The position numbers and the translations under genes are program-made. Positions 1 to 64,000 of a stretch of 64,000 nucleotides of DNA are shown here, in pieces. A model generated the notes under the pieces. The model made no database searches and was not told where the DNA came from. It worked only from the letters and a program-made list of their open reading frames with translations. The stretch lies in assembly GCF_014251275.1 (NCBI RefSeq), contig NZ_CP059183.1, positions 248,001-312,000 on the forward strand, in the 5' to 3' direction. This stretch comes from Blattabacterium cuenoti. Its GTDB lineage: Bacteria; Bacteroidota; Bacteroidia; Flavobacteriales; Blattabacteriaceae. Within the stretch, counting starts at the first letter, position 1. Every line of letters begins with the position of its first letter.

Positions 1-1091
1 TTCCGAAAATACTTATTGGATGTGGAGGCAGTGGTGGTCATTTATATTCAGGTATAGCTATTGCAAATGAGATTAAAATCCAACTTCCAAAAGCTAATAT
101 TTTATTTGTTGGATCTAAAAATCATATGGAAATGCTACAAGTTCCTAAATATGGATATTCTATAAAGAAAATTTATATTTCTGGTGGAAAAAATAAATTT
201 TTTTCTGTATATGGATTTATTTTATGTATGGAATTAATATATAGTTTTTATTTGGCAAATAAGATTATTAAAAATTTTTCTCCCAATATTGTAATTGGTA
301 CAGGCGGTTTTGTAAGCTTTCCGACTTTGGTAGCTTCTATAAAAAATAGAATTCCTATTTTAATTCAAGAACAAAACTCTTTTCCTGGTTTAACAAATAG
401 AATATTTTCTCGTTATGCTAGAAAAATATGCATTGCTTATGAGCAAGCAAAACCTTTTTTTCCAAATAAAAAAACTATTTTAACTGGAAATCCAATTCGT
501 TCAGAAATATTACAATTACCTAGCAAGAAACAAGCTTGTTTACATTTGGGTTTAAAAAAAGAAAGACCAATAATATTATCCATAGGAGGTAGTATAGGTT
601 CTAAAAGCATAAATAATGCATGGAAAAAAGGTTTATATAAACTAATTAAACTGGATATACAATTTATATGGCAAACAGGAAAAGATGATTATTTAGAAAT
701 AAAAAACAATAAAATATATCATCATTCAAATATTATTTTGATGGAGTTTATTGATAAAATACCTATATGTTATTCTGCAGCAGATATTATAGTATCTAGG
801 GCAGGAGCATTAACAATATCTGAAACATGTCTTATAGGAAAACCATGTATATTAATTCCTCTTCCATGGTCTTCAGATGATCATCAAAATAAAAATGCCA
901 AAGTATTGGAAGAAAAACAAGCAGCATTAATTATCAAAAATGAGGAATTAGATAAAAAATTAGTAGATTCTACCATAAAATTAATGATGGATTATAATAT
1001 GAAAAAAAAAATGATTAAAAATATTATTCAATTAGGAAAACCAAATGCTACAAATGATATTGTTAATGAAATTTTACGAATCATAATATGA
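1..1091 (+). CDS. murG: MurG, UDP-GlcNAc:lipid I N-acetylglucosaminyltransferase (5' end cut by window)
   Basis: MurG adds GlcNAc from UDP-GlcNAc to lipid I at the inner face of the membrane, giving lipid II. The reading frame is open from base 3, so the start lies before the window. The first visible residues carry the glycine-rich motif GCGGSGGHLYSG, a variant of the family GGTGGHxxP loop. Further on are TGGFVSFP, QEQNSFPG and a C-terminal donor-site region with SRAGALTISE. Only a few residues can be missing. It is followed after 4 bases by murC and belongs to the mur-fts cluster. The family call is secure; the only oddity is the slightly altered glycine loop. Confidence 0.95.
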   Translation, partial: PKILIGCGGSGGHLYSGIAIANEIKIQLPKANILFVGSKNHMEMLQVPKYGYSIKKIYISGGKNKFFSVYGFILCMELIYSFYLANKIIKNFSPNIVIGTGGFVSFPTLVASIKNRIPILIQEQNSFPGLTNRIFSRYARKICIAYEQAKPFFPNKKTILTGNPIRSEILQLPSKKQACLHLGLKKERPIILSIGGSIGSKSINNAWKKGLYKLIKLDIQFIWQTGKDDYLEIKNNKIYHHSNIILMEFIDKIPICYSAADIIVSRAGALTISETCLIGKPCILIPLPWSSDDHQNKNAKVLEEKQAALIIKNEELDKKLVDSTIKLMMDYNMKKKMIKNIIQLGKPNATNDIVNEILRIII

Positions 1092-1095
1092 AAAT

Positions 1096-2472
1096 ATGAA
1101 TATTAATAAAATTGATTTTTTATATTTTTTAGGAATAGGTGGAATAGGAATGAGTTCTTTAGCAAGGTATTTTCACATTATGGGAAAAACAGTTAGTGGA
1201 CATGATAAAAATGAGACCTTTTTAACAAAAAAATTAGAATCAGAAGGTATATCAATTAATTATCATGACAATGTAAAAATAATTCCAGAATGGATAAAAT
1301 CTAATAAATGTTTAATTGTTTATACTCCAGCAATCCCTAAGGATTATAAGCAATGGATTTTTTTAAAAAAGTATGGGAAAAATATAAAAAAAAGATCACA
1401 ATTATTATCTTTAATAACAGAAAATTCAATTTGTATTGCTATAGGTGGAACTCATGGAAAAACTACAACATGTAGTTTGTTAGGTCATATTTTATATGTA
1501 TCTGGAAAAAATTTTACTGCTTTTATTGGTGGGATATCTGAAAATTATAAATCTAATTTAATATTGAATGGAAACAAGTTTTTCTTAGTTGAAGCAGATG
1601 AATTTGATCGTTCTTTTTTACATTTATCTCCAAATATAGCTTGTATTACTTCTATTGATCAAGATCATGTGGATGTTTATCCTAAAAAAGAATTTTTAGA
1701 AAAAGCCTATATAAATTTTTCAAATAGAATAAAGAAACCATATAAAAAGATCTTTATTTGTGAAGAAGAATCTTTTACAGTAAAAAATGCTATTTATTAT
1801 TCAGTAAAAAAAAAAGTACATTATTATGCAGATAATGTTACTATAAAAAACAATAAATGGTATTTTGATTTTCATACTCCTAAAAAAATATTTAAGTATT
1901 TACCATTGCCAATTCCTGGAATTCATAATTTAAAAAATACAACAGCAGCATTAGCTATATCTGATTATTTAAATATTAATGAAAAAAAAATAAGAAAAGC
2001 TTTATATTTATTTAAAGGAATTGAAAGAAGATATTCCATTCATTACAAATCAGAAAAAAAAATATATATAGATGATTATGCACATCATCCTACAGAAATA
2101 AATGCATTAATTAACACAGTAAGAAAATGTTTTCCAAATAAAACTATATTAGGTATATTTCAACCACATCTATTTAGTCGTACTAAATTTTTTGAGGAAT
2201 CTTTCGCAAAAAGTTTAGGGAACTTGGATAGTTTAATTTTATTGGATATTTATCAAGCTAGAGAATATAAAAATTTTGATATTAATTCCATAACTTTATT
2301 AAAAAAAGTAAAAATTATACAAAAAAACAAAGAAATTTCTTCTATTTCTAAAGTTTTAGAAACACTTGATAAAAAATGTTTTGACATTATTCTTACAATA
2401 GGAGCCGGAAATATAGATACTTTAATTATTCCTATAAAAGAATGGTTATGTAAAAAATATGGTAAAACATGA
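1096..2472 (+). CDS. murC: MurC, UDP-N-acetylmuramate--L-alanine ligase
   Basis: This cytoplasmic ATP-dependent ligase adds L-alanine to UDP-MurNAc, the first amino acid of the peptidoglycan stem. The 458 residues are full length for the family. Visible motifs are the N-terminal nucleotide-sugar loop GIGGIGMSSLA (about 13-23), the Mur-ligase P-loop GGTHGKTTT (117-125), EADEFDRSF, the region around HNLKNTTAALA, and DDYAHHPTE in the C-terminal domain. It starts 4 bases after murG, and its TGA overlaps the ATG of ftsQ (ATGA), so the genes are probably translationally coupled. Confidence 0.97.
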   Translation: MNINKIDFLYFLGIGGIGMSSLARYFHIMGKTVSGHDKNETFLTKKLESEGISINYHDNVKIIPEWIKSNKCLIVYTPAIPKDYKQWIFLKKYGKNIKKRSQLLSLITENSICIAIGGTHGKTTTCSLLGHILYVSGKNFTAFIGGISENYKSNLILNGNKFFLVEADEFDRSFLHLSPNIACITSIDQDHVDVYPKKEFLEKAYINFSNRIKKPYKKIFICEEESFTVKNAIYYSVKKKVHYYADNVTIKNNKWYFDFHTPKKIFKYLPLPIPGIHNLKNTTAALAISDYLNINEKKIRKALYLFKGIERRYSIHYKSEKKIYIDDYAHHPTEINALINTVRKCFPNKTILGIFQPHLFSRTKFFEESFAKSLGNLDSLILLDIYQAREYKNFDINSITLLKKVKIIQKNKEISSISKVLETLDKKCFDIILTIGAGNIDTLIIPIKEWLCKKYGKT

Positions 2473-3206
2473 AAAAAAATCAAGTTTTATTTATTTTTAT
2501 TTTATTATTATATATAATATTTATAACATTTCTCATTTTTTTCTCTATAAAAATGCATAGAAACAGAAAAATTAAAAAATTACATATTATTATTATGAAT
2601 ACAGCATATAATAAACATTTTTTGGATGAAAAAATGATTAAAAATATTCTCTTTAATAAAAATAAATATAAAAATATTGATAATAAAATTGGTGAAATAT
2701 GTGTATTGGAAATGGAGAATAAATTAAATAATTATCCTTTTATTAAAAAATCAGAGGTATTTATTAGTGTAGATGGAACTATTAATATAAATATTTTACA
2801 AAAAGAACCAATTTTAAGAATAAAAAATGGAAAAAAAGAATTTTATCTTACAAAAGATTCTGAAGAATTAGAGATATATCCTTTTTATTCATCAAATGTA
2901 ATTTTAGCTAAAGGCCCTTTTTCAAAAGAAGAAAAAAAATATTTACTAGAATTAGTGGAATTTATAAATTATGATAATTTACTGAAAAATCAAATTATTA
3001 GTATAAAAAAAAAGGAAGATAATTCATTTATTTTGATTCCAAAGATAGGAAATCATTATATTATGTTAGGGAATATGAAAGATTTTAAAGACAAATTGTA
3101 TAAATTAAAATCATTTTATAAACAATATCTAAATAAAATCAGTCTTGATCAATATAAAATTGTTGATTTACAATATAAAAATCAAATAGTAGCAAAAAAA
3201 AGATAA
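2469..3206 (+). CDS. ftsQ: FtsQ-type cell division protein
   Basis: Recognised mainly by position between murC and ftsA and by architecture. There is a short basic N-terminus, one hydrophobic helix (about residues 7-28), then a POTRA-like periplasmic region (about 35-110, ending in PILRIKNGKKEFYL) and a low-complexity lysine-rich C-terminal part. FtsQ bridges early and late divisome proteins. At 245 aa it is close to flavobacterial FtsQ length. Sequence conservation is weak, as usual for this family, so the name rests on synteny plus topology. It overlaps the end of murC by 4 bases and is 4 bases from ftsA. Confidence 0.85.
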   Translation: MKKNQVLFIFILLLYIIFITFLIFFSIKMHRNRKIKKLHIIIMNTAYNKHFLDEKMIKNILFNKNKYKNIDNKIGEICVLEMENKLNNYPFIKKSEVFISVDGTININILQKEPILRIKNGKKEFYLTKDSEELEIYPFYSSNVILAKGPFSKEEKKYLLELVEFINYDNLLKNQIISIKKKEDNSFILIPKIGNHYIMLGNMKDFKDKLYKLKSFYKQYLNKISLDQYKIVDLQYKNQIVAKKR

Positions 3207-3210
3207 GTCT

Positions 3211-4596
3211 ATGGAATATCAAGATCTAGCTATAGGTTTAGATGTAGGGACTACAAAGATCGTAGCTATGGTAGGAAGGAGAAATGAATATAATAAAATT
3301 GAAATATTAGGAATAGGTAGATCTAAAAGTATAGGAGTACATATAGGAGTGGTAAGTAATATAACTCAAACTATTGAATCTATACGGGAAGCAGTATCTG
3401 AAGCAGAACATAGTTCTGGATTAAAAATTAAGGAAGTTATTGTTGGAATTGCAGGACAACATATCAGAAGTTTACAACATAACGATTATATTACCAGATT
3501 AGATTTTGAAAATGTAATTAATCAAAAAGATATACAAAAACTAATAGATCAAGTGCATAAATTAGTAATGTTACCAGGAGAAGAAATTCTTCATGTTCTT
3601 CCACAGGAGTATAAAGTAGATAGTCAATCTGAAATTAGTGAACCTATAGGAATGTACGGAAGTCGTTTAGAAGCTAATTTTCATGTTGTAGTAGGACAAA
3701 TTTCTTCTATTAGAAATATTGGAAGATGTGTTAAGGCCGCTGGGTTGAGTTTATCTGGAATAACATTAGAACCTTTAGCTTCTGCAGAAGCAGTTTTGAA
3801 TAAAGAAGAAAGAGAAGCTGGGGTTGCTTTAGTTGATATAGGAGGTGGCACTACAGACATTGCTATCTTCAAAGACAATATTATTCGTCATACAGCTGTA
3901 ATTCCTTTTGGTGGAAATGTAATAACTGAAAATATTAAGACAGATTGCCTAATTATTGAAAGGCAAGCAGAACTATTAAAGATAAAATTTGGATCTGCAT
4001 GGCCAGGAGAAAATAAAGATACAGAAATTGTTTGTATTCCAGGGTTAAGAGGGCGTGATCCTAAAGAAATTTCTTTGAAACGTCTTTCTCAAATTATACA
4101 TACACGTGTATGTGAAATATTAGAACATGTTAATGTAGAAATCAACAACTATGGAAATGAAGAACAAAAAAAAAGACTCATCGCTGGATTGGTAATGACA
4201 GGTGGGGGATCACAATTAAAACATATTCGTCCTTTGACAGAATATATAACGGGAATGGATGTACGTATAGGTTATTCTAATGAACATATATCAGGTGGAG
4301 AAAATGGATTCATAAGAAACCCTGAGTATGCAACTGCTATAGGATTGGTTATTAAAGGTCTTGATGATAAGAGAAAATATTTTTACGGAAAAGATTCTAT
4401 AGTACATCAAAATGAAAAAGATCAAAATTATGAACTTTTTACTAAAAAATTTTATAACAGAGAACAATATAAGTTAAATTATGATGAAAATTCAAATAAT
4501 TCTTCTTTAAAGAAAAGAAAAAATAAAACAAGATTAAAGTCTTTTATTGAAATTTGGGCAGATAAATTCCGGAAAATATTGAATGATACAGAATAA
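3211..4596 (+). CDS. ftsA: FtsA, actin-like membrane tether for FtsZ
   Basis: FtsA is an ATP-binding actin-fold protein that anchors FtsZ filaments to the membrane. The phosphate-1 loop DVGTTKIVAMVG (about 10-21), phosphate-2 loop VDIGGGTTDIAIF (about 208-220) and adenosine motif VMTGGGSQL are all present. The C-terminus ends in an amphipathic stretch (about 440-457, with FIEIWADKFRKIL) of the kind that inserts into the membrane, preceded by a charged linker. The length of 461 aa is normal. The gene is 4 bases after ftsQ and 6 bases before ftsZ, so all three are probably one operon. Confidence 0.97.
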   Translation: MEYQDLAIGLDVGTTKIVAMVGRRNEYNKIEILGIGRSKSIGVHIGVVSNITQTIESIREAVSEAEHSSGLKIKEVIVGIAGQHIRSLQHNDYITRLDFENVINQKDIQKLIDQVHKLVMLPGEEILHVLPQEYKVDSQSEISEPIGMYGSRLEANFHVVVGQISSIRNIGRCVKAAGLSLSGITLEPLASAEAVLNKEEREAGVALVDIGGGTTDIAIFKDNIIRHTAVIPFGGNVITENIKTDCLIIERQAELLKIKFGSAWPGENKDTEIVCIPGLRGRDPKEISLKRLSQIIHTRVCEILEHVNVEINNYGNEEQKKRLIAGLVMTGGGSQLKHIRPLTEYITGMDVRIGYSNEHISGGENGFIRNPEYATAIGLVIKGLDDKRKYFYGKDSIVHQNEKDQNYELFTKKFYNREQYKLNYDENSNNSSLKKRKNKTRLKSFIEIWADKFRKILNDTE

Positions 4597-4602
4597 TAAA
4601 CA

Positions 4603-5940
4603 ATGAAAAAAGAAGATTTTATAAAAAAACAATTTGGATTTTCTAAGAACCGTTCATCTGCAATAAAAGTAATTGGAGTTGGTGGTGGAGGTAGTAATGC
4701 TTTAAGTCATATGTTTGAACAAGGAATAAATGGAGTAGATTTTATCGCATGCAATACAGATGCTCAAGCATTAAGAAATAATCCAGTTCCTATAAAAATT
4801 CAATTAGGTGCTTCTATTACAGAAGGATTAGGAGCTGGAGCTGATCCAGAAGTAGGAGAAAAAGCAGCATTAGAAAGTTTAGAAGAAATAAAAAGTGTTT
4901 TAGACTCTAATACAAAAATGACCTTTATTACAGCTGGGATGGGAGGTGGAACAGGAACAGGAGCAGCTCCAATTATTGCAGGAATTTCTAAAGAAAAAGG
5001 AATTTTAACGGTAGGTATAGTTACAATACCTTTTCATTTTGAAGGAAAAATTAGATTAAAACAAGCAAAAACTGGAATAGAATCATTAAGGAAAAATGTA
5101 GATTCACTTATTGTAATTAATAATGATAAATTAAGGGAATTATATGGAAATTTAGGATTTAAGGCTGGATTTGCGAAAGCAGATGAAGTACTCACTACTG
5201 CAGCTAAAGGAATTGCTGAGGTAATTACCCATCATTATAAACAAAATATAGATTTAAGAGATACTAGGACAGTACTTAAGGAAAGTGGAACTGCAGTAAT
5301 GGGATCAGCGATATCTGTTGGAGAAAATAGAGCTAAAGATGCTGTAGTACAAGCATTAGATTCTCCATTATTAAATGATAATAAAATTACTGGAGCAAAA
5401 AACGTATTACTTCTCATAGTTTCAGGAAAAATAGAAATTACCATAGACGAAATTGGAATTATAAGTGATTATATTCAATCAGAAGCTGGAAATAATGCAA
5501 ATATTATCATGGGAATAGGAGAAGATGAAAAGTTAGAAGAAAGCATATCAGTAACTATTGTAGCAACTGGATTTCCTACAGAAGTACAAAGAGCTATTAA
5601 TCATGAAGAAAAAAAAATATTTCATAGGTTAGAAGAACCTTATGAAAGAAAAATAACTAGTAAAGTTAATTCATACTCTTATAGTAAAGAAGATCCTTTT
5701 TTTTCTAAAAAAAAATATTCTGAAAATTTAGAAGAGGATTATAATTATAAAAATCAACATTTTACATTGAAGAAAAATATTTTTGATAAATCCATAAATT
5801 CAAATTTATGGATTGAAAATAAAAATAAAAAAGATTCTTTAGAAAGCTATTTCGATTTTCCTATTTCATCATGTAAAAATGACAACAAAAACAAAAAAAA
5901 TATAAAACACATTAGAAAAAAAGAAGATAGTAAAGAATAA
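4603..5940 (+). CDS. ftsZ: FtsZ, tubulin-like division GTPase
   Basis: FtsZ polymerises into the division ring. The globular domain is intact: GVGGGGSNA near the N-terminus, the tubulin signature GGGTGTGAAP (114-123), the T7 loop NIDLRDTRTVL, and the rest to about residue 330. The tail (about 335-445) is low-complexity and rich in Lys, Asn and Ser. I cannot see the usual short conserved C-terminal peptide (D/E-I-P-x-F/Y-L-R type) that binds FtsA; the protein ends in a basic stretch. Whether a diverged peptide still works cannot be told from sequence. Confidence 0.97.
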   Translation: MKKEDFIKKQFGFSKNRSSAIKVIGVGGGGSNALSHMFEQGINGVDFIACNTDAQALRNNPVPIKIQLGASITEGLGAGADPEVGEKAALESLEEIKSVLDSNTKMTFITAGMGGGTGTGAAPIIAGISKEKGILTVGIVTIPFHFEGKIRLKQAKTGIESLRKNVDSLIVINNDKLRELYGNLGFKAGFAKADEVLTTAAKGIAEVITHHYKQNIDLRDTRTVLKESGTAVMGSAISVGENRAKDAVVQALDSPLLNDNKITGAKNVLLLIVSGKIEITIDEIGIISDYIQSEAGNNANIIMGIGEDEKLEESISVTIVATGFPTEVQRAINHEEKKIFHRLEEPYERKITSKVNSYSYSKEDPFFSKKKYSENLEEDYNYKNQHFTLKKNIFDKSINSNLWIENKNKKDSLESYFDFPISSCKNDNKNKKNIKHIRKKEDSKE

Positions 5941-5987
5941 TAATTATACAATTTTGAAAAAAAAAATACAATATCACTTGTTTTATT

Positions 5988-7370
5988 ATGGAGTATCCTA
6001 ATATTCCTAAAGGAACCAGAGATTTTTCTTCTGTTGATATAATAAATAGAAATTTTTTAATTAAAATTATTAAAAATCATTTTAAACTTTTTGGATTTTA
6101 TCCTATAGAAACTCCATCTTTTGAAAATATTTCCACTTTTACTGGAAAATATGGAGATGAAGGAGATAATTTAATTTTTAAAATTCTTCATTCAGGTAAC
6201 TTTTTAGAAAAAAATATTTCACATGTTTTAAAAAAAGTCCAAAATGATGAATTAAAAATAGAAAATTATACTAAATATCTGTCTAACAAAGCTCTTAGAT
6301 ATGATTTGACAGTACCTTTTATACGTTATGTAATTATGCATAAAAATCAAATTGTTTTTCCTTTTAAACGATATCAAATACAACCAGTATGGCGTGCAGA
6401 AAAACCTCAAAAAGGAAGATATAGGGAATTTTATCAATGTGATGCGGATATTATATCATATTATTCTTCCTTATGGGAGGAAATAGAATTGCTTAAACTT
6501 TGTGATGATATCTTTACTGAACTAAATTTTACTGTTAAAATATATATTAACCACATAAATATTTTAAAAGGATTAGCAGAAATAATTGGATTAAAACAAC
6601 ATTTATGGAAAGATTTTATTACATCTTTAGATAAATGGGATAAAATAGGAAAAGATTTAGTTAAAAAAGAAATGATTAGAAAAGGTATTCCATCAAAATT
6701 ATTTGATAAAATTTCGTTTATTTTAGATATGAAACAAAATTTTAATGAAAAAGAACAATATATAACTACATTGTTTAAAAATTCTGAAAATGTAAATAAA
6801 GGAATTAAAGATTTGAAATTTATTTTTAAAACAATAGAAAAAATTTCTTTAAAAAATATAATATTGGAATGGAATATTTCTTTAGCAAGAGGTATGAGCT
6901 ATTATACTGGTACAATTTGGGAAATATTTCCTTATGGTAGTAAGAAACACTTTTCAATTGGTGGTGGTGGGAGGTATGATTTAGCAAATTCATTCGGAAT
7001 AAAAAATATTTCAGGAATAGGAATTTCTTTAGGATTAGATAGAATTCATTTATCTATGATGAAAAAAAATTTATTTAAAAATAGTTATTATCCTTCAAAA
7101 GTTTTATTTCTTAATTTTGGAGAAGAAGAAGTACTGTATTCATATAAATTTATAAATATTTTGAGAAAAAAAGGAATATCCACTCAGTTGTATCCTAATA
7201 AAATTAAAATAAGTAAACAGTTTAGATTCGCTAATAAAAATAACATTCCATTTGTTATTATTATAGGAAAAAATGAAATAAAAAATAAAAATATAAAAAT
7301 AAAAGATTTAAAAAAAGGAATAGAAAAAGAATATGATAATATCAATGATATTGTGAATCAATTAAATTAA
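5988..7370 (+). CDS. hisS: HisRS, histidyl-tRNA synthetase
   Basis: This class II synthetase charges tRNA-His. The N-terminus PNIPKGTRDF, motif 1 region GFYPIETPSFE, motif 2 with REFYQCDAD (about 145-153), the histidine loop ARGMSYYTGT and motif 3 ISGIGISLGLDR are all present, followed by an anticodon-binding domain. 460 aa is normal for Bacteroidetes. The start ATG opens the conserved MEYPNIPKG sequence. A 47-base gap separates it from ftsZ. Its last 29 bases overlap the convergent pnuC gene. The matching tRNA-His lies at 27882. Confidence 0.96.
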   Translation: MEYPNIPKGTRDFSSVDIINRNFLIKIIKNHFKLFGFYPIETPSFENISTFTGKYGDEGDNLIFKILHSGNFLEKNISHVLKKVQNDELKIENYTKYLSNKALRYDLTVPFIRYVIMHKNQIVFPFKRYQIQPVWRAEKPQKGRYREFYQCDADIISYYSSLWEEIELLKLCDDIFTELNFTVKIYINHINILKGLAEIIGLKQHLWKDFITSLDKWDKIGKDLVKKEMIRKGIPSKLFDKISFILDMKQNFNEKEQYITTLFKNSENVNKGIKDLKFIFKTIEKISLKNIILEWNISLARGMSYYTGTIWEIFPYGSKKHFSIGGGGRYDLANSFGIKNISGIGISLGLDRIHLSMMKKNLFKNSYYPSKVLFLNFGEEEVLYSYKFINILRKKGISTQLYPNKIKISKQFRFANKNNIPFVIIIGKNEIKNKNIKIKDLKKGIEKEYDNINDIVNQLN

Positions 7371-7989
7371 TATTATTTATTGCTATTTTTTTCCAAATTA
7401 AAAATCCTTCTACAGCTAAAAAAAAAAGAATTATAAATAAAATTGCAGTAAATAAAAATCCTTTTATAAAATATATTGGAACTGAAATTGCATTTCCAAT
7501 AATCCAAAAAATCCAATTTTCTACTTTTTTTATTGACATTTGATACATACCAGAAAAAAAAATTCCAGTTGTTAATACATCAATCCAATCATAATTACAT
7601 GTTAATTTTCCATTAAAATAATAAATTGATGTACTTAAAATTACAGTAGTTAAAAATAAAACCAATGTATGTAAATAATCTTTTTTATTGCAAAAAGAAA
7701 TATATATTATTTTTTCTTTTCTATTTTTCCACATATACCAACCATAAATACTCATTGTTGTATAATATATATTAATTATAAAATCTCCATAAAGACCAGT
7801 AACATAAGTCAAATAACAGTAGATAATAGTACTTATTATTCCTATTGGATATACTAATATATTATTTTTTTTGGCTAAAATAACACTAACTATTGTAAAT
7901 ATAACTGCAAAAAACTCTAAAGTGATAGAGATAAAATTATTATTAAAATACAGAAATAATTGTATATAATTTTCATAAATATTGTTCAT
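7342..7989 (-). CDS. pnuC: PnuC-type nicotinamide riboside/NMN transporter
   Basis: An inner-membrane protein of 215 aa with about seven hydrophobic helices. It carries the family core GLYGDFIINIYYTTMSIYGWYMW (shown in part: YTTMSIYGWYMW, about 79-90) and the later region with NWIFWIIGNAISVPIYF. PnuC proteins import a pyridine-nucleotide precursor by facilitated diffusion. The upstream phosphopantetheinyl transferase gene ends in an ATGA overlap with its start, so the two are coupled. The 3' end overlaps hisS by 29 bases on the opposite strand. Its substrate matters here because nadD, the next NAD-related gene in the window, is frameshifted. The exact substrate (nicotinamide riboside, NMN or a related compound such as thiamine for PnuT) is inferred. 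Confidence 0.85.
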   Translation of the reverse strand: MNNIYENYIQLFLYFNNNFISITLEFFAVIFTIVSVILAKKNNILVYPIGIISTIIYCYLTYVTGLYGDFIINIYYTTMSIYGWYMWKNRKEKIIYISFCNKKDYLHTLVLFLTTVILSTSIYYFNGKLTCNYDWIDVLTTGIFFSGMYQMSIKKVENWIFWIIGNAISVPIYFIKGFLFTAILFIILFFLAVEGFLIWKKIAINNINLIDSQYH

Positions 7990-8627
7990 ATACTATAATC
8001 TATAATATAAACTAGATAATGCTCTTCTATTTTCCTATAAAATGCATAAAATTTTCTACAATATGATTTATTTATGATCCAACATGGTATACAATAATCT
8101 TTATTTAAACAAAAAGGAGAAACTTTATAATTAATTAAAAAATTATAATAAGTTCCGCCTAATAATTTAAATAAACTTTCTTTTACACCCCATATTATGT
8201 GAAGATAATCTTCTTCGTAATTTGGATGAATAAACATAAACTCATCTTTCCTAACGAACTTTTTTTTTATTTTAATTATTTTTTTATCCTTTCTCAACTT
8301 CTCTATATCTATACCTATTTTATAAATACTCACAGCTACAGCTATTTTTTCATAAGAATGACTGAATGAAACATATTTTTTATTTCCCTCAAAAAAAGGT
8401 TTATTTTTTTTATTGTATAATATTCTATTTTTTATTCCTATACATTTTAAGGCATAACGAACTCCTATAAATTCTCTCTTTTTTTTTTTTGTTAGAGAAC
8501 AAAAAAATAACTTATCTTCTTTAGATAAGTGAATTTTTTTTAAAAAAAATTGTTCAGAGTATTGTTTCCATTTTAAAACTATAATCTTTGTATGAAATTT
8601 TATACAAATCATACTCTTTAATCTCAT
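7986..8627 (-). CDS. 4'-phosphopantetheinyl transferase (Sfp/AcpT superfamily)
   Basis: It transfers 4'-phosphopantetheine from CoA to a carrier protein, here presumably fatty-acid ACP. Two diagnostic motifs are visible: GIDIEKLR (about 104-111), with the Mg-binding Asp and Glu, and WGVKESLFKLLGG (about 146-158), with the catalytic WxxKE(S/A)xxK. Length 213 aa fits the Sfp type. The first ATG gives MRLKSMICIKF; the second ATG (8612) is an alternative start. A run of 12 A residues on the coding strand (8479-8490) encodes part of a poly-Lys stretch and stays in frame. No AcpS-type enzyme is in the window, so this may be the only such transferase, but that is inference. Confidence 0.88.
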   Translation of the reverse strand: MRLKSMICIKFHTKIIVLKWKQYSEQFFLKKIHLSKEDKLFFCSLTKKKKREFIGVRYALKCIGIKNRILYNKKNKPFFEGNKKYVSFSHSYEKIAVAVSIYKIGIDIEKLRKDKKIIKIKKKFVRKDEFMFIHPNYEEDYLHIIWGVKESLFKLLGGTYYNFLINYKVSPFCLNKDYCIPCWIINKSYCRKFYAFYRKIEEHYLVYIIDYSI

Positions 8628-8672
8628 AGTTTTTTCTATTATTGTTGAAAAATGTTCTATTTTATTTGTATT

Positions 8673-9686
8673 ATGAATATTAAAAAAAAAATCGAAATAG
8701 CATTAAAAAATGTAATTGTTAATGATAATAAAGATATTATAGAATCTGGATTTGTAAAAAAATTAGAGATATTGGAAAATAAAGATATTATTATTTACTT
8801 GATTTTACCGAATCCTACTATGCATCTAAAAAATAGAATAAAAAAAGATATTATTAATTCTATTAATAATCAAATACACTTGGAAAAAAAAATATCTATC
8901 AAAATAGAAATACAATCCTGTTTGAAAAAAACGTATTCAATAAAAAATATAATAGCTGTAGCTTCTGGAAAGGGAGGGGTAGGAAAATCAACAATAGCAT
9001 CTAATATAGCAATATCATTAAAAAAAATGGGATTTAATGTTGGATTATTAGATGCTGATATTCATGGGCCATCTATTCCATTGATGTTTAATATTGATAT
9101 TAAAAATATTTCTATATTACAACAAAACAATGGCTTAATGATGCCTATTACTGTTCATGGAATTAAAATTTTTTCTATAGGGTTCTTTTTAAAATATGGA
9201 CAAGCTATTGTATGGAGAGGTCCTATGGTATCTAAAGTCCTTATGCAATTTTTTAATGAAACATATTGGGGAGAATTAGATTTTTTAATTATTGACTTAC
9301 CTCCAGGAACAGGAGATATACATTTATCTTTATTGCAAGAAATTTCGTTAAAAGGGATTGTTATAGTTAGTACATCTCAGAAAATTGCCATATCAGACGT
9401 TACTAGAACGGTAGAAATGTTTCGCATGAAATCTATTTATGTTCCAATACTTGGAATTATAGAAAACATGTCATATTTTTTTTCAAAAGAAAAGAAATAT
9501 TACTTTTTTGGAAAATGCGGAGTAAAAAATTTTTCTAAAAAAATGAATATTACATTTTTAGGAGAAATCCCAATGTTACAAAAAATACAAGAATATACGG
9601 ATTTGGGAATTCCTGCTGTTTTAGAAGATGAAAAAATTAGTAATATTTTTACAGATATTACTAATAATATTATAAATCAATTATAA
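8673..9686 (+). CDS. mrp: Mrp/ApbC-family ATP-binding iron-sulfur carrier
   Basis: Mrp (NBP35/ApbC) proteins are P-loop ATPases that bind and hand over iron-sulfur clusters. The N-terminal DUF59/MIP18-like domain (about 1-90) is followed by the deviant Walker A GKGGVGKST, then LDADIHGPSIP, WRGPMVSK, DLPPGTGDIHL and a C-terminal ENMSYF. The usual metal-binding CxxC after ENMS is not seen here; only one Cys (in FGKCG) remains. I place the start at 8673 (MNIKKKIEIAL), because the upstream ATG at 8652 would add seven residues absent from the family. It is convergent with the nucleoside phosphorylase gene. Confidence 0.92.
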   Translation: MNIKKKIEIALKNVIVNDNKDIIESGFVKKLEILENKDIIIYLILPNPTMHLKNRIKKDIINSINNQIHLEKKISIKIEIQSCLKKTYSIKNIIAVASGKGGVGKSTIASNIAISLKKMGFNVGLLDADIHGPSIPLMFNIDIKNISILQQNNGLMMPITVHGIKIFSIGFFLKYGQAIVWRGPMVSKVLMQFFNETYWGELDFLIIDLPPGTGDIHLSLLQEISLKGIVIVSTSQKIAISDVTRTVEMFRMKSIYVPILGIIENMSYFFSKEKKYYFFGKCGVKNFSKKMNITFLGEIPMLQKIQEYTDLGIPAVLEDEKISNIFTDITNNIINQL

Positions 9687-9714
9687 TTTATTTTTTTATA
9701 TTATAAAATAAATT
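9685..9714. terminator. Possible AT-only bidirectional hairpin between convergent mrp and PNP
   Basis: AATTTATTTT (9685-9694) is the exact reverse complement of AAAATAAATT (9705-9714), with a 10-base spacer. It lies between two convergent genes and has T or A runs on both sides. The stem has no G-C pair, so in DNA this AT-rich it could be chance. Confidence 0.25.
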
Positions 9715-9738
9715 AAATATAAAAAAAATGAATTTACA

Positions 9739-10530
9739 TTAGCCACATTTAATAAATTCCTTTATGATTATTGTTAAAAGAGATATGGAATTTTCAAATT
9801 CTTTAAATAAATAAACCTTTGTATTTTCTTTTTCTATATGATCATCATATATTCCCATCATGTTTATAATAGATACAGAAAATACCCTTATATTCATATA
9901 TCTATTAGCTATCATAACATATGTAATTATATCTTCCATACCTACGCAATCACCTCCAACAGATCTAATCATAGCGCATTCAGAGTAAGTTTTATAATTG
10001 GAATATGGAAAAGCTACATATATTCCTTTTTGAATGATAATATTTTGATTCATAGCAATTTCTTCTGCAAGATCAAGCATATTTTTATCATATGGGTCTG
10101 TTATGTCAATCAATCTATTCCCCAAAAAATTTTTAATATTTTTTTCTTCTGGAAAAAAATTAATATGATCTTTAATGAACATTATATCCCCAATTTTATA
10201 ATTGGGATTAACTCCAATAGATTCATTAATTAATATAAATTTTTCTAATCCTATATTTTTACATAAAATCATAGGAAAATAATTTATTGCATTTTTTTCA
10301 AAAAAATTTTCTATCAAAAAAACAATATTTTTTCCTTCTATCTTTCCGAACAAAAATTTTCCATATAGATTGGGAAAAAGTGGAATTTCTTCATAATAAA
10401 TACATATAGTATTTTCCATTTCTTGTATTAATTTATCCAATTTTACTCCTAATAATATTATTCCTAAAACCGGTAGTTCTTTAATTTTACTTTGTATATA
10501 TTTTTTAGATTTTTCTATAATCATTGACAT
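9739..10530 (-). CDS. Purine nucleoside phosphorylase, PNP/MTAP family
   Basis: This 263-aa protein resembles trimeric (type I) inosine-guanosine phosphorylases, which split purine nucleosides to free base and ribose 1-phosphate for salvage. Supporting regions: LGVKLDKL at the N-terminus, the phosphate-site region YYEEIPLFP, the Asn/Glu-rich base-binding region (NESIGVNPNYKIGDIMFIKDHINF, shown here as IGDIMFIKDHINF), and MIRSVGGDCVGMED near residue 188. In the family this last region is MSTVPE, so the present VGMED form is degenerate but in register. It lies just downstream of murB on the same strand (57-base gap). Confidence 0.85.
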   Translation of the reverse strand: MSMIIEKSKKYIQSKIKELPVLGIILLGVKLDKLIQEMENTICIYYEEIPLFPNLYGKFLFGKIEGKNIVFLIENFFEKNAINYFPMILCKNIGLEKFILINESIGVNPNYKIGDIMFIKDHINFFPEEKNIKNFLGNRLIDITDPYDKNMLDLAEEIAMNQNIIIQKGIYVAFPYSNYKTYSECAMIRSVGGDCVGMEDIITYVMIANRYMNIRVFSVSIINMMGIYDDHIEKENTKVYLFKEFENSISLLTIIIKEFIKCG

Positions 10531-10587
10531 AAAAGTTTTTTTATTTAAAGTTTTTCACAAAAAAAAATAATGTTATTTCTACTATAG

Positions 10588-11613
10588 TTATCGTATAACA
10601 TTTACTTCTCTAAACAAAAAAATTCCAAATCTTTTTTTTATATTTTTAATGATACTTTTTGAAAAAAGATAGATTTCCATTCCACTAGCTCCTCCATAGT
10701 TAACTAATATTATAGGCAATTTTTTATATACTCCCACATTTCCTATCCTTTTTCCTTTCCATCCTGCAGTTTCAATTAAAGAACTAGCAAATATTTTTAT
10801 TTTGTTGTTAGATATACAATTACCCATAATAGTAGGATACTTAAATTTTAATCTATTAAAAAAAACTTTTTCTACTATGGGATTTATAAAAAAACTGCCT
10901 GCATTTCCAATTTCCATTGGATTTGGTAATTTTTTTTTTCTAATATTAAAAATTGCCTTACTTATATCATAACTAGTAGGTTTTTCAATATTCATATTTT
11001 CTAATTCTTTTTGAATTTCTATATAATATGTATTTAATGTATTACATTTTTTTTTTCTTAGAATAAAAAAAACAGATAAAATGAAAAATTTATTTTTATA
11101 CATGTTATTCTTAAAAATGGAATCTCTATATTGTAATTTGCACTCTTTTTGTGTAAAATCCTTGATTTTTCCATTACTTATTTCATAAACTTGTACCTTT
11201 AATAAACAATCTTTTATTTCCGATCCATATGCTCCAATGTTTTGTATTGGAGATGCTCCTACTGTTCCTGGAATAAAGGATAAGTTTTCTAATCCATTAA
11301 AACCTTTTTTTATCGTCCATTTTACGAAATTACTCCAATTTTCTCCAGAAAAAGCTTTAACAATTGCTTTATAATCATCTTCATATATTATTTTTTTCCC
11401 TTTTATTTTAACCCTAATAACTAATCCTGGATAATAATCTTTTAAAAAAAGAATATTACTTCCATTTCCTATAAAGATTTTTTTAATATAGTTAAACCTA
11501 GTAAATATATTTTTTATTTCCTCTATATTAGTTATTTCTGTGTAATAACGAGAAAAAACATTTAATCCAAATGTATTTAATCTTTTTATAGAAAAATTTT
11601 GTTTAATTAACAT
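10588..11613 (-). CDS. murB: MurB, UDP-N-acetylenolpyruvoylglucosamine reductase
   Basis: MurB is an FAD/NADPH enzyme that reduces the enolpyruvyl group to give UDP-MurNAc. FAD-binding features include IGNGSNILF and FIPGTVGASPIQNIGAYG. The catalytic serine segment NAGSFFINPIV and the C-terminal substrate loop are present. 341 aa fits the longer flavobacterial form. A 10-A run (10930-10939, minus strand) encodes RKKKL in frame. The gene is divergent from the YtxH gene at 11691. With MurC and MurG it shows that peptidoglycan synthesis is retained. Confidence 0.95.
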   Translation of the reverse strand: MLIKQNFSIKRLNTFGLNVFSRYYTEITNIEEIKNIFTRFNYIKKIFIGNGSNILFLKDYYPGLVIRVKIKGKKIIYEDDYKAIVKAFSGENWSNFVKWTIKKGFNGLENLSFIPGTVGASPIQNIGAYGSEIKDCLLKVQVYEISNGKIKDFTQKECKLQYRDSIFKNNMYKNKFFILSVFFILRKKKCNTLNTYYIEIQKELENMNIEKPTSYDISKAIFNIRKKKLPNPMEIGNAGSFFINPIVEKVFFNRLKFKYPTIMGNCISNNKIKIFASSLIETAGWKGKRIGNVGVYKKLPIILVNYGGASGMEIYLFSKSIIKNIKKRFGIFLFREVNVIR

Positions 11614-11630
11614 AAATATATAAATCCAAT

Positions 11631-11661
11631 TTTGCCCATAAGTATTGTATGATTAAATTTA
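11631..11661 (+). promoter_or_regulatory. Bacteroidetes-type promoter for the YtxH gene
   Basis: TTTG (11631-11634), 19-bp spacer, TAAATTTA (11654-11661). This fits the Bacteroidetes primary sigma consensus TTTG-N19-TAnnTTTG with one mismatch at the last base. It lies about 30 bases before the ATG at 11691 and covers the upstream in-frame ATG at 11649, which argues against that earlier start. Confidence 0.6.
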
Positions 11662-11690
11662 TTCATTATAAATATAAAATTGTTTTTTTT

Positions 11691-11975
11691 ATGAAAAAAG
11701 GAGGAAGTTTTTTTTGTGGGATCATTTTAGGAACTATGGCAGGTTTAATAATGGGAATTATGCTATCTAAAAAAAAAGATGATAAAATGAAAAATATAAT
11801 AGGGGAAAAAACTGAAGAACTAAGAAATAATTTACAAGATATTAGTAATAAAATAGGAGAACAAGTAAATAAAATAAAATCAAATATTGAAGAAAGATGG
11901 AAAAAAAGTAAAATTAAAAATGATCTAAATAACATAGATCAAGTAGAACAAGTAGAAGATGAATTAGGAACTTAA
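11691..11975 (+). CDS. YtxH-domain membrane-anchored small protein
   Basis: A 94-aa protein: a short basic start (MKKGGSFF), a glycine-rich membrane helix (GIILGTMAGLIMGIML, about 9-24), then a long charged helix rich in Lys, Glu and Asn, likely coiled coil. This is the layout of YtxH/gas-vesicle-G-like proteins in Flavobacteria, whose function is not established. The start at 11691 is preferred over 11649 because a good promoter overlaps the earlier codon and because the family begins at MKKG. It is followed after 9 bases by another small membrane protein, a pairing also known in free-living relatives. Confidence 0.75.
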   Translation: MKKGGSFFCGIILGTMAGLIMGIMLSKKKDDKMKNIIGEKTEELRNNLQDISNKIGEQVNKIKSNIEERWKKSKIKNDLNNIDQVEQVEDELGT

Positions 11976-11984
11976 TAAGTTAAA

Positions 11985-12329
11985 ATGTTTATTTTTTTCA
12001 GGAAATTTTTTTATACAAAATGGTGTATTTTTAAACGTGAAATAATTCAAATACTTATTTCTGTAATAACAGATATTATTTTTAATTTATTTTTTTTCAT
12101 ATTATGCATTAACATTTTACTATTAGTAAGTATTTTATTATGTTTCCTTATATCATTATATTTTGGAAACTATGTTATTGGATTTGGAATAGGAATTATT
12201 TTATACTTTTTAATATTACTTTTTATATTTTTTATATGCAAAAATATAGTACGATATTTTATTAAAAGTTTTTTTTTAAATGAATCTATTATGAGAAATT
12301 TTTATAAAAATAAAAAAAAAAGCAAATAG
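11985..12329 (+). CDS. Small membrane protein, holin-X/YqjE-like by position
   Basis: 114 aa with an N-terminal basic amphipathic stretch and two long adjacent hydrophobic helices (about 34-60 and 62-88), ending in a lysine-rich tail. No catalytic motif. Flavobacteria often carry a phage-holin-3-6/YqjE-type gene right after a YtxH gene, and the topology fits, so I take it as that family. Function is unknown. It is 9 bases after the YtxH gene and 30 before rlmB, so the three may be cotranscribed. Confidence 0.55.
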   Translation: MFIFFRKFFYTKWCIFKREIIQILISVITDIIFNLFFFILCINILLLVSILLCFLISLYFGNYVIGFGIGIILYFLILLFIFFICKNIVRYFIKSFFLNESIMRNFYKNKKKSK

Positions 12330-12359
12330 AAAAATTTTTTTATCTTATAACTTATTAAA

Positions 12360-13103
12360 ATGAAAAGAAAAGAAGTAGATATTGTTTATGGAATACGTCC
12401 ATTGATAGAGGCAATACAATCTAAAAAAAACATTAAAAAACTTTTTTTACAAAAAGGACTTAATAAAAAGTCTAATGCATATAAAAAGTTAATAACCATT
12501 TCAGAAAAAAAAAATATTAAAATTATTCAAAAATATAACTTTTCAAAATTAAAAAATAAAAATCATCAGGGAGTTTTTGCAAGAATATCTCCAATAAAAA
12601 CTTATTCTATCAAAGATTTACTTCCTAAATTTTATAAAAAAAATCCCATTTTAATAATTCTAGATCGTATTACAGATGTAAGAAATTTTGGATCTATTAT
12701 ACGAACAGCTAACTGTGCAGGAGTAAATGCAATAATTGTCCCAAAGAAATCTACGGCTATAATTAATTCTGATACTATAAAAACTTCTTCAGGAGCTTTA
12801 TTTAAAATTCCAATATGTAAAGAAAAAAATATTAGTAATACTATAAAATTTTTAATACAATCTGGATTAAAAATAGTTTCTGCAACAGAAAAATCCAATA
12901 TATATTGGTATGAAATAGACTTTTCTGGGCCAATTGCTTTGATATTAGGAAATGAAGAAAAAGGGATTTCTCCTGTAAACCTAAAAGTTTCCTGTGAAAA
13001 AGTAAGAATTCCATCAAAAAAAGGATTTTCTTCTCTTAATGTTTCTGTTGCGTGTGGTATTATTCTATACGAAGTTTTTAGACAAAGAAATAAACTAATT
13101 TAA
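12360..13103 (+). CDS. rlmB: RlmB-type 23S rRNA 2'-O-methyltransferase (SpoU family)
   Basis: A SPOUT methyltransferase that methylates the 2'-OH of a 23S rRNA guanosine (G2251 in E. coli) with SAM. The N-terminal substrate-binding domain starts with VYGIRPLIEAI. The three SpoU motifs are present: NFGSIIRTANCAG, LGNEEKGIS and SLNVSVACGIILYE. Length 247 aa is normal. It is convergent with pheS, with only 12 bases between the stop codons. TrmH, the tRNA homologue, is a less likely alternative because the N-terminal domain matches RlmB. Confidence 0.9.
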   Translation: MKRKEVDIVYGIRPLIEAIQSKKNIKKLFLQKGLNKKSNAYKKLITISEKKNIKIIQKYNFSKLKNKNHQGVFARISPIKTYSIKDLLPKFYKKNPILIILDRITDVRNFGSIIRTANCAGVNAIIVPKKSTAIINSDTIKTSSGALFKIPICKEKNISNTIKFLIQSGLKIVSATEKSNIYWYEIDFSGPIALILGNEEKGISPVNLKVSCEKVRIPSKKGFSSLNVSVACGIILYEVFRQRNKLI

Positions 13104-13115
13104 TAATTTTATTTA

Positions 13116-14102
13116 CTAAAATTCACTGGTAAATTGTTTCAAAAAACGAATATCATTTTCAAAATAAATTCTAATATCCTTTAGATTATAAATCATTAAA
13201 GCTAAACGTTCTATTCCTACTCCAAAAGCAAATCCGGTATATATTTCAGAATTAATATCCACATTTTTTAAAACAATAGGATCTATCATCCCACAACCCA
13301 TAATTTCTAACCAATCATTGTTATACAATATGTCTATTTCCGCACTAGGTACTGTAAATGGAAAATAAGATGGACGAAATCTTATTTTAACTTTTCCAAA
13401 AAGAGAATGTATTAGATAATGTACAGTTTGTTTTAAATCAGAAAAAGAAACTTTTTTATCTATATAAAAGCCTTCTGCTTGATGAAACATAAAATTTGAA
13501 CGTGAGGAAATTGTTTCATTTCTATATACTTTTCCAATAGATAAAACTCTAAATGGAGGTATGTGGTTTTTCATATATCTTATTTGTACAGATGAAGTAT
13601 GAGTCCGTAACAAAATACTTTTATCTTTACACAAAAAAAATGTATCCTGTATGTCCCTAGATGGATGAGATACAGGGATATTCAATGCAGTAAAATTATG
13701 CCAGTCATCTTCTATTTCTAATCCATCTACATAAGAATATCCAATGTTCATAAACATATCTATTATTTTATATTTTATAATGGACAATGGATGCATTGAT
13801 CCTATTTCTGAAAATTTTCCAGGAATAGTAGGATCAATATCTACCATTTTTGAAACATTCAAATAGTTATTTGAACAAAAATTTTTAATTTTTTCTTGTA
13901 CTTTTTTTTTTAATCCATTAATTATTTTTCCATATATTTTTTTGTTTTCAATAGGAATATTTTTAATATTTTTTAATAAAATATTTATGAGTCCTTGTTT
14001 CCTTCCTAAAAATTTAATCCTAAATTTTTCTAAATCATTAAATGTATGTATATTATAATGTTTTATTTCTTCTTTTATTAAAGCTATTCTATTATCATCC
14101 AT
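13116..14102 (-). CDS. pheS: PheS, phenylalanyl-tRNA synthetase alpha subunit
   Basis: The catalytic alpha chain of the (alpha-beta)2 enzyme. An N-terminal coiled-coil arm (about 1-90, with LGRKQGLI) is followed by the class II core: motif 1 around DPTIPGKF and HPLS, HPSRDIQDTFF, LLRTHTSS, motif 2 GKVYRNE with FHQAEGFYIDK, and motif 3 GFAFGVGIERLAL. 328 aa is normal. The partner pheT is not next to it; Bacteroidetes often separate the two genes. No promoter of the clear lineage type was found in the 95 bases between it and the divergent cvpA-like gene. Confidence 0.96.
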   Translation of the reverse strand: MDDNRIALIKEEIKHYNIHTFNDLEKFRIKFLGRKQGLINILLKNIKNIPIENKKIYGKIINGLKKKVQEKIKNFCSNNYLNVSKMVDIDPTIPGKFSEIGSMHPLSIIKYKIIDMFMNIGYSYVDGLEIEDDWHNFTALNIPVSHPSRDIQDTFFLCKDKSILLRTHTSSVQIRYMKNHIPPFRVLSIGKVYRNETISSRSNFMFHQAEGFYIDKKVSFSDLKQTVHYLIHSLFGKVKIRFRPSYFPFTVPSAEIDILYNNDWLEIMGCGMIDPIVLKNVDINSEIYTGFAFGVGIERLALMIYNLKDIRIYFENDIRFLKQFTSEF

Positions 14103-14197
14103 TTCTTTACTTTTTTTCTATAATTTTCTTATACATAAAAAAAATAATTTATATTATTTTCTTTATAACAATAAATTATTGAATAAATTAAATAGTT

Positions 14198-14719
14198 ATG
14201 ACTTATTTAGACATAATTATAATAATTGTAGTTATATATGGTGGATATAATGGTTATCAAAAAGGATTAATATATCAATTTTTTATATCTATGATATTTT
14301 TCCTTATTCTTTATAAGGGAACATTTGTATTTGAATTTGTAAAAAATATATTACAATATTTTAAATTTTATAATAAAAATAAGTATTTATTTACAGTATA
14401 TTCTCTAATAATTTCATTTTTTTCTATAATTATTTTTACTTATATAGCAAAAAAAATACTTGAATTTTTTATGATGATAACATGTGTAAAACCAATTGAT
14501 AAATTTTTTGGTGGGATACTAGGTATAATGAAATATTTTTTATACATTTCAATATCTATTTTTTTCATGAAAGAAATTAACTACCAATTAAATTTAATTT
14601 CTCATAATTTGTTTAAAAATTCATTTGAAAAAATATTTCATTTCTTTCTATGTAAAAAAGAATTTTTATTATATAAAATAAGAGAATTTTATTTTTGCAG
14701 TTTTAAAATTATAAAATAA
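14198..14719 (+). CDS. CvpA-family membrane protein
   Basis: A 173-aa membrane protein with about four hydrophobic segments. It begins MTYLDIIIIIVVIYGGYNGYQKGLI, where the (G/Y)GxxxGxxxGxI pattern and the leading YLDI are typical of CvpA; the loop FGGILGIMKY also fits. CvpA was first tied to colicin V production and is now linked to envelope integrity, but its molecular role is unclear. It stands alone: divergent from pheS and convergent with the phosphate transporter. Confidence 0.7.
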   Translation: MTYLDIIIIIVVIYGGYNGYQKGLIYQFFISMIFFLILYKGTFVFEFVKNILQYFKFYNKNKYLFTVYSLIISFFSIIIFTYIAKKILEFFMMITCVKPIDKFFGGILGIMKYFLYISISIFFMKEINYQLNLISHNLFKNSFEKIFHFFLCKKEFLLYKIREFYFCSFKIIK

Positions 14720-14758
14720 ATTTAATTTTAAGTATAATTATCTATTACACTATGTTAA

Positions 14759-17062
14759 TTATTTATTTTTAATAATATGAGGAATAATTTTACAATACAA
14801 TATCATTATGTCTTCTACATTCTTTGCAATGTTTTTTGACTCTAAAAGAATATCTAATATTAAAAATGTATTTTTTATCCCATATTTATCATTTATTATT
14901 CCAATTACTTGTTGATTAATTTGTTCCTCTATTTTATTTATAATTTTATTTTTTAATATACTAGTAAAATGCATTTTTTCATTTTCACAATTTTTCTCTA
15001 CTATTATTTTTTTTATTATGTTAAAATGTTTAAGCATAAGATATTTAAGAGCCATAAGATCTTCTTTTTGTTTAAATTTTAAAGGGTTATGGCTATTTAT
15101 AACATGAAATAACGTATTATTAGTAATAACATCTGAAGATTGAATAATTTTTTTTGTTTTATTATATATATGTAAACAAAAAATACCTGCAATAGGATGT
15201 TTTCTGTCTTTATATTGGGTAATTTTGACTATTTTAATTAAAGAAATGTTTAATTTAATAAAATTTTTTTTTACTTTTAAAAAAGTATTTCTGTTTTTTT
15301 TAAGAACTTTTAAATTTTCCATTGTAATTCCTTTTATAGAATTATCATAAATACTTTCTATATATTCAAGTGTGGGATAAATAATGCAAAAAATTTCATT
15401 TATAGCATTTTCTAAAGTTAAATTGACAATATCTAATAATAATTTTTCTTTTTTATTATGTTTATATGGCCCTTTACAATAGTTTTTATAACTTTTGTAA
15501 AAAATAAAAGCAATGAAACAAATCATACAAAAAAGGCCCAAGTATTTAAAAAAATATAGAAAAGTTGCTACTAATCCTGCCATTGTAAAAGCTATTAATC
15601 CCGTAAAAATCCATCCTCTTATAACTTTTAATACCCCGGAGACTCTATCCACTGCACTTTCTCTATCCCAAGCTCTATCTGATAATGAAGTCCCCATAGA
15701 TACCATAAAAGTTACAAATGTAGTAGATAAAGGAAGTTTTTTAACTGTAGCTATGGATATTAATATACTTGATATAGTAAGATTAGCAGAAGCTCTAACT
15801 AAATCAAAATAAATATTTTCTTTTTTAGTAATGTTTTTGTTCTGAAAATTTTTTTCAATTTTAACTAAAAACCTTTTTGGAAATAATTTGAAAAATTTTT
15901 TTCCAAAGTATAAAAAAAATCTAACAATTCCTCTGGAAAAAGAATTAGATAAAAATTTTTCCGTATATTCTTTATTTTGGTTGCTTAAAGTAAGTTCCGT
16001 AATAGTAATATTTTTGGTTTTTTTAGAAAACCATAGAGTTAATATCATAATAATACTAGAGCATATAAGTACTGAATATGGTACATGGACGTTTTTAGAT
16101 AAATTATGCATATTAAATCTTTCTGAAGGAGGAAATCCGTTTTCCTTCCAAATGTTATATGATTGCATGCTAGCTATAGGAATACCTACAAAATTTACTA
16201 AATCATTTCCTGAAAAAGCCATAGCAAGAGAAAAAGTCCCATATAGGACTACAAATTTTAATATATTATATTCTAAATACAAAAATATTTTTGCTACAAT
16301 TATCCATGTAGAAAATAATATTAAAAAAAAAGTAAAAAAATTATCATTGATCCAATTAACAAAATTTTTCATTAGAAAAAAAACTACTGATAAATTTTTA
16401 TTAAAAAATCCGTCTCCATTAAAGGTACTATGCATCCCTCTTACTATGAGAAAATAAGTCATACAACTTAATGAAATTGCTGCCCATACTAAACCAGTAG
16501 ATCTTAATCTATTTTCATAATTGAAACTAAAAAACAATCGTATGAAATAGTGGATAAAAGATCCTGATATAAAAGAAATAATAATAGATAAAAAAATTCC
16601 TATGCTAATGCTTAATATTTTTTCTGCTTTAACGTATTGGTTTAAATAATGAAAAGGTTCATGATTTAATATAATTTTTATCATTGCAATACTAAATGCT
16701 CCTCCAAATAAACAAAAAACCATAGAAACAGTAGTTGAAGTTGGAAGCCCAAAAGTATTAAAAACGTCTAACAAAATAATATCTGATATCATTACCGATA
16801 AGAAAATAAAAAGTATATCTGAAAAATAAAAATAAGAAGGGTCAAATACTCCTTTTCTTGCGACTTCCATCATCCCACTAGAAAGAAATGCACCTAATAA
16901 TATTCCTAAACTAGAAAAAATCATTATTATTTTTCTAGAAGCTACTTTAGATCCAATAGCTGAATTTAAAAAATTTACTGCGTCATTAATCAATCCAACA
17001 ATAAGATCAAATATAGACAGTAAAAAAAGAATTACTATGACTATAGGATAAAAAAGTTCCAT
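14759..17062 (-). CDS. PiT-family inorganic phosphate transporter with PhoU-like tail
   Basis: A 767-aa inner-membrane phosphate permease. PiT signatures occur twice as expected: GLINDAVNFLNSAIGSKVAS (about 23-42) and SGNDLVNFVGIPIASMQ in the middle. Further conserved helices carry GLPTSTTVSM and LPLSTTFVTFMVSMGTSLSDRAW (in part). About twelve hydrophobic helices precede a soluble, helix-rich C-terminal region (about 545-767) that resembles PhoU in pattern. The long form is typical of Bacteroidetes PiT proteins. No Pst system is in the window. Two antisense open frames inside it have no recognisable protein content. Confidence 0.88.
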   Translation of the reverse strand: MELFYPIVIVILFLLSIFDLIVGLINDAVNFLNSAIGSKVASRKIIMIFSSLGILLGAFLSSGMMEVARKGVFDPSYFYFSDILFIFLSVMISDIILLDVFNTFGLPTSTTVSMVFCLFGGAFSIAMIKIILNHEPFHYLNQYVKAEKILSISIGIFLSIIISFISGSFIHYFIRLFFSFNYENRLRSTGLVWAAISLSCMTYFLIVRGMHSTFNGDGFFNKNLSVVFFLMKNFVNWINDNFFTFFLILFSTWIIVAKIFLYLEYNILKFVVLYGTFSLAMAFSGNDLVNFVGIPIASMQSYNIWKENGFPPSERFNMHNLSKNVHVPYSVLICSSIIMILTLWFSKKTKNITITELTLSNQNKEYTEKFLSNSFSRGIVRFFLYFGKKFFKLFPKRFLVKIEKNFQNKNITKKENIYFDLVRASANLTISSILISIATVKKLPLSTTFVTFMVSMGTSLSDRAWDRESAVDRVSGVLKVIRGWIFTGLIAFTMAGLVATFLYFFKYLGLFCMICFIAFIFYKSYKNYCKGPYKHNKKEKLLLDIVNLTLENAINEIFCIIYPTLEYIESIYDNSIKGITMENLKVLKKNRNTFLKVKKNFIKLNISLIKIVKITQYKDRKHPIAGIFCLHIYNKTKKIIQSSDVITNNTLFHVINSHNPLKFKQKEDLMALKYLMLKHFNIIKKIIVEKNCENEKMHFTSILKNKIINKIEEQINQQVIGIINDKYGIKNTFLILDILLESKNIAKNVEDIMILYCKIIPHIIKNK

Positions 17063-17119
17063 AATAATAGATATTATGTAATTTAAAAAAAAACAAAAAC
17101 ATTACTTTTTAATATGTAT

Positions 17120-17719
17120 TCAAAATGTTTTTAAAAATTCCTTAATAACACGTTCTACAGAAAAATATGGATGTTTTGATAAAATATTATTCAAAATTTT
17201 TTCTGAATCTTTAACGGAAAATCCAAGAACGTTTAAAGCTTTTAAAGCTTCTTTTTTTTTATAATATATGTCTAATATCTCTTCCTTTATTTTATTTTTA
17301 TTAACAATTTCTTTTGAAATTTTATCTTTAAGTTCAATTATAATTCTTTTTGCTATTTTTATTCCAATTCCTTTTACGTTATTGAATTTTTCTATATTTC
17401 CATGGTATATAGACGTTTCTATTTCAATTGGAGTAAGAGAAGATAATAAAATAATGGCTAAATTAGGACCTATTCCATTTACAGTTATTAATTTAGAAAA
17501 AATTTTTCTTTCTTTTTTTTCGAAAAATCCATACAAAATATATCTATTTTCCCTGATGAAAAAATAAGTATATACTTGTACATTTTCCCCTACTTTTTTT
17601 TTCAAAAAAAAAGAATATGTATTTGAAGATATGCAAACATAATATCCTATTCCGTTACAGTCTATTATTAAATAAGACGATGTTTTTTCAACTAATTTTC
17701 CTATTAAATGTGTAATCAC
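17120..17719 (-). CDS. ruvA: RuvA, Holliday junction-binding subunit
   Basis: RuvA tetramers bind Holliday junctions and load the RuvB helicase. The 199-aa protein has the N-terminal OB fold (MITHLIGKLVEKTSSYLIID, start only), two helix-hairpin-helix motifs around LITVNGIGPNLAIILLSS and VKGIGIKIAKRIIIELKD, and a C-terminal RuvB-binding domain (EALKALNVLGFS). The start codon is GTG (17717-17719), which fits the conserved N-terminus MITxLxG; no in-frame ATG is nearby. It lies 13 bases downstream of der on the same strand. Confidence 0.95.
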   Translation of the reverse strand: MITHLIGKLVEKTSSYLIIDCNGIGYYVCISSNTYSFFLKKKVGENVQVYTYFFIRENRYILYGFFEKKERKIFSKLITVNGIGPNLAIILLSSLTPIEIETSIYHGNIEKFNNVKGIGIKIAKRIIIELKDKISKEIVNKNKIKEEILDIYYKKKEALKALNVLGFSVKDSEKILNNILSKHPYFSVERVIKEFLKTF

Positions 17720-17732
17720 TGCATTTTAAAAA

Positions 17733-19067
17733 TTATTTTTTTCTAAAAAAAATCTGTATAGGAACTCCTATAAAACCAAAATGTAAACGTATTTTATTTT
17801 CAATAAATCTTTTATAAGATTTATTTATGTATTTAGGAAAATTAGAGAAAAAAAGGAATTTAGGAGGGAAAGTAGGTAGTTGTGTACAATATTTTATTTT
17901 TATAAATTTATTATTATTATTTTTTTTTACAGTAGTAGGTGGAGTTTTTTCAAAAATTGGTAACATTATTTTATTAAAAGTATTTGTTTTTAATCTATTT
18001 TTACTTAATTGCATTATATTAAATGCCATTGGAAGTAGTGGCTGTATTCCATGTGTATTCTTAGCAGATATAAAAAAAATAGGTACATTATAAAATGGAT
18101 GAATTTTTTTTCTAATGAAAAATTCTAAATTCTTTTGTTTCATAACAATATTTTTTTTATGAAATAAATCCCATTTATTAATAATAATTATAATACATTT
18201 TTTATATTTCTCAACTAATCTGAAAAGATTCATATCTTGTTTTTCCCATCCAACTACTGCATCTATCATCAAAAAACAAACATCGGTATATTCTATTGCT
18301 TTAATGGTTCTTACAGAGGAATAAAATTCTAAATCTTCTTTTATTTTTGATTTTTTTCTTATTCCAGGAGTGTCAACTAAAATGCATTTTTCTCCAAACT
18401 TATTATAAGTTACATCTAAACTATCTCTTGTAGTACCAGAAATATTTGTTACTATATGTTGATTTCTACCTAAGAAAGAATTAATAAGAGTAGATTTTCC
18501 AACATTTGGACGCCCTAATACAGAAAATCTAGGAATAGGAATAACAGATGTAATTATATTTTTTTCTTTTGTAAATTGTTTCTTGAGAAATATTTTTATT
18601 AAATCGTCTAATAGTTCTCCAGTTCCCATTCCATTTATTGCTGATATATGATAATGATTAAAAAATCCTAAACGTAAAAAATCTGTATTATAAACACCAT
18701 TATCTGCTTTATTTATAACTAGTAAAATTATTTTTGCTAATTTTCTTAATAAATTTGCTATTTCTATGTCTGCATTTAGTACACCAGTTTTTATATCTAC
18801 TAAAAATAAAACAACATAAGATTCTTTAATTGCCAATACTACTTGCTCGTTTATTCCTTTTTCAATAATATTGTTTATATTAATGGAGTATCCTCCAGTA
18901 TCTATTACATAAAATTTTACTCCATTCCATTCTGAATATCCATAAATTCTATCTCTTGTAATACCTACTGTTTCATGAACAATAGCTTTTCTTCTTCCTA
19001 CTAATCTATTAAAAAATGTAGATTTCCCAACATTTGATCGTCCTACTATAGATACTATATAACTCAT
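17733..19067 (-). CDS. der: Der (EngA), double-GTPase ribosome assembly factor
   Basis: Der uses two tandem GTPase domains in 50S subunit assembly. Domain 1 has GRSNVGKSTFFNRL (about 9-22), ETVGITRDR, DTGGY and NKAD; domain 2 has GRPNVGKSTLINSFLG, ISGTTRDSLD, DTPGIRKK and NKWD. A KH-like C-terminal domain completes 444 aa, the normal size. Upstream, on the minus strand, is an exact TACCTTTG -7 element. ruvA follows after 13 bases and is probably cotranscribed. Confidence 0.97.
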   Translation of the reverse strand: MSYIVSIVGRSNVGKSTFFNRLVGRRKAIVHETVGITRDRIYGYSEWNGVKFYVIDTGGYSININNIIEKGINEQVVLAIKESYVVLFLVDIKTGVLNADIEIANLLRKLAKIILLVINKADNGVYNTDFLRLGFFNHYHISAINGMGTGELLDDLIKIFLKKQFTKEKNIITSVIPIPRFSVLGRPNVGKSTLINSFLGRNQHIVTNISGTTRDSLDVTYNKFGEKCILVDTPGIRKKSKIKEDLEFYSSVRTIKAIEYTDVCFLMIDAVVGWEKQDMNLFRLVEKYKKCIIIIINKWDLFHKKNIVMKQKNLEFFIRKKIHPFYNVPIFFISAKNTHGIQPLLPMAFNIMQLSKNRLKTNTFNKIMLPIFEKTPPTTVKKNNNNKFIKIKYCTQLPTFPPKFLFFSNFPKYINKSYKRFIENKIRLHFGFIGVPIQIFFRKK

Positions 19068-19083
19068 ACTAAAAAATTATTAA

Positions 19084-19091
19084 CAAAGGTA
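19084..19091 (-). promoter_or_regulatory. Candidate -7 element for der
   Basis: On the minus strand this reads TACCTTTG, an exact match to TAnnTTTG, 17 bases before the der ATG. No TTTG lies 19 bp upstream, so only half the promoter is supported. Confidence 0.4.
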
Positions 19092-19153
19092 ATTTTTTTT
19101 TATTAGTTTAATTATTAGATTATTAGTCAATATGTATATTACTATAAAAAATT

Positions 19154-19813
19154 ATGCGTATAGATATTGTTAGCATAGCTCCAAAAATTTTTCAAGGTCC
19201 TTTTTATAATTATATTGTTAAAAGGGCTATTAACAAAGGGTTAGTAAATATTAATGTTCATGACTTACGAGAATATGGAATAGGAAAACGTAAAAAAGTA
19301 GACGATTACCCTTATGGAGGAGGTTCTGGAATGGTTATTAAAATTGAGCCTGTTTATAAATGTTTTTCTAAATTATCAGAAAAAATAAATTATGATGAAA
19401 TCATTTTTATGACTCCTGATGGAATGTTATTTTCACAAAAATATGCTGAATATTTAACATATAAAAAAAACATTATTATTCTTTGTGGGCACTATAAAGG
19501 AATTGATCAAAGGATTAGAGATAATTTGATTTCTAAGGAAATATCTATTGGAAATTATGTGTTATCTGGTGGGGAACTAGCAGCGGCTGTAGTTATAGAA
19601 TCTGTAGTAAGACTATTACCTGGAGCAATTAAAAACAAAGAATCTATCATTACTGATTCTTTTCAAAAAAAATACGTAATTGCCCCACCTATTTATACTA
19701 GACCAAGGATTTACAAAGGGTGGAAAGTTCCAAAAATACTTTTTTCCGGACATCATAAAAAAATAAAAAATTGGTTACAAAAAAAATCTGTTCCCTTTAT
19801 ACAACAAAAATAG
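19154..19813 (+). CDS. trmD: TrmD, tRNA (guanine-37 N1) methyltransferase
   Basis: TrmD methylates G37 next to the anticodon with SAM, which prevents frameshifting. This trefoil-knot SPOUT enzyme shows DYPYGGGSGMVIKIEPV (about 55-71), LCGHYKGIDQRI and the knot region GNYVLSGGELAAAVVIE. 219 aa is normal. It is divergent from der. Its last 17 bases overlap the convergent argH gene. Confidence 0.97.
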   Translation: MRIDIVSIAPKIFQGPFYNYIVKRAINKGLVNINVHDLREYGIGKRKKVDDYPYGGGSGMVIKIEPVYKCFSKLSEKINYDEIIFMTPDGMLFSQKYAEYLTYKKNIIILCGHYKGIDQRIRDNLISKEISIGNYVLSGGELAAAVVIESVVRLLPGAIKNKESIITDSFQKKYVIAPPIYTRPRIYKGWKVPKILFSGHHKKIKNWLQKKSVPFIQQK

Positions 19814-21194
19814 GATTTTTATAAGTCCCATTAAAATATATTTTGCTATAAATTAATCGTTTTACAACTTCATTTAGTTTTTGGAAATCAAATTTTTGTG
19901 TAATAGTATACATTAAATTTTTAATTTTTGCATTACATAAATTTCCTATACTTCCTTCATGAGAATAACTTACTCTTGTAAAAGGTAATGGTTTAAAACA
20001 TCCATTTAAAATGTCCAATCCTACTTTTTGATAGGCTTCTCTAAAAGAATATCCTTTATTTAGTACTAAATCATTCACAACTTCTACACTGAATAAATAT
20101 TGATATTTATCCTCTTGAAGAATATCATCTTTTACTATAATATGATTTAACATATAATTGAACATAGATAAACATTGTTTTATTTCCTCGAACATTGGAA
20201 TAAATCTTTCTTTAATTATTTGAAAGTCTCTATGATATCCGGAACATAAATTAGAAGATATTAAGGATATTTCATTGGGAATAGATGTGATTAAGTTACA
20301 TTTAGCTCGTATTATTTCAAAAACATCTGGATTTTTTTTATGTGGCATAATGCTAGATCCAGTTGTAAAATGATCAGGAAAACTAATGAAATTAAAATTT
20401 TGACTCAAGTACAAGCAAATGTCTTGTGACATTTTACTTAGAGTTCTAGCTAGTGCAGAAATAGCTTCTGCAACAATTCTTTCCATTTTTCCTCGCATCA
20501 TTTGTGCATATACTACATTGTAATTTAGATCTTCAAATCCCAATAAATTAGTAGTCATTTTCCTATTTAAAGGTAAAGAAGTCCCATACCCAGCAGCTGA
20601 TCCTAAAGGATTTTTATTTACAATTCTATAAGCAGTACGAATTAGCAGTAAATCATCTATTAAACTTTCTGCATATGCTGCGAACCAAAGCCCAAAAGAA
20701 GATGGCATTGCTATTTGATGGTGGGTATAACCTGGCATTAATATATTTTTATATTGTTCACTTAACTTTAATAACAAATCAAAGAATGAATTTGTAAGTA
20801 AAACTATTTCTTTTATTTCTGTACGAACAAAAAGATTCAAGTCTACTAATATTTGATCATTTCTAGATCTTCCACTATGTATTTTTTTCCCTATATCTCC
20901 TAAACGATTCGTTAATAAGAATTCTATTTGAGAATGAATATCTTCTATTCCTTCATTTATTATGAAATTGTTTGTTAATATTTCGTTTATATAAATATTT
21001 CTTAATTCTTTAATTATACTTTTGAAGTCTTTTACATTTATCAATCCAATACTATTTAACATTATAACATGTGCTATAGTCCCTAAAACATCATGGGGAG
21101 CTAGAAGTAAATCAATTTTAGAGTCTTTGTATGAAGTAAAATTTTCAATTTCTTTGTCTAAATTAATATTAGTTTTTTTATCCCAAATTTTCAC
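19797..21194 (-). CDS. argH: ArgH, argininosuccinate lyase
   Basis: ArgH splits argininosuccinate to arginine and fumarate, the last step of arginine synthesis. The fumarase-superfamily signature GSSIMPHKKNPD is present, as are SGRSRNDQ and the region MPGYTHHQIAMP. 465 aa is close to normal. The start is GTG (21192-21194): it opens the family N-terminus MKIWDK and no in-frame ATG fits. The 3' end overlaps trmD by 17 bases in convergent orientation. The ArgE-like deacetylase at the right edge serves the same pathway. Confidence 0.96.
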   Translation of the reverse strand: MKIWDKKTNINLDKEIENFTSYKDSKIDLLLAPHDVLGTIAHVIMLNSIGLINVKDFKSIIKELRNIYINEILTNNFIINEGIEDIHSQIEFLLTNRLGDIGKKIHSGRSRNDQILVDLNLFVRTEIKEIVLLTNSFFDLLLKLSEQYKNILMPGYTHHQIAMPSSFGLWFAAYAESLIDDLLLIRTAYRIVNKNPLGSAAGYGTSLPLNRKMTTNLLGFEDLNYNVVYAQMMRGKMERIVAEAISALARTLSKMSQDICLYLSQNFNFISFPDHFTTGSSIMPHKKNPDVFEIIRAKCNLITSIPNEISLISSNLCSGYHRDFQIIKERFIPMFEEIKQCLSMFNYMLNHIIVKDDILQEDKYQYLFSVEVVNDLVLNKGYSFREAYQKVGLDILNGCFKPLPFTRVSYSHEGSIGNLCNAKIKNLMYTITQKFDFQKLNEVVKRLIYSKIYFNGTYKNPIFVV

Positions 21195-21277
21195 GTAAAA
21201 ACATTTTTTATATTTTTTCTATATTTTCTATATTTAATTTATGAAAATAAGAAAATTTTATAATAAAATTATATTTT

Positions 21278-23227
21278 ATGATGGAACGAAAAAATAATAA
21301 TACTGAAATAACAGATTATACAGCAGATAGTATTCAATCTTTGGAAGGAATTGAACATATAAGGAAAAGACCCTCTATGTATATTGGTGATCTAGGAATT
21401 AGAGGATTACATCATTTAGTATACGAAGTTATAGACAATTCAGTAGATGAAGCATTAGCAGGTTACTGTAATAAAATATGGGTAACTCTACACAAAAATG
21501 GATTCATAACTATTTTAGATAACGGGCGTGGAATCCCAATAGAAATACATAAGAAAGAAGGTAAATCTGCTCTTGAAGTAGTAATGACTAAAATTGGAGC
21601 AGGAGGAAAATTTGATAAAAATTCTTATAAAGTATCAGGTGGATTGCATGGAGTAGGAATTTCTTGTGTTAATGCTCTTTCTAAAAGACTTATAGTTACC
21701 ATTTATCGTAATGGGAAAATTTACCAACAAGAATATTTTAAAGGAAATACTATGTATCCAGTAAAATACTTAGGAGTAACTAATATGAGAGGTACAAAAA
21801 TTAATTATATCCCAGACGATACTATATTTTCTTCTATAACATATAATTATGAAATTATAGCTAATAGATTGAAAGAATTATCTTTCTTAAATAAAGGATT
21901 ACATTTGTTTATAGAAGATGAAAAAAACAATATAAAAGAAGAATTTTTTTCTAAAAATGGATTAAAGGAATATATCTATATTATATTAGAAAAGGATCAT
22001 ATTCCTTTAATGAAGGATATTATTTTTATTGAAGGAGAAAAAGATAATACAATTGTAGAGGTAGCAATGGTATATAGTACTTCTTTTAAGGAAAAAATCT
22101 ATTCCTATGTAAATAATATAAATACCCATGAAGGTGGGACTCATCTTTCTGGATTCAGAAGAGCCTTAACAAGGACTTTAAAGAAATACACTGAAGTAAG
22201 TCGATTTGGATCCATTAAAGAGAAAGTAGAATTTACAGGAGACGATTTTAGAGAAGGGCTAACCGCAATTATATCTATTAGAGTAATACATCCTCAATTT
22301 GAGGGTCAAACTAAGACAAAATTAAGTAATCACGAAGTAGGTGGGATTGTGGAGAAAATAGTAGGACAAATGTTAAATAGTTATTTAGAAGAACACCCAA
22401 TAGATAGAAAAAAAATCCTTGAAAAGGTAATGTTAGCCGCTAAAGCTAGACAAGCCGCGAAAAAAGCTAGGGAATTAATACAAAAAAAAATTACCATTAC
22501 AAATTGTATGTTACCTGTAAAATTAGCGGACTGTTCATTAAATAATCCAGAAATTTGTGAAATTTATTTAGTAGAAGGAGATTCTGCAGGAGGAACTGCA
22601 AAACAAGGAAGAGATAGAAAATTTCAGGCAATTTTACCTTTACGAGGAAAAATTTTGAATGTAGAAAAAGCAATACAATATAAAATATTTGATAATGAGG
22701 AAATAAAAAATATATTTACTTCTTTAGGGATTTCTATTGTAACAGATGAAGATAAAAAAATACTAAATATAAAAAAACTTAGATACCACAAAATTATTAT
22801 TATGACAGATGCAGATATAGATGGTAGTCATATTTCTACGTTAATATTAACATTATTTTTCCGTTATATGCAACCATTAATAGAACAAGGTCATATTTAT
22901 ATTGCTACTCCTCCACTTTATTTAATTAGAACTAGAAAAGGATCTCATTATAAATATGCTTGGAGTGATAAAGAACGAGAAAATATTGTTAATAAGTTAG
23001 GGGGAAGAAAAAAGGTTAATGTACAACGTTATAAAGGTTTAGGAGAAATGAATGCAGATCAACTTTGGGAAACTACTATGAATCCTAAAAAAAGAATTTT
23101 GCGTAAAGTAAATATAGAAAATTATTCTGAAGCAGATAAAATATTTTCTATACTTATGGGAGATGAAGTTCCACCCCGTAGAAGTTTTATAGAAAAAAAT
23201 GCTATACGTGCGAAAATAAATGTTTAG
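21278..23227 (+). CDS. gyrB: GyrB, DNA gyrase subunit B
   Basis: The ATPase subunit of gyrase. The GHKL ATPase domain is seen in RKRPSMYIGD, EVIDNSVDEALAG, ILDNGRGIP and GGLHGVGISCVNALS; then the transducer with QTKTKLSN; then the TOPRIM part with LVEGDSAGGTAKQGRD, PLRGKILNVEKA and DADIDGSHI, and the C-terminal QRYKGLGEMN. 649 aa is typical of the short Bacteroidetes GyrB. It is divergent from argH and runs into uppP after a 16-base gap. Confidence 0.97.
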   Translation: MMERKNNNTEITDYTADSIQSLEGIEHIRKRPSMYIGDLGIRGLHHLVYEVIDNSVDEALAGYCNKIWVTLHKNGFITILDNGRGIPIEIHKKEGKSALEVVMTKIGAGGKFDKNSYKVSGGLHGVGISCVNALSKRLIVTIYRNGKIYQQEYFKGNTMYPVKYLGVTNMRGTKINYIPDDTIFSSITYNYEIIANRLKELSFLNKGLHLFIEDEKNNIKEEFFSKNGLKEYIYIILEKDHIPLMKDIIFIEGEKDNTIVEVAMVYSTSFKEKIYSYVNNINTHEGGTHLSGFRRALTRTLKKYTEVSRFGSIKEKVEFTGDDFREGLTAIISIRVIHPQFEGQTKTKLSNHEVGGIVEKIVGQMLNSYLEEHPIDRKKILEKVMLAAKARQAAKKARELIQKKITITNCMLPVKLADCSLNNPEICEIYLVEGDSAGGTAKQGRDRKFQAILPLRGKILNVEKAIQYKIFDNEEIKNIFTSLGISIVTDEDKKILNIKKLRYHKIIIMTDADIDGSHISTLILTLFFRYMQPLIEQGHIYIATPPLYLIRTRKGSHYKYAWSDKERENIVNKLGGRKKVNVQRYKGLGEMNADQLWETTMNPKKRILRKVNIENYSEADKIFSILMGDEVPPRRSFIEKNAIRAKINV

Positions 23228-23243
23228 ATTCATTTAATTATTC

Positions 23244-24041
23244 ATGAATTATATTCAATCTATTATATTAGGAATTATTGAGGGAATAACAGAATTTTTT
23301 CCTATTTCTTCTACAGGACATATGATAATTGCTGCTACTATAATGGGAATACTAGAAAATAAAATAACAAAGTTATTGGTTATTTCTACTCAGATTGGAT
23401 CAATTTTATCAATAATATTTTTATATAGAAAGAAAATATTTGTTAAAAAATTAGATTTTTACATAAAGATATTTATAGCAATTTTACCAATAGGAATTAT
23501 TGGGTTATTAGTCCAAAAAAAAATTAATTTTTTTTTGGATAACCCCATTGTAGTTGCTTTATCACTTTTTATTGGAGGATTAGTGATTTTAAAATCTGAA
23601 GATATTTATGATAAAAAAGTTTTTTGCGAAAAAAACAACTGTATAACTTATTATAAATCTTTTATAATAGGATTATTTCAATGTATTTCTTTGATACCCG
23701 GAGTATCTAGAAGTGCTACTACTATTGTTACCTGTATGCTGCAAAATGTTGATAGAAAAAAATCTATTGAATTTTCTTTTTTTTTATCTGTTCCAGTTAT
23801 TGTAATTGCTACATGTAAAAAATTATTTGATTATTATTTTCAATTTGATTATTTAACCATTGATTTTTTCAAAGAAATTAAAATGATATTGTTAGGGAAC
23901 CTAGTTTCTTTTATGACTTCTCTGGTAACTATCAAATATTTTATGAAATACTTAAAAAATAACAATTTTAAATTATTTGGATATTATAGAATTTTTTTAG
24001 GTATTTTTTTTATTGTAAGACATTATTTAATTAATTTATAA
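23244..24041 (+). CDS. uppP: UppP (BacA), undecaprenyl-diphosphate phosphatase
   Basis: This membrane enzyme dephosphorylates undecaprenyl diphosphate so that the lipid carrier of peptidoglycan synthesis can be reused. Both signature regions are present: GIIEGITEFFPISSTGHM (about 10-27) and SLIPGVSRSATTI (about 149-161). About eight hydrophobic helices in 265 aa match the family. The gene sits between gyrB and truB with very short gaps (truB starts at the next base after the stop), suggesting cotranscription. It complements murB, murC and murG elsewhere in the window. Confidence 0.96.
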   Translation: MNYIQSIILGIIEGITEFFPISSTGHMIIAATIMGILENKITKLLVISTQIGSILSIIFLYRKKIFVKKLDFYIKIFIAILPIGIIGLLVQKKINFFLDNPIVVALSLFIGGLVILKSEDIYDKKVFCEKNNCITYYKSFIIGLFQCISLIPGVSRSATTIVTCMLQNVDRKKSIEFSFFLSVPVIVIATCKKLFDYYFQFDYLTIDFFKEIKMILLGNLVSFMTSLVTIKYFMKYLKNNNFKLFGYYRIFLGIFFIVRHYLINL

Positions 24042-24779
24042 ATGTTTATAAATAATGATTTATCAGAATTCCAAAAAGGAAAAATATTATTAGTAGATAA
24101 GCCTTGGGGGTGGTCATCTTTCAAAATTGTAAAAGAAATTAAAAATTATATTACTAAAATTGGAAATAATAATTCCTTAAAAATAAAAATAGGACATGCT
24201 GGGACACTAGATCCTCTAGCAACTGGTTTATTAGTTGTTCTTACTGGAAAGTTTACTAAAAAAGTGTCGATCATACAAAATTGCAAAAAATCTTATACAG
24301 GAATTATTAAATTAGGATGTGATACATTTTCTTTTGATTCAGAAACTAAAGAGAAAAATTTTTCTTCTATTTCTCATATTAATGAAAAAATGATTGAAAA
24401 TATATCTGAAAAATTTACAGGAGAAATTGAACAATTTCCTCCCTATTTTTCTGCTTTAAAAAAAAAAGGAAAAAAATATTATGAATATGCTAGAATAGGA
24501 AAAAAAATGAATTTTTTAACATCTAGGATCGTAAAAATTTATAAATTTAGTATTTTAAAAATAAAAATTCCCTACATTAGATTTTTTATAGAATGTGGAA
24601 AAGGTACATATATAAGATCATTAGCAAATGATTTTGGTATAGCACTGAAAAGTAGAGCATACCTTCTTTCTTTAAGAAGGGAACGTATAGGTCGTTATTC
24701 TCTAAACAAAAACCATAAAAATTCAAAATTGATTAGATTAAATATTTTACATTCTTTTATATGTTATTTGTGTAATTAA
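24042..24779 (+). CDS. truB: TruB, tRNA pseudouridine-55 synthase
   Basis: TruB converts U55 in the T-loop of tRNAs to pseudouridine. The N-terminal [10 protein letters not shown], the catalytic-Asp motif [35 protein letters not shown] and the [12 protein letters not shown] region are all visible. At 245 aa it has the catalytic domain and only a short C-terminal extension. It follows uppP directly. Its stop overlaps the stop of convergent rpsP by 4 bases. Confidence 0.96.
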
Positions 24780-25114
24780 ATTCTATATTTTTTATACCAT
24801 GCATCAAATCTATTTTTAGATTCTTCAGTAGTAAATGCTCCTTTTTTAACTCCTTCCAATAAATGTTTTTTTAGTAATACTCCACTTTTAGAAAAAAGTG
24901 ATTTAACTGTATTTGTTGTCTGTGCACCTTTAATTAACCATGAAACAGAATTTTTCATTTTTAATATAGTTAAAGGAGGATCTAGATTAGGATTATAAGT
25001 TCCTATTTTCTCAATGAACCTCCCATCTCTTGGAGAACGGGAATCAGCTACAACGATATGATAAATAGGTTTATGCTTTTTACCTATTCTTTTTAAACGT
25101 ATTTTTACAGCCAT
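24776..25114 (-). CDS. rpsP: Ribosomal protein bS16
   Basis: Small-subunit protein bS16. The N-terminus [35 protein letters not shown] (read here in part) is classical, followed by [11 protein letters not shown] and the conserved [21 protein letters not shown]. 112 aa plus a short Lys/Glu tail, shorter than in many Bacteroidetes, whose S16 carries a longer acidic tail. It stands alone and is convergent with truB. Confidence 0.97.
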
Positions 25115-25223
25115 AAATTAAAAATTTTTTAAACATAATAAACATAAAAAGTAAAGACCCATTAAATTTAGGAATAATTATCATGTTTTTGAAAAAAAAT
25201 GGTATATATTTACATTTTCCTAT

Positions 25224-25294
25224 AGACCCGTTGTGTAACGGTAGCACAGCAGATTTTGGTTCTGTTAGTTAGGGTTCGAGTCCCTGCGGGTCTG
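25224..25294 (+). tRNA. tRNA-Gln (UUG)
   Basis: The acceptor arm AGACCCG (25224-25230) pairs with CGGGTCT (25287-25293), and the discriminator is G. The anticodon stem GCAGA/TCTGT encloses loop TTTTGGT with anticodon TTG, and the T-arm contains GGTTCGAGTCC. No CCA is encoded. It precedes the glutamate/dicarboxylate symporter by 61 bases. Confidence 0.95.
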
Positions 25295-25355
25295 TTACCG
25301 ATTTGATTTTTATATCCTTTTTTTTTACATATGTTCATATGTTGAATTTTATAAA

Positions 25356-26747
25356 ATGAGTAATGGAATGAAAATAAAAAAAGAAAAAGTTTTGTTTATA
25401 GCTTTTTTAAGTGTTTTATCTTGTGTTTTTTTACATTTTTTCAAAGGTTTTTTAGGATTAGACAAATTCACTCTTTGCATACTAAGATATTTCGTAATAT
25501 CTATTTTCATTCTATATGCTATTTTAAAAAAAGATTTAACTACTTGGATTTTACTATCCATTATTATAGGAATAGAATTAGGATTAGATCAACCAAAAAT
25601 AGCTATAGAACTTAGATTTTTATCTCAAATATTTTTAAGATTAATAAAAACAATCATTGCCCCAATACTATTTTCTACTCTTGTAGTTGGCATCGCTAGC
25701 CATTCAAACATTAAACAATTAGGTAGCATGGGATGGAAATCATTACTATATTTTGAGATAGTAACTACTTTAGCCTTATTTATTGGTCTTATTGCTATCA
25801 ATCTATCTAAAGCTGGAGTAGGGATTGTAATTCCTGAAGGAATAAAAAATCAACAGTTACCAAAAGTAGAAAGTAGATCTTGGCAAGATACCATTCTTCA
25901 TGTTTTTCCAGAAAATTTTACTAAATCTATATATCATGGAGATGTATTGCCTATTGTGGTATTTTCTGTAATATTCGGAATTTCCATGGTTTTTTTAGAT
26001 GAAAAAAAGAGAAGGCCTCTCTTATTATTTGCAGAAAGTCTTTCAGAAATTATGTTTAAATTTACCAAAATAATTATGTATTTTGCTCCAATAGGAGTAG
26101 GATCTGCTATAGCTTATACAGTAGGACATATGGGAATGGATATTTTGTATAATTTATTGCAGTTGTTATTTACACTGTATATTGCTTTATTTATTTTTTT
26201 AATAGTTGTATTATATCCTATTCTTCTATGGATAAAAGTTCCTTTAAGGGGTTTTGTAAAGGCATTAACAAAACCAGTATCACTAGCTTTTGCTACCACA
26301 AGTTCTGAATCTGCTTTACCTTTACTTATGGAGAATCTAGAAAAATTGGGAGTACCTAGAAAGATTATAGCTTTTGTTATTCCTACAGGATACAGTTTTA
26401 ATCTAGATGGAACTACTCTCTACTTATCTTTAGCCACTGTTTTCGTTGCGCAAGCATCTGGAATTCCTTTAAGTTTTAGTAAACAAATATTTATTGGATT
26501 AACTTTAATTTTGACTAGTAAGGGTGTCGCAGGAGTACCTAGAGCCTCTTTAGTTATTCTTCTAGCAACAGTAGCTACTTTTGGTTTACCTACTTGGCCT
26601 ATACTAGCTATAATAGGAATAGATGAATTAATGGATATGGCTAGAACTACTGTAAATGTTATAGGAAATGGATTAGCTAGTTGTGTAATAGCTCGTACTG
26701 AAGGAGAACTAGACGAAAAAAAAATGTTAGACTATAGTGATAAATGA
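25356..26747 (+). CDS. gltP: DAACS-family sodium/proton-dicarboxylate (glutamate) symporter
   Basis: A 463-aa inner-membrane carrier of the GltP/DctA family. Helices 1-6 are followed by the signature half: FATTSSESALPLLMENLEKLGVP (in part), the unwound helix region SFNLDGTTLYLSLATVFVAQA and SKGVAGVPRASLVILLATVATFGLP, then DELMDMARTTVNVIGN. These hold the substrate- and Na-binding residues. Family members take up glutamate, aspartate or C4-dicarboxylates; sequence alone does not settle which. For an endosymbiont, uptake of host glutamate or aspartate as a nitrogen donor is a sensible inference. An N-terminal extension of about 30 residues adds an extra hydrophobic segment. The neighbouring tRNA-Gln and mvaD are functionally unrelated. 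Confidence 0.88.
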   Translation: MSNGMKIKKEKVLFIAFLSVLSCVFLHFFKGFLGLDKFTLCILRYFVISIFILYAILKKDLTTWILLSIIIGIELGLDQPKIAIELRFLSQIFLRLIKTIIAPILFSTLVVGIASHSNIKQLGSMGWKSLLYFEIVTTLALFIGLIAINLSKAGVGIVIPEGIKNQQLPKVESRSWQDTILHVFPENFTKSIYHGDVLPIVVFSVIFGISMVFLDEKKRRPLLLFAESLSEIMFKFTKIIMYFAPIGVGSAIAYTVGHMGMDILYNLLQLLFTLYIALFIFLIVVLYPILLWIKVPLRGFVKALTKPVSLAFATTSSESALPLLMENLEKLGVPRKIIAFVIPTGYSFNLDGTTLYLSLATVFVAQASGIPLSFSKQIFIGLTLILTSKGVAGVPRASLVILLATVATFGLPTWPILAIIGIDELMDMARTTVNVIGNGLASCVIARTEGELDEKKMLDYSDK

Positions 26748-26779
26748 TTGGTAATTAAATCTTTAAATTTAATAAAATA

Positions 26780-27841
26780 TTGTTTTTTTTATATAAAAAA
26801 AAATATCATTTAGATAAACATGGAATAGTTACAAAAAAAAGTAATTCTAATATTGCTTTAATTAAATACTGGGGTAAACATAGTGATAAAATTCAAATTC
26901 CTTTGAATTCATCTATTAGTTATTCATTGGATAAAGTATATACTGTTACAAAATTGATTTATAATATTAAAGAAAAATGTGATAAAAACATATCATCTAT
27001 AAAAGTATTTGTATCTGGAAAAAAAAACTACTTTTTTTTGCAAAAAGTATCAGAATTCTTTCATAGAATATCATTCTACTGTTCTTATTTACGTAATTAT
27101 GATTTTATTATAGAAACATATAATACTTTTCCTCACAGTAGTGGAATAGCTTCTTCTGCATCTTCTATGAGTGCTCTAGCATTATGTATCATGGAAATAG
27201 AAAAAAGATTTTTTACTTACTTTTTAAAAGAAGCTTTTTTAAGAAAAAAAGCTTCTTTTTTGGCCAGATTAGGTTCAGGAAGTGCTTGTAGATCTATATA
27301 TCCTGGATTAGTCGTTTGGGGCTTTCATAAATCCATAAAAGGAAGTAATGATCTTTATGCAATTCCATATCCATACAAAATACATTCTATTTTTACCAAT
27401 TTGATGAATACAATTTTAGTAATAGATGAAACTCCAAAAAAAATATCAAGTTCAGAAGGTCATAAATTAATGAATAATCATCCTTATGCTAAGGAGAGGT
27501 TTAAATGTGCAAATAGAAATATGGATAGTCTTATATCAATATTAAAAATAGGAGATATACAAGAATTTGGAAAATTAATAGAATATGAAGCATTATCCCT
27601 TCATGCTATGATTATGACCTCTAATCCTTATTTTTTATGGATGAAGCCCAATACTTTAAATGTAATTCATACTGTATGGGAATTTAGAATGCAAAGCAAA
27701 AAGAATATCTATTTTACACTAGATGCTGGAGCTAACATTCATCTATTATATCCTATTCAAGAAAAAAACTACATTTTACAATGGATTTATAGTGATCTTA
27801 TAGATTACTGCAAAAAGGTTATTGAAAGTTTTTGTTGTTAG
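26780..27841 (+). CDS. mvaD: MvaD, diphosphomevalonate decarboxylase
   Basis: MvaD makes isopentenyl diphosphate from mevalonate 5-diphosphate in the mevalonate pathway, which Flavobacteriia use. This GHMP-superfamily protein shows SNIALIKYWGKH near the N-terminus, PLNSSISYSL, the ATP loop PHSSGIASSASSMSALAL, and the catalytic region GSGSACRSIYPGLVVWG. C-terminal DAGANIHLLYP is also conserved. The family core starts near residue 20. No in-frame ATG precedes it; the only usual start is TTG at 26780, followed by runs of T and A. The real initiation codon is therefore uncertain. Confidence 0.93.
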   Translation: MFFLYKKKYHLDKHGIVTKKSNSNIALIKYWGKHSDKIQIPLNSSISYSLDKVYTVTKLIYNIKEKCDKNISSIKVFVSGKKNYFFLQKVSEFFHRISFYCSYLRNYDFIIETYNTFPHSSGIASSASSMSALALCIMEIEKRFFTYFLKEAFLRKKASFLARLGSGSACRSIYPGLVVWGFHKSIKGSNDLYAIPYPYKIHSIFTNLMNTILVIDETPKKISSSEGHKLMNNHPYAKERFKCANRNMDSLISILKIGDIQEFGKLIEYEALSLHAMIMTSNPYFLWMKPNTLNVIHTVWEFRMQSKKNIYFTLDAGANIHLLYPIQEKNYILQWIYSDLIDYCKKVIESFCC

Positions 27842-27881
27842 AAATTCAATTCATTATATTTGTTTATATGTTGTATATTAT

Positions 27882-27960
27882 GGTGGACATAGCTCAGTTG
27901 GTTTAGAGCATCAGATTGTGGTTCTGAGGGGCGCCGGTTCGAATCCGGTTGTCCACCCCA
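27882..27960 (+). tRNA. tRNA-His (GUG)
   Basis: The extra G-1 (27882) pairs with C73 (27957), which is diagnostic for tRNA-His. The acceptor arm GTGGACA (27883-27889) pairs with TGTCCAC (27950-27956). The anticodon loop TTGTGGT holds GTG. The T-arm has GGTTCGAATCC. A genomic CCA (27958-27960) follows, unlike the other three tRNAs in the window. Confidence 0.97.
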
Positions 27961-27991
27961 TCCCATATTATTTTTACAAATTTTTAATTTT

Positions 27992-29182
27992 TTAAGATAA
28001 TATATTTTTTATTCTTGTAAATGCTTCTATTATTTTTTCTTCTGAAGATGCATAAGAAATACGTATACATTTATCATATCCAAAAGCATTCCCGCTAACA
28101 GTAGCTACTTGACTTTTTTCAAGCAATAGGTTTGAAAATTTATCTGCATTTATAATCAATTTACCATGTATTTTTTTTTCAAAAAATGATGAAATATCTG
28201 GAAAAATATAAAAAGTTCCATTTGGTTTATTAAATCTAAATCCATCAATTTCTTTGATAAGACACAAAACTAAATCTCTTCTTTTTTTTAATTCTTTTAT
28301 CATATATTTTATATCATTTGGATCTGATTTTATAGCAGCTATAGCTGCACGTTGTGCAATAGAATTTGCACAAGATGTCATTTGACCTTGTATTTTATCA
28401 CAAGACTTAGCTAGCCATTCTGGTGCACCTATATATCCAATTCTCCACCCAGTCATTGAAAATGCTTTAGATAATCCGTTTAATGTAATTACTTGAGGAT
28501 AAATCTCAGGAAAGATTGCTATACTAGTAGTAGTAAATTCCTCATAAAAAATATGTTCATAAATTTCATCAGATAAAATCATTATTTTTGGATATTTTTT
28601 GAAAATTTCTGATAAATTTTTTAATTCTTCATAAGTATAAACACTACCTGTAGGATTACAAGGAGTACTAAAAATGAATAATTTTGTTTTATCTGTGATA
28701 TATTTTTCTAATTCTTCTGGATTTATTTTAAAATCATTATTCATTCTTGTAGGGATAATAATGGGATGTGATTCACAAAATTTTACCATTTGATAATAAC
28801 TTCCCCAATAAGGAACTGGAAGGAGCACTTCGTCATCTTTATTTAGCAAAGATAAAAGTACATTCATAATAGCTTGTTTTGCGCCAGTAGACACTACAAT
28901 TTGGGATGGTAGGTATTTTAAATTATTATCACGATTAAATTTTTCACATATTGCTTCTCTAAGATCAAAGTAACCAGAAACAGGTGTATAATAATGATAT
29001 CCATCATCTATGGCTTTTTTAGCAGCATTTAAAACAAAATGAGGTGGAATAAAATCAGGTTCTCCTATACTTAGGTTAATAATATCATATCCTTTATTTT
29101 TTAGTTCTCTAGCTTTTGCGGCCATGGCTATAGTTTGTGAGTAAGATATATTTTGTAAACGATGAGACAATCTATTTTTCAT
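27992..29182 (-). CDS. aspC: Aspartate aminotransferase, class I (fold type I PLP)
   Basis: A 396-aa PLP enzyme of the AAT subfamily I-gamma. It shows INLSIGEPDFIPP, STGAKQAIMNVL, the PPxNPTG-type motif TPCNPTGSVY, LSDEIYEH, the PLP-Lys segment NGLSKAFSMTGWRIGY, and a C-terminal RISYASS with the substrate-binding Arg. It interconverts aspartate and 2-oxoglutarate with oxaloacetate and glutamate, and may also act on other amino acids. It is divergent from rsmG with promoters that overlap head to head in the 68-base gap. Confidence 0.92.
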   Translation of the reverse strand: MKNRLSHRLQNISYSQTIAMAAKARELKNKGYDIINLSIGEPDFIPPHFVLNAAKKAIDDGYHYYTPVSGYFDLREAICEKFNRDNNLKYLPSQIVVSTGAKQAIMNVLLSLLNKDDEVLLPVPYWGSYYQMVKFCESHPIIIPTRMNNDFKINPEELEKYITDKTKLFIFSTPCNPTGSVYTYEELKNLSEIFKKYPKIMILSDEIYEHIFYEEFTTTSIAIFPEIYPQVITLNGLSKAFSMTGWRIGYIGAPEWLAKSCDKIQGQMTSCANSIAQRAAIAAIKSDPNDIKYMIKELKKRRDLVLCLIKEIDGFRFNKPNGTFYIFPDISSFFEKKIHGKLIINADKFSNLLLEKSQVATVSGNAFGYDKCIRISYASSEEKIIEAFTRIKNILS

Positions 29183-29192
29183 GGATAGATGA

Positions 29193-29223
29193 TTTGAAAT
29201 GAATACAAATCTAAATAAATTTG
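29193..29223 (+). promoter_or_regulatory. Bacteroidetes-type promoter for rsmG
   Basis: TTTG (29193-29196), a 19-bp spacer, then TAAATTTG (29216-29223), an exact match to TTTG-N19-TAnnTTTG. It ends 27 bases before the rsmG ATG. It is the best match in the window and overlaps the opposite-strand aspC element. Confidence 0.7.
29206..29213 (-). promoter_or_regulatory. Candidate -7 element for aspC
   Basis: On the minus strand this reads TAGATTTG, an exact TAnnTTTG match, 23 bases before the aspC ATG. I see no TTTG at the right distance upstream. It lies inside the spacer of the rsmG promoter, so the two transcription starts would interfere. Confidence 0.4.
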
Positions 29224-29250
29224 ATTATAAATTTTTAATATCCAATTATT

Positions 29251-29871
29251 ATGGAATTAATTAAAAAATATTTTCCAAATTTATTGAAGGAACAAATACA
29301 TAAATTGTACTATTTAAAAAATTTATATGCATATTGGAATACTAGAATTAACATTATATCTAGAAAAACATTCTATGATTTTTATCAACAACACGTACTT
29401 TTTTGTTTAGGAATAGCTAAAGTCTTTTCTTTTTTTCCTGGGTCATCCGTTCTGGATTTAGGAACAGGTGGGGGATTCCCAGGTATTCCTTTATCTATAA
29501 TTTTTCCATATACAAAATTCACATTAGTAGATTCCATTCAAAAAAAAATTAATGTGGTAGAAAATATTGTACGTGCTATTTATTTAAAAAATGCATATCC
29601 AATTTGTATAAGAGCAGAAAAATTGGACAAAAAATTTGATTTTGTAGTCACTAGAGGAATATCTAATATCAATATTATCCAAAATTGGATAAAAAATAAA
29701 TTTAAACAAAAATCTAGCTATAAAATTAAAAATGGGTCTTTATATCTAAAAGGTGGGGAAATTTCTAATGAAATAAAAAAATTTCCTCATGCAATAGAAT
29801 ATCCTTTAAATTATTATTTTCATGAACCATTTTTTTATACTAAAAAAGTAATTTGGATTTCCAATATTTAG
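29251..29871 (+). CDS. rsmG: RsmG (GidB), 16S rRNA G527 N7-methyltransferase
   Basis: A Rossmann-fold SAM methyltransferase acting on the 530 loop of 16S rRNA. The SAM-binding motif VLDLGTGGGFPGIPLSI (about 66-82), NIISRK upstream of it, DSIQKKINVVENI and the VTRGISN region match the family; 206 aa is normal. It has its own well-formed promoter upstream, and an amidohydrolase gene follows after 24 bases. Confidence 0.95.
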   Translation: MELIKKYFPNLLKEQIHKLYYLKNLYAYWNTRINIISRKTFYDFYQQHVLFCLGIAKVFSFFPGSSVLDLGTGGGFPGIPLSIIFPYTKFTLVDSIQKKINVVENIVRAIYLKNAYPICIRAEKLDKKFDFVVTRGISNINIIQNWIKNKFKQKSSYKIKNGSLYLKGGEISNEIKKFPHAIEYPLNYYFHEPFFYTKKVIWISNI

Positions 29872-29895
29872 AAAAATAAATAATTAAAATTATAG

Positions 29896-30861
29896 ATGAA
29901 TCCTAAAAAAATTTTTATAGAAAAAGTAAAAAAAAAGGGAGGGTGGGTAAATGCTCATGCTCATCTAGATAGAGCTTATACTTTAACAAAAAAAAATTTT
30001 AAATATTATTATTTTCCGCTAAAAAAAAAATGGTATCTAATAGATGAAATGAAACGATTAGCTACAAAAGAAGATATTTATATTCGCATGGAAAAAGCTA
30101 TAGAATATTTCTTAATGCAAGGGACACAAGCTTTATGCACTTTTATTGACATAGATGAAGTTATTGAAGACCGTGCATTAAAAGCAGCTAGTAAATTGAA
30201 AAAAAATTATGGAAAATATATACAAATTTGTTTTGCAAATCAAGTACTTAAAGGTGTACTAGATAAAAAATCAAAATATTGGTTTGAAAAATCAGTAGAT
30301 TTTGTAGATATTATTGGAGGTTTGCCTGCAAAAGATTATGGAAGAGAAAACGATCATATTGATATTTTATTAAAAACAGCTAAAAAAAATGGTAAGATAG
30401 TACATGTTCATGTAGATCAATTCAATAGTAGTGAAGAAAGGGAAACGGAACAATTAGCAAGGAAAACAATTGAACATGGAATGCAAGGAAAGGTTGTTGC
30501 TATACATAGCGTTTCTTTAGCTGCACATTCTAGATCGTATCGTTACGATATATATAAATTGATGAATAAGGCTAATTTAATGGTGATATCTTGTCCTCTT
30601 GCTTGGATAGATCACACTAGAAGTGAACATTTAACTCCTAGTCATAATTCTATAACTCCAGTAGATGAAATGATTCCAGAAGGAATCATAGTTGCTTTTG
30701 GAACTGATAATATTTGTGATATATATAAACCATTTTCAGATGGAAATCTTTGGATAGAATTACGTGTTATGTTAGAAGCTTGTCATTATTATGATATAGA
30801 CCATTTAGTAAAAATAGCTACAGTAAATGGATTAAAAGTATTAGGTTTAAAAAAGAAATGA
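29896..30861 (+). CDS. Amidohydrolase-superfamily protein (cytosine deaminase-like), substrate unknown
   Basis: A 321-aa TIM-barrel metallohydrolase. Likely metal ligands are HAHLD (about 21-25; the HxH pair), HVHVDQFN (about 167-174), a later His in IHSVSLAAHS, and the Asp in FGTDNICD. The overall pattern fits the cytosine deaminase/amidohydrolase-3 branch, and many flavobacterial genomes have a similar open amidohydrolase gene. The substrate cannot be read from sequence; a deaminase acting on a purine, pyrimidine or related ring is the main guess. It lies between rsmG and lysS (convergent, stop codons nearly touching). Retention in a reduced genome suggests that it matters. Confidence 0.65.
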   Translation: MNPKKIFIEKVKKKGGWVNAHAHLDRAYTLTKKNFKYYYFPLKKKWYLIDEMKRLATKEDIYIRMEKAIEYFLMQGTQALCTFIDIDEVIEDRALKAASKLKKNYGKYIQICFANQVLKGVLDKKSKYWFEKSVDFVDIIGGLPAKDYGRENDHIDILLKTAKKNGKIVHVHVDQFNSSEERETEQLARKTIEHGMQGKVVAIHSVSLAAHSRSYRYDIYKLMNKANLMVISCPLAWIDHTRSEHLTPSHNSITPVDEMIPEGIIVAFGTDNICDIYKPFSDGNLWIELRVMLEACHYYDIDHLVKIATVNGLKVLGLKKK

Positions 30862-30862
30862 A

Positions 30863-32347
30863 TCACTTATTTTCTGGACGCATTTGTGGAAATAACAAAA
30901 CTTCTTGAATAGATTTTTTTTCAGTTAATAACATTACTAAACGATCAATTCCAATTCCAATTCCTGCAGTAGGTGGCATACCAAACTCCAAAGCTCGTAT
31001 AAAATCTTTATCAAGATACATTGATTCATATTTTCTATTTTTTTCAGTCATTTGTCTTTTGAAACGATCTAGTTGATCTATAGGATCATTAAGTTCAGAA
31101 TAAGCATTTGCAATTTCTTGTCCATTTATAATAAGTTCAAAACGTTCTGACAAACTTTTTTTATTACGATGTTTCTTAGTTAAAGGACTCATTTCCACTG
31201 GATAATCTACAATAAAAGTAGGATGTATATAATGGTGTGCACATTTTTCTTCAAATATATTTTCAATAATTTTAGTTTTACTAATTTCTTTATCTATTTC
31301 TATATGTAATATTTTACAAATTCTTATTAATTCTTCTTTTTTTTTAATATTAATATCAAATCCTGTATATTTTTTAATTGAATCCAATATTGAAATGCGG
31401 GGAAAAGGAGTTTTAAAAATAATATTATTTTTATCTTTGAATTTTTTAAATATACGTGAAAGAAGTTCTTCAGTAAAATTCATCATCCAATAATAATCTT
31501 TGTAAGCTACATAAAGTTCTAATATGGTAAATTCTGGATTGTGAATTCTATCCATTCCTTCGTTTCTAAAATTTCTAGAGAATTCATATACTCCATTAAA
31601 TCCGCCAATAATAAGTCTTTTCAAATAAAGTTCATTAGCTATCCTTAAATATAAAGAAATTCCCAGTGCATTATGATAAGTTTCAAAAGGTCTAGCTATT
31701 GCTCCACCTGGAATAGGTTGTAATATAGGAGTTTCTACCTCTAAATATTCTTTATCGTCTAAAAATTTTCTTATTTCTTGTATTATACGAGTACGTTTAA
31801 TAAACACTTCTTTTACATGTTCATTAACTATCAAATCTACATACCGCATACGATACCGTTGTTCTATATTGGAAAATGCATCATATACTTTTTTTTTTTT
31901 CTTATCTACTTTTACTTGAGGTAAAGGTCGTAGAGATTTAGATAGTAATGTTAATTTATTAACATGTATGGTAATTTCCTTAACTTTTGTTTTAAATAAG
32001 AATCCTTTTATTCCAATAATATCTCCTACATCTAAGAGTTGTTTTAATAAAATATCGTAAGTTTCTTCTTTTCCTATTTCATCCGAGTATAAATCATTTT
32101 TTCTAAAATATAATTGAATCTGTCCAGTGTGATCTTTAAGTTCTCCAAATGTTGCCTTTCCTAAAATCCGCAAACGCATTAATCGTCCTGCTATACTAAC
32201 ATTTTTTCTTTCTAAGAAATTTATTCTTATATTTTCAATAGTAGTATTTATTATATATTCTTCTGAAGGATAAGGATTAATACCTAATAATTTCAATTTA
32301 GATAACTTTTTTATTCGTATCATTTGTTGTTCTGATAAATAGGACAT
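30863..32347 (-). CDS. lysS: LysRS, lysyl-tRNA synthetase (class II)
   Basis: Charges tRNA-Lys. An N-terminal OB-fold anticodon domain (GRLMRLRILGKATFGEL) precedes the class II core: motif 1 near EVETPILQPIPGGAIARPF, motif 2 region FRNEGMDRIHNPEFT, and motif 3 GIGIGIDRLVMLLT. I place the start at the ATG giving MSYLSEQQ (32347), which is the family N-terminus; an upstream in-frame ATG at 32383 would add 12 hydrophobic residues. A 12-A run (31888-31899) encodes a lysine stretch in frame. It is divergent from lipB. Confidence 0.95.
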   Translation of the reverse strand: MSYLSEQQMIRIKKLSKLKLLGINPYPSEEYIINTTIENIRINFLERKNVSIAGRLMRLRILGKATFGELKDHTGQIQLYFRKNDLYSDEIGKEETYDILLKQLLDVGDIIGIKGFLFKTKVKEITIHVNKLTLLSKSLRPLPQVKVDKKKKKVYDAFSNIEQRYRMRYVDLIVNEHVKEVFIKRTRIIQEIRKFLDDKEYLEVETPILQPIPGGAIARPFETYHNALGISLYLRIANELYLKRLIIGGFNGVYEFSRNFRNEGMDRIHNPEFTILELYVAYKDYYWMMNFTEELLSRIFKKFKDKNNIIFKTPFPRISILDSIKKYTGFDINIKKKEELIRICKILHIEIDKEISKTKIIENIFEEKCAHHYIHPTFIVDYPVEMSPLTKKHRNKKSLSERFELIINGQEIANAYSELNDPIDQLDRFKRQMTEKNRKYESMYLDKDFIRALEFGMPPTAGIGIGIDRLVMLLTEKKSIQEVLLFPQMRPENK

Positions 32348-32378
32348 AGATTTAATTATGATAATGAAATAATTAAGG

Positions 32379-32386
32379 TACATTTG
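32379..32386 (+). promoter_or_regulatory. Candidate -7 element for lipB
   Basis: TACATTTG is an exact TAnnTTTG match, 32 bases before the lipB ATG. The -33 position holds only TATG at 18-bp spacing, so support is partial. Confidence 0.4.
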
Positions 32387-32418
32387 TTTTTTTTTATTAG
32401 ATGAATTTTTAAATAGTT

Positions 32419-33114
32419 ATGGAAAAAAAAAGGATTTTATTCGAAGATTTAGGAAAAAAAGAATACGTAACAACTTTTAATTATCAAAAAAGAATATTTA
32501 ACAACATTATACAAAAAAAAATAAATAAAATTTTTTATAAAGAAGCTGGATATCTTATTTTTGTAGAGCATAATCATCATATTTATACTATAGGTAAAAA
32601 TGGTAAAAAAAACAAACATTTATTAGTATCATCAGATTTTTTAAAGAAAATAAATGCTACTATTTGTCATACAGATAGAGGTGGAGATATTACTTATCAT
32701 GGACCTGGACAATTAATTATATATCCTATTTTAGATCTGGATTATTTTTTTACAGATATTCACAAATATCTCCGTTTACTAGAAGAAGTCATCATACATT
32801 TTTTGTGGAATAATTATGGAATTCAAGGAATACGAAAAAAAGGAAACACTGGAGTTTGGTTGAATCATGGTAAACTAAGAAAAATATGTGCAATAGGAAT
32901 TAAAATAAGTCGTTGGGTAACTATGCATGGACTAGCTTTGAATATAAATACTAACTTACAATATTTTAATTATATTATTCCTTGTGGAATTTATGAAAAT
33001 CAAAAAGTTACTTCTTTAAAAGAAGAATTAAAAAATTTTGAACTTTCTCTTAATGATGTAAAATGCAGAGTAAAGAAATCATTCAAAAAAATTTTTAATG
33101 TTGAATTTATTTGA
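32419..33114 (+). CDS. lipB: LipB, octanoyl-ACP:protein octanoyltransferase
   Basis: LipB moves octanoate from ACP to lipoyl domains of 2-oxoacid dehydrogenases and the glycine cleavage H protein. The motif RGGDITYHGPGQLIIYPI, the catalytic Lys in KICAIGIKISRWVTMHG and the catalytic Cys in IPCGIYE are all present. 231 aa is normal. The lipoyl synthase partner is not in the window. It is convergent with mtaB, 24 bases apart. Confidence 0.95.
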   Translation: MEKKRILFEDLGKKEYVTTFNYQKRIFNNIIQKKINKIFYKEAGYLIFVEHNHHIYTIGKNGKKNKHLLVSSDFLKKINATICHTDRGGDITYHGPGQLIIYPILDLDYFFTDIHKYLRLLEEVIIHFLWNNYGIQGIRKKGNTGVWLNHGKLRKICAIGIKISRWVTMHGLALNINTNLQYFNYIIPCGIYENQKVTSLKEELKNFELSLNDVKCRVKKSFKKIFNVEFI

Positions 33115-33138
33115 AAATAATATTAAAATTTTATATTT

Positions 33139-34452
33139 CTATTCTAATATAGGTTTTACTATAACAATGCCATCTTTATCTATCTCTGTTAATAGAACAT
33201 CTTGTAACGTATTTTCAAAATTTATATTGAATTTTATCTTAGTACGAATATAATTCTCTGTATATCCATACAAATATTTCTTACCTGAATCATTCTTTTC
33301 AAATAAAACCGTTTTTTTCGTAAAAAGATGGTTTTCACAAAAAAATCTGTATTTTTTATTAGAAAGTAGTCTCAAAACTTTATTTCGTTTTTTCTTAATG
33401 GATTTAGATATATTTCCTGGAATAGCAATAGATGTTGTATTTGGTCTGGGTGAATAAGTAAATATATGCATATAGGATATATTTAACTTGTTTAAAAAAT
33501 GATAAGTTTCTAAAAAATGTTGATGTGTCTCTCCTGGAAATCCTACAATTAAATCCGAACCGATATAAGCATGCGGAATATGATGTCGTATTTGATTAAT
33601 TTTTTCTTTATACAACTCTCGTCTATAACGCCTTCGCATTTTTCTTAAAATCTCATTACTTCCAGATTGTAAAGAAATATGAAAATGAGGTGCAAAACAT
33701 TTACTATTAGACAATAGTTCTATACATTCTCTTTTCAAAAGATTTGGTTCAATAGAAGTAAGACGTATCCTCTCTCTCCCTCTTACTTTTATTTTATCTT
33801 CTATAATTCTTATTAAATCTAAAAAAGTATAATTCTTATCTAAGTTGTTAGTTGTTTTATAACATCCAATATTTACACCAGTTAAAACAATTTCCTTTAC
33901 ACCTTTTTTGAAAAGAAAATTAATACTATTTAATATATTTTCCACACTATCCGAACGAGAAGGACCTCTTGAAGAAGGAATTATGCAGTAACTACATTTG
34001 TAATCACATCCGTCTTGTATTTTTAAAAAGGAACGAGTTCTATATCCAATAGAAAAAGAAGGAAAATAACTATTATTTTTATAATTTGAAATGATTCTTT
34101 TTTTTAAAAATATTTTTTCATTAAGATAATCTAATATTTTAAATTTTTCCTCATAACCTAATACAAGATCTACTCCATTAATAGAAGAGACTTTTTCAGG
34201 GTTTAGTTGAGCATAGCATCCCATTGCTATAATAATAGCTTTATAATTTCTATTTACAGCAGAACGTACAGCCCGTTTGAATTCTAATTCCGCATTATTA
34301 GTTACAGAACAACTATTGATTACATAAATATCAGCATGATTTTTAAAGGAAACATGTTTATAATATAAACTGGAAAATTTTCTTGCTATAGTAGAAGTTT
34401 CTGCATAATTTAATTTACATCCTATTGTGTAAAATGCAATTTTCTTTCTCAA
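33139..34452 (-). CDS. mtaB: MtaB, tRNA t6A37 methylthiotransferase
   Basis: A radical-SAM enzyme that adds a methylthio group to t6A37 in ANN-decoding tRNAs. The N-terminal UPF0004 domain carries cluster Cys residues (TIGCKLN, NSCSVT, GCYAQ). The radical-SAM motif CDYKCSYCIIPSSRGPSRS follows, and then a TRAM-like C-terminal region. 437 aa is in range. I prefer MtaB to MiaB because of the TIGCKLN start and the overall length, but the two are close paralogues. It is 18 bases downstream of the peroxiredoxin gene and probably cotranscribed. Confidence 0.88.
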   Translation of the reverse strand: MRKKIAFYTIGCKLNYAETSTIARKFSSLYYKHVSFKNHADIYVINSCSVTNNAELEFKRAVRSAVNRNYKAIIIAMGCYAQLNPEKVSSINGVDLVLGYEEKFKILDYLNEKIFLKKRIISNYKNNSYFPSFSIGYRTRSFLKIQDGCDYKCSYCIIPSSRGPSRSDSVENILNSINFLFKKGVKEIVLTGVNIGCYKTTNNLDKNYTFLDLIRIIEDKIKVRGRERIRLTSIEPNLLKRECIELLSNSKCFAPHFHISLQSGSNEILRKMRRRYRRELYKEKINQIRHHIPHAYIGSDLIVGFPGETHQHFLETYHFLNKLNISYMHIFTYSPRPNTTSIAIPGNISKSIKKKRNKVLRLLSNKKYRFFCENHLFTKKTVLFEKNDSGKKYLYGYTENYIRTKIKFNINFENTLQDVLLTEIDKDGIVIVKPILE

Positions 34453-34470
34453 AACATTTTTATATTAAGA

Positions 34471-35106
34471 TTAAGATGAGAAATAATCTACAATTCCACT
34501 ATGATTTGCTTTTATAGCTTTTTTACCTTTTTTCCAATTTGCTGGACAAACTTCTCCACTTTTTTCATAATATTGAATCGCATCTATCATGCGTACTGCT
34601 TCATCTACATTTCTCCCTAATGGAAAATCATTTATTAATATATGTCGTATAATACTATTTTTATCTATTAAAAATAAACCTCTGTATGCAATTAGTTCTC
34701 CATTAGCTACCCATTCTTCATTATTATTATTGCAAAAAATCAAGTCTCCAGATAACACTCCATAATTGTAAGATATTGTTTTATTAATATCAGAAACAAT
34801 AGGATAGGTAACTCCAATAATCCCACCCTTTTCCTTTGGAATTTGTAACCAAGCCAAGTGAGATTGTTCTGTATCTGTAGATACAGCAATAATCTGTACA
34901 TTTCTCTTTTCAAAATCTTTAATTCTTTCTTGAAAAGCATATATTTCTGTAGGACATACAAATGTAAAATCCTTAGGATAGAAAAAAAGTAAAACATATT
35001 TACTTTCTTTAAATTGTTCTAAAGTAAAATTTTGTACAATTTCCTTACCATTTAGAACAGCACTAGCTGTAAAGTTTGGAGCTTTTTTACCAATTAAATT
35101 TTTCAT
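34471..35106 (-). CDS. 2-Cys peroxiredoxin (AhpC/TSA family)
   Basis: A typical 2-Cys peroxiredoxin that reduces hydrogen peroxide and organic peroxides. The peroxidatic site is FYPKDFTFVCPTEI (Cys about 51) and the resolving Cys is in SGEVCPANW (about 172). The N-terminus is IGKKAPNFTA. Length 211 aa matches flavobacterial family members. The electron donor is not known here; a thioredoxin gene (trxA) is at 63179. A 105-base gap separates it from dnaG upstream, so it may have its own promoter, although I see no clear one. Confidence 0.93.
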   Translation of the reverse strand: MKNLIGKKAPNFTASAVLNGKEIVQNFTLEQFKESKYVLLFFYPKDFTFVCPTEIYAFQERIKDFEKRNVQIIAVSTDTEQSHLAWLQIPKEKGGIIGVTYPIVSDINKTISYNYGVLSGDLIFCNNNNEEWVANGELIAYRGLFLIDKNSIIRHILINDFPLGRNVDEAVRMIDAIQYYEKSGEVCPANWKKGKKAIKANHSGIVDYFSS

Positions 35107-35211
35107 TATAACTATATTATGAAATTTACATCAGTTAATTGAACTAATTTAAAAAAAATTCTTTAATATTTAAATATATACTACTATTATATTAAATGAA
35201 TAGTATACATA

Positions 35212-37107
35212 TTATACATATCTATGTAATTTTTTAAAAATTTTATTTTTAATGTTGGTTAAATACATTATTTTTCTTAATAATAATTTATTTTTATTTT
35301 TTTTATAATTAATAATTTCCTTTTTAATTAATTGTAATACATACAAAGATTTATATATCAATAATATATCATTTGCGTATTGATCTATATTATCTTCTTC
35401 AGAAGGAACTTCTATTCCTTTTTTTTCCCATTTAGATAAAAAACAAAACTTTTCATTTTTATTGTATTTATATTTATTTGATAAACATAAATCTATTTTT
35501 TTCTTATTACAAAATATCAAAAAATTTTTTTCATTTTCTTTCGATGTAAAATGTATTTTACCATATTTGAAAAAATATGAAAATTTTTCAGTAATTGTTG
35601 TATAGGTAGTACTACTACCATTACCATTTTTTATTATTTTTTTATTTCCATGATATAAAATAAGTTGCATTAATTTATTTTCAATAAAGTGTTCATGATT
35701 GTTTTTATCTAAAAAAGACAAATTATGTTTTATTTTATTATTAATATTTTTTCCTACTCCTACTACACTACGAATAAAACTAAAATTACCGTTTACATTA
35801 TCTTTTTTTCTATCTATTCTTTCCAATTCGGTTAATAAAATTTTTTCACGAATATTTAGTATTTTAGATGCTTCCTGCAAGAATAATTCTTTTTTAAGAA
35901 CACTGTATATTTTTGAAATACTATTTAAAATATTTATAACTAAAAGAAACTTATTAATAGGATCATTTTTCCAAAATTTTTCATATATTTTTTTTTTAAA
36001 GTAAACGAAATTATAACTATTTTTCCTTAGGAAAAATCTTAATTCAGAAGTAGAATATTTCTTGGATATTGAATCTGGATCCTCTCCTTTAGGAATTAAT
36101 AATATTCTTATATTCATTCCTTGTTCCAATACCATATTGATTACTCTCAAGGAAGCTTTTATTCCAGAATGATCGCCATCATAAAAAAGTACAATATTTT
36201 TCGTAAATTTTTTTATTAACAAAATCTGATTAATAGTAAGTGATATACCAGAGGATGCTACTACATTTTTTATTCCTGATTGATGTAAAGAAATTACGTC
36301 GGTATAACCTTCTACTAAATAACAAATATTTTCTTTTAAAATATTTTTTTTTGCTTGAAACAATCCATACAAAGTTTTTCCTTTTTGAAAAATTACGCTT
36401 TCTGACGAATTAATATATTTCATTACATTAAATGAACTAGAATTTATATTTCTACCACCAAATCCAACTATTTTTCCTGATAAATTATGTATTGGAAACA
36501 TTACACGATTGCGAAAACAATCAAAATAATTAGATGATCTGAATAAAGTAAAACCAGATTTTATTAAATCTATTAATTTAAATCCTTTTTCTAATGCTTT
36601 TTTTGTAAAAATATTCCACGAAATTGGAGCATATCCTAATTCAAATTCCTTTATTATATTTATATTATACCCTCTTTTTTTTATTAAATAATATAACCCG
36701 TTTTCTTTTCCTTCTTTTGTAACATACAACTGATTAATATAAAAATTTTTTGCATAATCTTGTATTACATATAATATTTCTTCATGTTTTTCTTTCTTTT
36801 TAAATAAATATTCCTTATTATCATCAATTTTTATATTGTATTTATTTGCTAAATAACGTAATGATTCTCCATAAGTAAAATTCTCATGTTCCATAAGAAA
36901 AGTGATAATATTTCCACCTTTTCCAGAACTAAAATCTTTCCATATTTTTTTATCAGGGGAAACTATAAGAGAAGGATTTCTTTCCTTTGAAAATGGACTT
37001 AACCCTCTATAATTTAATCCACTTTTTTTTAATTCTACAAAATCACCAATAACATCTTCTATACATGAAATAGAAAGTATTTTCTTCTTATTTGTATCAG
37101 AAATCAT
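35212..37107 (-). CDS. dnaG: DnaG, DNA primase (zinc ligands lost)
   Basis: Primase lays RNA primers for replication. The N-terminal domain aligns clearly with the CHC2 zinc domain, but the ligands are replaced: Ser37, Ser40, Asp58 and Ser61 stand at the usual Cys, His, Cys, Cys positions (context GLSPFSKERNPSL and WKDFSSGKGG). As I recall, other Flavobacteriia show similar sequences, so this may be a lineage trait. The catalytic TOPRIM part is intact: GFGGRNI, LVEGYTDVISLHQSG, FYDGDHSG. The last 200 residues are Lys/Asn-rich and diverged. It lies in a compact minus-strand series, 13 bases downstream of rpe. Confidence 0.94.
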   Translation of the reverse strand: MISDTNKKKILSISCIEDVIGDFVELKKSGLNYRGLSPFSKERNPSLIVSPDKKIWKDFSSGKGGNIITFLMEHENFTYGESLRYLANKYNIKIDDNKEYLFKKKEKHEEILYVIQDYAKNFYINQLYVTKEGKENGLYYLIKKRGYNINIIKEFELGYAPISWNIFTKKALEKGFKLIDLIKSGFTLFRSSNYFDCFRNRVMFPIHNLSGKIVGFGGRNINSSSFNVMKYINSSESVIFQKGKTLYGLFQAKKNILKENICYLVEGYTDVISLHQSGIKNVVASSGISLTINQILLIKKFTKNIVLFYDGDHSGIKASLRVINMVLEQGMNIRILLIPKGEDPDSISKKYSTSELRFFLRKNSYNFVYFKKKIYEKFWKNDPINKFLLVINILNSISKIYSVLKKELFLQEASKILNIREKILLTELERIDRKKDNVNGNFSFIRSVVGVGKNINNKIKHNLSFLDKNNHEHFIENKLMQLILYHGNKKIIKNGNGSSTTYTTITEKFSYFFKYGKIHFTSKENEKNFLIFCNKKKIDLCLSNKYKYNKNEKFCFLSKWEKKGIEVPSEEDNIDQYANDILLIYKSLYVLQLIKKEIINYKKNKNKLLLRKIMYLTNIKNKIFKKLHRYV

Positions 37108-37120
37108 GATAATATTCTTT

Positions 37121-37774
37121 TTAATATCCTAATTTCATTCTGTTAATCACTTTTCTTGGATTAGAATTAGAAAAAATAGTAGTACCAGATACTAATATAT
37201 CAGCACCATTTTTGAACAATAAATAAGCATTTTCTAAATTTATTCCTCCATCTACTTCTATAAGAGCAGGAGAATTATTTTTCAAAATTATATTTTTAAC
37301 ATCTTCCAACTTTTGGTAAGTTCTATTAATAAATTTTTGTCCTCCAAATCCTGGATTAACACTCATTAGTAAAACAAAATCTATATCTTTAATTATATCT
37401 TGCAATAGATAAACTGGAGTATGTGGATTTATGGCTACACCTACTTTTATTCCATATTCTTTAATATAAAATATAGTTCTGTTTAAATGAATACTAGATT
37501 CATAATGAATATGTAAGTGGGCTACTCCACAATTTTTTAATTGTTCTATATATATATCTGGTTGTAAAATCATTAAATGTACATCTATAGGTTTTTTAGT
37601 ATATTTTTTTACGTATTTTGTGAACATAAATCCAAAAGAAATATTCTGAACAAAAGAGGTATCCATAATATCTATGTGAACCCAATCAGCTTCGCTATCG
37701 TTAATCATTTCTATATCACGATACAAAAAAGCTAAATTTGCTGAAAGTAAAGATGGAGCTATAATTTTTTTCAT
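37121..37774 (-). CDS. rpe: Rpe, ribulose-phosphate 3-epimerase
   Basis: A TIM-barrel enzyme of the pentose phosphate pathway that interconverts ribulose 5-phosphate and xylulose 5-phosphate. Family marks: IAPSLLSANLA at the start, VHIDIMDTSFV, the DVHLMI motif, MSVNPGFGGQKFI, and EVDGGINLENA near the C-terminus with the phosphate-binding loop GADILVSGT. 217 aa is normal. It supplies erythrose 4-phosphate precursors to the aromatic pathway encoded upstream. Confidence 0.96.
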   Translation of the reverse strand: MKKIIAPSLLSANLAFLYRDIEMINDSEADWVHIDIMDTSFVQNISFGFMFTKYVKKYTKKPIDVHLMILQPDIYIEQLKNCGVAHLHIHYESSIHLNRTIFYIKEYGIKVGVAINPHTPVYLLQDIIKDIDFVLLMSVNPGFGGQKFINRTYQKLEDVKNIILKNNSPALIEVDGGINLENAYLLFKNGADILVSGTTIFSNSNPRKVINRMKLGY

Positions 37775-37796
37775 ATTTTTTTTAGCTTTGGTTTAA

Positions 37797-38603
37797 TCAT
37801 GTACTGATAGTATCAGTAATTCCAATTCCAGTTTTAGAAAATCCACCATCATGGTATAAATTTTGCATTGTTACTTTTTTTGTTAAATCAGAAAAAAGTG
37901 TAATAATATAATTTGCACAATCTTGTGCAGTTGCATTCCCCAAAGGAGATATTTTTTCAGATAATAAAAAAAATTTATCAAATCCTTTAATTGATTTTGA
38001 TGATCTTGTTAGACAAGGAGATTGAGATACTGTATTTACTCTTACTTTTTCTTTTATTCCCCAATAGTATCCAAAATTTCTTGTAATACTCTCTAAATAA
38101 GATTTATAATCTGACATATCTACATAATGTGGAAAACTTATTTTAGATGCTATATAAGTTAAGGCTACAATAGATCCCCACTTATTAAAGGCTTTTCTAT
38201 CCCAAGCAACTTTCATAATTTTATGGAAAGACACTGCTGATATATCCCATCCTTTTTTTAAAAATTCATAATTAATGTATGGATAACTTAATCCTTTTCT
38301 TATATTTATAGACATAGCTATAGAATGCAATAAAAAATCTATTTTTCCTCCAAATAAATCTAATGTTTTTTCAAATAAAATATTAATATCTGAAAGAGAA
38401 GTAGCATCTGCTGGAATGATAATGGATTTTGTTTTATTAGATAATTCATGAAGTTTACCAATTCTTAAAGAAACTGGAGAATTTGTCAAGATAAAAGATG
38501 CTTTTTCTTCATAAGCACGTTCTGCTACTTTCCAAGCGATAGAATTTTCATCTAAAGCTCCAAATATAATTCCTTTTTTTCCCTTTAATAAATTGTAAGA
38601 CAT
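37797..38603 (-). CDS. fabI: FabI, enoyl-ACP reductase (NADH)
   Basis: FabI performs the last reduction of fatty-acid elongation. A short-chain dehydrogenase fold: GKKGIIFGALDENSIAW binds the cofactor, HSIAMS is the family counterpart of the SDR NNAG motif, and the active-site Tyr and Lys fit Y-x6-K in HYVDMSDYKSYLES. RVNTVSQSP follows. 268 aa. The sequence is strongly flavobacterial in character. It is 3 bases from metK and 22 from rpe, so it is within an operon. Confidence 0.95.
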   Translation of the reverse strand: MSYNLLKGKKGIIFGALDENSIAWKVAERAYEEKASFILTNSPVSLRIGKLHELSNKTKSIIIPADATSLSDINILFEKTLDLFGGKIDFLLHSIAMSINIRKGLSYPYINYEFLKKGWDISAVSFHKIMKVAWDRKAFNKWGSIVALTYIASKISFPHYVDMSDYKSYLESITRNFGYYWGIKEKVRVNTVSQSPCLTRSSKSIKGFDKFFLLSEKISPLGNATAQDCANYIITLFSDLTKKVTMQNLYHDGGFSKTGIGITDTIST

Positions 38604-38606
38604 AAT

Positions 38607-39866
38607 TTAATTTTTTAAATTAAAAAACTCCTTTATAATTGGTATGTAATCCAATTTTTCCCATGTAAAAAGTTCTACATCTTTTCTAATACGATTTCCT
38701 TTTATATCTAAAAAATATTTAGATACTTTCTTTGTTTTCTTCCCCATATGCCCATATACTGAAGTTTCCTCGTATATAGGGTTACGTAATTTTAATCTTT
38801 TTTCTATAGCATATGGACATAAATCAAAAATTTTTCTAATGTTAAAAGCAATAAATTCATCATCAAATAGAGATTTTCCATAAGAATTTACAAATATACC
38901 TGCTGGTTCTGAAACTCCTGCTATATAAGATATTTGTATTAGTAATTCCTCCGATACTCCAGCTGCAACAAGATTCTTTGCTATATGTCTAGCCGCATAT
39001 GCACCTGATCTATCCATTTTAGATGGATCCTTACCAGAAAAAGCTCCTCCCCCATGGCCCCCTTTACCTCCATAAGTATCTACAACTATTTTTCTTCCAG
39101 TCATTCCAGTATCTCCATGAGGGCCACCAATAACAAATTTCTCTGTAGAGTTAATATAAAATTTTGTTTTATTTGTAAATAATTTATATACATTTTTTGA
39201 ATAAAAATTGCTATTTTTTACTCTTGGAATTAAAATATTTATTATATCATGAATAATACGTTTGTGCATTTTTTCTTTTGTATCAAATTCATCATGTTGA
39301 GTAGAAATAACTACAGTATTAATATGTAAAGGAATATTATCTTTAGAATATTCTAATGTTACTTGTGATTTAGCGTCTGGACGTAAGTAAGGCATTATTT
39401 TACCTTCTTTTCTAATTTTGGAAAGTTCTAGTAGTAGATGATGAGATAGTTCAAGAGATAGAGGCATATAATTTTCAGTTTCTTTTATAGCATATCCAAA
39501 TACAATACATTGATCTCCAGCTCCTGTTTTTTCTTTTTTATAATTATTAATCCCCTCATATAAATCTAATGATTGATTTTGAATAGATGATAGAATGCCA
39601 CAAGAATCAGCATTAAATCTATATTCATTTTTATTATATCCTATTTTATGAAGTAAATCACGAGATATTTTCTGAACATTTACCCAAGTTTTTGAATTTA
39701 CTTCTCCAGCTATTATAACTTGCCCAGTAGTTACTAAAGTTTCTATAGCCACTCTAGATAATGGATCGTTTGCTAAAAAATTATCTAATATAGTATCAGA
39801 TATTTGATCTGAAATTTTATCAGGATGACCTTCTGAAACAGATTCGCTGGTAAATAAATAAGCCAT
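38607..39866 (-). CDS. metK: MetK, S-adenosylmethionine synthetase
   Basis: Makes SAM from methionine and ATP; SAM serves the many RNA methyltransferases in this window (TrmD, RsmG, RlmB, PrmC, MtaB). The start is MAYLFTSESVSEGHPDKISDQISD (in part). The signature GAGDQCIVFGYA, GGPHGDTGMTGRKIVVDTYGG (in part) and GGGAFSGKDPSKMDRSGAYAAR (in part) cover the active site. 419 aa matches Bacteroidetes. It is 14 bases downstream of the aroG-aroQ fusion. Confidence 0.97.
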   Translation of the reverse strand: MAYLFTSESVSEGHPDKISDQISDTILDNFLANDPLSRVAIETLVTTGQVIIAGEVNSKTWVNVQKISRDLLHKIGYNKNEYRFNADSCGILSSIQNQSLDLYEGINNYKKEKTGAGDQCIVFGYAIKETENYMPLSLELSHHLLLELSKIRKEGKIMPYLRPDAKSQVTLEYSKDNIPLHINTVVISTQHDEFDTKEKMHKRIIHDIINILIPRVKNSNFYSKNVYKLFTNKTKFYINSTEKFVIGGPHGDTGMTGRKIVVDTYGGKGGHGGGAFSGKDPSKMDRSGAYAARHIAKNLVAAGVSEELLIQISYIAGVSEPAGIFVNSYGKSLFDDEFIAFNIRKIFDLCPYAIEKRLKLRNPIYEETSVYGHMGKKTKKVSKYFLDIKGNRIRKDVELFTWEKLDYIPIIKEFFNLKN

Positions 39867-39880
39867 TTTACTATTTAGCT

Positions 39881-40945
39881 TTATTCACTAACTTTATTTT
39901 GTTGAATTTCAACAGATTCCTTATGTAAAATTTCAAAAATATTTTCTAATAATTTTTCAGATAGACCTAAATTTTTACCAATACTAATATATCTTTTAAT
40001 AATATATTTCCATCTTTCTGGTTGAAAAATAGCAATATCTAAATTCTTTTTTATAGTTCCTAATTCTTTGGAAATTTTCATTCTTTTTGCTAAAAGAAAA
40101 ATAATATTTTCATCTAGTTCATCAATAAGAATTCTTAAAGAATCCAAATTAATTTTACTTTTATCTTTACTTCTAATGTTTAGTCTTTTTAAGATATCAT
40201 AAAGATTCTCTGGGGTTATTTGTTGTTGAGCATCACTCCAAGCTTTATCAGGATTACAATGACTTTCTATCATAATTCCATCGCATGGAAAATGAAAAGC
40301 TTTATTAGTTATATCCATAATACCTTTTCTGTTTCCACAAATATGAGAAGGATCACATATAATAGGAATATTAGATATTATTTTTCTTAATTCTAATAAA
40401 ATATTCCAATTAGGTTGATTTCTATATTTAGAATGCTTGTAAATGAAAAACCCTCTATGAATTACTCCTAACTTTCTAATACCTTTTTTTAATAAACGTT
40501 CTAATGCTCCTATCCATAATTCTAAATCAGGATGTATAGGGTTTTTTACCAATACAATTGGATTACTACCTTCTAAAGCTTCTGCTATTTCTTGAATAGT
40601 AAAAGGACTTGCAGTACTCCTAGCTCCAATCCAAAGAACATCTATATCGTTACCTATACATTGTTCAACATGTTTAGCATTAGCTACTTCAGTAGCTACC
40701 ATTATACCGAATTTTCTTTTTACTTCTTGTAACCATTTCAATCCTTTTTCTCCTACACCTTCAAAATTGTTGGGTTTAGTTCTAGGTTTCCATATCCCTG
40801 CCCTGAAAATTTGTATATGACACGATTCCTTCAATCTTTTAGCTGTTTCAAGAACTTGTTGTTCATTCTCTGCACTACAAGGACCTGATATAACAAATGG
40901 AACTTCCCATTTATCAATCCATGATCTATCTATATTATTATTCAT
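39881..40945 (-). CDS. Bifunctional DAHP synthase / chorismate mutase (AroG-AroQ fusion)
   Basis: The N-terminal two thirds (about 1-260) are a 3-deoxy-7-phosphoheptulonate synthase of the short type: SGPCSAENEQQVLETA, FRAGIWKPRTKPNNFEG, IGARSTASPF, HRGFF and ICDPSHICGNR. The C-terminal third (about 265-354) is an all-helical AroQ chorismate mutase with the active-site-bearing long helix (LRILIDELDENIIFLLAKRMKI). The first domain starts the shikimate pathway; the second makes prephenate. This fusion is typical of Bacteroidetes. It is placed 59 bases downstream of tyrA and upstream of metK, so it joins the phe/tyr operon. Confidence 0.93.
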   Translation of the reverse strand: MNNNIDRSWIDKWEVPFVISGPCSAENEQQVLETAKRLKESCHIQIFRAGIWKPRTKPNNFEGVGEKGLKWLQEVKRKFGIMVATEVANAKHVEQCIGNDIDVLWIGARSTASPFTIQEIAEALEGSNPIVLVKNPIHPDLELWIGALERLLKKGIRKLGVIHRGFFIYKHSKYRNQPNWNILLELRKIISNIPIICDPSHICGNRKGIMDITNKAFHFPCDGIMIESHCNPDKAWSDAQQQITPENLYDILKRLNIRSKDKSKINLDSLRILIDELDENIIFLLAKRMKISKELGTIKKNLDIAIFQPERWKYIIKRYISIGKNLGLSEKLLENIFEILHKESVEIQQNKVSE

Positions 40946-41004
40946 AATGTATATGATGTATATGTATAATGTATTTTACCATCAAAATTCATAATACAAT
41001 TAAT

Positions 41005-41856
41005 TTACACATATTTTTTATTATCTTTGATATCGTTTGCTCGTTTAATATATTGAAAAATTTTATTAAATTTTTTTTTCAATAAATAATTACGAACATC
41101 TTCCAATGAATCAATATAAAAGTTGATTGATTGAATTATATTTTCTCTATTAGACATAAAAATCGGTAACCAGGTTTCTGCTTTGCTTTTTGCTAAACGT
41201 GTAGTAGAATATAAACCACTGCCCATCATATTATTAATAATTTCTTTTCTTTTTTCGAATTTTTTTAGTACTGTATTTGCTAAAGAAAATGAAATAACAT
41301 GAGGTAAATGAGATACATATGCAATATACATATCATGTTCCTCAGAAGTTACATAAATCATTTCCATTCCCATAATAGAATATATTTTTTTTACAATATA
41401 TATTGCATCTGGATCACTAAGTTCTGAATCACAAATAATACAATTCTTATTATAAAATAGATCAGTACTAGCTGAAATAGGGCCTGATTTTTCTATTCCT
41501 GCAATAGGATGAGTTGCGACAAATCTATTTCTTTTTGGATGATATCGTATACTATTACAAATAGTTTTTTTTGTAGATCCAGTGTCTAAAATAACAGTAT
41601 TTATACTTATTTTATTTAGAATACTTGGAAGTATTTTTTTTATTCCATCTACTGGAATAGATAAAATAATCAAGGATGATTGCATAACAAGATCTTTCAA
41701 AGGAATGATCTCATCTACAATTCCAAGTTTTAGGGCATTCAAAGCATTGTCATGGTTATAATCCATTCCTATAAATTTATCTCCAAAATTTGATTTTTTC
41801 AATTTCAATCCAATAGATCCTCCAATTAAACCTAATCCGATAATTCCAATATTCAT
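41005..41856 (-). CDS. tyrA: TyrA, prephenate dehydrogenase
   Basis: Oxidatively decarboxylates prephenate to 4-hydroxyphenylpyruvate, the tyrosine precursor. The Rossmann dinucleotide motif GIIGLGLIGGSIGLKL (about 3-18) is followed by SIPVDGI, DTGSTKK, the catalytic His in THPIAGIEKSGP, and SHLPHVISFSLAN. 283 aa, with no chorismate mutase and no ACT domain, hence a compact monofunctional form. Its ATG overlaps the TGA of the upstream aminotransferase (ATGA). Tyrosine is in heavy demand for cuticle sclerotisation in cockroach hosts. Confidence 0.93.
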   Translation of the reverse strand: MNIGIIGLGLIGGSIGLKLKKSNFGDKFIGMDYNHDNALNALKLGIVDEIIPLKDLVMQSSLIILSIPVDGIKKILPSILNKISINTVILDTGSTKKTICNSIRYHPKRNRFVATHPIAGIEKSGPISASTDLFYNKNCIICDSELSDPDAIYIVKKIYSIMGMEMIYVTSEEHDMYIAYVSHLPHVISFSLANTVLKKFEKRKEIINNMMGSGLYSTTRLAKSKAETWLPIFMSNRENIIQSINFYIDSLEDVRNYLLKKKFNKIFQYIKRANDIKDNKKYV

Positions 41857-43007
41857 GAGAAAATTCTATTTTTTGCTTTACATAAAAGTTCTATAGGACA
41901 ACATATGGAAAATCTAACATAACCCTTTCCATTATTTCCAAATATTCTTCCAGGAGTGATAAATATATGATATTTATTTAGAAATTTTTCCGTCCATATG
42001 TAGTCATTGGGATTACTTCCTTTTAACTTAGCCCAAACAAATATTCCTGAACATTTTTTTGAATATTCTAAGTTCATATAATCACAGATATCCCATATAA
42101 TTTTTCTTCTTTTCAAGTATTCTTTGTTAATTTTATTAAACCAATCTTCACCATGTTTCATAGCTTCAACTGCTCCAATTTGTATGGGATAATACATTCC
42201 AGAATCCATTTGGCTTTTTACTTTTAGGATGTTATTAATAAATTCTTTTTTTCCTATTACCATACCTACTCTCCATCCAGGCATATTATAACTTTTACTT
42301 AAAGAATTCAACTCCAATGCTATATCTTTAGATTTATTTGCGTTAAATATGCTTAAATAACGTTTATCATTCAATATAAAACTATAGGGATTGTCGTAAA
42401 CAAGTAAAATTTTATTCTTTATTGCGAAAGTAACAATTCTTTCTAAATCATTTAATGCAATTGTAGCTCCAGTAGGCATATGGGGGTAATTAACCCACAT
42501 TATTTTAACTTTTGACAGATTTAAAGATTCTAATAATTGTAGGTTTGGTAACCAATTTCCACTTTCATAAAGATCATAATAAATAATTTTTGCCTCTAAA
42601 AGTTTTGATATAGAAGAATAAACAGGATAACCAGGATTTGGTACTAGGACTTGATCCCCTTTATTCAAATAAGATAGACTTATATGCATAATTCCTTCCT
42701 TAGATCCCATTAGTGGTAATATTTCATTTTTAGGATCTACACACACCTTATACATATTAAAATACCAATCTGAAATAGATTTTCTAAGTTTTTCTATTCC
42801 AATATATTTCTGATAAGTATTAGAATAAGGAAATTCTGATGACTCCTTCATTTTCTTAATTACACTATATGGTGGCAAAAGATCAGGATTTCCAATTCCT
42901 AAATTTATTACTTTTATACCATTTTTTTCTATATCATGTATTTCCTTCTTTTTTTTAGAAAAAAAATATTCAGATATTTTATTCATTCTCTTTGCTGATA
43001 CAATCAT
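41853..43007 (-). CDS. Class I aminotransferase of the phe/tyr operon (probable aromatic aminotransferase)
   Basis: A fold-type-I PLP enzyme of 384 aa: INLGIGNPDLLPP, LMGSKEGIMHI, NPGYPVYSS, the WVNYPHMPTGATI motif, YDNPYSF and the PLP-lysine segment ELNSLSKSYNMPGWRVG. By sequence it is close to LL-diaminopimelate or aspartate-type aminotransferases. Its place between pheA and tyrA, with ATGA overlaps on both sides, suggests that it transaminates phenylpyruvate and 4-hydroxyphenylpyruvate, but that is inferred from context. A role in lysine biosynthesis (DapL-like) is the main alternative. Confidence 0.85.
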   Translation of the reverse strand: MIVSAKRMNKISEYFFSKKKKEIHDIEKNGIKVINLGIGNPDLLPPYSVIKKMKESSEFPYSNTYQKYIGIEKLRKSISDWYFNMYKVCVDPKNEILPLMGSKEGIMHISLSYLNKGDQVLVPNPGYPVYSSISKLLEAKIIYYDLYESGNWLPNLQLLESLNLSKVKIMWVNYPHMPTGATIALNDLERIVTFAIKNKILLVYDNPYSFILNDKRYLSIFNANKSKDIALELNSLSKSYNMPGWRVGMVIGKKEFINNILKVKSQMDSGMYYPIQIGAVEAMKHGEDWFNKINKEYLKRRKIIWDICDYMNLEYSKKCSGIFVWAKLKGSNPNDYIWTEKFLNKYHIFITPGRIFGNNGKGYVRFSICCPIELLCKAKNRIFS

Positions 43008-43849
43008 GATGTTTTATTAATTATTCCATTTTTATATTCTCCCATTATTGATAATTTATGTATACATGGAATTTTTTTAATTTTTTTTTTCATTTTATGA
43101 TAATCTTTCACGTTATTAAATATAATGTCAACATAAAATGAATATTCCCATGGGATTTTTATTATTGGAATAGATTGTATTTTAGTCATATTTATTCCAA
43201 TATTAGATATTAAACTCAGTATTTTAGATAAACTACCAGTTTTATGCAAGATTTTTAGTTTTAAGGATGCTTTATTAAAAAAAGAAGAATAATTTTTACA
43301 ATCATTATTCTGAATTACAAAAAATCTTGTAAAATTATTTTTAATAGTTTGTATGCTGTTAGAAATTATTTCCAATCCATATTCTTTAGCTGCATTTTCA
43401 GAAGCTATTGCTGCTAATCCTTTTTTTTTGTATATAGAAATATATCTTGCTGCGGCAGCAGTATCATAATACTCATATATTTTTATGTAAGGATGTGAAA
43501 ATATAAATAATTCACATTGTAAAATTGCCATAGGATGAGAATAAATTTCCTTTATATCCTCTAAATTTTGGCCGGGGTATGCAATTAAATGATGTTTGAT
43601 TGGCATATATACTTCTCCAACTATTTTTAAATTGTATTCTGATAAAAGATTATAATTTGTTAATATAGTACCTGCTATAGTATTTTCTATAGCCATAACT
43701 CCTACATCTACAATTGATTCAGCTACAGAAGTTGCCAATTCTCTAAAAGTAGAACATTCCATTAACTTATAATTACATCCTTCAAAATAACTGGATACAG
43801 CTGCATGATGGAAACACCCTTTTACTCCTTGTATAGCTATCCTTTTCAT
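43004..43849 (-). CDS. pheA: PheA, prephenate dehydratase with ACT domain
   Basis: Converts prephenate to phenylpyruvate, the phenylalanine precursor. The catalytic domain (about 1-180) has AIQGVKGCFHHAA, AIENTIAGTI, and the TRF motif in NNFTRFFVIQ (174-176). The ACT domain (about 197-275) keeps GSLSKIL, equivalent to GALxxxL, but the ESRP motif linked to phenylalanine feedback is QSIP (225-228). It is first in a minus-strand operon; the following aminotransferase overlaps by ATGA. A candidate promoter lies about 150 bases upstream, giving a leader that crosses the microrepeat region. Confidence 0.94.
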   Translation of the reverse strand: MKRIAIQGVKGCFHHAAVSSYFEGCNYKLMECSTFRELATSVAESIVDVGVMAIENTIAGTILTNYNLLSEYNLKIVGEVYMPIKHHLIAYPGQNLEDIKEIYSHPMAILQCELFIFSHPYIKIYEYYDTAAAARYISIYKKKGLAAIASENAAKEYGLEIISNSIQTIKNNFTRFFVIQNNDCKNYSSFFNKASLKLKILHKTGSLSKILSLISNIGINMTKIQSIPIIKIPWEYSFYVDIIFNNVKDYHKMKKKIKKIPCIHKLSIMGEYKNGIINKTS

Positions 43850-43920
43850 TCATAAAGCATAAAGTAAAAAAAAACTAAAATACCAAAAATTTTATTAAAA
43901 AAATAAAAATCAAGTATAGT

Positions 43921-43980
43921 ATATACCTATATATATACCTAACCTAACCTATATAGTATAGTAACAGTAACAGACCTAAA
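43921..43980. repeat. Short tandem microrepeats in the pheA-mntH intergenic region
   Basis: The 266-base gap 43850-44115 is the largest non-coding stretch here. It holds small direct repeats: a CCTAA unit in tandem within ACCTAACCTAACCT (43938-43951), alternating TA tracts, ATAGT twice, and AACAGT/AACAG. They fall within the predicted pheA leader. They look like slippage products. A metal-regulator box is possible but not supported by clear dyad symmetry. Confidence 0.5.
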
Positions 43981-43996
43981 AAAATAAATTTATATT

Positions 43997-44028
43997 CAAA
44001 TATATAAAATTACTTTTAATAATGCAAT
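43997..44028 (-). promoter_or_regulatory. Candidate promoter for the pheA operon
   Basis: On the minus strand: ATTG (44028-44025), a 20-bp spacer, TATATTTG (44004-43997). The -7 element is an exact TAnnTTTG match; the -33 has one mismatch and one extra spacer base. It would produce a leader of about 140 bases before the pheA ATG. I found no leader peptide or clear attenuator in it. Confidence 0.45.
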
Positions 44029-44059
44029 TTTATACTTTATACTGTTTTTAAAAAATAGT

Positions 44060-44089
44060 AATGTAAATGAAATAATGAAATTTTACATT
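44060..44089. promoter_or_regulatory. Inverted repeat upstream of mntH, possible operator
   Basis: AATGTAAA (44060-44067) is the reverse complement of TTTACATT (44082-44089), with a 14-base spacer. It lies 26 bases before the mntH start and overlaps a TACATTTA -7-like element (44084-44091). A metal-responsive repressor site is possible, but an 8-base arm can occur by chance in such AT-rich DNA. Confidence 0.3.
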
Positions 44090-44115
44090 TAATTTATCTT
44101 TTCATATAATATAAT

Positions 44116-45471
44116 ATGAATAAAAAGAAAAATAAATATTATTTAGGATGGAGAAAAAAAAATACTACTCCTACTCTTTCAGAAGTTTTTTCTTCTATTC
44201 CTGTTTATACACAAAATATATGGAAAAAAATTTATGCTTTTACTGGCCCGGGCTTATTAATTTCTGTAGGATATATGGATCCTGGAAATTGGGCAACAGA
44301 TATAGCTGGGGGATCAAAGTTTGGATATATGTTATTATCTGTTATTTGCATATCAAATTTTTTTGCTATTATTTTACAACATTTATCTATAAAATTAGGA
44401 ATAGTTTGTGAAAGAGATCTAGCACAAGCCTGCAGAGATCATTATCCTCCTATGGTTAGTTTTATATTATGGATATTATGTGAAATTGCTATTTCTGCTT
44501 GTGATCTGGCTGAGATTATTGGATCAGTAATAGCATTAAAACTACTATTTAAAATTCCTATATTATGGGGAGTTTTTATTACTGCAACAGACGTTTTAAT
44601 TATTTTATTTTTTCAATACAAGGGGTTTAGATATATAGAAAGTATAGTAGCAACTCTAATCTTTATTATACTAGTTTGCTTCATTTTTGAATTAATACAT
44701 TCTAAACCTGAAATTACTGAAATATTAAAAGGAATTATTCCAAATACTGAAATTATTAATAATTATAGGTCTTTTTATATATCTATAGGAATCTTAGGTG
44801 CTACAGTCATGCCACACAATCTTTATCTTCATTCAAGTATTATACAAACCAGGAAATACCCCCGCACTATCAAAGGAAAAAAAATGGCCATTAAATATGC
44901 AACTATAGACAGTACATTTTCTTTGTTATTAGCATTTTTTATTAATGCATCTATATTAATTATATCTGCAGCTACTTTTCATAAATTTGGATATACAGAA
45001 GTATCAGATATTACTGAGGCCCACAAGCTTTTAACACCTATAATAGGTTCAAGTCTTTCTGGAGTTTTATTTGCTTTAGCTTTGCTAGCATCAGGACAAA
45101 ATGCTACCATAGCTGGAACACTTTCTGGACAAATAGTTATGGAAGGGTTCATTAATATTAAATTGAAACCTTGGATAAGAAGATTAATAACCCGATTAAT
45201 TGCTATAATACCTGCTATTATTGTAACTATAATTTATGGAGAAAAAGGAACATCAGAATTATTAATAATAAGTCAAATAATTTTATCTATTCAACTAATA
45301 TTCACTATTATACCATTAGTAAATTTTACAGGAGATCATGATAAAATGGGTTTATTTACAAATGGTCCAATTTTGAAAATTACATCTTGGATAATTACTA
45401 TTGTTGTAATTATTCTAAATATGTTTTTATTGTATAATACTTTAATCCGTGGAAATTATTTCAAAATTTAA
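44116..45471 (+). CDS. mntH: MntH, Nramp-family Mn2+/Fe2+ transporter
   Basis: A proton-coupled divalent-metal importer with about eleven helices in 451 aa. The metal-binding motif DPGNWATD (about 56-63) on helix 1 and MPHNLYLHSS on helix 6 are both intact, as is GQNATIAGTLSGQIVMEGF. The call as an Nramp transporter is firm; preference for Mn over Fe is inferred from the MntH family. Upstream is the largest intergenic gap, with an inverted repeat. The 3' end overlaps rplI by 30 bases on the other strand. Confidence 0.93.
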   Translation: MNKKKNKYYLGWRKKNTTPTLSEVFSSIPVYTQNIWKKIYAFTGPGLLISVGYMDPGNWATDIAGGSKFGYMLLSVICISNFFAIILQHLSIKLGIVCERDLAQACRDHYPPMVSFILWILCEIAISACDLAEIIGSVIALKLLFKIPILWGVFITATDVLIILFFQYKGFRYIESIVATLIFIILVCFIFELIHSKPEITEILKGIIPNTEIINNYRSFYISIGILGATVMPHNLYLHSSIIQTRKYPRTIKGKKMAIKYATIDSTFSLLLAFFINASILIISAATFHKFGYTEVSDITEAHKLLTPIIGSSLSGVLFALALLASGQNATIAGTLSGQIVMEGFINIKLKPWIRRLITRLIAIIPAIIVTIIYGEKGTSELLIISQIILSIQLIFTIIPLVNFTGDHDKMGLFTNGPILKITSWIITIVVIILNMFLLYNTLIRGNYFKI

Positions 45472-45894
45472 CATATATTCTTGTTTGCTTTTGCTTGGTA
45501 TTATAATTTTTGCCTGATAGAGCCCAATTTTTTTAATTATTTTATTTCCAATAATTTTTATAAAGTTTTTGTCTATGGATATTCCTTTTTCATTTAATAC
45601 TTTAGTAAGATATTGATTATTAACAGAACCAAAAAGTTTTCCATTTTTACCTACTTTCATTGGAATTTTTATAAATAAATCTTTTAATTTATCTTCTATA
45701 GCTATTTTATCATATTCTTGTTCATAACGAATTTTTAATGTTTTATTATTATTAACATTTTTATAATATCCAGGTAATGAAAAAATAGCAAAACCTTTTG
45801 GAATTAGGTAATTCCTAGCATAACCAGGTTTTACATCTAATTCATCATATTTAAATCCTAGATTTTCTACATCTTTTTTTAAAATAATTTTCAT
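45442..45894 (-). CDS. rplI: Ribosomal protein bL9
   Basis: Large-subunit protein bL9. The N-terminal domain is clear: MKIILKKDVENLGFKYDELDVKPGYARNYLIPKGFA (read in part), followed by the long connecting helix and a C-terminal domain. 150 aa is normal. It is third in rpsF-rpsR-rplI, a conserved bacterial order, with a 52-base gap after rpsR. The last 30 bases overlap convergent mntH. Confidence 0.96.
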   Translation of the reverse strand: MKIILKKDVENLGFKYDELDVKPGYARNYLIPKGFAIFSLPGYYKNVNNNKTLKIRYEQEYDKIAIEDKLKDLFIKIPMKVGKNGKLFGSVNNQYLTKVLNEKGISIDKNFIKIIGNKIIKKIGLYQAKIIIPSKSKQEYMLNFEIISTD

Positions 45895-45946
45895 TTTTCA
45901 TTTTTATTATTTTATTATATTTATATATTTTATTTTTATATTATTA

Positions 45947-46264
45947 TTATCTTAAATCATCTGTAACAAAAGGTAAAAGGCCTACTTGTCTACATCTCTT
46001 AATTGCAGAGTTAAGTTTATTTTGATTTTTCTGTAAAGTTCCTGTTATTCTACGAGGTAATATTTTTCCTTGTGCATTTAAAAATTTTATGAGAAATATA
46101 GGATCCTTGTAATCTATATACTTTATGTTTCTTTTTTGAAAATAACAATATTTTTTCTTAGATTTTGTCTCTATTTTAATAGGTGATAAATATCTTAAAT
46201 CACTATCTGTTTTGGATAATTTTGTATTATTTTTATTCACTTTCTCTAAGTTTAAGTTGCTCAT
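45947..46264 (-). CDS. rpsR: Ribosomal protein bS18
   Basis: Small-subunit protein bS18. The conserved core is KKYCYFQKRNIKYIDYKDP, then FLNAQGKILPRRITGT and a C-terminal RCRQVGLLPFVTD. At 105 aa the N-terminus is about 20 residues longer than usual, because the only in-frame ATG lies 32 bases inside rpsF. Whether translation starts there or at a later non-ATG codon is unclear. Confidence 0.95.
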   Translation of the reverse strand: MSNLNLEKVNKNNTKLSKTDSDLRYLSPIKIETKSKKKYCYFQKRNIKYIDYKDPIFLIKFLNAQGKILPRRITGTLQKNQNKLNSAIKRCRQVGLLPFVTDDLR

Positions 46265-46601
46265 CTTTTTTTAAAATTTTTTTTCTTCTTATTACCGCAT
46301 ATTCTATTCCATATTTATCAAGTTTAACAGTTAAAAACCGTAATATACGCTCATCTTGTTTTAATTTTAATTCTAAATCGGAAATTGCATGTGGATTGAA
46401 TATAAATTCAAACAAATGATAACAGCCACTTTGTTTTTTTTTAATAGGATAAGCTAGTTTTTTTAATCCCCAATGTTCTTGATAAACTATTCTACCTTTT
46501 TTTTGTATAATATAATTTTCATATTCCTTTACCGTTTTTTTTGCTTGATCATCAGATAATATAGGAGTAATTATCATGATATTTTCATAATGTTTACACA
46601 T
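46233..46601 (-). CDS. rpsF: Ribosomal protein bS6
   Basis: Small-subunit protein bS6, the bS18 partner on the platform. MCKHYENIMIITPILSDDQ matches the family start, then HWGLKKLAYPIKKKQSGCYHLFEF and RFLTVKLDKY. 122 aa. It is first in the rpsF-rpsR-rplI operon behind a good promoter (46630-46660), and its end overlaps rpsR by 32 bases. Confidence 0.96.
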   Translation of the reverse strand: MCKHYENIMIITPILSDDQAKKTVKEYENYIIQKKGRIVYQEHWGLKKLAYPIKKKQSGCYHLFEFIFNPHAISDLELKLKQDERILRFLTVKLDKYGIEYAVIRRKKILKKDEQLKLRESE

Positions 46602-46629
46602 TGGAATTTTTTTTAAAAAGATATATACA

Positions 46630-46660
46630 TAAATCTATATTTTTATGTTCTTTTTTCAAA
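46630..46660 (-). promoter_or_regulatory. Bacteroidetes-type promoter of the rpsF-rpsR-rplI operon
   Basis: On the minus strand: TTTG (46660-46657), an exact 19-bp spacer, TAGATTTA (46637-46630). It differs from TTTG-N19-TAnnTTTG only at the last base. It ends 28 bases before the rpsF ATG and overlaps no other gene; gltX ends at 46666. Confidence 0.65.
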
Positions 46661-46665
46661 GAAAA

Positions 46666-48192
46666 TTATGGGAAAATTTTGTTATTCATTATATTAATAA
46701 ATTTATTAATACGTTTTACACTTTTATCTTTACCTATCATATATAAAATAATACAAATATCTACACCTTTGCCCTCTCCTACTAATGCTAATCGTACTAA
46801 TTGCATTATTTTATGTCTTTTTTTTATTGTTTTAAACGATTCCTTCAAATATTCATATGTAAATGGATTTACTCTACATAATAAATTACAAGTATTCTCT
46901 AGTTTAGAGACTATATCAATCTTAGTCTTATAATTACTAAAATCTATTTCTTCATATTCATAACGTTTAGGTGAAGTAAAAAAATAAAAAGATTTTTCCC
47001 ATATTTCATGCACAAAATGAATTCTATCTATTGTTATATCTATCACTTTGTTTAAATAATCTTGTTTACATACAATAGAACGTTTTTTTAATTCTTTACA
47101 TAATAAATTAAAGATTATTTTTTTATTTTTCTTCACATATTGTTTATTAAACCAAATTAATTTTTCTATATTGAAAAAAACTCCTGATTTTTTTATTCTT
47201 TCTAAAGAAAAAAAATTTTCCAATTCTTTCAAAGAAAAAATTTCTTTTTTTCCTCCTGGATTCCACCCTAATAAAGCTAACATATTCACAAATGCTTCTG
47301 GAAAATATCCAAGTTCTCTATATCCAGGAATAAAGGTATTTGTATTGGGATCTTTCCATTGTATAGGAAATAAGGGTATTTTATTATAATTTATCTCCCT
47401 TTTACTAATTTTTCCTTTTCCATTATTTTTTAATATTAAAGGAAGATGAACAAAATAAGGAATATCCCACCCGAACGATTTATATAATAATACATGTAAA
47501 AACATAGATGAAATCCATTCTTCACCTCTAATAACATGAGTAATTTTCATTAAATAATCATCTACTGTATTAGCTAAATGGTAAGTTGCTCCTCCATTTG
47601 ATTTCAATAGTATTTTATCATCTAAATGTTCAGTATTCATTTCTAATGGGCCACGTATAATGTCATGTATTTTCAACATTTTACCAGGAGTAACTTTAAA
47701 CCTAATTACATAGGGTAAATTATTTTTAAATTTAATATGTAATTGCTTTTTGGTCATGGTTAAAGAGTTATTTAAAAACATTCTGGTCCTATGGTTGTAA
47801 GAAAAAGTTTTTCCCATGTTTTTATATTCATTTCTCTTTTTATTCAAATCTTCAAACGTATCAAATGCATAATAAGCATGCCCACTTTGTAACAATTTAT
47901 TTAAATAAAATATATAAATTTTACCTCTTTTAGATTGATAATAAGGGGCGTAAGGGCCATCACCAAATCCTACTCCTTCGTCAGGTATTATTCCACACCA
48001 TTTTAGTGATTCTAAAATATATGATACTGAATTATGTATAAATCTTTCTCTATCTGTATCTTCTATCCTGAGAATAAATGTACCTTTATGTTTCTTAGCA
48101 AAAAGATAATTATATAATGCAGTTCTTATTCCACCTAAATGTAGTGGGCCAGTAGGACTCGGAGCAAAACGCACTCTTACAAAATTTTTCAT
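46666..48192 (-). CDS. gltX: GltX, glutamyl-tRNA synthetase
   Basis: A class I synthetase charging tRNA-Glu. The HIGH-type motif is in RFAPSPTGPLHLGGIRTALYNYLFA (in part), with DTDRERF next, and the KMSKS counterpart is KISKRE (about 259-264). The C-terminal anticodon-binding domain is present. 508 aa matches Bacteroidetes. It lies 15 bases downstream of mnmE. It may also charge tRNA-Gln if GatCAB is used, since no glnS is in the window; that cannot be judged here. Confidence 0.96.
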   Translation of the reverse strand: MKNFVRVRFAPSPTGPLHLGGIRTALYNYLFAKKHKGTFILRIEDTDRERFIHNSVSYILESLKWCGIIPDEGVGFGDGPYAPYYQSKRGKIYIFYLNKLLQSGHAYYAFDTFEDLNKKRNEYKNMGKTFSYNHRTRMFLNNSLTMTKKQLHIKFKNNLPYVIRFKVTPGKMLKIHDIIRGPLEMNTEHLDDKILLKSNGGATYHLANTVDDYLMKITHVIRGEEWISSMFLHVLLYKSFGWDIPYFVHLPLILKNNGKGKISKREINYNKIPLFPIQWKDPNTNTFIPGYRELGYFPEAFVNMLALLGWNPGGKKEIFSLKELENFFSLERIKKSGVFFNIEKLIWFNKQYVKKNKKIIFNLLCKELKKRSIVCKQDYLNKVIDITIDRIHFVHEIWEKSFYFFTSPKRYEYEEIDFSNYKTKIDIVSKLENTCNLLCRVNPFTYEYLKESFKTIKKRHKIMQLVRLALVGEGKGVDICIILYMIGKDKSVKRINKFINIMNNKIFP

Positions 48193-48207
48193 AATAAAAA
48201 AAAATTA

Positions 48208-49623
48208 TTACTTTCCAATGCAAAATTTAGAAAAAATATTATTTAATATTTCTTCACTAGTGATTTCTCCAGTAATTTTTCCTAAATAATGTAATACTTG
48301 TTTTATATGAATAGAAATGATTTCTTCAGAAAAACCCTTATTAAAAGCTTTATATGCTAAAGAAATTTCTTTTAATGAATGCTTAAAAACTTCGTAATGT
48401 CTACTTTGTGTTATAACAGTTTTTTTTGATTTTAATTTTTCAATAAATACTTTTCCTAAAGTATTAAGTATTTTTTGTATTCCATTGTAATTATTTGCAG
48501 AAATCTCAAAAAAATAAGAAACTTTTGATTCTATATTATAAAAATCTTTAAAAGAAGAGATGTCGGATTTATTCGCTATAGAAAAAATTGTTTTATCAGG
48601 ATATTTTATGTGAAGATTTTGAATATCATTAACAATTTTTTTTTGTTGTATTTTTTTTATAGTAGAATCTAAAATATATAATATAACTTGAGACTCTTCT
48701 ACTTTAATAAGCGTTTTTTCTATTCCAATATTTTCTATATAATCATTTGTATTTCTTATTCCTGCAGTATCTAAAAAACGAAAAAGTATCCCATTTATAA
48801 CTATAGACCCTTCTATAAAATCTCTAGTAGTTCCTTCTATAGGAGATATTATTGAACGTTCTTCTTGTATAATTTTGTTGAAAATAGTAGATTTTCCAAC
48901 ATTTGTTTCTCCAATAATCACAACATATATCCCACTTTTTATTGCATTCCCTAAGGAAAATGATTCAACTAATTTTTTAAAACTGCATTTTAATCCTAAT
49001 AATATATCACAAATTTCCGATTTTTTGCAGGAAATCATATTTTCTTCATAAAAATCTAACTCTACCTCTAACAAAGAAGATAAATGTAATAATTTTTTTC
49101 TTAAATTTTTAATATAATTAGATATTGATCCTTTTACCTGTTGAAAAGAAATATCATGTAAAGTTTTATTTCCAGATGAAATCAGATCTGATATAGCTTC
49201 AGCTTGCGATAAATCTAACTTTTTGTTCATAAAAGCTCTAAATGTAAATTCTCCAGGATGAGCTAACCTCATTCCTTTTCTAATTAATAAATTCAATATC
49301 TGTTGTTGAATATAATAAGATCCATGACAGGATATTTCTATCATATTTTCTCCTGTATAGGAAAATGGAGATTTAAAAATGGAAACTAAAACTTTATCCA
49401 AATTAGTATTAGTAGTATTATTATCATTTATAACATCTCTAATATAACCTAAATGAATGGTATGTGTAGATTGATCTTCTAAATTTTTACCAATTTTAAT
49501 AGAAAAAAAAATATTATTAATAATAGATATAGAATCTTTTCCTGAAATACGAATAATAGAAATTGCACTAGGGCCAATAGGAGTAGCTAATGCTACAATA
49601 GTATGATCATCGTAATAGTGCAT
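48208..49623 (-). CDS. mnmE: MnmE (TrmE), tRNA wobble-uridine modification GTPase
   Basis: With MnmG it makes the cmnm5U34 modification. The N-terminal folate-binding domain (IVALATPIGPSAISIIRISG) is followed by a helical domain holding an embedded GTPase (GETNVGKSTIFNK, EGTTRDFIEG, DTAGIR, ANKSD). The C-terminal CIGK motif, with the key Cys, closes the protein. 471 aa is normal. Confidence 0.96.
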   Translation of the reverse strand: MHYYDDHTIVALATPIGPSAISIIRISGKDSISIINNIFFSIKIGKNLEDQSTHTIHLGYIRDVINDNNTTNTNLDKVLVSIFKSPFSYTGENMIEISCHGSYYIQQQILNLLIRKGMRLAHPGEFTFRAFMNKKLDLSQAEAISDLISSGNKTLHDISFQQVKGSISNYIKNLRKKLLHLSSLLEVELDFYEENMISCKKSEICDILLGLKCSFKKLVESFSLGNAIKSGIYVVIIGETNVGKSTIFNKIIQEERSIISPIEGTTRDFIEGSIVINGILFRFLDTAGIRNTNDYIENIGIEKTLIKVEESQVILYILDSTIKKIQQKKIVNDIQNLHIKYPDKTIFSIANKSDISSFKDFYNIESKVSYFFEISANNYNGIQKILNTLGKVFIEKLKSKKTVITQSRHYEVFKHSLKEISLAYKAFNKGFSEEIISIHIKQVLHYLGKITGEITSEEILNNIFSKFCIGK

Positions 49624-49689
49624 TATCTCTTTTATGATTAAATATATGAAAAAATCAGTATTTTTTTAGCATTATTATAATTTTTATTA

Positions 49690-50598
49690 ATGTTCATGGG
49701 GACTATTTACAAATTTTATTATTTGTTTCAAAAAACTCTTAAAAAGTTATATAAAGAACCTAAAGAATTAGATAATATATTCTTTTTGCTTACTACTCAT
49801 ATTTTAAAATGTGATAAAACAACTATTTTATTAAAACTTATTTATAGAAAAAAAATAAAAATTTTTCTTTATGAAAAATTACTTAGAAAGTTATGGGAAC
49901 TGAAAAAAAATAGACCTATTCAATATGTTATTGGAAAGGCATTTTTCTTTGAAAATGAGTTTATCGTTAATGAAACTGTATTTATTCCAAGACCAGAAAC
50001 TGAAGAATTAGTAGCTTGGATCCTTAAAGATCATAGAAAAAACAATAAAAGAATTCAAATATTTGATATTGGGACGGGAAGTGGATGCATTAGTATTACC
50101 TTAAAAAAGAAAATACCTGAAATTGAGCATATTTATGCGATTGATTATTCTAAAAAAATTATAAACCTAGCTAAGAAAAATGCAAAACTACATAATGTAA
50201 AAATATCATTCATTCATATGGATATTCTTAAATGTTTATTACCTTTTTCTAAAAAAATTATAGGTAATATAGGTAATAATAAAACTAATATCATTGTTAG
50301 TAATCCACCTTACATAAGACTTTATGAAAAAAAATTTTTGCATCCTAATATTACTCAATACGAACCTTTCAAGGCTTTATTTGTTCCAGATGAAAATCCC
50401 TTAATTTTCTATAAAAAAATTTTTTCTTTTATAAAAACTACATTTACTGGTGTAGTTTTTATCTATTTAGAAATAAACCAGTTTATTTATATAGATATTC
50501 TTTGTTTTTTAAAAAAAAAAGGATGTTATAACATAGAAATAAAAAAAGATTATTATGGTTTTTTTAGAATTATTCGTGCAAAATATTATTGTATATGA
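49690..50598 (+). CDS. prmC: PrmC (HemK), release-factor glutamine methyltransferase
   Basis: Methylates the Gln of the GGQ motif in peptide release factors. The N-terminal helical domain (about 1-85) is followed by the FIPRPETEELV region, SAM motif DIGTGSGCISITL (about 118-130) and the catalytic NPPY (SNPPYIRLYE). 302 aa. Start at 49690 (ATG); 49696 is an alternative. A ten-A run (50511-50520) near the 3' end is in frame. The stop overlaps the ligA start (ATGA). Confidence 0.94.
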   Translation: MFMGTIYKFYYLFQKTLKKLYKEPKELDNIFFLLTTHILKCDKTTILLKLIYRKKIKIFLYEKLLRKLWELKKNRPIQYVIGKAFFFENEFIVNETVFIPRPETEELVAWILKDHRKNNKRIQIFDIGTGSGCISITLKKKIPEIEHIYAIDYSKKIINLAKKNAKLHNVKISFIHMDILKCLLPFSKKIIGNIGNNKTNIIVSNPPYIRLYEKKFLHPNITQYEPFKALFVPDENPLIFYKKIFSFIKTTFTGVVFIYLEINQFIYIDILCFLKKKGCYNIEIKKDYYGFFRIIRAKYYCI

Positions 50599-52607
50599 AT
50601 ATGAAAGAGAAAAAAAAAGGAAAAAAAATTGATAGAAAAAGTAAAAATAAAATCTATAAACTAAGGAAAAAGTTATCAGAGTATAATTTAAAATACTATA
50701 ATTTACATAGATCTGATATATCAGATTTTTCTTTCGATAAAAAAATGAAAGAATTATATGATCTGGAAAAAACATATCCATATTTATATGATTCCACTTC
50801 TCCAACTTTAAATGTTGGGGTAAAAACAAATGGTAAAAATTATTATAAATACAAATACAAAATGTATTCTATAAATAATTGTTATTCTAAAAAAGAATTG
50901 AAAATTTGGGAAAAAAAAATAAGAAAATCAATTGCAAATTTTTCTTTTATATGTGAAATTAAATATGATGGAGTATCCATAAATCTAATTTATAAAAAAG
51001 GTATATTATCTAATGCAATCACTCGTGGAGATGGAGAAACAGGAGAAGATATAATAGATAAAATACGAACTATAAAATCTATTCCACAAAAATTAAAAGG
51101 CAAAAACTACCCCTTTTATATGGAGATACGAGGAGAAATTTTTATTCCTATAAAAGATTTCATAGAAATTAATAAAAATCGTGTTAAAAATGGAAATAAT
51201 CCATATTCTAATCCTAGAAATACGGCTAGTGGAATTATTCAAATACGTGATAAAGAAATAATAAAAAATATAAATTTATATTTCGTTGCATTTAATGCCG
51301 TAAGATTAGAACATTCTCAATATGAATCTTTAAAAAAAATGAAGTATTGGGGATTTAAAACCCCAGAATTTTCACGTTTATGTAAAAATTTACAAGAAGT
51401 ATTTAATTACATAGATTTTTGTACAATTAAAAAAAATAAACTTCCTTATAAAATAGATGGAATTGTTATTAAAGTAAATGAATATAGACAAAAATTCATT
51501 TTAGGATACACAGAAAAATTTCCACGTTGGGCAATAGCCTATAAGTTTAAACAAAAACTTTCAGAGTCTAAACTAAGCAACATAACTTTTCAAGTAGGAC
51601 GTACTGGAATTATAACTCCGATAGCTAATATTAAACCAATTATAATTTCTGGTACTATAGTAAAAAAAGTATCATTATATAATGATACTTTTATTCAAAA
51701 AAAAGGAATTTATCATGGAGACACTATTTTTTTAGAAAAAGGAGGTGATATTATTCCAAAATTAACAAAAATAAATACAAAAAAAAGATTAATAAATTCT
51801 ATTCCTATATCTTTTTTAAAGAATTGTCCATCATGTTATAGTATATTAACAAAGAAAAATGCATTATTTTATTGTACAAATAATAATTGTTATTCAAAAA
51901 GAATAATGAGATTAAAACACTTTTCTAGCGATAAAGCAATGAATATAAAAAATATTGGAGAAAAAATGATTGAAAAACTATATTTTCATGGTTTTTTATA
52001 TGATTTTCCTGATTTTTTCAATTTGAGTAAAGAAAATTTTCTTCAAATAGATAAAGTAAAAGAAAAACTGGCTAATAATATTATTAGAAGTATAGAAATT
52101 TCTAAAAAAAGTACTTATAACAAAGTATTACATGCTTTAGGTATTCGTTATGTTGGAGAATATATATCCAATATATTAGAAAAAAATTTCTTAAACATTC
52201 ATTATCTTATACATGCAAGTTATGACCAATTAATTTCCATATTAGGTATTGGAGAAAAAATTGCTAAAAGTATTATTAATTATTTTTCCATAAAACAAAA
52301 CCGAACAGTAATTAAAGAACTTATTAAAATTGGATTAAAATTTTCTCAATCAAAAGTTAAAAAGGAAAATAATCCTATAAAAGGGAATTATTTTGTTTTT
52401 ACAGGTAAATTATCCTGTATGACGCGAAATAAAGCTAAAAGTATAATAGAATCATTAGGTGGCGTCGTATTAAATACTGTAAATAATAAAATTAATTTCA
52501 TAATAGTTGGAAAAAATTATGGATCTAAATTAGAAAAAAGTATGAATAAAAATAATATAAAAATTTTAACAGAAGATCTTTTTATAAAGATGCTTAAAAA
52601 AAAATAA
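50595..52607 (+). CDS. ligA: LigA, NAD-dependent DNA ligase
   Basis: Seals nicks using NAD as cofactor. The adenylation domain has the KxDG active site in CEIKYDGVSINLIY, DGETGEDI, and RGEIFIP; then the OB fold with FQVGRTGIITPIA; a four-Cys zinc finger (CPSCYSIL and CTNNNC); helix-hairpin-helix repeats; and a C-terminal BRCT domain (FVFTGKLSCMTRNKAKSIIESLGG in part). 670 aa is normal. I use ATG 50595, which overlaps the prmC stop; TTG at 50589 is also in frame but less likely. It ties replication to the NAD pool. Confidence 0.96.
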   Translation: MNMKEKKKGKKIDRKSKNKIYKLRKKLSEYNLKYYNLHRSDISDFSFDKKMKELYDLEKTYPYLYDSTSPTLNVGVKTNGKNYYKYKYKMYSINNCYSKKELKIWEKKIRKSIANFSFICEIKYDGVSINLIYKKGILSNAITRGDGETGEDIIDKIRTIKSIPQKLKGKNYPFYMEIRGEIFIPIKDFIEINKNRVKNGNNPYSNPRNTASGIIQIRDKEIIKNINLYFVAFNAVRLEHSQYESLKKMKYWGFKTPEFSRLCKNLQEVFNYIDFCTIKKNKLPYKIDGIVIKVNEYRQKFILGYTEKFPRWAIAYKFKQKLSESKLSNITFQVGRTGIITPIANIKPIIISGTIVKKVSLYNDTFIQKKGIYHGDTIFLEKGGDIIPKLTKINTKKRLINSIPISFLKNCPSCYSILTKKNALFYCTNNNCYSKRIMRLKHFSSDKAMNIKNIGEKMIEKLYFHGFLYDFPDFFNLSKENFLQIDKVKEKLANNIIRSIEISKKSTYNKVLHALGIRYVGEYISNILEKNFLNIHYLIHASYDQLISILGIGEKIAKSIINYFSIKQNRTVIKELIKIGLKFSQSKVKKENNPIKGNYFVFTGKLSCMTRNKAKSIIESLGGVVLNTVNNKINFIIVGKNYGSKLEKSMNKNNIKILTEDLFIKMLKKK

Positions 52608-52657
52608 AAATATATTTTATTAACATTTAACATATTTTTATAAACTATTTTCAAAAG

Positions 52658-52688
52658 AAAAATCCTTACTGTAAAGGGTTTTTTTTTT
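52658..52688 (+). terminator. Rho-independent-like terminator after ligA
   Basis: A hairpin (stem 52658-52667 with 52674-52683: AAAAATCCTT against AAGGGTTTTT, one T-G wobble, six-base loop) merges into a run of T to 52688. It lies 50 bases after the ligA stop and about 90 before lon. This separates ligA from lon. Confidence 0.6.
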
Positions 52689-52780
52689 CATATAGAAAAA
52701 AGTATATTTAGTTTTGTTCTAATTAATTTTTTTTTAATTTATCATCATTTGCATCGTTTAAGTATGAAATCTATTTTTTT

Positions 52781-55183
52781 ATGTTACTAAAAAATATATT
52801 TACCGAATCTGGATTTGAGTCTGAAACTGAATTTATTCCAATAATGAGTCAAGATGAAGAAGATCAGCTACTTAAAGACGATATTCCCGAACAAATATGT
52901 ATATTAACAGTAAGGAATATGGTTTTATATTCTGGAATTGTTTTTCCAATTATTGCAGGAAGAAGTGGATCAATACAATTATTACAAGATGCTTATGGAT
53001 TAGATAAAACAGTAGGAGTACTTACACAGAAAAATTCTGAAATAGAAAATCTTAGTGAAAAAGATTTGTATACAATTGGCACTGTAGCTAAAATATTGAA
53101 ATTGTTAAAAATGCCTGATGGAAATACTACTGTAATTTTACAGGGAAAAAGAAGATTTAAAGTGAATAGGTTTATACAAAACAATCCTTATTTTAAAGCT
53201 GAAATTATAGCTTTAGAAGAAAATAAACCTTCCTGTAAGGATAAAGAATACATTGCTATGGTAGAATCTATAAAGGAAGTAGCTATAAAGATTATTCAGG
53301 ATAATCCTAATATACCATCTGAAGCCAGTATTGCAATACGAAATATAGAAAGTCCTTCTTTTTTAATAAATTTTGTAGCAGCTAATATGAATTTAGCTAC
53401 TAATGATAAACAAAAATTATTAGAATACGATGATCTAAAAAAAAGAGCTATGGAAACTTTGAGATTTTTAAACCTTGAACATCAGCAAATTAAATTAAAA
53501 AATGACATACAATCTCGTGTTAGAAGTGATATGGACCAACAACAAAGAGAATATTTTTTACATCAGCAAATTAAAGCAATTCAAGAAGAGTTAGGAGATA
53601 TTTCCTATGAAAAAGAAATTGATGAAATGCGGGAAAAAGCGTATAAGAAAAAATGGCCAAAAGAAGCTAAGAAACAATTTGAAAGAGAACTTATAAAAAT
53701 GCAAAGAACAAATCCTCAAATGCCAGAGTATACTGTACAAAGAAATTATTTGGAATTAATGTTAGATCTTCCTTGGAAAAAATATTCAAGGGACAGTTTT
53801 GATTTAGAATATGCACAAAAGATATTAGATAGAGATCATTATGGATTAGAAAAAGTAAAAGAACGTATTATAGAATATTTGGCTGTCTTAAAATTAAGAG
53901 GAGATATGCGTTCCCCTATATTATGTTTTTTCGGACCCCCTGGAGTAGGTAAAACATCCTTAGGAAAATCTATAGCAACTGCCATAAAAAGAAAATATAT
54001 ACGTATTTCTTTGGGTGGATTACACGACGAATCAGAAATACGAGGTCACAGGAGAACTTATATTGGGGCAATGCCAGGTAGATTATTACAGTCCATTAGA
54101 AAAGTTGGAACATCTAATCCTGTTTTTGTAATTGACGAAATTGATAAAATGAGCTTGGGAACTAATGGAGATCCTTCTTCTGCTATGTTAGAAGTTTTAG
54201 ATCCGGAACAAAATACTTCATTTTACGACAATTTTTTGGAAATGGGTTATGATTTATCAAAAGTATTGTTTATTGCTACAGCTAATTCATTAACTAATGT
54301 CCAACCTGCACTTATAGATAGAATGGAAATAATAGAAATTAACGGATATACCGTAGAGGAAAAAACAAAGATTGTAAAAAAGCACATTTTACCAAAACAA
54401 TTGAAGGAAAATGGTTTAAAAAAATATGATTTAACACTAGGATCTAGACAAATAGAAAAGGTAATTGTAAGCTATACTAGAGAATCTGGATTAAGAACTC
54501 TAGAAAAACATATAGCTAAATTAGCACGTTATGCAGCAAAACACATTGCAATGAATAAAAAATATATTAAACGTATAAATGTTAAAAAAATAGAAAATAT
54601 TCTTGGAATACCAAATGATCCAGATCGTTATGAAGGGAATCATATCCCAGGCGTTGTAACTGGGCTAGCTTGGACTATTTTTGGAGGAGATATTTTATAC
54701 ATAGAATCTATTTTATCTAATGGAAAAGGAAATTTAAGCATAACTGGAAATTTGGGAGAAATAATGAAAGAATCCGCAACAATTGCTTTACATTATATTA
54801 AAGCTAATTATAAAGAATTTAATATAAATCCTTTAATGTTTGAAGAGAAAAATGTACATATTCATGTTCCTGAAGGATCTGTTCCTAAAGATGGGCCGTC
54901 AGCAGGAATTACTATGTTAACCTCTATGGTCTCTATTTACACAAATAGAAAATTAAAACCAAATTTAGCTATGACTGGGGAAATCACATTGAGAGGTAAA
55001 GTCCTTCCTGTAGGTGGAATTAAAGAAAAAATTCTAGCAGCTAAACGAGCTAATATAAAGGAGATTATTCTTTCTAAAGATAATAAAAAAGATGTAGAAG
55101 AAATTAAGTTAGAATACCTAAAAGGATTAACATTTGATTATGTTAAAAATATTAATGATGTTATTCATTTATCTTTATTATAA
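52781..55183 (+). CDS. lon: Lon, ATP-dependent serine protease
   Basis: A cytosolic quality-control protease. The N-terminal LON substrate domain is followed by an AAA+ module with Walker A GPPGVGKTSLGKS and Walker B VFVIDEIDKM. The proteolytic domain keeps the Ser in PKDGPSAGITML and the Lys in GGIKEKILAAKRAN. 800 aa is full length for Bacteroidetes. It has a ~170-base upstream region with a terminator but no perfect promoter. No heat-shock operator is visible. Confidence 0.97.
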   Translation: MLLKNIFTESGFESETEFIPIMSQDEEDQLLKDDIPEQICILTVRNMVLYSGIVFPIIAGRSGSIQLLQDAYGLDKTVGVLTQKNSEIENLSEKDLYTIGTVAKILKLLKMPDGNTTVILQGKRRFKVNRFIQNNPYFKAEIIALEENKPSCKDKEYIAMVESIKEVAIKIIQDNPNIPSEASIAIRNIESPSFLINFVAANMNLATNDKQKLLEYDDLKKRAMETLRFLNLEHQQIKLKNDIQSRVRSDMDQQQREYFLHQQIKAIQEELGDISYEKEIDEMREKAYKKKWPKEAKKQFERELIKMQRTNPQMPEYTVQRNYLELMLDLPWKKYSRDSFDLEYAQKILDRDHYGLEKVKERIIEYLAVLKLRGDMRSPILCFFGPPGVGKTSLGKSIATAIKRKYIRISLGGLHDESEIRGHRRTYIGAMPGRLLQSIRKVGTSNPVFVIDEIDKMSLGTNGDPSSAMLEVLDPEQNTSFYDNFLEMGYDLSKVLFIATANSLTNVQPALIDRMEIIEINGYTVEEKTKIVKKHILPKQLKENGLKKYDLTLGSRQIEKVIVSYTRESGLRTLEKHIAKLARYAAKHIAMNKKYIKRINVKKIENILGIPNDPDRYEGNHIPGVVTGLAWTIFGGDILYIESILSNGKGNLSITGNLGEIMKESATIALHYIKANYKEFNINPLMFEEKNVHIHVPEGSVPKDGPSAGITMLTSMVSIYTNRKLKPNLAMTGEITLRGKVLPVGGIKEKILAAKRANIKEIILSKDNKKDVEEIKLEYLKGLTFDYVKNINDVIHLSLL

Positions 55184-55205
55184 AAATAATTAAGTTCTAT
55201 TATTG

Positions 55206-56462
55206 ATGAATGAATTAAAACATACAACAATAAAACCTATTTCTAAAGATAATTTAATGAAATTAGCAAAGAAATACGGAACACCTATTTACATATATGA
55301 TTCCTGTAAAATACAGGAGCAATATGAAAAAATGAATAATGCTTTTAGTAGAATAAAAAAGCTTAGAATTAATTATGCTTGTAAAGCTAATACCAATCCT
55401 AATATATTAAAAATATTAAAAAAAATGGGGTGTGGATTAGATACTGTTTCTATTCAAGAGATTGAAATAGGATTAAAAGTTGGATTTTTACCAAAAGAAA
55501 TAATATTTACTCCTAATTGTGTATCAATTAAAGAAATTGAAAAAGCAGTAGGATTAGGAGTTAGAATAAATTTAGATAATTTATCCATTTTAGAACAATT
55601 TGGAGAGTTATTTAAAAACTATTCTATAGGAATAAGAATAAATCCACATATAATGGCAGGAGGAAATAAAAAAATTTCCGTAGGACATATAGATTCAAAA
55701 TTTGGAATATCCTATTATCAAATTCCTCATATAAAAAGAATATTACGTAATACAGGACTAAAAATAGAAGGTATTCATATGCATACAGGATCAGATATAT
55801 CTGATATAAATCATTTCATAACAGCATCTGAAATATTATTTAAAACAGCTATAGATTTTCCTGATCTAGATTACCTAAATTTAGGAAGTGGATTTAAAGT
55901 TCCATATACCCAAAAAGACCTAAAAACTGATCTCATATATTTAAGTAATTGTATAACAAATAAATTTAATGATTTTTGCAATGTTTATGGTAGAAAAATA
56001 TCTTTGATATTTGAACCTGGAAAATTTTTAGTAAGTGAATCTGGATATTTTTTAGTAAGTGTTAATGTAATTAAACACACAATTTCTACAGTATTTGCCG
56101 GAGTGAATTCTGGTTTTAATCATTTAATACGCCCTATGTTTTATAATGCGTTTCATTATATTGAAAACATTTCCAATCCAAAAGGTCGATTACGATTTTA
56201 TACAGTAGTAGGATATATTTGCGAATCTGATACTTTTGGAATAAACAGAAAAATTTCTGAAATTCGTGAAGGAGATGTTTTGTGTATAAATAATGCTGGT
56301 GCTTATTGTTTTTCCATGTCCTCAAATTATAATTCTCGTTATAGACCTTCTGAAGTTTTAATTTTAAATGGAGAAGATTTCTTAATAAGAAAAAGAGAAA
56401 CTATGCAGGATATTCTTAGAAATATAGTAGAAATAAATATGGAGAGATGGCAGAGTGGTTAA
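55206..56462 (+). CDS. lysA: LysA, diaminopimelate decarboxylase; 3' end lies inside tRNA-Ser
   Basis: Makes lysine from meso-diaminopimelate, the last lysine step. A fold-type-III PLP enzyme: the PLP Lys in [35 protein letters not shown] and CESDTFG. I use ATG 55206; TTG 55203 is in frame. The last seven codons and the TAA stop (56460-56462) overlap the tRNA-Ser gene by 22 bases on the same strand, so the stop codon lies in the D-arm. Processing of one transcript at the tRNA 5' end would remove the stop from the mRNA. Apart from that the gene looks complete (418 aa). Confidence 0.94.
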
Positions 56463-56525
56463 ATGCGGCGGTCTTGAAAACCGTTGAGGTAATTTCCTCC
56501 GGGGGTTCGAATCCCTCTCTCTCCG
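56441..56525 (+). tRNA. tRNA-Ser (UGA)
   Basis: A class II tRNA with long variable arm. The acceptor GGAGAGA (56441-56447) pairs with TCTCTCC (56518-56524), discriminator G. The anticodon stem GCGGT/ACCGT encloses CTTGAAA, anticodon TGA. The variable arm GAGG/CCTC and T-loop TTCGAAT are present. No CCA is encoded. Its first 22 bases are also the end of lysA. Confidence 0.96.
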
Positions 56526-56548
56526 TTTTATTTTTAAAAATAATATTA

Positions 56549-58258
56549 CTAGCATTTATCATTTTTTTTTTTATGTATAGTATTTAATTTTTTAATTTGT
56601 TCATCAATACTTTCATTGGTTATTTTTTTGAATAATAATGTTAAATTTCCTAATAAATGTCCTGGATACAATAGCTTTTTCATATTCATTAAATTATCCC
56701 AAGAAAAAGGTTTTAAACGAAGCATATTTAATAATTTTTTTGCCGTATGTGGTAGAAATGGCTCAGCTAATTGAGACAGCATAGCAACTATTTGTATGGA
56801 TACATAAAGTATTGTATATAGACGTTTTTTTTTTGTTTTTTTCCAAGGTTCTTCTTCGGTTAAATATTTATTTCCTATTCTAGCTAATTTCATAAAATGT
56901 GATAAAGACTCTTTGAACTTATAAGATTCTATTGAAATGCTTATAATTTTAGGATAATTATTAATTTCTTCTAGTATATTTTTATCTTTTATAGATAAAA
57001 TTCCAGGATTTGGGACAATTCCATTATTGTATTTTTTCACTAGAGTTAAACTTCTATTTATGAAATTTCCTAATACTGCTACTAATTCTGTGTTATTTTT
57101 TCTTTGAAAATCTTTCCAATTAAAATTATTGTCTTTTTTTTCCGGCATATTAGCTATAAGAACATAACGTAATGCATCTTGTTGATTTGGAAAGTCAACA
57201 AGATATTCATGCACCCAAACCGCCCAATTTTTAGAAGTAGATATTTTCCTATTTTCTAAATTGAGAAATTCATTAGCTAATATTTTATCTGGTAAAATAT
57301 ATCCATCATTATATGCCTTTAGAATAATCGGAAAAATAATACAATGAAATACAATATTATCTTTTCCTATAAATTGAATTAATTTGGTTTTTTTATCCTT
57401 CCAATAAGATTTCCAATCAATTTTATTTCGTTTAGACCATTCTATAGTAGAAGATATATATCCTATAGGGGCCTCAAACCAAACATATAAAACTTTTCCT
57501 TTTTCCTTATATTTTTTTATTGGAACAGGAACACCCCAATTTAAATCTCTTGTTATAGGTCTGGGTTCCAATCCTTTTTTTAACCAAGATTTTGCTTGTC
57601 CATATACATTTACTTTCCAATCTTTTTTATGGTGAATTAAAATCCAATTTTCCAAAAATTCTTGGTATTTATTCAAAGGAAGATACCAATGTTTTGTTTT
57701 TTTTAATATAGGTGTGGCCCCACTTATAGTGGATTTAGGGTTTATTAAATCTTCAGGGATTAATGAACTTCCACAATACTCACACTGATCTCCATATGCT
57801 TCTTCTTTTTTACAATGAGGACATATTCCAGATATATACCTATCTGATAAAAATTGTTCATACTTATCATCATAATACTGATAAGATATTTTTTCGAATA
57901 TTTCTTCTTTATTATGAAACTTTATAAAAAAAGATGTAGAAATTTCGTAATGAATTTTTGTAGTAGTTCTAGAATAATTATCAAATTGTATCCCAAAATT
58001 AATAAAGGTATCATGAATCATATAATGATATTTATTTACTATTTCTTTAGGAGTTTTTTTTTCCTTTTTAGCTTGTATTGCAATAGGGACTCCATGTTCA
58101 TCTGAACCACTTATGAAAAGAACATTTTTTTTTTTCTTTCTAAGAAAACGAACGAATACATCTGCTGGTAAATAAACACCTGATAAATGTCCAATATGAA
58201 TTGGTCCGTTTGCATATGGTAAGGCTGCAGTAACTAAATATTTAGTTGATTTTTTCAT
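56549..58258 (-). CDS. metG: MetRS, methionyl-tRNA synthetase (short form)
   Basis: Charges tRNA-Met, including the initiator. The HIGH motif is in [15 protein letters not shown]; the knuckle zinc site carries [18 protein letters not shown]; the KMSKS counterpart is KISTSKN. The anticodon-binding helix bundle follows. At 569 aa the C-terminal Trbp111-like tRNA-binding domain found in many longer MetRS (about 680 aa) is absent, and no such ORF lies next to it. An 11-A run (58125-58135) codes for lysines in frame. It is convergent with tRNA-Ser and divergent from the exonuclease gene. Confidence 0.94.
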
Positions 58259-58305
58259 AATACATAATTAATTATTGAAAAGAAATTTAAATTAAAAATT
58301 TATAT

Positions 58306-59202
58306 ATGAATAATCATAAAAAATTATTTTTGATAGACGCATATACTCTTATTTATCAAAGTTATTATGCATATATTAAAACTCCTCTTTTTACTTCTTC
58401 AGGACTAAATACTTCTCCTATTATGAATTTCACCCACTTTTTAATAAATACTTTATATAATGAAAATCCAAAATATATGGCAGTTGTTTTTGATACTAAT
58501 CAAGTAACTTTTAGAAAAATAAAATATGAAAAATACAAGAAAAATAGAAAGAAAATGCCAAAAGCTATTGAAATAGCTGTTCCTTATATTGCAAGGATTT
58601 TAGAATCTTTCAAAATTCCATTATTTTATTCTAAACATGGATATGAAGCAGATGATATTATAGGAACAATTGCAAAAATTGCAGAAAAAAAAGGATATAT
58701 TGTTTATATTATATCTTTAGATAAAGACTTTTTTCAACTAGCAACAGAAAACATTAACATTTATATACCTCCATTTAAAGGAAATTCTAAAAAAATATTG
58801 GGGATAGAAGATATTAAAAAAAAATTTGATATTAATCACCCAAAACAAATTATAGATTTATTTAGTATGATTGGAGATCCTTCTGATAATATACCAGGAT
58901 TACCAGGAATAGGAAAGAAAACCGCAAATTTTTTTGTTAAAAAATATGGAAGTATTGAAAATTTATTACATTCTATACATGATTTAAACGGAAAAATGAA
59001 GGAAAACGTTAAAAAAAACAAAAAATTAGGTTTATTATGCAAAAAATTAGTAACTATTATAACTAATGTCCCATTTGTTACTTTCAATGAAAAAAAATTT
59101 TATATAGTAAAACCTAATTGGAATGAAATAGAAAGAATATTCAAAATATTAGAGTTCTCCAGATTATTAAAAATAGCATATTTATACTTTAAAAAAAAAT
59201 AA
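58306..59202 (+). CDS. polA: PolA-type 5'-3' exonuclease, polymerase domain missing
   Basis: Corresponds to the N-terminal FEN-like domain of DNA polymerase I, which removes RNA primers and flaps. LFLIDAYTLIYQSYYA opens it; the metal-binding acidic residues occur in AVVFDTN, HGYEADDIIGTIA and ISLDKDFFQL; the helix-3-turn region is GDPSDNIPGLPGIGKKTA. It is only 298 aa, versus about 900 for full PolA, and no 3' exonuclease or polymerase sequence follows in the 39 bases before the next gene. An intact stand-alone exonuclease is the simplest reading. I recall a similar PolA reduction in Buchnera. Confidence 0.9.
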   Translation: MNNHKKLFLIDAYTLIYQSYYAYIKTPLFTSSGLNTSPIMNFTHFLINTLYNENPKYMAVVFDTNQVTFRKIKYEKYKKNRKKMPKAIEIAVPYIARILESFKIPLFYSKHGYEADDIIGTIAKIAEKKGYIVYIISLDKDFFQLATENINIYIPPFKGNSKKILGIEDIKKKFDINHPKQIIDLFSMIGDPSDNIPGLPGIGKKTANFFVKKYGSIENLLHSIHDLNGKMKENVKKNKKLGLLCKKLVTIITNVPFVTFNEKKFYIVKPNWNEIERIFKILEFSRLLKIAYLYFKKK

Positions 59203-59241
59203 ATTTATAACTTATTTTTAAAACATAAACATACAATACTA

Positions 59242-59834
59242 CTATACACTATACAATTTATTTTTATGGATATAAATCCAAACTTTTTCGTTAAGAAAAG
59301 ATTTAATATTTTTATTGATTCTAATGGAGTTTCTAATAAAAGAAGATGATATTTCAATTATTGGAGCATTTTGTAAAAATACAATATTTTCTTTATTTTC
59401 ATATTCATAAGATGTAGTTTTGTATATCCCCGATCTTGGATATACTAAAATATCATATTGATTTAAAATAATTTTATAATTTTTCCATTTACTAAAAGAA
59501 AAAAAAGAATCTTTTCCCAAAAGAATAAAGAATTTATATTTATCATAAGGATATTTCTTTTTTACATGTATTAAGGTATCTATTGTATAAGAAGGAGTAT
59601 TTCCATATTCAATATCCATAACTACCATCTTTTTGTTTGTGAAAATAGAAAGATTTACCATATTCATTCTATGTTCATAATCTACAAGGATTTTTTTTTT
59701 AATGGATTTTGTGGAGAAACAATAAACCATACATAATCTATATAATCAAATAATTCTATAATGTGTTTTGCAATCATTACATGCCCTAAATGAATTGGAT
59801 TAAAAGATCCGAAATAAAGTACTATTTTTTTCAT
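59242..59834 (-). pseudogene. nadD: NadD, nicotinate-nucleotide adenylyltransferase, frameshifted in an A10 tract
   Basis: NadD makes nicotinate adenine dinucleotide, the step before NAD. The ATG at 59834 opens a frame with the nucleotidyltransferase signature GSFNPIHLGHV (residues 9-19) and PQNPLKKK. A run of ten A (59691-59700, minus strand) then shifts the frame and the first frame ends at a TAG two codons later. The rest of the family follows in the next frame: DYEHRMNM, LLGKDSFFSF, and the C-terminal ISSSFIRNSI. With 8 or 11 A residues one frame of 196-197 aa would be restored. It may be dead, rescued by transcriptional slippage, or an assembly error. Confidence 0.85.
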
Positions 59835-59849
59835 AAACATAAAATAGAT

Positions 59850-59882
59850 AAAATATAGAGTTACAGTAAAACTCTATATTTT
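59850..59882 (-). terminator. Strong hairpin terminator after the porin-like gene
   Basis: A perfect 13-bp inverted repeat (AAAATATAGAGTT, 59850-59862, with its complement at 59870-59882) around a 7-base loop, followed by T-rich sequence on the minus strand. It lies between the end of the porin gene (59907) and the start of nadD (59834), both on the minus strand. It probably ends porin transcription. Confidence 0.65.
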
Positions 59883-59906
59883 TTATTATTTTACTGATTA
59901 AAATTA

Positions 59907-61055
59907 TTATTTTATTTTCATACGGTAATTCATTCCTAAAAGAATAAAATGCTCATTTTTGTTTTCTTTTTTATATATAGGATAATTATCTATTCTATTT
60001 TGATATGCTAAATTAACACTAAGATTTTCATTTGAAGGAAAAAATTCTATTCCTCCGCCATAAGTATACGATTTTTTAAATAGTTGATTACTTTTTAAAA
60101 GAACATGTTCTTGATCATCTTGCATTACTTTTTCTTTATTTTTATAAATACCTATTTCATATGATCCTTTTGCAAATACATTCCATTTTGGACTAAAATT
60201 GTATTTTAATTTCAAAATATATGTACCAAATTTTGTAGATGGAATTTTGTCATGATAGTTTTGTAATATATTTGTCAATTCACCGTTTTTTTCTATATCT
60301 TCTTCACTAAATATATAATTTCCTTCAACAATAATAGGTTTTAAGTTCAATTTACTACCTAACGCTAATAATTTCCAAAATTTATTTTTTTCATTTTCTT
60401 TAAAAATAGAGTAAGACCATTTATTTTCCATTAGATCCTTCTTCCAATTCCAATTTATTGTTCCTCCTAAGGTAGGTATGGTTGACCCATCTTTCCTATT
60501 AATGTTTATGTTATTTGCAATTTGTAATTGAAATTTATGATTTTTGACGGGTAAAAAAACAAAATCTATTCCAATAGGATGGGTTTTAATTTTATACAAA
60601 TCTGAATAGATATATGTATCTGATTTTTCATCATCTGAATTAGAAGATTCTGTACTACCCAAAGGTATTGGTTGTTTTCCAATAATTAAGTTAAACTTAT
60701 CGTTCAACTTGTGTTTTAAATATGCTAAATCAAATAAATAATAATTTTGTTCTTCATATTGTTCTGGATGTTTTAATTTTTTTGATATGAAAAAATCAGT
60801 TTTGTTATTAACTTTTCCTAATACACTCAAATTAGTATCATTATAAAAATCTGATCCATGACTAATACAATTTTTATCTTGTATTAAAATTGAAGAATTA
60901 ATATTGTTATAAAAATCTAAAAAAATATTGGGAGTATTTATTTTACCATCATATTTATGATAAAGATGTTTTTTATTCTTTGCAAAAAGAATATTACTAT
61001 TACTAGTAATAGTAAAAAATACTATAATAATAAAAATAATTTTTGTTCTTTTCAT
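59907..61055 (-). CDS. Putative outer-membrane beta-barrel, porin O/P-like
   Basis: 382 aa with a signal peptide (basic start, hydrophobic stretch to about residue 25, FAKNKKH after the cut). The rest alternates short polar-hydrophobic strands rich in Tyr, Asn, Lys, such as KFNLIIGKQPIPLGSTES, WNVFAKGSYEIGIYKN and YGGGIEFFPSNENLSVNLAY. The segment IIGKQPIPLG resembles the FGRQKTPFG region of phosphate-selective porin O/P proteins. It does not end in an aromatic residue (last residues NYRMKIK), unlike many barrels. A diffusion channel for small solutes is the best guess. It appears to be the only outer-membrane channel in the window. Confidence 0.65.
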   Translation of the reverse strand: MKRTKIIFIIIVFFTITSNSNILFAKNKKHLYHKYDGKINTPNIFLDFYNNINSSILIQDKNCISHGSDFYNDTNLSVLGKVNNKTDFFISKKLKHPEQYEEQNYYLFDLAYLKHKLNDKFNLIIGKQPIPLGSTESSNSDDEKSDTYIYSDLYKIKTHPIGIDFVFLPVKNHKFQLQIANNININRKDGSTIPTLGGTINWNWKKDLMENKWSYSIFKENEKNKFWKLLALGSKLNLKPIIVEGNYIFSEEDIEKNGELTNILQNYHDKIPSTKFGTYILKLKYNFSPKWNVFAKGSYEIGIYKNKEKVMQDDQEHVLLKSNQLFKKSYTYGGGIEFFPSNENLSVNLAYQNRIDNYPIYKKENKNEHFILLGMNYRMKIK

Positions 61056-61173
61056 TTTTTTAATTTTATATAATAAATATAATAAATTTTACAGTATTAA
61101 GTATAGATAAATTTTTTTAAATAAAAACAAAAAATATAAAATATTTAATTTACTTTTTTTCAAATACTGAATA

Positions 61174-63030
61174 TTGAATATGAATATAAAACATAAAAAT
61201 AATATAAAAAATAATAGTATAATGCTATCTATATTTGTATTTTCCTTATTAGGAATTAGCTTGTTTTTGTTCTTAAGTTTCTTTTCTTTTTTTTTTCATT
61301 GGGAAAACGATCAAAGCAAATTATATCAACTTTTAAATAACGAAGTAATTGCGGAAAACCTACTCGGAAAAATTGGGGCAGCTGTATCTCATTATTTTAT
61401 TTACTGTGGAATAGGAATAAGTGCTTTTTTTCTTCCTGTATTATTATTTATAACAGGATTTAAAATTTTCTTTTTTAAAAAAAAATTTTTAAATCCTGTT
61501 TATATATCGGTAATATATAAATTTATATTTTTTAGCATATGGATTCCTTTAAGTTCTTATATTTTTTTTCCTTACAAAGGATTGCTTAGCGGAATTATGG
61601 GTTTTGAGTTGGGAAATTTATTAATCAATCTTTTTGGAAAAATTGGAGTTTATATTCTTATTTTTATAAGTTTTATTTTCTATTTGATAGTTAACTATCC
61701 CCTTTTTCATAAGGATAGAAAAAAAAAAATACTGTTTTATGACAAAAAAAAACTTTGTAATACTCTATCTTTTTCTATAAATTCTATAAAAAAAAATTAT
61801 CGTACAAAAAATGATAATGATAGTAACAATCAAAAGCCATTACACACTATTTTAAAAAAAAAAACTCAAATTCCAGTTGAAATTGACTTTGAATCAAATA
61901 AAAAAAAAATTATTGAGGTTCTTGGTTATTATAATATAAAGATTTTTCAAGTAAAAACTATCATAGGGCCTACTGTAACAGTATATGAAATATATCCATA
62001 CATGGGTATACGTATTTCTAAAATAAAAAATTTAGAAAATGAAATTGCTTTAAGTTTGTCGGTAACATCTATAAGAATAATTGCACCTATACCTGGAAAA
62101 AATTCCATTGGAATAGAAATTCCCAATAGTACTCGTTACATTGTGTATATGAAAGATATTTTACTTTCAGAAGGAATAGAAAAAAAATGTAATAAAATGG
62201 ACCTTCCTATTTCCTTAGGAAAAACTATTTTTAATGAAACTTTTATAATAGATTTAACAGAATTACCTCATTTATTGATAGCAGGATCAACTGGTCAGGG
62301 GAAATCTGTAGGATTAAATGTTATCATTGTATTTTTATTATATAAAAAAAAACCAGAAGATATAAAATTCATATTAATTGATCCAAAAAAGGTAGAATTG
62401 TCTATATACAAAAAAATATCAAAATCTTATTTTGCTACAATTCCAAATTCTATAAATCCTATTATTACAAATTCTAATGATACAGAAATTATATTGAATT
62501 CTTTATGCAAAGAAATGGATAAAAGATATTCTATTTTAGAAAAATGTAAAGTTAGAAACATTAAAGAGTATAATAATGTTATTAATAAAAAAAAAAAATA
62601 TCATTTGCCTTATATTATAATAATTATTGATGAGTTTGCAGATCTAAATATTTCTTTGAAAACAAAAAAAATAGAAGTTTATATTACTAGGTTATCTCAA
62701 CTTGCTAGAGCAGTAGGAATTCACTTAGTAATAGCTACACAACGGCCATCCGTAGATGTTATTACTGGATTAATAAAGTCTAATTTTACTGCAAGAATTG
62801 CATTTAAAGTAAGTTCAAAAATAGATTCAAGAACAATATTAGATTGCTCAGGTGCAGAACAATTAATAGGTAAAGGAGACTTATTATTTTATAATAAAAA
62901 TGAATTAATTCGTTTACAATGTCCTTTTATTGATTTAACAGATATTAAAAAAGTAATAGACTACTATTCTCACAACAATCATAAAAAAAAAGAATATCTA
63001 TTACCGGAACCAGATGTTATAAAACTATAA
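61174..63030 (+). CDS. ftsK: FtsK/SpoIIIE DNA translocase without gamma domain
   Basis: FtsK pumps chromosomal DNA at the septum. The N-terminus has about four membrane helices (roughly 17-42, 75-101, 110-132, 150-174), then a short linker, then the alpha-beta motor with Walker A AGSTGQGKS (370-378) and Walker B IIIIIDEFADL (481-491), RLSQLARAVGIHLVIATQRPS and later motor motifs. The protein ends soon after LLPEPDV, where other FtsK proteins go on to the winged-helix gamma domain that reads polar DNA motifs and activates XerD. Two A runs (61719-61729, 62587-62598) are in frame. 618 aa is well short of the usual ~800. Confidence 0.93.
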   Translation: MNMNIKHKNNIKNNSIMLSIFVFSLLGISLFLFLSFFSFFFHWENDQSKLYQLLNNEVIAENLLGKIGAAVSHYFIYCGIGISAFFLPVLLFITGFKIFFFKKKFLNPVYISVIYKFIFFSIWIPLSSYIFFPYKGLLSGIMGFELGNLLINLFGKIGVYILIFISFIFYLIVNYPLFHKDRKKKILFYDKKKLCNTLSFSINSIKKNYRTKNDNDSNNQKPLHTILKKKTQIPVEIDFESNKKKIIEVLGYYNIKIFQVKTIIGPTVTVYEIYPYMGIRISKIKNLENEIALSLSVTSIRIIAPIPGKNSIGIEIPNSTRYIVYMKDILLSEGIEKKCNKMDLPISLGKTIFNETFIIDLTELPHLLIAGSTGQGKSVGLNVIIVFLLYKKKPEDIKFILIDPKKVELSIYKKISKSYFATIPNSINPIITNSNDTEIILNSLCKEMDKRYSILEKCKVRNIKEYNNVINKKKKYHLPYIIIIIDEFADLNISLKTKKIEVYITRLSQLARAVGIHLVIATQRPSVDVITGLIKSNFTARIAFKVSSKIDSRTILDCSGAEQLIGKGDLLFYNKNELIRLQCPFIDLTDIKKVIDYYSHNNHKKKEYLLPEPDVIKL

Positions 63031-63082
63031 AACGATGTTAAAAAAAAGAATCAAAACTTTTATCTATAAACAAAAAAAAATG

Positions 63083-63156
63083 CGGTCTGGACGGGATTTG
63101 AACCCGCGACCTCATGCGTGACAGGCATGTATTCTAACCAACTGAACTACCAGACC
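63083..63156 (-). tRNA. tRNA-Asp (GUC)
   Basis: On the minus strand, acceptor GGTCTGG (63156-63150) pairs with CCAGACC (63090-63084), discriminator G at 63083. The anticodon stem CATGC/GCATG holds loop CTGTCAC with anticodon GTC. The T-arm has GGTTCAAATCC. The next bases give CA, not a full CCA. It is downstream of trxA. Confidence 0.96.
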
Positions 63157-63178
63157 AAATAAAATAATAATTATTTCA

Positions 63179-63499
63179 TTATAGTAGAGCATCTAATTTA
63201 TTTCTAATATCATTTTTAGATGCTGTCCCAATATGAATATTTTTTTTTTCTCCGTTTTTAAAAAAAATGATTGTCGGTATACTTCTTATTCCGTATTTAG
63301 AAGAAGATACTGGGTTATCATCCACATTTAACTTAAAAAATAATACTTTATTTTTATATTCATTAGTAAATATTTCTTCTAATAAAATGGATAATGATCT
63401 ACATGGAGCACACCATGGGGCCCAAAAATCCACTAGAATAGGTATTTTTGATTCTATTATTATTTTATTTAAGTTATTATCATTTATTTCTTTTAACAT
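63179..63499 (-). CDS. trxA: Thioredoxin
   Basis: A small dithiol oxidoreductase for ribonucleotide reductase, peroxiredoxin and other partners. The active site is WCAPC (in DFWAPWCAPCRSL), where most thioredoxins have WCGPC. Other family marks are KLNVDDNP, the cis-Pro segment GIRSIPTIIFFKNGE, and a final helix. I use ATG 63499 (MLKEINDNN), which gives 106 aa, the normal size; the earlier in-frame ATG at 63529 would add ten residues and overlap the -7 element. Confidence 0.93.
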   Translation of the reverse strand: MLKEINDNNLNKIIIESKIPILVDFWAPWCAPCRSLSILLEEIFTNEYKNKVLFFKLNVDDNPVSSSKYGIRSIPTIIFFKNGEKKNIHIGTASKNDIRNKLDALL

Positions 63500-63526
63500 A
63501 AAAAACTTTTTTTTAAAAGAACAAAA

Positions 63527-63534
63527 CAAATTTA
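63527..63534 (-). promoter_or_regulatory. Candidate -7 element for trxA
   Basis: On the minus strand TAAATTTG, an exact TAnnTTTG match, 27 bases before ATG 63499. At 19-bp spacing only TTTT stands in the -33 place. It supports the shorter trxA start. Confidence 0.4.
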
Positions 63535-63545
63535 CCTATTTTGTT

Positions 63546-64000
63546 TCAAATTAAAAATTTAAAATCTTTTAACAACTTAATATATATATCTATTCCTTTT
63601 TTTACTTCTGAACTAAGAATATATTCATTAGAAGTGTGTGAACGTAAACTATCACCAACTCCCATTTTAATAGTTGGAAAACTCATAATACTTTGATCTG
63701 AAAGTGTAGGTGATCCATAAGTTTTTCTTCCAATTAATTTAGCTCGCAATACAATGGGATGTTTTGTATTTATAAAAGAAGAATTAAAATGACAAGAACG
63801 TAGTTTTATTTTAGAATTAATTTTATTTTTTATCATCTTAATTATATCATTAATTTTATAAAATTCATTAGTTCTAATATCTATAACAAAAGTACAATAA
63901 TCAGGAATAACATTATGTTGATACCCACCTTGTATTTGAGTTACATTTAAAGTAGTGTTTCCTAACAAATCTGACTTCTTATCAAAATGTATATTTCTCA
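63546..64000 (-). CDS. M20-family deacetylase, probable ArgE-like acetylornithine deacetylase (C-terminal part)
   Basis: The frame is open to the window edge, so the N-terminal metal-binding half is outside. The visible part covers the dimerisation domain and the C-terminal end of the catalytic domain: VTQIQGGYQHNVIPDYC, FVIDIRTNE, GRKTYGSPTLSDQ and MGVGDSLRSHTSNEYI, the last holding a metal-ligand His. This pattern is close to the M20 deacetylases that serve arginine synthesis in Bacteroidetes, as far as I recall; DapE is an alternative. ArgH in the window fits the arginine reading. The trxA gene follows, on the same strand. Confidence 0.8.
   Translation of the reverse strand, partial: RNIHFDKKSDLLGNTTLNVTQIQGGYQHNVIPDYCTFVIDIRTNEFYKINDIIKMIKNKINSKIKLRSCHFNSSFINTKHPIVLRAKLIGRKTYGSPTLSDQSIMSFPTIKMGVGDSLRSHTSNEYILSSEVKKGIDIYIKLLKDFKFLI

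Follow-up and report, generated by a model that had tools for sequence, protein, structure and literature searches.

A nadD gene divided between two frames

The window, the 64,000-nucleotide stretch of the single-contig Blattabacterium cuenoti genome (594,902 bases; G+C about 23%) that was analysed here, carries on its minus strand a nadD gene that is divided between two reading frames. The upstream open frame (59682 to 59834) starts at an ATG at 59834, contains the nucleotide-binding motif GSFNPIHLGH, and reads MKKIVLYFGSFNPIHLGHV...SPQNPLKKKSL before it stops at a TAG; a further in-frame ATG lies at 59840. The frame breaks at a run of ten A (59691 to 59700), which is the proposed slippage site, and the TAG shortly past this run (59684 to 59682) terminates unslipped nadD translation. 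The downstream open frame (59242 to 59690, its stop ending at 59242) runs from ILVDYEHRMNM through ISSSFIRNSI. Reading passes into it from the upstream frame only by a shift of +1 or -2; a single nadD frame needs 11 or 8 A in place of ten. The preliminary description of this DNA had placed the ATG, the tract and the junction of the two halves exactly at these positions, and its arithmetic, by which 8 or 11 A would restore the frame, is right.

Are the two frames halves of one gene? The same description held both halves of NadD to be recognisable, and they match complementary pieces of the NadD profile TIGR00482. The upstream half matches positions 1-42 (E 8e-11; 42.3 bits) as well as positions 1-42 of Pfam CTP_transf_like, and the downstream half matches positions 44-194 of TIGR00482 (E 4e-31; 108.4 bits). 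Each half alone scores under the TIGR00482 cut-off of 112.45 bits; the in-frame orthologue of the congeneric genome G042 scores 156.5 bits. Between them the halves cover the full length of the profile and carry the NadD motifs GxFxPxHxGH and ISSSxIR. The break at the A10 run is the sole lesion in nadD of B. cuenoti.

The B. cuenoti genome yielded no further NaMN adenylyltransferase of this family: besides nadD, the search found two CTP_transf-like genes, at 354509 and 540269, which are taken by their length as putative coaD and ribF. The steps before and after NadD, encoded by pncB and nadE, have matches over cut-off in every genome that keeps nadD (48/48). Since Blattabacterium must take up nicotinate in published metabolic models (PMC3287516, PMC3819652), NadD is predicted from these models to be essential. 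A single congeneric genome of the 49 searched, G029, has nadD reduced to a 105-bp remnant; it also yields no pncB match and only a weak nadE cross-match (L066, L186, L216), and it appears to have dropped the NAD pathway as a unit.

Recurrence of the break and selection on both halves

We sought nadD in 49 Blattabacterium genomes and read the region of the run directly in 48. Comparison of orthologues in related strains, a check that the preliminary description had named, found the gene broken at the same SPQNPLKKK A run in 37 of these 48 congeneric genomes and in frame in 11. Among the 37 is the published Mastotermes strain MADAR. (In the congeneric genome G043, the small second contig has a sequence identical to that of the plasmid carried by Blattabacterium MADAR, from Mastotermes darwiniensis, and all 12 of the plasmid records that it matches are from Blattabacterium.) Two out-of-frame phases occur: 29 of the 37 genomes need +1 base, and 8 need -1 (or +2); the sister genomes G019 and G046, for example, are of the first and the second kind, respectively. 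In all 37 the A run is 10 or 11, and, counted from the DY motif, the downstream frame runs for 139-152 codons without a stop. The runs of the 11 in-frame genes, by comparison, are 3, 4, 5, 6, 7, 9, 9, 10, 10, 11 and 12. The five genomes with a run shorter than 9 are all in frame, and nadD is out of frame in 37 of the 43 with a run of at least 9 (Fisher's exact p 3e-4, with genome kinship ignored). When branch lengths are used as weights, four or five erosions of the run are counted, all on in-frame branches (p about 0.009 to 0.003). The difference in run length between in-frame and out-of-frame genes suggests that the run erodes only where the frame is already right.

Long A runs rarely break other genes of B. 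cuenoti. About 183 sense runs of at least 10 A lie in its aligned coding sequence, 173 of them within one uninterrupted frame, and roughly 95% of the long sense runs other than that of nadD are in frame. Three other genes break at an A run: a MenI-like thioesterase gene at about 426,700 (A14), a gene for a TerC-family membrane protein at about 522,980 (A15), and a gene resembling the HsdR N-terminus at about 573,140 (A10). These are split in 2, 1 and 1 of the 49 genomes, respectively, so among the genes tested nadD stands apart. The idea that A runs tend to break in general was rejected, since the breaks in the other three genes are private or nearly so. The dnaX gene of B. cuenoti (about 52,360) has a frame break of its own at a T10 run towards its 3' end. 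Beyond the genus, in the one other genus of the Blattabacteriaceae that has nadD, the gene is in frame and the A run is absent. In the order, about 97 other genomes have a NadD match, nearly all in a single frame.

The history of the phase was followed on a tree of genes near pncB and one gene adjoining nadD (3113 aligned residues). With three states, the phase requires 11 changes, against a mean of 17 with shuffled labels, and none of 2000 shuffles was as low. With the tree rooted at its midpoint, parsimony favours the main out-of-frame phase as the three-state root; the two-state Fitch root set was in-frame on one traversal, and another traversal of the same tree allowed out-of-frame. Read by eye, the tree holds about five switches from the main out-of-frame phase to the other one and about five to the in-frame state. 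B. cuenoti (G000) is sister to G029 and lies inside an otherwise in-frame clade. Because its nearest nadD-keeping relatives (G038, G003, G009, G010, G014, G022 and G039) are in frame, the break of B. cuenoti itself may be fairly recent. The association of cockroaches with Blattabacterium is more than 200 million years old (PMC9603385).

Is the broken gene still constrained? Codon maximum-likelihood models were fitted on a fixed tree, with rescaled branch lengths from a one-ratio fit. Downstream of the break omega is 0.243 on out-of-frame and 0.223 on in-frame branches, a difference that is not significant (2ΔlnL 1.5). Upstream, the corresponding values are 0.11 on out-of-frame and 0.09 on in-frame branches. 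An omega of 1 on out-of-frame branches is rejected for the downstream part (2ΔlnL about 367) and for the upstream part (about 178). On the terminal branch of B. cuenoti, omega is 0.15 for the downstream half (2ΔlnL versus omega = 1, 20.8) and 0.07 for the upstream half (5.4), values that, the branch being long, could average over time on either side of the break. Separate codon fits of the downstream part gave 0.25 and 0.18. Close pairs of genomes showed few synonymous and nonsynonymous changes. The codon models strongly support purifying selection on each half of nadD. The preliminary description had seen no visible decay in the downstream half, had taken this to suggest that the gene is still under selection, and had proposed dN/dS on both halves; the codon models and the co-retention of the pathway agree with that judgement.

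Routes to a full-length NadD

How, then, would a working enzyme be made? We propose that nadD is a working, selected gene which is out of frame in the DNA and is read by means of RNA polymerase slippage on the A10 run, and we regard this as probable; the preliminary description had pointed to such rescue in Buchnera and Blochmannia, and the comparisons support its interpretation. The recurrence of the break at one site in 37 of 48 genomes, together with the lack of decay, suggests that the message is probably repaired each time by slipping on the A run. RNA polymerase would slip on the run and produce a pool of messages with varied numbers of A; messages with one extra A (or two fewer) would give full-length NadD, and the remaining messages would give a stub of about 50 residues. 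We infer the slippage itself, its transcriptional rather than ribosomal nature, and a yield of NadD that suffices. In the in-frame relatives the run codes for a lysine loop of 6-8 codons (18, 21 or 24 nt), and the +1 and -2 products of B. cuenoti, 21 and 18 nt, fall inside these natural lengths. When NadD is aligned by sequence to solved NadD chains, a gap opens at the position of the run. With a loop that tolerates differences in length, both products would fit the natural range, and the in-frame lengths span nearly all of the likely slippage products. In transcripts of E. coli and Buchnera, insertions cluster in A/T runs, with single bases making up 80% of them, and their frequency rises exponentially with run length; the same genome-wide survey of transcript errors in Buchnera found no frame-restoring error, which counts against the slippage reading (PMC5574713).

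One could go further and suppose that the out-of-frame run is itself selected: the run would act as a slippage attenuator, holding down NAD synthesis across Blattabacterium, and would have persisted through a large part of the symbiosis. This we consider doubtful. The disparity between the other long runs, nearly all in frame, and that of nadD, out of frame in most genomes with a long run, speaks for such an attenuator; against it, switches to the in-frame state have been about as frequent as switches to the other out-of-frame phase. Similar frequencies are what one would expect if the cell requires little NadD and the phase is therefore of little consequence.

A -1 frameshift of the ribosome at the A run, as in dnaX, would yield NadD from an unslipped message and is unlikely. 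The string A AAA AAA is known to be slippery, and the shift needed in 29 of the 37 genomes, B. cuenoti included, is the one that a -1 ribosomal slip produces. The remaining 8 genomes need the opposite shift, with about five independent switches on the tree, so that the constant -1 direction of a programmed ribosomal frameshift is not kept across the genus. The structure 3' of the run is not unusually stable in B. cuenoti (z +1.12); the values in two relatives are -1.98 and -1.06. Whereas a -1 ribosomal slip would account for 29 of the 37 genomes, polymerase slippage serves both phases, and transcriptional slippage is the simplest reading.

The recurrence, the purifying selection, the retention of pncB and nadE and the lack of a second NadD make both an early pseudogene and an assembly error unlikely. 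That nadD is dying in B. cuenoti, as in its sister G029, is very improbable. In its favour, G029 lacks pncB, nadE and most of nadD, and B. cuenoti alone is out of frame in a clade whose other members with nadD are in frame. Against it, B. cuenoti keeps pncB and nadE, over cut-offs; its nadD has no further lesion and a low omega on its own branch in both halves; and elsewhere in the genus the out-of-frame gene persists without decay. We therefore reject this explanation, the mark of relaxed selection being missing. A homopolymer error in sequencing or assembly at the A10 run is more improbable still. Runs of ten A are error-prone in some technologies, and the few other A-run breaks of B. cuenoti are unique or nearly so; with such private breaks, some homopolymer error or early decay is possible in this genome. 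For nadD the error was rejected, because the same run is broken in 37 genomes, MADAR included, and most other long runs (about 173 of 183) are in frame; the phases also track the tree. Finally, reassembly of the enzyme from the stub and a C-terminal piece made from an internal start is scarcely credible and was rejected, because the ATG that B. cuenoti has in the downstream frame at 59730 is not a conserved start: the first ATG of that frame lies past the conserved DY motif in 35 of the 37 genomes, and the 8 genomes of the other phase have just 5-6 open codons ahead of the motif.

Relation to known slippage systems

Transcriptional slippage rescues genes with frameshifted poly(A) tracts in Buchnera and Blochmannia (Tamas et al. 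2008; Wernegreen et al. 2010; as cited in PMC3017870 and PMC5009743), and PMC5009743 puts the share of corrected transcripts in the published symbiont cases at 12-50%. The nadD gene has the features of these cases: a single indel in a long A run with the rest of the gene open, conservation across species without decay, purifying selection downstream of the break, and an AT-rich insect symbiont as its host. It differs in that Blattabacterium belongs to the Bacteroidota, in that the gene encodes an enzyme of the NAD pathway, and in that nadD has been compared in 48 genomes and is out of frame, in two phases, in 37. Most likely, therefore, as judged from the genomes, Blattabacterium nadD joins the known slippage-rescued symbiont genes and is unusual among them in its breadth and its natural controls.

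Productive transcriptional slippage on runs of A9 or T9 is described, in the account of PMC5009743, for dnaX and for Shigella flexneri. Likewise, nadD has a run of at least nine A (or T, in those genes) at the site where the polymerase is proposed to slip. Slippage in dnaX and S. flexneri yields an additional product or serves regulation, whereas every functional NadD product appears to need the slip. With the -1 ribosomal frameshift of E. coli dnaX, nadD shares an A-rich slippery string; in contrast to dnaX, it showed no clear downstream stimulator among the structures analysed, and 8 genomes need the opposite shift.

Among the papers searched there was no report of a near genus-wide out-of-frame state of this predicted essential enzyme with natural controls, and none in which Blattabacterium and nadD are named together; frameshifts are absent from the Blattabacterium genome papers that we searched. 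Should nadD be decoded by slippage, most of the genus has long produced a predicted essential enzyme from messages that are mostly wrong. For most Blattabacterium genomes, automatic annotation is likely to mark nadD as broken, and as a result metabolic models would omit NAD synthesis in error. The genus can be regarded as a natural experiment, with two phases, in-frame reversions followed by erosion of the run, and one lineage that dropped the pathway. How much transcriptional error is tolerable for an essential gene could be tested here by counting A in RNA reads.

Finally, we note frame breaks elsewhere in these genomes. The incomplete genome G131, of the same order, has its nadD match in two adjacent pieces. 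G003 has breaks of its own near long A runs (L115-L146), for example at about 540,170 and at 326,730-326,870; they include an ftsK-like gene (A12) and one gene at A16. Within the NAD pathway, nadE is split in 4 of the 48 genomes that keep nadD (G012, G034, G048 and G027; L206, L207, L208 and L209), the frame being lost each time in an A12 run that occupies the same position, and in G035 this position reads in frame with A13.
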